The position numbers and the translations under genes were made by a program. A stretch of DNA of 24,041 bases from a virus, in IMG/VR virus record IMGVR_UViG_3300017963_000739, positions 1 through 24,041 of that record; one strand, 5' to 3'. The notes below the pieces were generated by a model. The model had not been told where the DNA came from and searched no databases. It was given only the letters and a program-made list of their open reading frames with translations. Positions 1 through 24,041 of the stretch are shown here, one piece after another; the first letter of the stretch is position 1; every line of letters starts with the position of its first letter.

Positions 1-914
1 ATTCCAACAAGTGGAACGAATGGATACTCATTGAGTCCATATTGATTGCGTTCGGTACGCATATATTCATCATTTACGATGACATGGCACTCAACATATT
101 TTTTAGGTCTTTTAACTACTTTTAACTGAGGATATGCACGTAAATACATCTCAAGACCATCTCTATCGCCTTCCCATTCCGTATATTCTCCAGTTTCTTG
201 GTCTACTATCACTGGAACCATTTCCCATCCCTGCTTATAAAATTCGTTGTATGCTAGGAAATCCTCTCCATTTGGCTGTCTTTGATAAGGAAGCCATGTA
301 AATTTATCGTCTCTTGACCATCCAATTTTGACGAGAGTATCAATATCCTTCTCTTGGCCAGGAAGTAACGATTTTGCTTGCTCCCTTGAAAGATACTTAC
401 GTTTAATGACATAAGAACAGTCAGAAAAATCTAATTGGGTAAAATAAGGGTCTGTGATGAATCCATTGTAAGGAGTACGACCGAATCTAATGTCTCCATT
501 AATTGGATCGTCTCTATAATCCATCCAGATGTCTAGAAGATTGAAGCCAGTCTTTAAAGCACCAGCAAAAGCTTCAGATATAAATTTATATCCTTCGCCT
601 TTATTCAATGTATATAGAAGGAGCTGAGATAGTTCATCTGCTCCAGCTTGATCAGAATTCTCCATTGGAGATACAACGGAACTTAATCTATGTTTTCGTT
701 GATATCCCGTTAAGAGGTTTATATTTCTGCGTATGAGATTAAACGAATATGCGTTTCTTCCTTCTTCAAATAATTTCTGTTTCTCTTGTTCGTCCCACTG
801 ATCTCCCAAATAAAATCGTAAGTCCCTGTCTGCTAATGGGTAGAAAGGATTCCATGCATAATACGCTTCTGTATATTGTTCGTCATATTCACGAACGATA
901 GGATTATCTGACAT
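1..914 (-). CDS. Phage portal protein, P22-like (partial, C-terminus off the left edge)
   Basis: The minus frame is open from an ATG at 912-914 to the window edge, giving about 304 N-terminal residues and no stop. The translation begins MSDNPIVREYDEQYTEAYYA and includes GYQRKHR followed by a segment resembling the P22-type portal family (SPMENSDQAGADELSQLL, then GALKTGFNLLDIWMDYRDD). In that family twelve copies form the ring through which DNA enters the capsid and to which the tail attaches. Full-length P22-type portals have about 500-750 residues, so a third to a half of the gene is probably missing. The start follows an ACGAGG ribosome binding site and a hairpin leader (935-965). The neighbouring large terminase fits a packaging and head module. 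The assignment rests on remembered family features, not a search. Confidence 0.85.
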   Translation of the reverse strand, partial: MSDNPIVREYDEQYTEAYYAWNPFYPLADRDLRFYLGDQWDEQEKQKLFEEGRNAYSFNLIRRNINLLTGYQRKHRLSSVVSPMENSDQAGADELSQLLLYTLNKGEGYKFISEAFAGALKTGFNLLDIWMDYRDDPINGDIRFGRTPYNGFITDPYFTQLDFSDCSYVIKRKYLSREQAKSLLPGQEKDIDTLVKIGWSRDDKFTWLPYQRQPNGEDFLAYNEFYKQGWEMVPVIVDQETGEYTEWEGDRDGLEMYLRAYPQLKVVKRPKKYVECHVIVNDEYMRTERNQYGLNEYPFVPLVG

Positions 915-934
915 TGTTACCTCGTTGAATAATT

Positions 935-965
935 GACTCTCTGGAAGTCCAGATCGCTGCGAGTC
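935..965 (-). promoter_or_regulatory. Hairpin leader of the portal gene with CAGCGAT motif
   Basis: On the minus strand GACTC (965-961) pairs with GAGTC (939-935). Between them are GCAGCGAT (960-953) and an inner hairpin CTGG-ACTT-CCAG (952-941). The outer stem ends 21 bases before the portal start, with AACGAGG as ribosome binding site in between. The same CAGCGAT-stem-ACGAGG order occurs before the large terminase and the 948-residue fibre genes. Pairing and motif are seen directly; a regulatory function is inferred. Confidence 0.5.
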
Positions 966-971
966 GTTAAA

Positions 972-1151
972 TTATTTTTTTCTCATTTTTTTTAATGTTT
1001 CAGCAAGTCGTGCCCTTTGCCCTAATTTGCCACCTTTTTTAGCAGCAGCTGCCAATTTCTTAGCTGGAATCGTCTTTCCTTTCTTCACGCCAAGTTCTTT
1101 TCTTAAAGCTCCAGGTTTTTTAATTGCTTTTTGAATCCATTTTTTTGCCAT
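972..1151 (-). CDS. Small very basic phage protein (59 aa)
   Basis: The protein starts MAKKWIQKAIKKPGALRKEL and ends AETLKKMRKK; about a third of its residues are Lys or Arg and it has no hydrophobic stretch. Short proteins with this MAKKWIQxAIKKPGALR start are common in tailed phages, often among head or packaging genes, and have no established function. GAGG lies seven bases before the ATG. It sits between large terminase and portal on the same strand and is probably co-transcribed. Binding to nucleic acid is only an inference from the charge. Confidence 0.75.
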   Translation of the reverse strand: MAKKWIQKAIKKPGALRKELGVKKGKTIPAKKLAAAAKKGGKLGQRARLAETLKKMRKK

Positions 1152-1162
1152 ATAGACACCTC

Positions 1163-1190
1163 ACCCTTTTCTAACTCACTGGTATAGGGT
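1163..1190 (-). promoter_or_regulatory. Hairpin leader upstream of the 59-aa gene
   Basis: ACCCT (1163-1167) and AGGGT (1186-1190) form a 5-bp stem around an 18-base loop, directly before the GAGG site of the 59-residue gene. On the minus strand the loop holds CAGTGAG, which resembles the CAGCGAT leader motif seen elsewhere but is not identical. Further upstream, 1201-1233 is an almost pure A tract (T on the minus strand) after the large terminase stop, without a good hairpin, so a terminator there is doubtful. Confidence 0.3.
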
Positions 1191-1242
1191 TAAATAATTT
1201 TCATAAACAAAAAAAACCGAAAAAAAAAAATAATTCTTGATT

Positions 1243-2502
1243 TTAATTATATTTTCTGTATCTGCCGTATAACTTATCTAGATGTTCGGCATCAGACTCT
1301 GTGAATTCAGGTCTTAAGTTCTTTTGAAAGAAATGTGTAAATAATGCATATCGTTGTGCATCCATTGCATGATCGAACTGTTTTATTGGCTTATCCTCGC
1401 CTCTTTCGGATGCCTTAGAATCCCAAAGATAATTTCGATATTCTTTAATAGTCTCTATGCAATTAGAACAAATTTTATACGTACCATTCGACAATAGCTG
1501 TGCTTGGAATCGAATTCCTGGCACTACATCGTTCTTTGCATCAGCAACGTTGTATATTCCATTTCTCTTAAGTTCTTGCTTAAAAGAGGCAGCAGATGGA
1601 TCAATATAGATCTTTTTGACGTTATATCCTCTAATAAATTCTTCTAGATCCATTGCATAATCATAATCAGATTTCTGCATTAATTCTTTTCTAGAATCAT
1701 AATAATATTCTTTTTCTAACCACATATTTGGGTAATGACCTGGATTGTATCCAATTAACGTAAAAACACACGGGTTAGTCGTTCCGTAATCAACTCCTAC
1801 TATGTAGTATGTTGCCTGAGATAATGGCATTGGAATGACATGTATCTTATCATCAAAAAAATCATATACGGCACCATCTGCTAGTACCCACTCTCCTAAT
1901 ATATACCTCTTGTGCCAGAGTCCTTGGTATTCCGCTGATAAGTCATCAATATATTTGTCTCCCAAGGAGGGATTATCTCTGATGTGAAATGAAAAGACTT
2001 TAAGATCCAATTCACTCTCTCGATCAATAAAGTCTCGCTTAATCCAATGGTAGGGTGAATCGGGGTTAGTGGACGCGAACAACTGTGCGCCTGGAATAGA
2101 TAAGCGAGAAAGCAACATTTTAAAAAAATTCTCTGGAAGAAGCGAAACCTCATCCAACAATGCTCCCGCAAATTCTGATCCCCTAATTTTAGCCTCTGCT
2201 CTATCATCATTTGCTCCTACTACGTACATAATTCTGTCATATAGCCGCACTTCCCCTTTACCGATGGAATACTGTACTTTTACTCCAACAAGGTCCTGAA
2301 GAGGGCCAATAATATTTCTTTTGATTGTTTTGTCTGTTCTTCCACAGATAATCAACGGACCCTTCGGACCATTCCTGCAGAATTCTAGCCATCTCAATAG
2401 AGCAATGTAGGATTTCCCAGCTCTCACTGGACCTTCAAAGATATTGATTCTGGCATCAGACTTTTGAAAAGCATCTATTTGCTTGTCGCTAAGTTGATAC
2501 AT
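1243..2502 (-). CDS. terL: Terminase large subunit (PBSX-type TerL)
   Basis: This is the packaging ATPase and nuclease that cuts concatemeric DNA and drives it through the portal. The Walker A motif is GPVRAGKS (residues 24-31), the Walker B is GALLDEV with D117/E118, and the coupling motif is ASTNPD (143-148). The C-terminal RNase H-like nuclease has its acidic residues at D238 (VGVDYGTT), D301 (YIDPSA) and D377 or D381 (FDHAMDAQRYA). A length of 419 residues is normal for the PBSX/Terminase_3-like group. Translation starts at an ATG seven bases after ACGAGG, preceded by a hairpin leader (2520-2541). It lies in order with the sigma-like gene upstream and the 59-residue gene and portal downstream. 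All motifs are intact. Confidence 0.95.
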   Translation of the reverse strand: MYQLSDKQIDAFQKSDARINIFEGPVRAGKSYIALLRWLEFCRNGPKGPLIICGRTDKTIKRNIIGPLQDLVGVKVQYSIGKGEVRLYDRIMYVVGANDDRAEAKIRGSEFAGALLDEVSLLPENFFKMLLSRLSIPGAQLFASTNPDSPYHWIKRDFIDRESELDLKVFSFHIRDNPSLGDKYIDDLSAEYQGLWHKRYILGEWVLADGAVYDFFDDKIHVIPMPLSQATYYIVGVDYGTTNPCVFTLIGYNPGHYPNMWLEKEYYYDSRKELMQKSDYDYAMDLEEFIRGYNVKKIYIDPSAASFKQELKRNGIYNVADAKNDVVPGIRFQAQLLSNGTYKICSNCIETIKEYRNYLWDSKASERGEDKPIKQFDHAMDAQRYALFTHFFQKNLRPEFTESDAEHLDKLYGRYRKYN

Positions 2503-2519
2503 TCTTCCTCGTTGTTTTA

Positions 2520-2541
2520 TTGCCTAAAATCGCTGCGGCAA
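2520..2541 (-). promoter_or_regulatory. Hairpin leader of terL with CAGCGAT loop
   Basis: Read on the minus strand, TTGCC (2541-2537) pairs with GGCAA (2524-2520) around the loop GCAGCGATTTTA. The hairpin lies in the short gap between the sigma-like gene stop and the terL start, and is followed by AATAAAACAACGAGG and the ATG. Its loop matches the fibre-gene leader at 23352-23370 (ACAGCGATTTT) while the stem differs, with both strands changed together. Confidence 0.55.
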
Positions 2542-2545
2542 AATC

Positions 2546-2851
2546 TTATTTACTTAAATCTTCCATAAACTTCTGCATCTTCTTGCTTCTCGTTGGATGT
2601 CTCAGTTTCTTCATGGCTCTCATCTGAATCTGCCTTACTCTTTCTCTAGTTACCCCAAATCTGTTAGCAATCTGATCATATGTTAATTCTTTTGCTCCAT
2701 CTAAACCGAATCTATTGATAATTACTACGCGTTCTCTATCGGTTAGTGTCTCTAATATCTTGTCAAACATCTCTTTTCGTTCGTTCTCATAGATAGCTTT
2801 ATATCCATCTACATGAAAGTTTTCGTCTATGAGCTTTGTAAAGTTGCTCAT
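2546..2851 (-). CDS. Sigma-70 region 4-like DNA-binding protein (101 aa)
   Basis: Residues 34-85 match sigma-70 region 4: LETLTDRERVVIINRFGL, then a helix-turn-helix ending in GVTRERVRQI and AMKKLRHP. This is the part of bacterial sigma factors that contacts the -35 element and the RNA polymerase beta flap. Regions 1.1 to 3 are absent; the first 30 residues are acidic and unrelated to region 2. Such a protein cannot replace a full sigma factor alone and may act as a co-activator or appropriator of host polymerase, as T4 AsiA/MotA or Gp55-type factors do by different folds. Its ATG overlaps the stop of the upstream 55-residue gene (ATGA). A late-gene regulator is a plausible role, not shown. 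Confidence 0.85.
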   Translation of the reverse strand: MSNFTKLIDENFHVDGYKAIYENERKEMFDKILETLTDRERVVIINRFGLDGAKELTYDQIANRFGVTRERVRQIQMRAMKKLRHPTRSKKMQKFMEDLSK

Positions 2852-3015
2852 TTGAAAACTCCGCTTATTATGCCCTTTCCAATGAACACAATTAATGCTC
2901 CGAATCCTTTTCCTAAAGACAGCACAGCTTTATGAAACATCTTATTCTCAATGAAAGAACTGTAAATGGTAATTCCTATAAAGAAATTCCATATATACTT
3001 CCAAAACTTAATCAT
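2848..3015 (-). CDS. Small one-helix membrane protein A (55 aa)
   Basis: The start ATG at 3013-3015 is preceded by AAGGAGG, and the stop overlaps the sigma-like gene by ATGA. The protein starts MIKFWKYIWNFFIGITIYSS, with one hydrophobic segment at about residues 5-22 and a second moderately hydrophobic stretch, GALIVFIGKGII, near the C-terminus. Residues 7-33 align with the next upstream gene (see 3037-3186), suggesting an old duplication. Small phage membrane peptides can be holins or inhibitors of host envelope functions, but nothing here identifies one. The good ribosome binding site and tight overlap support a real gene. Confidence 0.7.
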   Translation of the reverse strand: MIKFWKYIWNFFIGITIYSSFIENKMFHKAVLSLGKGFGALIVFIGKGIISGVFK

Positions 3016-3036
3016 AATGTCCTCCTTGTCAAAACA

Positions 3037-3186
3037 TTACTTTAATTTATTCATCAAAACCTTTAGTAACTGAGTTACTTTTTCACATACGTCACTAATG
3101 GTTCTTTTAAATAATGGGTTAGTATTAAAAACCGTATAAACTGTTATTAAAAGTATTAAATGCCATACGGCCCTTAATAAATTCAT
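3037..3186 (-). CDS. Small one-helix membrane protein B (49 aa)
   Basis: The ATG at 3184-3186 follows AAGAGG. The protein starts MNLLRAVWHLILLITVYTVF, a single predicted membrane helix, followed by a basic and amphipathic tail (NPLFKRTISD, then KVTQLLKVLMNKLK). The pattern W-x6-IT-[IV]-Y-x2-F-x2-N-x-[ML]-F-[HK]-[KR] is shared with the 55-residue protein downstream, so the two are probably paralogues. The function is unknown; a holin-like or envelope-modulating role would be a guess. Confidence 0.65.
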   Translation of the reverse strand: MNLLRAVWHLILLITVYTVFNTNPLFKRTISDVCEKVTQLLKVLMNKLK

Positions 3187-3188
3187 AA

Positions 3189-3476
3189 TTAACCTCTTTT
3201 TTTACTTTTCTTTAATGCTCTCTTTCCATCCTTACTAATGGAACCACATTTAATAAGAAGATCACGAAACCATTTATATCCCTTATCTTTAAAAACTCCT
3301 TTCTTCAAGAGACTCTTAACATATTGATAAGGAACTTGTTCAGGCAACTTCTTATAATATCTTCCCTCAAAGGGACAAACTAGCGCCCATACTTTCGTAT
3401 TATGACCGCTCTTCTTTTTCTTCTTAGGAGCTTGTGGCTCCTTTCTCTTAAGTCTGAATATTCTTTTAAATTGCAT
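3189..3476 (-). CDS. Basic protein of unknown function (95 aa)
   Basis: The protein has a Lys-rich N-terminus (APKKKKKSGHNTKVW), a central aromatic segment (CPFEGRYYKKLPEQVPYQYV) and a basic C-terminus ending KKSKKRG. The spacing of short helices after residue 45 (VKSLLKKGVFKD, WFRDLLIKCG) suggests a small globular domain that may bind nucleic acid. It starts right after the tRNA gene, with GGAGGAA in the tRNA trailer as ribosome binding site, so it is probably freed for translation by tRNA 3' processing. I do not recognise a family. Confidence 0.65.
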   Translation of the reverse strand: MQFKRIFRLKRKEPQAPKKKKKSGHNTKVWALVCPFEGRYYKKLPEQVPYQYVKSLLKKGVFKDKGYKWFRDLLIKCGSISKDGKRALKKSKKRG

Positions 3477-3489
3477 ATTCTTCCTCCAA

Positions 3490-3563
3490 TGCTGACGGAG
3501 GGATTCGAACCCCCGACCGTGTGATTACAAATCACGTGCTCTGGCCAGCTGAGCTACGTCAGC
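3490..3563 (-). tRNA. tRNA-Thr (anticodon UGU)
   Basis: On the minus strand there is a full cloverleaf. The acceptor GCTGACG/CGTCAGC has 7 perfect pairs. The D stem is GCTC/GAGC with an AGCTGGCCA loop. The anticodon stem is CGTGA/TCACA-type, with loop TTTGTAA giving anticodon TGT. The T arm is GGGGG-TTCGAAT-CCCTC. The discriminator base is A at 3490, followed by TTGG, so CCA is not encoded. The anticodon UGU reads ACA and other ACN Thr codons, which fits the Thr-rich fibre proteins of this phage. It lies within the leftward operon and must be processed out of the long transcript. Confidence 0.95.
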
Positions 3564-3596
3564 GTAAAAGGGAAGCGTTAAGGCAGATTAACTAAC

Positions 3597-3627
3597 AAAA
3601 AGGAGGCTGTATTTCGAAACGAACCTC
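3597..3627 (-). terminator. Possible bulged terminator or processing hairpin before tRNA-Thr
   Basis: On the minus strand GAGGTTCG (3627-3620 side) folds over a short loop onto CGAA, a six-base bulge and CCTC, followed by CTTTTT. The order stem then U-tract fits an intrinsic terminator between the 158-residue zinc protein gene and the tRNA, but the bulge weakens it. It could instead be an RNase processing signal. The remainder of 3564-3641 shows nothing else. Confidence 0.3.
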
Positions 3628-3641
3628 AACACTTCCATAAT

Positions 3642-4118
3642 TTAAATTTCTCTATCAGCCTCTAAATAAGGCTTATCAGGCCAACTCCAATCACTAGTGT
3701 GACATAAGTTAGCTATCTCTCCACAAAACTCGCATTTTCCTCTATGCCATGTACATATATGGTGTTTAGGAGGAACTGCATTTAATCGCATCGCACAACA
3801 TCTACAAATGTATCCTGGCTCAACCTCGCCTTCTATTTGATCTCTTTCAGATTCAAAGCCTTCTAAAGCTCCGTCAAGATCAAGAAACATTCTAGGATTC
3901 CTAGAGAATTCTTCCTCCTCTCTATCTCTCATCCTAGCCATCTCATCTTCATCCAAGATGTTCATAAATGTTTGAAGCGAATGCATTGTTTCCTTAGGAT
4001 ATTGCTTATATTTCTCATATATCTTCTCTATCTTCTCTTCGATGACAGCACATATATGAATATCCAAGCACTGACAATCAAGACAATGCTCTCCACATTT
4101 CTCACACTCACCAGACAT
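3642..4118 (-). CDS. Cysteine-rich putative zinc-binding protein (158 aa)
   Basis: I place the start at the ATG at 4116-4118 (MSGECEKCGEHCLDCQCLD) because GGAGGG lies six bases upstream; an in-frame ATG 15 bases earlier lacks such a site. The N-terminus has a C-x2-C-x3-C-x2-C-x-C cluster. The C-terminal third has CRCC (residues about 105-108) and a C-x2-C...H-type cluster (CTWHRGKCEFCGEIANLCH). The middle is acidic and helical. Two zinc-binding clusters flanking a helical linker suggest a nucleic-acid- or protein-binding regulator. The start overlaps the end of the upstream gene by 11 bases. No family recognised. Confidence 0.7.
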   Translation of the reverse strand: MSGECEKCGEHCLDCQCLDIHICAVIEEKIEKIYEKYKQYPKETMHSLQTFMNILDEDEMARMRDREEEEFSRNPRMFLDLDGALEGFESERDQIEGEVEPGYICRCCAMRLNAVPPKHHICTWHRGKCEFCGEIANLCHTSDWSWPDKPYLEADREI

Positions 4119-4485
4119 TTTTAGGCCCTCCAATGAAATTTTCTTTAACTGGTCTCCATTTCAAGACTTGGATTTTATCTCCAAGCTTTCCTGAATACCA
4201 ATCTCCGCCTTTGTACCATCCATTAGCAATACCTTTACGTGTCTTTAGTTCTACAATCTCGAATCTAGATGGAGCATATACTCTCGCGTCTGCCCATCCA
4301 TTTTTATCGTAGGGAACCTCATCATACTCTAGCTTAGCTACTCCAACCTCACGAATATGCTTGGCCTTTGTTTTCGCTTGAGAACGGTTCTTAACAGTTC
4401 TAAATATTCGCTCTAGAAATCCATTGATGAGGCGCAAGAGATCCTTATCGGTAAGAATCTTTCCTCTTGGGATTTCCTCAAACAT
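4108..4485 (-). CDS. Hypothetical protein (125 aa)
   Basis: An AAGGAG site seven bases before the ATG, and overlaps with both neighbours, support this gene. The N-terminal part is helical and basic (RLINGFLERIFRTVKNRSQAKT). The C-terminal half has strands and aromatic residues (RFEIVELKTRKGIANGWYKG, then WYSGKLGDKIQVLKWRPV) that could form a small beta domain. No catalytic motif is clear, although ELKTRKG loosely recalls the ExK of restriction-like nucleases. It is encoded between the small terminase candidate and the zinc-cluster protein. Function unknown. Confidence 0.65.
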   Translation of the reverse strand: MFEEIPRGKILTDKDLLRLINGFLERIFRTVKNRSQAKTKAKHIREVGVAKLEYDEVPYDKNGWADARVYAPSRFEIVELKTRKGIANGWYKGGDWYSGKLGDKIQVLKWRPVKENFIGGPKNVW

Positions 4486-4930
4486 TGGCTTTCTCCTTCA
4501 GTTTCTTTTTATATTCTTTTCTATACTTTTGAAGCGCTTTATACTTAACGGGATCAGCCTTTATTTTCTTATATCGTTCATTTCCATAAGCTCTTCTTTC
4601 TTCAACATGAGCCCAATAATATGCTTTACAGCGTTCACTATCTTTTTTAAGTTCTTCTTTAGTAAGCTTCTTTTTCTTAGAAGTTTTCTTTTTAGCCTTC
4701 TTCTTAGATTTCTTTTTCTCTTTATATATTTCCTTCTGTATTTCTGTGCCTTCAGCCACAAAATGTTCTATGACTCTATCTTCCATTTCATCTAGAACCT
4801 TTAGAACTTCTTTTTCTGTAGGACGAACGATGTCCTCCCACCCTTCTAATACATCCGTAAAAAAGTGTATCCTACGGGCTAATCTTATCATCTCCTCGAT
4901 GACTTCTGCTCTCGCTATTTTTTGTAACAT
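4478..4930 (-). CDS. Lysine-rich coiled-coil protein (150 aa)
   Basis: The start chosen is the ATG at 4928-4930 (MLQKIARAEVIEEMIRLARR), which has AAGGAGG six bases upstream; an in-frame ATG 21 bases earlier lacks a site. The N-terminal 65 residues form an amphipathic helical region. A very Lys-rich stretch follows (residues about 70-100), then a C-terminal segment of Tyr/Lys/Arg helices (YYWAHVEERRAYGNERYKK). That last pattern resembles the basic repeats often found beside HNH nucleases and other phage DNA-binding proteins, but no HNH residues are present. It overlaps the terminase-like gene by 59 bases. A DNA-binding role is inferred from composition. Confidence 0.65.
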   Translation of the reverse strand: MLQKIARAEVIEEMIRLARRIHFFTDVLEGWEDIVRPTEKEVLKVLDEMEDRVIEHFVAEGTEIQKEIYKEKKKSKKKAKKKTSKKKKLTKEELKKDSERCKAYYWAHVEERRAYGNERYKKIKADPVKYKALQKYRKEYKKKLKEKANV

Positions 4931-5312
4931 TATTATCCTCCTTGTTACCATCTCTCTTCTTATCCATCGCCTTGAGGTAATCTAGGAACTCTCCAAGCTT
5001 CCCATCGAATCCCTCTGTGCTCTTTGGATCTTCTTTTTGTCCTAATCGCTGCTTACCAAGCCAAACAAGCATGGATACGTTGCCATTCATAGCAGTCTTA
5101 AACTGCTTGTAATGAAGCATCGAATTCCCTTTTTGTCTCTTTTTGGCGGAATAATCGGAGAAATTCATCTTATGTTCTTGCTTACACCGATCATATAAGG
5201 TTTCATTGCAAATACCGAGCGTATCGGCAATATGCGTACCTGAAACTCCTGCGATTAGATATTCATCTACTTCTAACCAATTAATCTCTATTTTTGGTCT
5301 ACCTGCCTTCAT
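4872..5312 (-). CDS. Terminase small subunit-like HTH protein
   Basis: The N-terminal domain is MKAGRPKIEINWLEVDEYL, then AGVSGTHIADTLGICNETLY, a helix-turn-helix of the kind found in phage terminase small subunits, which recognise the packaging site. It continues with GNVSMLVWLGKQRLGQKE, a segment I recall as common in this group of small packaging proteins. The C-terminus (KRDGNKEDNNVTKNSESRS) is hydrophilic and probably disordered. GAGG lies five bases before the ATG. It does not directly precede terL here; about eight genes lie between them, which is unusual, so a general regulatory HTH protein is an alternative. Confidence 0.65.
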   Translation of the reverse strand: MKAGRPKIEINWLEVDEYLIAGVSGTHIADTLGICNETLYDRCKQEHKMNFSDYSAKKRQKGNSMLHYKQFKTAMNGNVSMLVWLGKQRLGQKEDPKSTEGFDGKLGEFLDYLKAMDKKRDGNKEDNNVTKNSESRSHRGDDKISP

Positions 5313-5833
5313 TTACACCTCACTTTCATGGTTGCACCCAAAAATGATGTCATTACAGGCTCTAGAAGATTCTCTACCTCACGGAGATTCTCTTCATTTT
5401 CAAACTTTAGAGTAATTGTGAACTTTTTAGGCTTTTGCTGAGGTTCTACCTCATTAAACAATTCATCTTGAGTAAAACCAGCCTCTAACAATAATGAGGG
5501 TTCCCACCGATTTGCCAACATGTCCAAATCGAATTCGCCACAAATCTTGTTGAGGCCGATAGTTAGTTCTTGTTCTTCTTGCTCTGAAAGTGCTCGGGAA
5601 GGTAATGCAACATCAACTTCACTAATGCCGATTGACCTGAGTGTCCTGAGGCGCTGATGTCCTCCGACGATCTTCCCGTCTGGTTGGATGACGAGCGGCT
5701 GACAGAGTCCAAACTTTTCGAGGGACTTCTTGAGTTTCTCCGCCTTGTGTTTTGATAACCTTCTTGGATTATCTTTGTTTTCGATGAGGTCATCTAAATT
5801 CCTCTTCTCATACTTCCACTTTAATTCTTTCAT
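5309..5833 (-). CDS. ParB/Srx-fold protein (ParB-like nuclease domain)
   Basis: With the ATG at 5831-5833 the protein has 174 residues and starts MKELKWKYEKRNLDDLIENK. An in-frame TTG 36 bases upstream has no ribosome binding site. The ParB-like core is clear: the N-terminal strand, DNPRRLSKHKAEKLKKSL, then LVIQPDGKIVGGHQRLRTL with the GGHQR signature at about residues 58-62. Phage proteins of this type are usually found near DNA methyltransferases or terminases and may bind or modify DNA; they lack the HTH of chromosomal ParB. The tail (KPKKFTITLKFENEENLREVE) adds a small beta-alpha unit. The stop overlaps the next gene by four bases. A CAGCGAT motif abuts its AGG ribosome binding site. Confidence 0.8.
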   Translation of the reverse strand: MKELKWKYEKRNLDDLIENKDNPRRLSKHKAEKLKKSLEKFGLCQPLVIQPDGKIVGGHQRLRTLRSIGISEVDVALPSRALSEQEEQELTIGLNKICGEFDLDMLANRWEPSLLLEAGFTQDELFNEVEPQQKPKKFTITLKFENEENLREVENLLEPVMTSFLGATMKVRCK

Positions 5834-5839
5834 CTTGTA

Positions 5840-5863
5840 CCTATCGCTGACGGGATTGCTCCC
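5840..5863 (-). promoter_or_regulatory. ParB-like gene leader: GNRA hairpin plus CAGCGAT
   Basis: On the minus strand GGGA-GCAA-TCCC (5863-5852) is a perfect 4-bp hairpin with a GNRA-type loop. It is followed by GT, CAGCGAT (5849-5843) and directly by AGG (5842-5840), the probable ribosome binding site. The CAGCGAT heptamer is the same as in the portal, terL and fibre leaders, but here the hairpin lies before the motif rather than around it. Confidence 0.4.
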
Positions 5864-5883
5864 AGGCAAGATAAACTGGCTAC

Positions 5884-6189
5884 TTACGCAGCGTTAATAT
5901 CTTTCTTTTCTTCTTTTTTTTCTTCTATCTTTTTAGCTGCTTGGGCTTGCTTTTCAAAAGCTTCCATTCTAGCCTTATCAGCTTTCTTCATCTCATCCGT
6001 ATATTCTCCGAATGTATAATACATCACATTATGTAGAGGAATTGCAAATCCTCCCTTCTCATCTTTGTTCCAGTGCGGAACTCCTCTAGCAGCATTTGCT
6101 AGAAACTTGTCGAACTCAGCCTTCGTTAGATCCATAACGAGAGCCATGTCCTTTCCATTGGCATAGAATAAATTTACTTTATATTCCAT
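5884..6189 (-). CDS. Hypothetical protein (101 aa) with charged helical tail
   Basis: Two adjacent ATG codons are possible; the second (6187-6189) is better spaced from GGGAGA. The first 65 residues look like a small alpha/beta domain (YKVNLFYANGKDMALVMDLT, HNVMYYTFGEY), and the end is a charged helix rich in Lys, Glu and Ala. It overlaps the metallophosphoesterase stop. No family recognised and no catalytic motif seen. Confidence 0.65.
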   Translation of the reverse strand: MEYKVNLFYANGKDMALVMDLTKAEFDKFLANAARGVPHWNKDEKGGFAIPLHNVMYYTFGEYTDEMKKADKARMEAFEKQAQAAKKIEEKKEEKKDINAA

Positions 6190-6698
6190 CATCTTCTCCC
6201 TTGTTGTTTATATTCAAAAAGCAGCTCATCAAATCCAATAGGAGTATAACCCCATGCTGATGTGCATACATTTATGAAGTTTTTATGAAATTTGTGCGGA
6301 CTGTGTGTATGTCCGTGAACGTTTAGCGTTCCTTTCACATCGGCATAAGCAAGATCTTTGTCATGAGTTAACACAAATATTATCCCTTTGTAGTGAAGGG
6401 TTAATTCATTGGCTATCCCATCAAATCCTACCTCATGCATTTTATTTATGGATTCATCATGATTACCTCTAATGAGGCACAGACTTCCATTTAATTGATC
6501 TCTTATCTTTTTAAGCTCTTCTACTTTCCCAAATCCAAAATCTCCCAAGTGATATACTATTGACTTTTCTGGCACTTTAGCGTTCCAATTGCTAATTATT
6601 TTCTCATTCATCTCCTTTACATCTTTGAATGGACGTTGATCATATTCAATTATGTTATGATGACTAAAATGAGTATCACTTGTGAAAAATATATTCAT
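6189..6698 (-). CDS. Calcineurin-like metallophosphoesterase
   Basis: The five motifs of the family are present: DTH (D8, H10), GD at 52-53 (HLGDFG), GNHD (78-81), the histidine H112 (LTHDK) and GHTH (129-132). These residues bind two metal ions that hydrolyse phosphate esters. The small size (169 residues) and the start FFTSDTHFSHHNIIEY are typical of a group common in phages. It overlaps the RNA ligase stop by one base, and GAGGAG eight bases upstream is its ribosome binding site. Next to an RNA ligase, a role in trimming RNA ends (for example 2',3'-cyclic phosphate) is attractive but inferred; broad phosphodiesterase activity is all the motifs show. Confidence 0.92.
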   Translation of the reverse strand: MNIFFTSDTHFSHHNIIEYDQRPFKDVKEMNEKIISNWNAKVPEKSIVYHLGDFGFGKVEELKKIRDQLNGSLCLIRGNHDESINKMHEVGFDGIANELTLHYKGIIFVLTHDKDLAYADVKGTLNVHGHTHSPHKFHKNFINVCTSAWGYTPIGFDELLFEYKQQGRR

Positions 6699-7318
6699 TA
6701 AACATACTCCTCAAACATATCTCTTCTCAGTTTAGCCATCCTTCCATCCTTGCGATAGAATACGAGACCTTCAGCCATTCCTTCCTTTTTCGCAATCCTT
6801 TTGGTAAATAGTGATGGCAAATCCCAAAACCATTGTTTTATGGATTCGAAGGTCTTAGGATATTTATTAGCACTCCAAGACTTCCAGTGACAATGTTTCT
6901 TGAGATAATCAAAAGGAACGAAGTAATGAACGTCAAGTTCATGTAAGTTTCCATTAACTGTTGGCCCTACAAGCTCGCCATATATCCTTCCTGTAAAGAA
7001 TTTATCAATCCAACCTCTTTTCATGGCTTGAATTACGCCTTCTACAGCTCGATATGTATCTGTTTTCCAATTAGCTGACACACATGGTTGTGCTGTTAGC
7101 CTATTGGTTCTGTTATCTATGGCTTGAAGAATACCTTGATCAAATATACAACAAATATTCGTTCCATGAAGTTTATCTACTGCGATAACATCTGGATCTT
7201 TGAATACCCATTCAAAATATGGTGTAACCTGTGGGATACAAACATACTTGCCATTTCTGTCCTCTCGAACAAATGGACACTGAATCTTAGGAAAATTTAT
7301 TATATCTTTATCAATCAC
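6698..7318 (-). CDS. ATP-dependent RNA ligase (Rnl2-like family)
   Basis: The nucleotidyltransferase motifs are in order: motif I KLHGTN with the predicted adenylated lysine K49, IYGELVGP around residues 112-119, motif IV EGLVF (183-187) and motif V AKLRRD with K196. These residues form the ligase-AMP intermediate that seals RNA nicks. I choose the GTG at 7316-7318 as start because GGAGGG lies five bases before it; the in-frame TTG at 7330 falls within that region and has no site. The protein has 206 residues, short for the family and lacking a separate C-terminal domain. Phage RNA ligases often repair tRNAs cut by host anticodon nucleases, and this phage carries its own tRNA. Confidence 0.88.
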   Translation of the reverse strand: MIDKDIINFPKIQCPFVREDRNGKYVCIPQVTPYFEWVFKDPDVIAVDKLHGTNICCIFDQGILQAIDNRTNRLTAQPCVSANWKTDTYRAVEGVIQAMKRGWIDKFFTGRIYGELVGPTVNGNLHELDVHYFVPFDYLKKHCHWKSWSANKYPKTFESIKQWFWDLPSLFTKRIAKKEGMAEGLVFYRKDGRMAKLRRDMFEEYV

Positions 7319-7592
7319 GCTGCCCTCCAATATATTGATCTATCGCATCTCTTGCTCTTTTACAGAACTCGAACTTATGTTCTTTCTCTTTGAAATGGAT
7401 AAAAGAAGCTCTTTTCTTTTCACCAGTTTCTTTATCTGTGTATTCTTTTGATGGAAGCGCAACCCATCTTTTACCATCTTTTTCGAATAGCGTAAGGTCT
7501 TTAAGAGTAATTCCCCACTTATCTACTGAAATATCAGCAAATCCTTTACAATAACCACTTTCATATGGTCTAAAATTTGTACATTTAATCAT
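7311..7592 (-). CDS. Small phage protein, possibly SpoVG-like fold (93 aa)
   Basis: The protein begins MIKCTNFRPYESGYCKGFAD and includes the run TLKDLTLFEKDGKRWVALPS followed by KEYTDKETGEKK and a C-terminal helix. The succession strand, strand, [VI]ALPSK, then a final helix recalls the SpoVG fold, in which a similar MPSK motif precedes a helix; the sequence match is weak. AGGG lies six bases before the ATG. It overlaps both neighbours. DNA or RNA binding would follow if the fold is right; otherwise the function is unknown. Confidence 0.65.
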   Translation of the reverse strand: MIKCTNFRPYESGYCKGFADISVDKWGITLKDLTLFEKDGKRWVALPSKEYTDKETGEKKRASFIHFKEKEHKFEFCKRARDAIDQYIGGQRD

Positions 7593-7764
7593 GACGTTCC
7601 CTCTTAATTACTTCTACTCTTCCATCTAAAGAACGAGCAAAAGCTTTAAACTCTGCTATCTCCTTCATTCTTCTTACAAGAAATTCAAGGTTATCTTTAA
7701 CTTTTCTCATCGCTTGGTATTCTTCCCTTGGACGATGAACACTACTTGAATCAACTCTAATCAC
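7585..7764 (-). CDS. Hypothetical helical protein (59 aa, GTG start)
   Basis: A GTG at 7762-7764 has GGAGGG at good spacing; the in-frame TTG 18 bases further upstream overlaps the ribosome binding site and is unlikely. The protein is largely one charged helix (EEYQAMRKVKDNLEFLVRRM) with no cysteine or membrane segment. Its start overlaps the upstream zinc-binding gene by eight bases and its end overlaps the next gene. No family recognised. Confidence 0.55.
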   Translation of the reverse strand: MIRVDSSSVHRPREEYQAMRKVKDNLEFLVRRMKEIAEFKAFARSLDGRVEVIKRERHD

Positions 7765-8029
7765 AGATGTACCCTCCTTCAAAATATTTAAACACCCGTT
7801 GCCACCATTTTAATTTCTTTTGTGGCTTTTGTGGCTTTTGTTCCACAACTTCTGGAGCTGGAACTGTATCAATTCCTTCCAGTGTAATTCCCTTGTATTT
7901 ACTGAGCTTTTTATCCCATTTCTTTACACATGTCTCACATAAAGAACGGTTCCATTGAATAGCTCTTTCAGAGAATTTATACGATCTAGTATCCTCTGAT
8001 TTCTTACAAAACTGGCATAACTTACCCAT
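7757..8029 (-). CDS. Small zinc-finger-like protein (90 aa)
   Basis: The N-terminal 40 residues carry two C-x2-C pairs (CQFCKKSEDTRSYKF, then SLCETCVKKW), consistent with a single zinc-binding treble clef or ribbon. A Pro/Gln/Lys linker follows (EVVEQKPQKPQKK), then an aromatic basic end (WWQRVFKYFEGGYICD). AAAGGGG lies nine bases before the ATG. The ATG sits within the end of the upstream membrane protein gene. Probably a nucleic-acid- or protein-binding accessory factor; the target is unknown. Confidence 0.7.
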   Translation of the reverse strand: MGKLCQFCKKSEDTRSYKFSERAIQWNRSLCETCVKKWDKKLSKYKGITLEGIDTVPAPEVVEQKPQKPQKKLKWWQRVFKYFEGGYICD

Positions 8030-8177
8030 TTTGAGTTACCCCTTTCATCATAAATTTTAATAAAGCTGCTCCAGTTCCAAAGAATGTAAGACCTATGAAC
8101 AGTTGGTATCCTAGAAATACAAAACTGCTATAAAATAGAAGTAATGATGCTAGAATTGAAATTATAAAGAGTTTCAT
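8022..8177 (-). CDS. Small two-helix membrane protein (51 aa)
   Basis: The ATG at 8175-8177 follows GAGGAG and overlaps the stop of the nested 53-residue gene (ATGA); its stop overlaps the following zinc-finger gene. The protein is hydrophobic almost throughout: MKLFIISILASLLLFYSSFV, then FLGYQLFIGLTFFGTGAALL, ending in a short polar tail KFMMKGVTQNG. Two membrane helices with a tight turn make it a holin candidate by shape only; no endolysin gene is adjacent. The overlapping starts and stops make a real gene likely. Confidence 0.7.
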   Translation of the reverse strand: MKLFIISILASLLLFYSSFVFLGYQLFIGLTFFGTGAALLKFMMKGVTQNG

Positions 8178-8335
8178 TTCTTACTCCTCTTTTTTCCACC
8201 ACTTTTTCTTTTTCGGCTTTTTCCAGCTACATTCAGTGCTATCGCAACTGCTTGTTTCTGAGGACGTCCCGCTTCCATCTCCCTTCTGATGTTCTCCGAG
8301 ATTACCTTCTTCGACTTTCCCTTCTTTAACGGCAT
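8174..8335 (-). CDS. DUF6496-like small basic protein (53 aa), nested gene
   Basis: The start is the ATG at 8333-8335, with AGAGGAG seven bases upstream; an upstream in-frame ATG lacks a site. The sequence MPLKKGKSKKVISENIRREM then EAGRPQKQAVAIALNVAGKS is the hallmark of a small family widespread in phages and annotated as DUF6496. It ends in a Lys/Arg/Ser/Gly tail. The function is unknown; the charge suggests nucleic acid binding. The gene lies almost wholly within the longer 8181-8552 frame, and its stop overlaps the membrane protein start by ATGA. Here the family match and ribosome binding site are both strong. Confidence 0.8.
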   Translation of the reverse strand: MPLKKGKSKKVISENIRREMEAGRPQKQAVAIALNVAGKSRKRKSGGKKRSKK

Positions 8336-8552
8336 AATCTTGCTCCTCTTGACACAAGTTTGCGTCATTATTTTGTTGACGCATTGTTGCGTCAGATTTC
8401 TTATAGCTTGTCTCTATCGGAATATTACATATTTCATCTTCCTTAGGCCCAGAGAATCCTCCTTGGCATCCAAGACAAATTCCTGTATTGTTCTGTTGAA
8501 CTACAGCCTTGCAACATGTACATGTCATCCAATTACTTTTAAAATTCGACAT
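8181..8552 (-). CDS. Zinc-ribbon protein with low-complexity tail (123 aa), overlaps a nested gene
   Basis: The protein begins MSNFKSNWMTCTCCKAVVQQ with the pattern C-x-CC...C-x2-C (NNTGICLGCQGGF), a compact zinc-binding head known from small phage proteins. AAGGAG lies upstream of the ATG. From residue about 73 the frame runs in the same DNA as the DUF6496-like gene but in another frame. Its tail there is low-complexity and hydrophilic (GDGSGTSSETSSCDSTECSW), ending in Lys/Trp-rich KKKKWWKKEE. The head is convincing; the tail may be an overprinted extension that only stays open because of the gene beneath it. Confidence 0.6.
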   Translation of the reverse strand: MSNFKSNWMTCTCCKAVVQQNNTGICLGCQGGFSGPKEDEICNIPIETSYKKSDATMRQQNNDANLCQEEQDYAVKEGKVEEGNLGEHQKGDGSGTSSETSSCDSTECSWKKPKKKKWWKKEE

Positions 8553-8778
8553 CTAAATCAACTCCTTCTCTTTCAAATATTTTAAATATCTCTTCAGCTA
8601 GTTTCTCTTCTTGCTCAGTCGCATCTTCTTTTTTATTGATTACATATCTACAGTGTGATGATATTTCCCAAAGAGCTGAAAAGTACTTTCGTACATTTTG
8701 TACAAGTTGTATATCTGAATGGTTATCGTCCGCATAGAATTTATATATTACTTCTGGTTGTTTAAATGTCTCAGACAC
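8539..8778 (-). CDS. Hypothetical phage protein with SALWEI motif (79 aa, GTG start)
   Basis: The GTG at 8776-8778 has AAGGAG seven bases upstream, inside the end of the RusA gene. The protein has a central helical motif (NVRKYFSALWEISSHCRYVI) and a second helix rich in Glu (EEKLAEEIFKIFEREG). I recall small phage proteins with the same FSALWEI core, none with a known function. An all-helical fold is expected. It overlaps RusA by eight bases and the zinc-ribbon gene by 14. Confidence 0.65.
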   Translation of the reverse strand: MSETFKQPEVIYKFYADDNHSDIQLVQNVRKYFSALWEISSHCRYVINKKEDATEQEEKLAEEIFKIFEREGVDLDVEF

Positions 8779-9421
8779 AGCACTTCTCCTTTAGTCCTTC
8801 AGCCCAAAAATAAAGATGCGTTCCATCTGTTTCTTCCTCCTTACTAACTCTTATAATTTGGCGATTGGATAAGCCCAATCTATTAGCTTTTTTAACTATA
8901 TAATTTATTTCTTCATCATTTAATTTATCTTTAAATACTATTGCATGCTCATTAATCATTTTATTATCCTCCAATGGAATTAAAGTAATACTAACTCCAG
9001 GTTTATTATTATATCTTTTATTAGAGATTATGGATGCTATTTGAGAATCATCCTCATAAGCTATTTTATTTAAGACGTCTAAATACATTTTTTCGTAGTT
9101 ATCTAAATCAGGTCTGCTAGTGACAAATTGCGATAGAGCCGCTTTTTTGCGCTTTTTAGACCACGAAGCAGGAATCTGGACTGATATGTCTAGGTGACAT
9201 GCGATAGGCCCGCAAATTGGCTTTAAATAGCCTTGATTGCGAAACTGTGCAGCAAATTCCCATTTCAAATTTCGTTTTATTTTAGATTGTGTATCATAAG
9301 CAATACCATTTGCCATGCGATGTCTTTTTTTAGCAATTGGAGCTCCTGAGTGATAAAAATGCATATAACTCGCCTTATTTTTAGTCTTAACTCCAGCAAT
9401 ATTAAGTGTTTTATTTTTCAT
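8771..9421 (-). CDS. rusA: RusA-like Holliday junction resolvase with C-terminal extension
   Basis: RusA cuts four-way DNA junctions during recombination and before packaging. The family signature is plain: SGAPIAKKRHRMANGIAYDT at the N-terminus, then SRPDLDNYEKMYLDVLNKI and AYEDDSQI, giving the metal-binding aspartates D105, D107 and D124/D125. The core ends near residue 150. A further 65 residues (INEHAIVFKDKLNDEEINYI, then SNRQIIRVSKEEETDGTHLY) have no counterpart in the 120-residue E. coli enzyme. The ATG at 9419-9421 has only a weak AAGG nearby. Together with the RecT-like and YqaJ genes across the divergent promoter, it completes a recombination set. Confidence 0.9.
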   Translation of the reverse strand: MKNKTLNIAGVKTKNKASYMHFYHSGAPIAKKRHRMANGIAYDTQSKIKRNLKWEFAAQFRNQGYLKPICGPIACHLDISVQIPASWSKKRKKAALSQFVTSRPDLDNYEKMYLDVLNKIAYEDDSQIASIISNKRYNNKPGVSITLIPLEDNKMINEHAIVFKDKLNDEEINYIVKKANRLGLSNRQIIRVSKEEETDGTHLYFWAEGLKEKCCV

Positions 9422-9424
9422 CAA

Positions 9425-9449
9425 CCTTTTTTCCCGAAAAAATTTTTTT
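9425..9449. other. AT-rich palindrome between rusA and the replication gene
   Basis: TTTTTTC-CC-GAAAAAA followed by a long T run on the plus strand forms a weak A/T hairpin between the two genes. It could be a weak terminator or simply low-complexity spacer; the stem has only one G-C pair. Confidence 0.25.
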
Positions 9450-10355
9450 TTATAATAATTTATATTTTCTCATCAAATTATCCACCTGTTCTTTAAATCC
9501 AGTTTCTGAATATTTAATTGTAATTGGATTTTTCTGTGCCGTTAAAAAAACAAATGTTATGGCCGTCATGTTCACATCGATCCTGATTCCTTTGTTTTTA
9601 GCTATTGATTGAAAGTTGTTTGCAATCTTTTCAGCTAAAGCTTTGTTCTTTTCCCCTCCGTCGAATTCTTGCCTTTTCTTCTTTTTTAATTGTTCTTCAT
9701 GATACGCATCTACTACCCATCGAAGAATTGTTCTATAGTCACACTTGGTCCATTGACGCTTAGGCTTATCCTGTTTCCATTCACTTAACCTTTTGTAACA
9801 CCAATCCCTTACTTCCTTTCCATATTTATCTTCAAGCTTCTGATGATCATGATCTGAAATATCAACATGGACAGCTCTTCCAATCTTTTTTTGAATTGGA
9901 GCGCGTGCGACTTTCTTTATATCCTCTTTAGAGGATATTTCTTTATTTATATTCTTTATTATATGGGTGCAGTTTTCTGCATTGCTGCCATGCAGTTTTC
10001 TGCATGTCTGATATGCAGCATTCTTAGGTTCAACTGCTTGAAGAATTCTTTCCCTTCCATTAAATGATACTGTTTTTATTAAACCCTTGGCTCTTAATTG
10101 GGATAAGATATCTTGTAGTGCTCTAACTTTTAATCCTGTGAATTCCGCTAAATATTCATTACTAGCAAAGCATCCACCTTTTTCGTCATCGTGCAACGAT
10201 TGTATTTCCGCCCATACAGCTTTTGCTGTTATAGACAAATCTTTCATTAACCAGATTTCTTTTGGAATCCAAACTCCAAGAAATCCTCTTGTTGGTAATT
10301 TTTTTTCAGAATCTGCTTGATTTAATTCTGGTTTGTTTTTATTGTTAGGATACAT
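9450..10355 (-). CDS. Winged-helix replication-type protein
   Basis: Residues about 25-105 form a winged helix domain: FLGVWIPKEIWLMKDLSITA, KAVWAEIQSLHDDEKGGCFA, then SNEYLAEFTGLKVRALQDIL and a basic wing. This HTH_36-like head is typical of phage replication initiation proteins and of some plasmid ones. A linker and a second basic helical segment (KYGKEVRDWCYKRLSEWKQD, then KCDYRTILRWVVDAYHEEQL) are like the C-terminal part of such proteins. The start at 10355 has AAAGGAGAA upstream and overlaps a 15-codon leader ORF. No helicase or polymerase follows, so the phage probably recruits host replication enzymes. A repressor role is less likely. Confidence 0.75.
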   Translation of the reverse strand: MYPNNKNKPELNQADSEKKLPTRGFLGVWIPKEIWLMKDLSITAKAVWAEIQSLHDDEKGGCFASNEYLAEFTGLKVRALQDILSQLRAKGLIKTVSFNGRERILQAVEPKNAAYQTCRKLHGSNAENCTHIIKNINKEISSKEDIKKVARAPIQKKIGRAVHVDISDHDHQKLEDKYGKEVRDWCYKRLSEWKQDKPKRQWTKCDYRTILRWVVDAYHEEQLKKKKRQEFDGGEKNKALAEKIANNFQSIAKNKGIRIDVNMTAITFVFLTAQKNPITIKYSETGFKEQVDNLMRKYKLL

Positions 10356-10392
10356 TCAAGTTCTCCTTTGTGAAAATTTGTTTGTTATACAT
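10345..10392 (-). CDS. 15-aa leader ORF before the replication gene
   Basis: An ATG at 10390-10392 preceded by AAAGGAGAATTAGA opens MYNKQIFTKENLNVS and stops eight bases inside the start of the replication gene, in a different frame. The DNA around its start and around the replication gene start is an imperfect direct repeat, AAAGGAGAA-[TC]T-[AT]-GAATGTAT. It may couple or tune translation of the replication protein. Small size makes this uncertain. Confidence 0.4.
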   Translation of the reverse strand: MYNKQIFTKENLNVS

Positions 10393-10421
10393 TCTAATTC
10401 TCCTTTATTTGTTTTAGGGTT

Positions 10422-10688
10422 TTAGGATACATAGTTTAATCCTTTGGCTAGGAGGAAATGCTTTAAAAAATTATAATCATTGTTCCTCGTTGAATAATGA
10501 TGACAAGACCCCGAAACGGGTCTACTTTGGGGGAGAAAGGTATCGCTGCTTTTCTCTCCGCCTTTTTTATCCGAAACTAATGTATTTCTAACGTCTTTCA
10601 TACCACTACTTTGGGGTTTATTCAGGGTCCCTAATATCGTATTACAATATTTATAATTTTTAGTATACATAAAATTTAAATTAATCAT
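10422..10688 (-). CDS. Doubtful ORF over a hairpin-rich segment (88 aa)
   Basis: The frame starts at an ATG overlapping the stop of the upstream HTH gene by one base (TAATG) but has no clear ribosome binding site. The product (starting MINLNFMYTKNYKYCNTILG) is polar and Ser/Asn-rich, with no domain that I recognise; LPQSRPVSGSCHHYSTRNND is the most distinctive part. The DNA carries two good hairpins, a repeated CTACTTTGGGG and one arm of a 16-bp inverted repeat, and is locally more GC-rich than its surroundings. This could be a non-coding control or origin segment, with the reading frame open by chance, or a real small gene. Confidence 0.35.
   Translation of the reverse strand: MINLNFMYTKNYKYCNTILGTLNKPQSSGMKDVRNTLVSDKKGGEKSSDTFLPQSRPVSGSCHHYSTRNNDYNFLKHFLLAKGLNYVS
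10506..10523. other. Hairpin AGACCC-GGGTCT
   Basis: AGACCC (10506-10511) and GGGTCT (10518-10523) pair perfectly around the loop CGAAAC. It is followed by CTACTTTGGGG, which recurs at 10606-10616. It lies 10 bases left of the CAGCGAT-loop hairpin, in the gap before the replication gene, so a replication origin or regulatory RNA is possible. Confidence 0.5.
10530..10559 (-). promoter_or_regulatory. Hairpin with CAGCGAT loop
   Basis: On the minus strand GAGAAA (10556-10551) pairs with TTTCTC (10538-10533) around AGCAGCGATACC; two further G-C pairs extend the stem beyond one mismatch. The loop contains the same CAGCGAT heptamer, on the same strand, as the leaders of portal, terL, the ParB-like gene and the fibre gene. 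It is not directly before a known ribosome binding site. Confidence 0.45.
10550..10565 (-). repeat. 16-bp inverted repeat, left arm
   Basis: The minus-strand sequence AAAGGCGGAGAGAAAA is identical to the plus-strand sequence at 11001-11016. The two arms face each other across the HTH gene and the divergent promoters, 435 bp apart. Confidence 0.6.
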
Positions 10689-10891
10689 TATTTCTTAACC
10701 GATTCATCTATATATTCAAACAATTCATCTTCCTTTATTAGGATTTTACCTCCAAATTTGCGTATGCACTTTTCTCTAAATTCCTTATTATTGAAGATTC
10801 TCTTCCTCCATCCTGATTCAGTTAAAAAATCATGCTTTTTTATAAGCTGACGGAATGTTAAATACTTAACGTCTTTTGCCTGTTTTTTCAT
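10688..10891 (-). CDS. Small excisionase/MerR-like HTH protein (67 aa)
   Basis: The protein contains KYLTFRQLIKKHDFLTESGW, then RKRIFNNKEFREKCIRKFGG and KILIKEDELFEYIDESVKK. The order helix, turn, helix, Gly-turn, strand ('GGKILIKEDELFEYI') is that of short winged helix proteins related to excisionases and helix-turn-helix type 17 domains. Such proteins bend DNA or repress promoters. It is the first gene leftward of the divergent promoter region, the usual place for an autoregulated switch protein. No integrase is in the window, so a transcriptional role is more likely than excision. No strong ribosome binding site is visible before the ATG. Confidence 0.65.
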   Translation of the reverse strand: MKKQAKDVKYLTFRQLIKKHDFLTESGWRKRIFNNKEFREKCIRKFGGKILIKEDELFEYIDESVKK

Positions 10892-10929
10892 ATTTTTTCC
10901 TATTTTGTTACTTTTTTTATCTTTTTTTC

Positions 10930-10956
10930 TTGACCCGATATTTTATTTTATATTAT
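10930..10956 (+). promoter_or_regulatory. Candidate promoter for the rightward recombination operon
   Basis: TTGACC (10930-10935) is a good -35 match; TATTAT (10951-10956) is the best -10 match at a short spacing of 15, with TATTGT (10954-10959) as an alternative at 18. It lies in the 126-bp gap between divergent genes and overlaps the leftward candidate promoter. Confidence 0.4.
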
Positions 10957-10967
10957 TGTAAAGTTAA
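10940..10967 (-). promoter_or_regulatory. Candidate promoter for the leftward operon
   Basis: On the minus strand TTAACT (10967-10962) and TAAAAT (10945-10940) are 16 bases apart, the -10 differing from consensus at one position and the -35 at two. The element overlaps the rightward promoter, so the two polymerases could not bind at once. Confidence 0.35.
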
Positions 10968-11000
10968 ATAAATTTCATAGAACTTTTTTTGAAATTTTTT

Positions 11001-11016
11001 AAAGGCGGAGAGAAAA
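11001..11016 (+). repeat. 16-bp inverted repeat, right arm (contains the RBS of the recombination operon)
   Basis: AAAGGCGGAGAGAAAA directly precedes the ATG of the first rightward gene and serves as its ribosome binding site; its inverted copy is at 10550-10565. Confidence 0.6.
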
Positions 11017-11017
11017 T

Positions 11018-11329
11018 ATGTTTAATTATGAACCTTCCCTAGAGGAAGAAGATTATATATATGTTGACCCAATGGAAGATTGGGTTCATGTCGATGAAGT
11101 TGCAAAATATGAAGATGATGCTAAAGAGCAATTCGAAAAGATTCTACACTGTGTTTATAACACTGGAGATGTAGAAGGGTTAGAAGACGCTCTTGATGAA
11201 ATGGCTTCAATTTTTGAAGTTAAATTACCTGAAAATAAACCAAGATTAGCTAAGAAGACAAGTGAGTTGTACGATTTTAGCGTACAGTTCACTCGCGCTA
11301 TGGCTAAACTTAATACAATAGGAGAATAA
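11018..11329 (+). CDS. Acidic protein of unknown function (103 aa)
   Basis: This is the first gene of the rightward operon, with GGCGGAG as ribosome binding site. It is very acidic at the start (MFNYEPSLEEEDYIYVDPME), then helical (EQFEKILHCVYNTGDVEGLE), ending in a helix FSVQFTRAMAKLNTIGE. No cysteine cluster or catalytic motif is seen. Its stop overlaps the RecT-like start (TAATG), so the two are translationally coupled. Acidic first genes of phage recombination operons are sometimes nuclease inhibitors or DNA mimics; nothing here proves that. Confidence 0.75.
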   Translation: MFNYEPSLEEEDYIYVDPMEDWVHVDEVAKYEDDAKEQFEKILHCVYNTGDVEGLEDALDEMASIFEVKLPENKPRLAKKTSELYDFSVQFTRAMAKLNTIGE

Positions 11330-12186
11330 TGATGAAGAAAAAGAATGAAGTTGCAGTTAAACAAACTGATTATTTAGCTGAAATAAAGAACACACAGGAA
11401 CTGTGTGCGATGTTGATGAAACAACCCTACTTCGCAAGAATGGGGCAAGATGGTGTCTTTGCTATTACAACGGTAGCAAGAGCGCTTGATATAAATCCTA
11501 TTAAAGCTTTAATGGGAGGGCTTTACTTTGTAAAAGGTAGAGTAGAAATGACTTATACTATGATGGGAGAATTAATAAGAAACAAAGGTCATAGCCTTAG
11601 CTCCAAGTCAGACGAGAAAAGCTGCACTGTTCATGGAAAAAGGAAAGATAACGGCGATACAGCAAGTTTTACCTTTACTATAGAAGATGCAAAAAAAGCT
11701 GGAATTTACAAAAATGCATGGATCACTTATCCAAAGAATATGTTATATGCTAGAGCTTTATCTAGTTTGGCTCGACAGTTATTTCCGGATGTTATTGGAA
11801 ATTCATATGTTGAAGGAGAGATTAAAGATGATCCAAATATAGCCGATCAAAATGATAGTCAAAATGACAATCAAATTGAACATAAAAAAATTTCTGAACC
11901 CCACGCCAATGAGGTTCAGGATAAACGTACTGATGAAGAAATAAAAACTCTAACTACATTGCTTAAAGATCTTCCAGATGAGAGTAGCAAACTCAATAAA
12001 TTTTTGAAAGTAAAAAATATTGAGATGTCTGAAATTCCTAAACCTATGTATGAGAACATGATAAAAAAAGCTAAGAAAAAAGCTTTTGATAAATTGAAAG
12101 AAGAAGTTAAATCAGGGCCTAATGGAGAATTTTATCATGATGCTTACTTTGGCGAGGAGGTGCAATATGCAAATCCTGGAGTTTAA
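11329..12186 (+). CDS. RecT-like single-strand annealing protein
   Basis: The middle of the protein matches the RecT/Bet-like group by pattern: MGGLYFVKGRVEMTYTMMGE (62-81), a beta-rich segment with FTFTIEDAKKAGIYKNAWIT, then YPKNMLYARALSSLARQLFP and DVIGNSYVEGEI. The W-x2-YP-x2-M-x2-ARA...PDV signature is typical of these proteins, which coat single strands and anneal them to complementary DNA. The last 110 residues are polar and Lys-rich, probably flexible. Two adjacent ATG codons are possible starts; AGGAG suits either, the second slightly better. It sits directly before the YqaJ exonuclease with a 20-base overlap, the usual exonuclease/annealase pairing. Confidence 0.85.
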   Translation: MMKKKNEVAVKQTDYLAEIKNTQELCAMLMKQPYFARMGQDGVFAITTVARALDINPIKALMGGLYFVKGRVEMTYTMMGELIRNKGHSLSSKSDEKSCTVHGKRKDNGDTASFTFTIEDAKKAGIYKNAWITYPKNMLYARALSSLARQLFPDVIGNSYVEGEIKDDPNIADQNDSQNDNQIEHKKISEPHANEVQDKRTDEEIKTLTTLLKDLPDESSKLNKFLKVKNIEMSEIPKPMYENMIKKAKKKAFDKLKEEVKSGPNGEFYHDAYFGEEVQYANPGV

Positions 12187-13054
12187 ATCGGATAAAGAGT
12201 ATTGGGCATTTAGGAAGCAACATATTGGTGCTTCGGATGCTAGTATTATCATGGGGGCTTCCAAATGGAAGCTCTCTGATGGGAGAACTAAAACCCCATA
12301 TTTATTATGGGAAGAGAAGCTTGGGTTTGAAGAGCTTAAAGTAAATACTGCTGCAACTCAATATGGTCAGAGAATGGAAGAGCCAGCTCGCCAAGTTTAT
12401 AATGAGATGAAAGGAGAGGTATTTACACCTAAAGCTGTGAAAAATGCAGAATTTCTGTATTTAATGGCTTCATTGGATGGCTTAAATGACTCGAAAACTA
12501 AATGTGTTGAGATTAAGAATCCAAATGAAAAAGATCATGAGCTTGCAAAAAGTGGGAAAATCCCACCACATTACATTCCTCAAGTTCAGATGCAGCTTTT
12601 AGTTACTGGATTTGATGAGATGGATTATTTTTCATTCCACAAAGGTGAAGGTGTAATCGTTACAGTTAAAAGAGATGAGGAATATATCAAGAAAATGATT
12701 GACAAATTGCGCAAATTCTGGGATTATGTAGAAAATTTAGAAGCTCCTCCTTTAACAGACGACGATTATGTTAAACAGGATCTTCAATGGCAAGCGTATG
12801 CTCGCGAATTATATCTAGTTAAGAAAGAAAAACGGAAGCTTTGTTACAAAGAAAAAGAATTGTTACAAAAGCTAAAATCGATGTGTGGACACAGAAACGC
12901 CTATTTTGGGCCATATCGTCTTAAGCGTAGTATCTCCCTAGGGAGGGTAGACTATAATTCGATTCCTGAGCTTTTAAACGTCAATCTCGACGATTTCAGG
13001 GGTGAACCTAAAGAAAGTTGGTATCTCCACAAAGGAGATGAAAATGGGAATTGA
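12167..13054 (+). CDS. YqaJ-family recombination exonuclease
   Basis: I place the start at ATG 12167 (MQILEFKSDKEYWAFRKQHI) because GAGGAGG lies seven bases upstream; an in-frame ATG 45 bases earlier lacks a site. The lambda-exonuclease-like motifs are present: IGASDASIIMG (20-30), YGQRMEEPAR with E71/E72, LMASLDGL with D104, VEIKN with E115-x-K117, and PHYIPQVQMQLL with Q139/Q141. This enzyme resects double-strand ends so that the RecT-like partner can anneal the exposed strand. A basic coiled segment follows (residues about 215-255). The end overlaps the next gene by 11 bases. All catalytic residues are intact. Confidence 0.92.
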   Translation: MQILEFKSDKEYWAFRKQHIGASDASIIMGASKWKLSDGRTKTPYLLWEEKLGFEELKVNTAATQYGQRMEEPARQVYNEMKGEVFTPKAVKNAEFLYLMASLDGLNDSKTKCVEIKNPNEKDHELAKSGKIPPHYIPQVQMQLLVTGFDEMDYFSFHKGEGVIVTVKRDEEYIKKMIDKLRKFWDYVENLEAPPLTDDDYVKQDLQWQAYARELYLVKKEKRKLCYKEKELLQKLKSMCGHRNAYFGPYRLKRSISLGRVDYNSIPELLNVNLDDFRGEPKESWYLHKGDENGN

Positions 13055-13202
13055 AGAGGATTGGGATAATTGCTATATGCTTGCAATCAAAGATATCGCC
13101 AAAAAAGAAAATATTAGTTTCACAGAAGCTGAATGTAAGTTAATTAAGCTACTTGAAACAACTCCAAATTATTTAGAACGATATTTAACTTGGGATAAAT
13201 AA
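13044..13202 (+). CDS. Hypothetical small protein (52 aa)
   Basis: AAAGGAG six bases before the ATG at 13044 supports this start within the end of the YqaJ gene. The protein is mostly two amphipathic helices (CYMLAIKDIAKKENISFTEA, then ECKLIKLLETTPNYLERYLT) with an acidic N-terminus. It may be a small regulator of the exonuclease, but this is only suggested by position. An A/T-rich stretch after its stop (13203-13215) has a T run but no stem. Confidence 0.6.
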   Translation: MGIEEDWDNCYMLAIKDIAKKENISFTEAECKLIKLLETTPNYLERYLTWDK

Positions 13203-13224
13203 AATTTTTTTGTATAAATGGAAA

Positions 13225-13252
13225 AGCCCCTTAATTGGGGCTCCATATGGAG
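13225..13252 (+). promoter_or_regulatory. Double hairpin that hides a ribosome binding site
   Basis: AGCCCC (13225-13230) pairs with GGGGCT (13237-13242). The overlapping 12-bp palindrome CTCCATATGGAG (13241-13252) contains GGAG, the ribosome binding site of the secreted protein at 13259. The two stems share bases 13241-13242 and so compete. No T run follows, so a plain terminator is unlikely in this direction. Confidence 0.45.
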
Positions 13253-13258
13253 AAATAT

Positions 13259-13585
13259 ATGAAAAAGTTTATATTTATAATCTGTGCAGCTTGTTGCTGC
13301 TCAATTTTTGCCGAATGGCATTCGTGGGATACACTCCCTAAAGAAGGTCAAATGATCATGACCGTTAACATGTGCCCTGGGGTTCATTACATCAAAAGAC
13401 AGATATTAATAGTTACCCATTACCATGCGAATAATCCGATAATTACTTATCATTATACCGATGGTTGGTGGGATGCCAAACCTCAAGACATATTAAAATG
13501 GTTTGAGGAGGGGTCCAAGGTATTGTATCTTCCTTCACCTATAGATAATAACTTTATAGAGAGAATGAAAGATTTCATAAAATAG
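13259..13585 (+). CDS. Secreted protein with signal peptide, DUF551-like body (108 aa)
   Basis: The start at ATG 13259 has GGAG six bases upstream and gives a typical Sec signal peptide, MKKFIFIICAACCCSIFA, with probable cleavage after FA. The mature part begins EWHSWDTLPKEGQMIMTV and ends with WFEEGSKVLYLPSPI. The pattern W...LP..GQ at one end and W......V.YLPSP at the other recalls the DUF551 phage family (W...LP..G...W.PLP.PP), although that family is normally cytoplasmic. Export suggests a role at the cell envelope, for instance in superinfection exclusion; this is inference. It is the last gene of the rightward operon, and its stop lies in a bidirectional palindrome. Confidence 0.7.
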   Translation: MKKFIFIICAACCCSIFAEWHSWDTLPKEGQMIMTVNMCPGVHYIKRQILIVTHYHANNPIITYHYTDGWWDAKPQDILKWFEEGSKVLYLPSPIDNNFIERMKDFIK

Positions 13586-13603
13586 TATCAAATGATACTA
13601 TTT
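13580..13603. terminator. Bidirectional terminator palindrome holding both stop codons
   Basis: AAATAGTATCA (13580-13590) and TGATACTATTT (13593-13603) form a perfect 11-bp inverted repeat with a two-base centre. The TAG at 13583-13585 ends the rightward secreted protein, and the reverse TAG at 13598-13600 ends the leftward 79-residue gene. T-rich flanks follow in both directions. It separates the convergent operons, although an A/T-rich stem makes a weaker terminator than a GC-rich one. Confidence 0.6.
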
Positions 13604-13837
13604 CTCCTTGGAAGACGGGGAGAGATCGACGTCTATTCCCGTCTCGTTCTCTATAGCGTCTTCTACTATTTCCTCTACGATATTATCTTGAGGATACTTA
13701 GTCATTAAATTTTTAATGCTTGTACAGCTTGTTTGCACTAGAAGTCCTAATAGAACTCCTGCAAATAAAAATATAGAATATCTTACTTTCATAGATAATT
13801 TACTCCATTTGCTAGAAATTAATTCCTTCAGCTTCAT
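13598..13837 (-). CDS. Small membrane-anchored protein (79 aa)
   Basis: The ATG at 13835-13837 has AGGAGA at good spacing; an upstream in-frame ATG does not. A basic start (MKLKELISSKWSKLSMKVRY) is followed by one membrane helix (SIFLFAGVLLGLLVQTSC) and an acidic tail (NIVEEIVEDAIENETGIDVD) ending LSPSSKEK. The cysteine after the helix is not in a canonical lipobox (QTSC). Phage proteins with a similar acidic tail ending in a 'TGIDVDLSP' motif are familiar as small unannotated genes near lysis or tail regions. A spanin or holin-associated role is possible. It overlaps the upstream gene by 26 bases. Confidence 0.7.
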   Translation of the reverse strand: MKLKELISSKWSKLSMKVRYSIFLFAGVLLGLLVQTSCTSIKNLMTKYPQDNIVEEIVEDAIENETGIDVDLSPSSKEK

Positions 13838-14384
13838 CTCTTTGTCTCCTATTTTTGTAATCTTGCCTTTTTGTAAAATCCTTGATGAACTTATCATGAC
13901 GAGATGCTATTGGCTTTCCTTCATTTAAAAGTACAGGCTCGCAATCTCTAATAAATGCTTTTTTACGCTTAGCTATCTTATTTTCCATATAATCATAAAG
14001 GCTTTCTTCTGGATCTTTATAAAAGGCGCGTAGTGCCGCATCTTGATAGTCCTCAACATCAAAGCCACCTTCCCATATCTCATCTTCTCTTGCATCGTCA
14101 CGTTGTGGTTTTTCTCTATCTGGTTCTTCTACAACTCTGTTATATGGTTTAAACTCAGGCATTTCTAAAATTCCCATTATGATTTGAGAAATATCTCCTG
14201 GGATCTCTTCATGCTTTGATTTATATATCTCTATCCAGTCACGATAGATGGTCTTAACTGACTTATTTACCATTCCATTAAGCGCTGCTTGCGCCCATTC
14301 TTTAGCAGTCGTCAGCAAATAATGATCTAATGCTTTTTGATCTGCATTAGATATCTTGTGTCCATTTAAACATAGTTTCTTCAT
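13812..14384 (-). CDS. Hypothetical phage protein (190 aa)
   Basis: AAGGAG six bases before the ATG supports the gene. It is hydrophilic and helical: MKKLCLNGHKISNADQKALD, then HYLLTTAKEWAQAALNGMVN and KSVKTIYRDWIEIYKSKHEE. The later part is very charged (REKPQRDDAREDEIWEGGFD) and ends in basic helices. I recall similar N-terminal halves (LxxxLxxWxxxAxxGKxxNxxKxxxxEW) in unannotated proteins encoded downstream of phage tail genes. It follows the C1q-like trio on the same strand with a ten-base gap, so it is probably made late. Function unknown. Confidence 0.7.
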   Translation of the reverse strand: MKKLCLNGHKISNADQKALDHYLLTTAKEWAQAALNGMVNKSVKTIYRDWIEIYKSKHEEIPGDISQIIMGILEMPEFKPYNRVVEEPDREKPQRDDAREDEIWEGGFDVEDYQDAALRAFYKDPEESLYDYMENKIAKRKKAFIRDCEPVLLNEGKPIASRHDKFIKDFTKRQDYKNRRQRDEAEGINF

Positions 14385-14394
14385 AAAATTCTCC

Positions 14395-14907
14395 TTAACA
14401 TATTAGTGTTCCTTGAAAAAATGTTCCTACAGTAGAAGCTCTAATATCCACAGTCTTTCCAGTTCCAGATACTGTAATTTGTACAGTTGCTGTATCAGCT
14501 GCATCCATATCTGCAAGAACTGCTGAATGCACTAATGTAATATCAGCCCCAGCAGAATAAGCAATTCCTTGAGGTCCTACATTTGCCACTATATAAGTTC
14601 TGTTTGAAGTAATAATCTCTATTAAATAAGTAGTAGCGGCTCCAGTATCTTCTATTTGATTTGATACTACGAGATCATATCTTCCAGTGACGGGTGCTGT
14701 GAATGTTCCGTTAGTATTAAAGTCAGAGTTTTGATCATATATTTCAGTTAGTGCATTACCGCTTCCAAATGTAAAAGCAGTTCCATCTCCTGTGACATTA
14801 GAGTCAGTAGTAGCAAGTCTTGCAAAGAATGCAACTTGACTTGGCATTGTTACTTCATTTGTTGAAGTTGGAACTATGTAGGTATTTAAATTATTGTTTG
14901 TTGCCAT
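14395..14907 (-). CDS. C1q-like jelly-roll protein, paralogue 3 (170 aa)
   Basis: The order NSDFNTNGTFTAPVTGRYDL, then YLIEIITSNRTYIV and the closing strand FFQGTLIC matches the C1q/TNF-like jelly roll, which forms trimers and often makes the receptor-binding tip of phage fibres. The conserved N-terminus MATNNNLNTYIVPTSTNEVT followed by PSQVAF is shared with the next two genes. No collagen or coiled-coil stalk is encoded, so it probably attaches to another fibre subunit. AAGGAGA precedes the ATG. One of three tandem copies separated by only nine bases. Confidence 0.8.
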   Translation of the reverse strand: MATNNNLNTYIVPTSTNEVTMPSQVAFFARLATTDSNVTGDGTAFTFGSGNALTEIYDQNSDFNTNGTFTAPVTGRYDLVVSNQIEDTGAATTYLIEIITSNRTYIVANVGPQGIAYSAGADITLVHSAVLADMDAADTATVQITVSGTGKTVDIRASTVGTFFQGTLIC

Positions 14908-14916
14908 ATTTTCTCC

Positions 14917-15432
14917 TTAACATACTAATACCCCACTAAAATGAGTTGTACAGTCAGTTAAATCTCCACGTGAAATTCCTACTGTTTTAGCTCCTCCATT
15001 TACCCTACAGTATATGTGTGCTGTATCGGCTGCATCCATATCTGCAAATACTCCGTTTTCGTAAGTAGTATTGTTTGAAGTATTAAGGAAGTTATTAACA
15101 TCATCAGTATAAATAGAATAATATTGTCTATTTGAAGTAATTACAGCTAAGAGCCATACAGTATGTCCAGCTGCATTAGAAATTCCAACCGAATTCGTTA
15201 TTTCATATACTCCTGTTACTGGAGCTGTAAATTGATAAGTACCTGTATCAAAATCAGCATTCTGATCAAAGATTTCTAGGTCAATTGTCATTGGACTAAG
15301 AGCTGTTCCATCCCCTGTTGCATTTGCCCATGCTCCATTTAAAACAGCTAAAAAAGCAGGTTGAGATGGCTGAGTTACCTCGTTATTAGCGGTTGGCACA
15401 ATGTATGTGTTTGCCGAATTATTTGTTGCCAT
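14917..15432 (-). CDS. C1q-like jelly-roll protein, paralogue 2 (171 aa)
   Basis: Same plan as its neighbours: MATNNSANTYIVPTANNEVT, PSQPAFLAVL, then DQNADFDTGTYQFTAPVTGV, TSNRQYYSIY and FSGVLVC. The framework residues of the jelly roll are kept (DQN.DF, TAPVTG.Y, TSNR.Y, DMDAADTA), while loops differ in length and sequence from the paralogues. That is the pattern expected for receptor-binding tips under diversifying selection. GAGGAGA lies before the ATG. Confidence 0.8.
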   Translation of the reverse strand: MATNNSANTYIVPTANNEVTQPSQPAFLAVLNGAWANATGDGTALSPMTIDLEIFDQNADFDTGTYQFTAPVTGVYEITNSVGISNAAGHTVWLLAVITSNRQYYSIYTDDVNNFLNTSNNTTYENGVFADMDAADTAHIYCRVNGGAKTVGISRGDLTDCTTHFSGVLVC

Positions 15433-15441
15433 ATCTTCTCC

Positions 15442-15975
15442 TCATACTAGTAAATATCCCATAAAATAAGTTTCTAAGGTTGCGCTTCCCTGTACATCTA
15501 CAGTATCGCCACCTAAGTTATAGAGTACTGTAAAAAACTTAGCAGTATCTGCTGCATCCATATCACATATAAAATGTGCTCCTGTGAAGATTTCATCAGC
15601 GGCATTTACAACTGCACTACCATCCCATGAACATATGATATACCTGCGATTAGAAGTTTCTACTTTATTAAATTCATAGTTACTGGTACTTACAGAATCT
15701 ACGGTAATTCCAGCTATAAATACATATCTTCCAGTTACAGGAGCGGTAAAATAAGCGCCTCCAGAAGCACCTGTTGTAAAATCTGCATTTTGATCAAATA
15801 TCTCAGTCAGTGCTGTTCCAACATCCGTATCTCCAATACGAAATACAGTGCCCGCTCCTGTCTGATTATCATCATCAGATCCAAGATAAGCACTGAAAGC
15901 AGGTTGAGATGGCTGCAATACTATATTGTTCGCATCTGGCGTTATATAGGTATTTGCTGCATTGTTCGTTGCCAT
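15442..15975 (-). CDS. C1q-like jelly-roll protein, paralogue 1 (177 aa)
   Basis: This is the first gene of the trio after the large spike, with AAGGAGGA as ribosome binding site. It has MATNNAANTYITPDANNIVL, then PSQPAFSAYL, DQNADFTTGASGGAYFTAPV, TSNRRYIICSW and the final strand ETYFMGYLLV. DMDAADTAKF matches the DMDAADTA core of the other two. It is six to seven residues longer, mainly through an insertion in the DQNADF loop. Trimer formation and attachment to the spike are inferred from the family. Confidence 0.8.
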   Translation of the reverse strand: MATNNAANTYITPDANNIVLQPSQPAFSAYLGSDDDNQTGAGTVFRIGDTDVGTALTEIFDQNADFTTGASGGAYFTAPVTGRYVFIAGITVDSVSTSNYEFNKVETSNRRYIICSWDGSAVVNAADEIFTGAHFICDMDAADTAKFFTVLYNLGGDTVDVQGSATLETYFMGYLLV

Positions 15976-15984
15976 GCTTCCTCC

Positions 15985-18900
15985 TTAGTTAACGGTCCAG
16001 TTTCCAACAGAGCTAAGAACTGCCCATGTTGTATCAGCTACCGTACAGACAATTTCTATAGCATCTCCATCATCCGTCATTACTAAAGAACCACCAGCTC
16101 CAACAGTTGTTGTCTGTAATCCAAACACAATGGATTCTCCTGCATTTTGGGCAATAGTAGCTAATCCTGAGATGCTGCAAATTTTTATGATAGAACCTAC
16201 AGCTGCTGTTGTAGGTAATGTGTATGTAATTCCACCAGCTCTATTCGTTATGTATCCATAATTAACTGCTGCTGCTACTGCTGCTCCAGTTTCTACTGAC
16301 CAAGTTAGGCCTGTTGCTGCTGCTAAGTCAATCGTTCCAGCTCCATTTGTTATGGTTACTGAACCATCCGCTGACGCTAAATTAGCTACTGCTGGATCTG
16401 CTCCAGTAGAGCCTATTATCAATTGACCATTAGTTGCTGCTGCAAGAGAGGTTAAACTACCTGTAGCATTTCCTACTTGAACTGTATGATCAGTTGTTCC
16501 TGTTAGGTTTCCAGTTAATGTACCTGCTCCTGTTGTCCATGTTATATTATTTCCATTAGACAAAGTCGCTGCAACTGGCGCTACACCAGTTGATCCAATC
16601 ACTAATTGTCCATTAGTTAAAGGTCCTAGATTTGCTGGGACTTCTCCAGTATCACCTATTAGTACTGCATGCTGAGTTATTGAAGTAGTAGTCCATGTAT
16701 CAGCTGCTGTTCTAGATACGATACCTGTTGCACCCAAACCCTCCACTGCACTTAAATCATCAGCAAGCGCAAAGGTTACGCTTCCAGCACCACCTGTAAT
16801 TGTAATACCTGCTGCAGGTGCTGTTAATGAAGCCGCTACAGGAGTAGCTCCTGTTGAACCAATCACTAACTGACCATTTGTAAGTGCTAAGTTTTGAAGT
16901 CCCTCTGAGGCCGCTCCTAATATTACTGCATCCTGTGTAATAGAAGAAGTTGACCATGTACTAGCACCTGTTCTAGATGCTACACCTGTAGTTGCTAATC
17001 CTTCTAAGCCTGATAAGTCATCTGCAAGTGCAAAAGTAATCGATCCAGCTCCTCCAGTAATGGTTAAGCCAGCCCCAGGTTGAGTAAGGCTCGCTGCTAC
17101 TGGAGTTGTGCCAGTAGATCCTATTGGAAGCTGTCCATTAGTTAATGTAAGATTTTGAAGACCTTCACTCGCCGCACCTATAATTACTGCATCTTGAGTA
17201 ATTGATGATGTTGACCATGTAGAGGCTCCAGTACGCGATGCTACTCCTGTTGTTGCAAGAGCTTCCACGGCCGATAAATCGTCTGCTAGCGCAAATGTTA
17301 TCGAACCTGCACCCCCAGTGATTGTTAAGCCAGCTCCAGGTTGAGTTAAGCTAGCTACCGCTGGCGCTACACCAGTCGATCCAATCACTAATTGCCCATT
17401 AGTCAAAACTCCAGTTGAAGTAATTCCATAAGAAGCATCTCCGAGCAATATTGAATGCTGAGGAGTTACACCTAGTCCTACATCATCCAATGTGTCTAGT
17501 GCAGACTGTACATTTGTATCAGCTGCTGAGAGCCATGCGTTGAAATTAGTTGTATCTGTAGTTACTAGATTTGCAGTAGAAGCTGTTCCAGATACTACAT
17601 TTCCTCTAATAGTTGCTTTTTCAATTATTACACTAACAATAGAAGATGAGGATTGTTCATAAACTACATATCCTAACTGACATACTTCTAATGTAAATAG
17701 TTCATTTGTTGCTACTGATACAGCCTCGTTTGCTATCGCTGTTTCTGCTTGCACTTGATTATTATATTGAGCATCATCCATTACAGCTATATATGTAGGA
17801 GTACTTGAATTAAGATCTTCTTTAGAACAATATAGAGTAAATACTCCATATTTTCCTGCTGTAAGAGCTGTAGGAGTTCCTGCATTATTATAATAACTTG
17901 GGAATGTTGCAGTAGATGAGTAAAGAACCCATTTACCAGTTCCATCTAAATAGAAAAATTCCCATGTCTCTCCAACACCTCCAGAATCTGGAATAGTTGT
18001 TTCTAATCCATGATCTTCTAGATAATCTGTTCCGTTAATCTCTATTTCATCAGTTCCATTTAACGTTATATTAGCTCCATTATTTCTGTTTGATATTACA
18101 GTTCCAACAGAGTTATGTAGATACACAGAGAGATCAGTAGGTGCTGAATAAGGATGGTTTTCTTTTACAACTAGTGTGTTTGATGGGGTGTCATTGTCAC
18201 ATAGAATCTCAAATAGAGGTATATTGTCTTCATAATTAGCTTGACTAAATGTAGTTGTGGCTCCAATTAATCCATCTTCGTCTATATAAATTAAATAAGT
18301 TGAACCTTTAGTTAGCGATCCTGTTGATTGACTGCCAGACCATTCCACTTTTCTTCCTTTAATATACCCCACTCCTCCTCTGAGAAGCGTAAAATCAGTG
18401 CCGCTTATAGAATAGTAATTTCCAGAACCTGACCATGAATGGAATCCTGTGAATATCTGTCTTTGTATATTATAAGCTACAATTTCTCCTGTATGAGTAT
18501 AGTTATCTTCTTCAAGCGTTAGAGTAGATGCTATTCCATCTGAATTTGGGAAACTTACATTGTTTATTGTAAGAGTTCCTGCTCCTGTTCCAGCTATAGC
18601 GTTTGTTGCTGTAGAATCAATTGTCATATTTGAAAGTATTACATTTGCAGATGAATTAAAATTAATTCCTGAAGAAGATCCTCCATCAATGAAACTATTT
18701 TGCATATCTACTTGCGAATTTCCACTATATGTAACTGGATTTTTAAACCAGCATCCTCCATTAGCTGTTCCAGTAGTTCCTGTTGTAAATTCTATTGGAC
18801 ATTGTACAGCTGCATTATAAAGTTCTAATCCTCCAGATACTGTCATTGTATTTGCTGTTCCAGCACCAATTGTAACATTTACCATGAATACAAAAGAACC

Positions 18901-19860
18901 ACCTGTATTATTAATCCAACCATCATTAGTAGATCCAATTTCTCCTATGTCAAATCCAGTTAATCCTCCAGTCCAGTTAAGTAAGTTAAATGTATATCCA
19001 TTTGTTACAGCTGTTGCGCAATCTATTAATATAAGTCCACATGATCCAGCTGCTGTAGAATAAAATATATCAGTTGCACTTTGTAAGAAAATATTTCTAC
19101 ATGTAAATGTTCCACTAGTAGGTGGAGTATGAGTACCTTGAATGACACAAGTTTGTGTATCTGCAACTCCTACAGCTCCCCATAGATCTATACCATCATA
19201 TAATGTTAAGTTTTCTACATAATTTGTTGAACTTGGTCTTACATATACCGCTGCTGGCCCTCCAGCTGCTTGTGCAGCATTAATAGCACTTTGAATAGTT
19301 GTGTAATCTGCTGATCCATCTTTATCTACTATATATTTAGAAATTGGCGCAAAGCCTGCTACTTGATCTATATTTATTGAATTTGGACCATTTGTAATTG
19401 TTATTGTTCCACCAGTTGATGTGATGTTTGCTGGTGCTGGAGCAGCTCCTGTAGCTCCTATCATTAACTGACCATCCGTCAGCGCAGAACTCCAAGAAAT
19501 TGCTGAACCTGTACCAGCTCCATATGGGATAGAATTAGCGGTTAAAGCTCCTAATTTTGCTTCAAGAGAAGCTGGAACTACTGGCCTTGTAGTATCTGAT
19601 CCTGTAATTGTCTCAGCATTTGTTGCTAATTCCACTACACCTTTCTGAGAAGTAGTAGAATCTGCTATTGTTAGAGTAACTGTATTGCCAGTTCCACTTG
19701 AAGAAATTCCTTGTGCTGCTGTTCCTAAAATATTTAATATATGCGATGCTGGAATCGCAGTTCCTGAATCGGTAACGAATTGACTAGCATATGTAGGTGG
19801 AACAATCGTTACATCTACTAAATCAAATTCCCCGCTAAAAACATTGTATCTATAACCCAT
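15985..19860 (-). CDS. Large tail spike/fibre with beta-helix and tandem repeats (1291 aa)
   Basis: The N-terminus MGYRYNVFSGEFDLVDVT resembles a short attachment peptide common in phage fibres. After linker repeats, residues about 176-450 (KYIVDKDGSADYTTIQSAIN, AAVYVRPSSTNYVENLTLYD) look like a right-handed parallel beta-helix of the pectate-lyase type, the fold of tailspikes that bind or cut polysaccharide; no catalytic residues can be assigned. Residues 821-1082 are three 87-88 residue tandem repeats starting NGQL[VP]IGSTG, with degenerate copies on both sides. The C-terminus (residues about 1180-1291, with SIIKICSISGLATIAQNAGE) is a conserved beta domain, probably for trimerisation. GAGG precedes the ATG. 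Confidence 0.85.
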   Translation of the reverse strand: MGYRYNVFSGEFDLVDVTIVPPTYASQFVTDSGTAIPASHILNILGTAAQGISSSGTGNTVTLTIADSTTSQKGVVELATNAETITGSDTTRPVVPASLEAKLGALTANSIPYGAGTGSAISWSSALTDGQLMIGATGAAPAPANITSTGGTITITNGPNSINIDQVAGFAPISKYIVDKDGSADYTTIQSAINAAQAAGGPAAVYVRPSSTNYVENLTLYDGIDLWGAVGVADTQTCVIQGTHTPPTSGTFTCRNIFLQSATDIFYSTAAGSCGLILIDCATAVTNGYTFNLLNWTGGLTGFDIGEIGSTNDGWINNTGGSFVFMVNVTIGAGTANTMTVSGGLELYNAAVQCPIEFTTGTTGTANGGCWFKNPVTYSGNSQVDMQNSFIDGGSSSGINFNSSANVILSNMTIDSTATNAIAGTGAGTLTINNVSFPNSDGIASTLTLEEDNYTHTGEIVAYNIQRQIFTGFHSWSGSGNYYSISGTDFTLLRGGVGYIKGRKVEWSGSQSTGSLTKGSTYLIYIDEDGLIGATTTFSQANYEDNIPLFEILCDNDTPSNTLVVKENHPYSAPTDLSVYLHNSVGTVISNRNNGANITLNGTDEIEINGTDYLEDHGLETTIPDSGGVGETWEFFYLDGTGKWVLYSSTATFPSYYNNAGTPTALTAGKYGVFTLYCSKEDLNSSTPTYIAVMDDAQYNNQVQAETAIANEAVSVATNELFTLEVCQLGYVVYEQSSSSIVSVIIEKATIRGNVVSGTASTANLVTTDTTNFNAWLSAADTNVQSALDTLDDVGLGVTPQHSILLGDASYGITSTGVLTNGQLVIGSTGVAPAVASLTQPGAGLTITGGAGSITFALADDLSAVEALATTGVASRTGASTWSTSSITQDAVIIGAASEGLQNLTLTNGQLPIGSTGTTPVAASLTQPGAGLTITGGAGSITFALADDLSGLEGLATTGVASRTGASTWSTSSITQDAVILGAASEGLQNLALTNGQLVIGSTGATPVAASLTAPAAGITITGGAGSVTFALADDLSAVEGLGATGIVSRTAADTWTTTSITQHAVLIGDTGEVPANLGPLTNGQLVIGSTGVAPVAATLSNGNNITWTTGAGTLTGNLTGTTDHTVQVGNATGSLTSLAAATNGQLIIGSTGADPAVANLASADGSVTITNGAGTIDLAAATGLTWSVETGAAVAAAVNYGYITNRAGGITYTLPTTAAVGSIIKICSISGLATIAQNAGESIVFGLQTTTVGAGGSLVMTDDGDAIEIVCTVADTTWAVLSSVGNWTVN
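16615..17400 (-). repeat. Three tandem 261-264 bp coding repeats in the spike gene
   Basis: Units start at 17400, 17139 and 16878 (reading leftward), each with NGQL.IGSTG and containing TITGGAGS[IV]TFALADDLS and GLQNL or PANLGPLT at the end. The first two are nearly identical in protein; the third has diverged. Partial copies start at 16614 and further left. Unit length is a whole number of codons, so gain or loss of a unit keeps the frame. Confidence 0.85.
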
Positions 19861-19867
19861 TTTGACC

Positions 19868-20419
19868 TCACGAGTAAGTGTAGTTAACTACTTCACCATA
19901 CGTTACAGTTCCTCCAGAAGAGTATGCTGTATAAGTAGTAGTATTTACCCCTGAAAGTTCAAATGTTTTGGCTCCTACATTTATATTTGCTACAGTAAAA
20001 ATGTAATCATTACCATCAAAATTTACTTCAGTCATTCCTGCTACATCTTGTATGATTATTTTATCTCCATTTGTTAAATTTCCTAAAGCTGATACAGTTA
20101 CAACCCCAGGATTAGCATTGCTAATTCCAGTGATAGTTAGATCAGTTTCAGAATTCCAGGCTAATTCAAATTCAGTGGAAGCTACTCCATCAGCATTGAT
20201 GGGCCATTGAACTCTCGTCACCCCGCTATTAGTATCATATGATACCTTTCTTATTTGCCATTTTTCCTCTGACAATCCTATGCCAGCCTTAGCTCTTCCT
20301 AGGAAAATTGGGTTCCCTGAAGTGTCGTTAATTGCTACAACTGCTACTTCGGAATCTTGTACTATGAACTCTCTTCTATCATTAGCTCCGTACTTGAATG
20401 GCCTGTTTTGTCCGCTCAT
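19868..20419 (-). CDS. Structural protein with FCCH-type beta domain (183 aa)
   Basis: The N-terminal half (GANDRREFIVQDSEVAVVAI, GRAKAGIGLSEEKWQIRKVS) is beta-rich. Residues about 94-172 (TITGISNANPGVVTVSALGN, then LTNGDKIIIQDVAGMTEVNF and NINVGAKTFELSGVNTT) match the small beta domain that databases call the ubiquitin-activating enzyme E1 FCCH domain. Phages use this domain in tail and baseplate proteins with no link to ubiquitin. AAGGAG lies before the ATG, and the gene follows a strong terminator. Its place between the two fibre genes suggests a connector or fibre-associated virion protein. Confidence 0.75.
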   Translation of the reverse strand: MSGQNRPFKYGANDRREFIVQDSEVAVVAINDTSGNPIFLGRAKAGIGLSEEKWQIRKVSYDTNSGVTRVQWPINADGVASTEFELAWNSETDLTITGISNANPGVVTVSALGNLTNGDKIIIQDVAGMTEVNFDGNDYIFTVANINVGAKTFELSGVNTTTYTAYSSGGTVTYGEVVNYTYS

Positions 20420-20435
20420 AATTACTCCTTAATTG

Positions 20436-20470
20436 TTTAAAAAAGGAGGGGGTGTACAACTCCCCCCTCA
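20436..20470 (-). terminator. Strong intrinsic terminator after the 948-aa fibre gene
   Basis: On the minus strand GAGGGGG (20469-20463) pairs with CCCCCTC (20452-20446) around GAGTTGTACA, followed by CTTTTTT. A 7-bp GC-rich stem and U-tract directly after a stop codon is a textbook terminator. Genes further left in this block need read-through or their own promoter. Confidence 0.9.
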
Positions 20471-20481
20471 CTTCAATTTAT

Positions 20482-23328
20482 TTACGCTTGATATCCGATT
20501 CTCATTCCTGTAATCGCTACATCTGTAGCAGATGCAGAGTGTCCTATTCTTATGAATGGAATTACTACATCAGCATTATCGAACTGGAATGCTGCTGTTA
20601 CGCTCGGAGCTGCACCATTTATTGTGTATGTTACATTTCCGCTCGCATCTACAAGCACTCTTAGAGTATTTGTAGATCCATCACCACCCCAAGCATCTGT
20701 AGTATTAGTGATAGTTTGACCACCACCATTAAGTTCAGTTGCAAGAACTACATTTGTTGTAGATGTACCTGCAATCATCCCCATAGATGCTAGAGTATCG
20801 TATGCTGTCCAGTCTGCATTGTTAGCTTCAGTTTTTCTAAATCCAAATACATAAGGAGCAGCTCCGTCCATATCGTTGATATACAGATCAAGCTCAAATG
20901 CAAATGCTGCACTTGTTCCGATTGTATATTGATGGTATGGGAAGTTATATTCCATTCCTTCTGTATTTGTTTGGTCAGCACTAATGATCAATCCATTTGC
21001 TCCCATGATCGGTTGCAAGATTGTTTGACCAGCACCAACAACAAATCCTTGCATTACAGCACCTGATTGCATTGCATACAAGTTCACATCCCCTGTGTTA
21101 CCTGTTGGTACTCCACCAGTATTTGCTGCTGTAGATGCTACTGCGTCTTGAGTGAAAGTAGGTACATAAATACCACTTTGTCCCATTAACTCAGCATCAA
21201 TTTGTTTTACAGTTCCAGTTACTGTGATTTCTCCAGTACCAGCTTGAAGTACTAATCCTGAAGTTGTATTTGTAGATCCTACAGTTGTTGTGTGAGCTGT
21301 AGCACTTGTTCCTACATTTACACCACCAGTTCCACAATTCAGATCTATTTGAGAAGCACCACTTGCATTACCTACAGTAATAACTCTTGCAGCAGCACCT
21401 GTACCAATATTCATGTTCTGAGCTACTGCATCATTACCGATATCAATAGTTGAACCAGAAGAATTTATTTGAATCTGTCCTGCTGTATCAACATCAAGAG
21501 TAGAACTAGATCCTAGTACCATTGCTCCAGAATTTGCTACGTTACCGATAGTTACAGTTCCAGTTGAAGTTCCTGTATTTATCGCAACAGCTGCATTAAC
21601 ATCAGTATTGATATTTGTGATAGCATCAATATTTACTGTTGTATTCGCATCTGCATTACCAACATTTACAGTTTTTGTTCCTGTTCCTGTTGACATGTTT
21701 ACAGTTGCAGTACCTGCTGCTACGTTTCCAGCAGAAAGCTCTAGAGTATGTGTTCCAGATGTTACTGCACCACCCATAATGTATGTTCTAACCACACCAG
21801 TTGTTACACCGCCGTTGTTAATATCAACATGTTTGATTGAGTCAGCATTAGTTGTAGCTCCGCCATCTCCAATTGAAATGTCATCAGTTACAGCTGCTGT
21901 TACAACAGTTCCTGAACCTATTACGATAGTTCTTCCTTGTGTTGGAGCAATATTACCAAGAGTAATACCTGCGCAATCTGCTTCATCACCAATTTGAACT
22001 CCGCCAGTACCAGCATAAATCTGAACACCACCATTAGCAGCAGACGCTTCGATATGTATAGCATCGTTCTGAGCTTCAGTAGATGTCATATTTACCGCAC
22101 AACCTACACCTTGAAGGCTTAAGTCTAGTCCAGCACTTGTTACTGTAATGTTAGATGCTGCTTGTCCATCAATAGAGAAAGCTCCACCTGTTGCAAGTAA
22201 ATCAAATCCTCCAGTACCACAATCTACATCAATACCACCAGCTGCATCTGATGCATCTATTAAGATAGCTTGAGCATCTGCTTCAGTTGCCACGATGTTG
22301 ATAGATCCACCCGTTGCTCCTAATGTTAAGTCTTCAGAAGCTCCAGTTACTGTGAAGTTAGAAGCTGTAGCACCATCTATTGACACTCCTGCTCCAGAAT
22401 CTATAGTGATTGCTCCAGCATTAGCACTTCCGATTGAAACTGTTCCTGTAGATGTTCCAGTATTAATTGTTGTTGCAAAGTTAGAGTTATCATTAAGAGA
22501 AACTGCTGCCCCTGATACAGTGATACCTGTTAAAGCACTCATTGCTCCATCAGAATCTATTGTAACTTGGTCAGCTGAATCGCTATCTTGCACTCTAAAG
22601 AATGTAGCACCAGCATTGTCTCCTAGTCTTACAACTACATCATTTGCACCACCTGCTTGTACTAAAGCATCTGCTGCATTTGCAGTGAATAAAGGTGCAG
22701 TTACAGAAGTATTTCCTGTTACTGTAGTGAATGTACCAGCTGCTGGAGTTGTTGCTCCGATGATACCATCCATATTTACTACAGTTAAAGTACCATTAGA
22801 ATCTAAACTAGCAACTGTCGCACTTGCTGAGTCTTCAAAGTCTATTACGTTTGCTCCAGCCGCATCTCCCATCTGAATAGTAATATCAGATCCAGCTGCT
22901 ACGTTGATATCCATAGCTGCCGCAGATGTTATTAATGGAGTTGTAATAGATGTTGCAAGAGTAATTGCTGCATCTAAGTTAACTGTTAAGTCGTCACCAG
23001 TTGGAGATCCTCCAACAGTAGTTACGTTAGTTCCACCGAGGATATTAATAATACCACCCGCTGGAGTAGCAGTTCCGCTATCTCCTTTTAACTGATCTAC
23101 ATCAGAACTTCCAGGAGACGCCAAAACCCATATCGCATCCCCAGAAGAGTCTATTCCACAAAAATTATAAAGTTGAGCTGTGTCAACTGTTGGTTTATAA
23201 ACCCATGGATAACCTAATGAGAATTCTGTATCCGTAGCCGTTGGGGCTCTAGGATATTCTTTTGTTATTGGTGGAACGTCCACGAATGGTAGCTCCGTAC
23301 AATAAGCTTTATAAATTTTTTTCGTCAT
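20482..23328 (-). CDS. Long repetitive tail fibre protein (948 aa)
   Basis: The N-terminal 75 residues (MTKKIYKAYCTELPFVDVPP, LGYPWVYKPTVDTAQLYNFC) are a non-repetitive head, probably for virion attachment. Residues 82-98 (GDSGTATPAGGIINILG) share a linker with the 1291-residue spike. The next 600 residues are degenerate beta repeats rich in Thr, Gly, Ala and Asp, such as AINTGTSTGTVTIGN and TVNVGNADANTTVNIDA, likely a long triple-stranded beta shaft. The last 190 residues (EGMEYNFPYHQYTIGTSAAF, AFELDLYINDMDG) look like a beta-sandwich lectin-like tip. ACGAGGG precedes the ATG; a two-hairpin leader lies upstream. A strong terminator follows the stop. Confidence 0.8.
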   Translation of the reverse strand: MTKKIYKAYCTELPFVDVPPITKEYPRAPTATDTEFSLGYPWVYKPTVDTAQLYNFCGIDSSGDAIWVLASPGSSDVDQLKGDSGTATPAGGIINILGGTNVTTVGGSPTGDDLTVNLDAAITLATSITTPLITSAAAMDINVAAGSDITIQMGDAAGANVIDFEDSASATVASLDSNGTLTVVNMDGIIGATTPAAGTFTTVTGNTSVTAPLFTANAADALVQAGGANDVVVRLGDNAGATFFRVQDSDSADQVTIDSDGAMSALTGITVSGAAVSLNDNSNFATTINTGTSTGTVSIGSANAGAITIDSGAGVSIDGATASNFTVTGASEDLTLGATGGSINIVATEADAQAILIDASDAAGGIDVDCGTGGFDLLATGGAFSIDGQAASNITVTSAGLDLSLQGVGCAVNMTSTEAQNDAIHIEASAANGGVQIYAGTGGVQIGDEADCAGITLGNIAPTQGRTIVIGSGTVVTAAVTDDISIGDGGATTNADSIKHVDINNGGVTTGVVRTYIMGGAVTSGTHTLELSAGNVAAGTATVNMSTGTGTKTVNVGNADANTTVNIDAITNINTDVNAAVAINTGTSTGTVTIGNVANSGAMVLGSSSTLDVDTAGQIQINSSGSTIDIGNDAVAQNMNIGTGAAARVITVGNASGASQIDLNCGTGGVNVGTSATAHTTTVGSTNTTSGLVLQAGTGEITVTGTVKQIDAELMGQSGIYVPTFTQDAVASTAANTGGVPTGNTGDVNLYAMQSGAVMQGFVVGAGQTILQPIMGANGLIISADQTNTEGMEYNFPYHQYTIGTSAAFAFELDLYINDMDGAAPYVFGFRKTEANNADWTAYDTLASMGMIAGTSTTNVVLATELNGGGQTITNTTDAWGGDGSTNTLRVLVDASGNVTYTINGAAPSVTAAFQFDNADVVIPFIRIGHSASATDVAITGMRIGYQA

Positions 23329-23351
23329 TTTGTCCCTCGTCGTTTTAGATT

Positions 23352-23395
23352 GGCCAAAATCGCTGTGGCCTCAGCCCAATAGACACCTCTGGGCT
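23352..23395 (-). promoter_or_regulatory. Two-hairpin leader of the fibre gene with CAGCGAT loop
   Basis: On the minus strand AGCCC (23395-23391) pairs with GGGCT (23377-23373). Then GGCC (23370-23367) pairs with GGCC (23355-23352) around ACAGCGATTTT. AATCTAAAACGACGAGG and the start codon follow. The second hairpin matches the terL leader in loop and in the downstream sequence. Confidence 0.55.
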
Positions 23396-23403
23396 TTGAC
23401 TCC

Positions 23404-23432
23404 TTGTTACTAGGGGAAATCTTTTTCATAAA
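23404..23432 (+). promoter_or_regulatory. Weak candidate promoter for the right-end plus block
   Basis: TTGTTA (23404-23409) and CATAAA (23427-23432) are 17 bases apart. Each differs from consensus at two positions. It is the best match found between the fibre gene start and the RHH gene, where a rightward promoter is required. Confidence 0.3.
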
Positions 23433-23456
23433 TAAAAATTGCCAAAAAAAAAATAA

Positions 23457-23478
23457 ATATGGTACCATTGGACCATAT
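23457..23478 (+). promoter_or_regulatory. Candidate operator over the RHH start codon
   Basis: ATATGGT (23457-23463) and ACCATAT (23472-23478) form a perfect 7-bp inverted repeat with an 8-base centre. It covers the RHH gene start codon and takes the place of a normal ribosome binding site. Ribbon-helix-helix proteins bind such symmetric sites as dimer pairs and often repress themselves. Confidence 0.45.
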
Positions 23479-23734
23479 GAAGAAAACGCAATTTAAAATT
23501 AGAATATTTCCTTCAAAACATGAAGAGTTAAGAATAGTTGCAGCTGAACAAAGATGCTCTATTAGTTGTTTAGTAGTAGAAATACTAGAAAGCACTGCAT
23601 TAAATGAAAAATTAAAAAAAATTGCAGTAAAACATAATCATACTCTAGCTCATCAAATAAAAATTGCTATTGATAAATTCGTGGCAGATTATGAAGGAAT
23701 CGATCCAAATAAGGGAGGGTCTTATGGGTCGTAA
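23477..23734 (+). CDS. Ribbon-helix-helix (Arc/MetJ-like) regulator (85 aa)
   Basis: MKKTQFKIRIFPSKHEELRI starts with the short beta strand of the ribbon-helix-helix fold, followed by AAEQRCSISCLVVEILEST, its two helices. The second half (NEKLKKIAVKHNHTLAHQIK then IAIDKFVADY) repeats the helix-turn-helix part with the KHNHTLAHQI turn, so the protein may hold two half-units. It probably binds DNA as a dimer and acts as a repressor. The ATG at 23477 has no ribosome binding site; an in-frame ATG at 23459 is no better. A 7-bp inverted repeat spans the start. It overlaps the next gene by 11 bases. Confidence 0.75.
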   Translation: MKKTQFKIRIFPSKHEELRIVAAEQRCSISCLVVEILESTALNEKLKKIAVKHNHTLAHQIKIAIDKFVADYEGIDPNKGGSYGS

Positions 23735-23927
23735 AAAAAAACGAACTACTCCTGAAGAAATAGTTAAGGAGATTAATAAATTAAAAAATTTAGAAAATCT
23801 CTATATGAGACTAATCGAAAATGGTTATTCTGGAGAAATAGCGGCCACTGCTTTAAAGCTTTTTGTACAGGGTAAAGATGTACTAAATTTTTTAAAAAAA
23901 CAACGTAGGCCAATTCCAGTACAATAG
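23724..23927 (+). CDS. Small basic helical protein (67 aa)
   Basis: GGGAGGG four to five bases before the ATG at 23724 fixes this start; an upstream in-frame ATG has no site. MGRKKKRTTPEEIVKEINKL is basic, then NLENLYMRLIENGYSGEIAA and LKLFVQGKDVLNFLKKQRRP form further helices. It has no recognised domain. It overlaps the RHH gene and so is co-translated with it; the pair could be a two-part regulator or an antitoxin and partner, though no toxin motif is seen. Confidence 0.6.
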   Translation: MGRKKKRTTPEEIVKEINKLKNLENLYMRLIENGYSGEIAATALKLFVQGKDVLNFLKKQRRPIPVQ

Positions 23928-24014
23928 TGAGGTATTGTAGAGGATGAAAGGTTTGGGGCTTTTCCTGAGAGAAAACATAAAATCGTTAAGATAACAATAT
24001 ATAGAAAGGCCCCA
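23920..24014 (+). ncRNA. Structured RNA region after the right-end block (two hairpins)
   Basis: TACAATA/TATTGTA (23920-23926, 23933-23939) form a 7-bp hairpin that starts at the stop of the 67-residue gene. TGGGGCTTTTC (23954-23964) pairs with GAAAGGCCCCA (24004-24014) through 11 pairs including one G-U, with a 39-base loop. No T run follows, so a terminator is not evident. This may be a small RNA or a leader for a plus-strand gene beyond the window. The last 27 bases hold only purine-rich sequence. Confidence 0.35.
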
Positions 24015-24041
24015 TTATAAAGGAAAGTAAAGGAAAAATAA

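Follow-up and report, generated by a model that had tools for sequence, protein, structure and literature searches.

What is encoded by the hairpin-rich segment that lies beside a phage replication gene? The segment (10422–10688) is part of a virus record in IMG/VR (24,041 bases), the whole of which was analysed and is called the window below. The initial annotation had taken it for a replication origin or a regulatory RNA rather than a gene, and had given no strand, terminator or target. It was found that the regulatory RNA half of this proposal was strongly supported by the fold, by a terminator on the plus strand, by the codon score of the frame across the segment and by the pairing of loops with mRNA starts. 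Positions 10476–10568 on the plus strand are predicted to be a small-RNA gene, which would be neither an origin nor an 88-codon gene.

Three hairpins and a terminator on the plus strand

The predicted small antisense RNA (10476–10568, +) consists of three hairpins and a U-tail, and was delimited by its folding z-score, its terminator and a match to the family model R1 described below. Hairpin A (10476–10501, +) carries site A at 10485–10498 (CCTCGTTGAATAAT), which is antisense to the Shine-Dalgarno sequence of the portal gene. The middle hairpin (10506–10523, +; AGACCC/GGGTCT), a stem already recognized in the initial annotation, lies outside the two-hairpin model obtained from relatives. Hairpin B with its GCC-T6 tail (10530–10568, +) constitutes an intrinsic terminator on the plus strand, because GCCTTTTTT comes right after the hairpin at 10530–10559; site B is in its loop at 10542–10549 (ATCGCTGC). 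A second stem had indeed been described here, but its bounds were 10530–10559 and not 10533–10556, and the loop reported with it, GCAGCGAT, is the loop at 10542–10549 read on the minus strand. The hairpin at 10476–10501, the T-run terminator on the plus strand and the complementarity to two translation starts had not been described before.

The plus strand of 10476–10570 folded at –36.5 kcal/mol, compared with a mean of –20.5 (sd 3.1) for shuffled sequences (z –5.23), and none of 200 shuffles was as good, while the minus strand gave a z of –2.44, with 3 of 200 shuffles as good. For the longer stretch 10420–10640 the z-scores were –2.60 and –0.62. The G/C runs said to distinguish the segment were present in the hairpin core, but the wider surroundings are ordinary (G+C of 0.305 over 10300–10699). 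The direct repeat CTACTTTGGGG, which had also been listed, is real and occurs at 10522–10532 and 10606–10616. Three near-identical copies of TTAGGATACAT are found around the RNA gene (10345–10355, 10422–10432 and 10660–10670), which are possible protein-binding sites.

No plus-strand gene that the hairpin-B terminator could serve was seen upstream in the window. The nearest upstream plus-strand frames (9867–10067 and 10087–10320) are antisense to the replication gene and had negative codon scores, and the RNA itself lies opposite in strand to the flanking replication-side genes. No promoter signal was detected upstream of 21 RNAs (mean z –0.33); in the window, a TATAAT (10472–10477) overlaps hairpin A, and no –35 element was seen by eye.

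Coding potential of the 88-codon frame

The 88-codon frame (10422–10688, –) is open and begins on a TAATG overlap with the stop codon of the preceding 67-aa gene, as a real gene might. Its codon score of 0.019 was slightly over the range given by 17 antisense frames (–0.27 to –0.002) but under the score of each of 23 genes of the window (0.19–0.59), 16 of which formed the training set, the other 7 covering the same range. In agreement with the earlier description, the frame had no Shine-Dalgarno sequence by eye and no recognisable domain, with no match in Pfam and a single, insignificant match in PHROG (E 0.085). A tblastn search of the frame against the loci of 47 relatives returned nothing. 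The frame was judged a non-gene, and it is extremely unlikely that it encodes a protein.

Gene neighbourhood and the replication origin

The RNA gene is flanked on one side by the gene of a winged-helix replication initiation protein (9450–10355, –; HTH_36, E 2e-11; phrog_270, E 7e-15), as had been surmised, and on the other by the 67-aa gene (10688–10891, –). The 67-aa protein showed a weak helix-turn-helix resemblance (HTH_17, E 0.034, under the cut-off), matched phrog_5920 (E 0.001), a family of unknown function, and has a homologue in the relative L011 (42% match). These two genes, the terminase gene and the portal gene are all leftward. Rightward from 11018 runs the divergent operon, which is composed of a 103-aa gene (11018–11329, +) without an assigned function in the ORF list and the profile and relative searches, a RecT-like annealing protein gene (11329–12186, +; phrog_4171, E 2e-17) and a RecE/YqaJ-like exonuclease gene (12122–13054, +; PF09588, E 1e-22). 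The P22-like portal gene, which is truncated by the window edge (3–914, –; PF16510, E 1e-37; phrog_156, E 7e-38), is the main predicted target of the small RNA.

Several other features of the window were observed. A 101-aa protein encoded directly upstream of the terminase gene (2546–2851, –) matched sigma-factor profiles (phrog_351, E 2e-20) and is perhaps a late regulator. A tRNA-Thr (TGT) gene is located in the late region (3490–3563, –). At 14395–15975 (–), three tandem frames of 170–177 aa (MATNN...) are alike and adjoin a 1291-aa frame; by eye they are tail or receptor-type repeats.

No integrase was found in the window; among 11 records, an integrase was above the cut-off in one and weak in one further record. 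The region 9400–12200 had no similarity to named phages at the DNA level. The terminase protein matched 1557 named phage records, the best at ~40%, and the replication protein matched 10 such records over partial length. The RecT matches among relatives included two Chlamydiae MAG contigs (36–39 kb) and further MAGs, but MAG matches do not fix the host, and Chlamydiae was not adopted as the host.

A replication origin or Rep-binding DNA, in which the hairpins would be DNA structures, would be in keeping with the adjoining initiator gene and the small direct repeats at 10345–10432. Nevertheless, the structure was stronger on one strand and is ended there by a T-run, and the loops covary with distant mRNA leaders, as described below. 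The shift of GC skew expected at the hairpins was not observed; the skew changed sign at ~10,900–11,000, where gene orientation switches. With the skew turning elsewhere and the conserved elements apparently acting as RNA loops paired with mRNA starts, the origin half of the earlier proposal gained no support, and hairpins serving as an origin are very unlikely.

The repeats of the region are short, of two and three copies, and lie partly upstream of the replication gene; the origin could be in the small repeats right upstream of this gene (10345–10406). A 20-nt direct repeat there (90%; 10350–10369 and 10387–10406) duplicates the Shine-Dalgarno sequence and ATG of the replication gene, and a short overlapping frame begins, by eye, in its upstream copy. 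A longer array of units like this repeat was present in L011 (~1180–1430), and in both genomes such units may represent iterons or a leader-peptide device. By eye, several alike copies of a TAGGATGGAGAAG-type unit were seen in the equivalent gap of L015 (7296–7500).

Conservation of the RNA in relatives

Relatives were found in IMG/VR via RecE, RecT and terminase, two of the sets of matches comprising the best 80 of 419 and the best 80 of 86. A single-sequence scan of IMG/VR with the replication protein gave no close kin, and distant kin of this protein were present in loci found by the other proteins. The 165 loci with enough upstream sequence, distant genomes included, formed 139 clusters, and the last leftward frame, which is not always the true flanking gene (e.g. 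in L011), could be defined in 128. From 40 nt inside to 400 nt beyond the 3′ end of this frame, a terminator hairpin was found on the plus strand in 65 of the 128 non-redundant loci and on the minus strand in 11.

Some plus-strand terminators at this place are ordinary, for example that of L153 with a GAAA-type loop, so that not all of them represent the family. Such loci would suit an explanation in which the window hairpin is a plain terminator against stray rightward transcription, with chance matches to translation starts. We consider this very unlikely, since hairpin A upstream and loop B are both conserved and the RNAs match their own partners with a z of 7.6 (see below).

In a core group of relatives, the hairpins had a common apical loop (GAGUGGUUCC and variants) atop unrelated stems, with a small hairpin (e.g. 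CUACAC-UCGC-GUGUAG) ahead of them. The alignment of 20 relatives exhibited compensatory change in 12 of 14 pairs in two helices, with a covariation of 0.624, compared with 0.256 (sd 0.028) for shuffled and at most 0.222 for slid alignments. Hairpin B was chosen by folding, and its pairing is therefore partly selected; hairpin A, which was not so chosen, had compensatory change in 4 of its 6 pairs.

The family model R1, from which the window was excluded, matched the window best at 10494–10567 (+) with 18.9 bits (E 0.003 for 24 kb); this weak fit is a weak point of the RNA model. Over 71 chosen loci (0.89 Mb), some of which share contigs and many of which are model members, R1 gave 28 matches at E 0.01, 27 of them on the plus strand and 8 on contigs outside the model; the window was not among them. 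Of 50 terminase-bearing records 13 matched, 8 being the model's own contigs. L256, one of the five remaining records, did not resemble the family on inspection and was left out. A further R1 match, in a Chlamydiia MAG (L265), lay in a sequence that by eye resembled host chromosome and was judged to be due to chance; among 232 genomes of the phylum of L265 there was no match at E 1e-4, under stricter filters by which the L265 genome was missed too.

At gathering score, Rfam yielded only tRNA in the window and in the loci of 18 relatives. On 10350–10700, up to E 10, six sub-threshold matches were obtained, none to C4, the best being RatA with 21.6 bits vs 49. No published account of such an RNA was found in the open-licence PubMed Central literature.

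Complementarity to the portal mRNA leader in the window

The RNA at 10485–10498 is the exact 14-nt complement of the portal Shine-Dalgarno sequence (933–920, –), which is part of site b (909–933, –), a stretch containing the Shine-Dalgarno sequence and the start codon. A leader hairpin is predicted at 935–965 (–), whose 7-nt bulge holds most of site a (GCAGCGAT, 960–953, –), and loop B at 10542–10549 is the 8-nt complement of this site. The RNA gene and this target are 9.5 kb apart.

When 11,874 overlapping 40-nt segments of both strands were scanned by duplex energy, the portal start ranked first and second. None of 2000 dinucleotide-shuffled RNAs reached 14 nt at any of 27 starts. Cofolding of the RNA with the portal leader gave –67.1 kcal/mol, compared with –48.7 kcal/mol apart, and the predicted duplex had 21 pairs with one bulge, covering the portal Shine-Dalgarno sequence and AUG. 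Hairpin B and the leader hairpin remained closed in this prediction, the loop-B contact being outside the predicted complex.

Joint change of the RNA loops and the portal leader

In close relatives the portal leader contains a hairpin, GACTCT-(aaACCAC)-C...G-AGAGTC, followed by CTACACGCGAGG before the ATG, and 7 of 10 pairs of the leader hairpin covary in 20 leaders, the window included. The complement of loop B lies in the bulge of the leader and that of hairpin A in the Shine-Dalgarno stretch, an order that fits a single antiparallel complex. The partners differ between phages: the window has the loop AUCGCUGC with GCAGCGAU, and the relatives have GUGGUU with AACCAC. Matches between RNA and leader on one contig were found in L074 (CTCACGTGTAG with CTACACGTGAG, and GTGGTTCTG with CAGAACCAC), L066 (CTCGTGTGTAG with CTACACACGAG), L148 (ATTGGTTC with GAACCAAT) and L083 (GGTGGTTCTGA with TCAGAACCACC).

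In an own-partner test, each RNA was scored against its own leader and all others, and the partners were permuted. The scoring scheme was fixed on the first 11 linked pairs, and the same score was then used on 16 held-out pairs, the portals of which were obtained with a portal profile (16 of 25 records). For the first 11 pairs the two-site z was 5.41 (2 of 200,000 permutations) and 4.62 without the window (7 of 200,000); for the held-out pairs it was 4.53 (5 of 200,000). All 27 pairs gave a z of 7.57 (0 of 200,000), or 6.97 without the window, by a permutation that takes no account of relatedness, where kinship should raise the mismatched scores and not the matched ones. For the window, both its own leader and its own RNA came top among the 27.

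By inspection, both sites were present in 15 of the 27 pairs, namely 9 of the first 11 (the window, L052, L074, L066, L131, L163, L072, L084 and L100) and 6 of the 16 held out (L083, L148, L157, L158, L161 and L061). The loop-B match was 5–7 nt by eye in L066, L131 and L161, and both matches of L100 lay in the stretch before hairpin B, outside its loop. Among the 20 aligned RNAs, 13 had a portal gene on the same contig and both sites were seen in 11 of these; they were not found in L146 and L208, although both carry the RNA. The two sites were not both found by inspection in 12 of the 27 pairs: in addition to L146 and L208, L014, L016, L029, L175, L186, L191 and L192 had no clear sites, the portal leader of L165 had the loop-B match only, and L012 and L179 had a good partner rank but not via both loops. 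Taken at the level of sequence, these data point to RNA loops and a portal leader that changed together in a number of relatives, as would be expected of an RNA switch over assembly.

A countertranscript acting in cis, like lambda OOP or a plasmid ctRNA, would explain the locus differently, namely by limiting the replication protein through the overlapped leftward mRNA. The RNA has the right place for this, on the opposite strand, flanked by a small leftward gene and an O-like replication gene, and with its own terminator; this position is kept in about half of the relatives, and full complementarity to the leftward mRNA is automatic. However, the tracking of a portal leader 9.5 kb off by the loops would be left without explanation, and the terminator stops ~120 bp short of the 67-aa gene. 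We therefore regard a purely cis-acting RNA as a possible but doubtful explanation; effects in cis and in trans could also both exist.

In a second group of relatives the sites were found ~90–140 nt ahead of the portal ATG. In these leaders GCGAGG, in site b, has a second partner in GCCTCGC, the other half of which is complementary to and pairs with the start region (e.g. TCGCATCCT with AGGATGCGA). When the best helix pair was sought by a script, one was returned for each of 26 leaders, of which 20 were convincing by eye, with compensatory variants, a count that has no null. The bound RNA might shift these leaders towards the form in which the start is hidden. A flip of the fold was not seen in L021, L072, L084 and L071, whose best fold already has the start-hiding helix while site b is free. 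The three-strand leader that precedes the portal ATG (GCGAGG / GCCTCGCATCC / GGATGCGATG), in which a CTGATCA hairpin often separates the strands, resembles an RNA element in its own right, as in L269 (1383–1502, +), L272 (1383–1502, +) and L021 (1180–1299, –); it had no match in Rfam in the loci tested.

A second predicted target at the recombination operon

The 3′ arm and tail of hairpin B (10550–10565, +) are the exact 16-nt complement of 11001–11016 (+; AAAGGCGGAGAGAAAA), the start region of the 103-aa gene at 11018, with which the divergent operon opens. In the duplex-energy scan of 11,874 segments this start was sixth, tied with one other. The own-partner test against operon starts was performed with 34 hairpins, picked by energy and loop pattern except for those of the window, L012, L014, L100 and L163, which were placed by hand. 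It gave a z of 5.7 (0 of 100,000), or 5.2 without the window, with a sum of 299.9 for operon starts vs 248 (sd 7) for non-start segments. When the window, the four other hand-placed hairpins and the two top loci were removed, the z was 2.97 (222 of 100,000). Inside the 20 aligned members it was 1.16 (12,579 of 100,000), which was not significant, in a set whose near-alike loops leave little power.

Single matches to operon starts were found in L026 (14 nt), in L016 (10 nt immediately before the ATG) and in L165 (GGTGGTGC with GCACCACC ahead of the ATG). These results suggest that the operon start is likely a second target in the window and probably a target in part of the family, although in relatives it is less well supported than the portal target.

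Discussion

On the strength of the sequence comparisons above, it is highly probable that 10476–10568 (+) encodes an antisense RNA that acts in trans and would repress portal translation. The computational support comprises the RNA structure, the terminator, the conserved place and fold, and the own-partner matching with the portal leader. A separate locus, a terminator of its own and complementarity to the start of another gene are features of trans-acting small RNAs in general. From these observations we infer transcription, repression, docking order, timing and titration by leftward transcripts, repression by analogy with how antisense RNAs generally act on start regions.

The nearest known RNA by mechanism appears to be C4 of P1/P7, which is described as having two loops, one near the ribosome binding site and the other upstream and setting specificity, and as being released from a longer transcript by RNase P and controlling ant (PMC5320573, PMC12197685). 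Like C4 (RF01695) as described there, the window RNA has two loops, one antisense to a ribosome binding site and one to a site upstream, an arrangement that was found in the window and in 14 of the 26 other linked pairs, some with sites further upstream of the start. Unlike C4 in those accounts, it has its own terminator and a portal target that is 9.5 kb away on the opposite strand. It was not assigned to C4, with no RF01695 match and a P22-like portal gene, not ant, as its best target.

By position, the nearest RNA appears to be lambda OOP, which is described as being made against the cII-O operon from between both genes, ending at a terminator hairpin, overlapping cII by 52 bases and acting in cis (PMC5869508). 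The opposite strand, the own terminator and the O-like gene beside it are shared with the OOP of that account, and the likeness of the 67-aa gene to cII is one of position only, the HTH match being under the cut-off. In contrast to OOP as described, the loops of the window RNA match mRNAs encoded elsewhere, and there is no overlap with the 67-aa gene, since the terminator ends at ~10568 and the 67-aa gene at 10688. The RNA was filed as neither C4 nor OOP, because it had no match to the C4 model, a target other than that of C4 and no OOP-like overlap.

By target class, the nearest would be STnc6030 of prophage BTP1, described as antisense to structural-gene transcripts and acting in superinfection exclusion (PMC7067206); it is given there as a cis-antisense RNA of >700 nt, whereas the window RNA is ~93 nt with short bipartite loops. 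RNAII of pMV158 is described as a small antisense RNA that blocks translation with a terminator-type hairpin and a second pairing region (PMC4485353); its target in that account is the replication gene repB, while the main target of the window RNA is not a replication gene.

In the proposed mechanism, a small RNA would be made opposite to the leftward replication-side genes and end at its own intrinsic terminator. Loop B would dock first on the exposed bulge of the portal leader hairpin in a kissing contact, after which hairpin A would open and pair across the portal Shine-Dalgarno sequence and start codon; it is this anatomy that suggests direct occlusion of the start after docking. Ribosome loading on the portal mRNA would thereby be blocked, and no portal protein would be made until the RNA was gone or titrated. 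The 3′ arm and tail may also pair with the start of the RecT/RecE operon, holding down the recombination genes too. As the full complement of the RNA, the leftward replication transcript could titrate it, which, speculatively, would tie late translation to replication.

A more tentative idea, which we consider possible but less likely than not, is that loops and portal leader together make up a rapidly changing immunity code of the lock-and-key type, an RNA-only heteroimmunity aimed at capsid assembly. The RNA of a resident phage would then silence the portal, and perhaps recombination, mRNAs of incoming phages of the same code, and phages changing both partners would escape, as the window would have done.

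We regard the RNA as a new family among the antisense RNAs of phages, one whose target is unusual, and not as a new kind of system. Matching of own partners across contigs offers a route to pairs of phage small RNAs and their targets from sequence alone, and the pairing yields a precise prediction for each phage. Phage structural genes are usually thought to be timed by transcription. If the loops coevolve with the portal leader, a group of uncultivated phages would have a translational gate on virion assembly, and possibly on superinfection.
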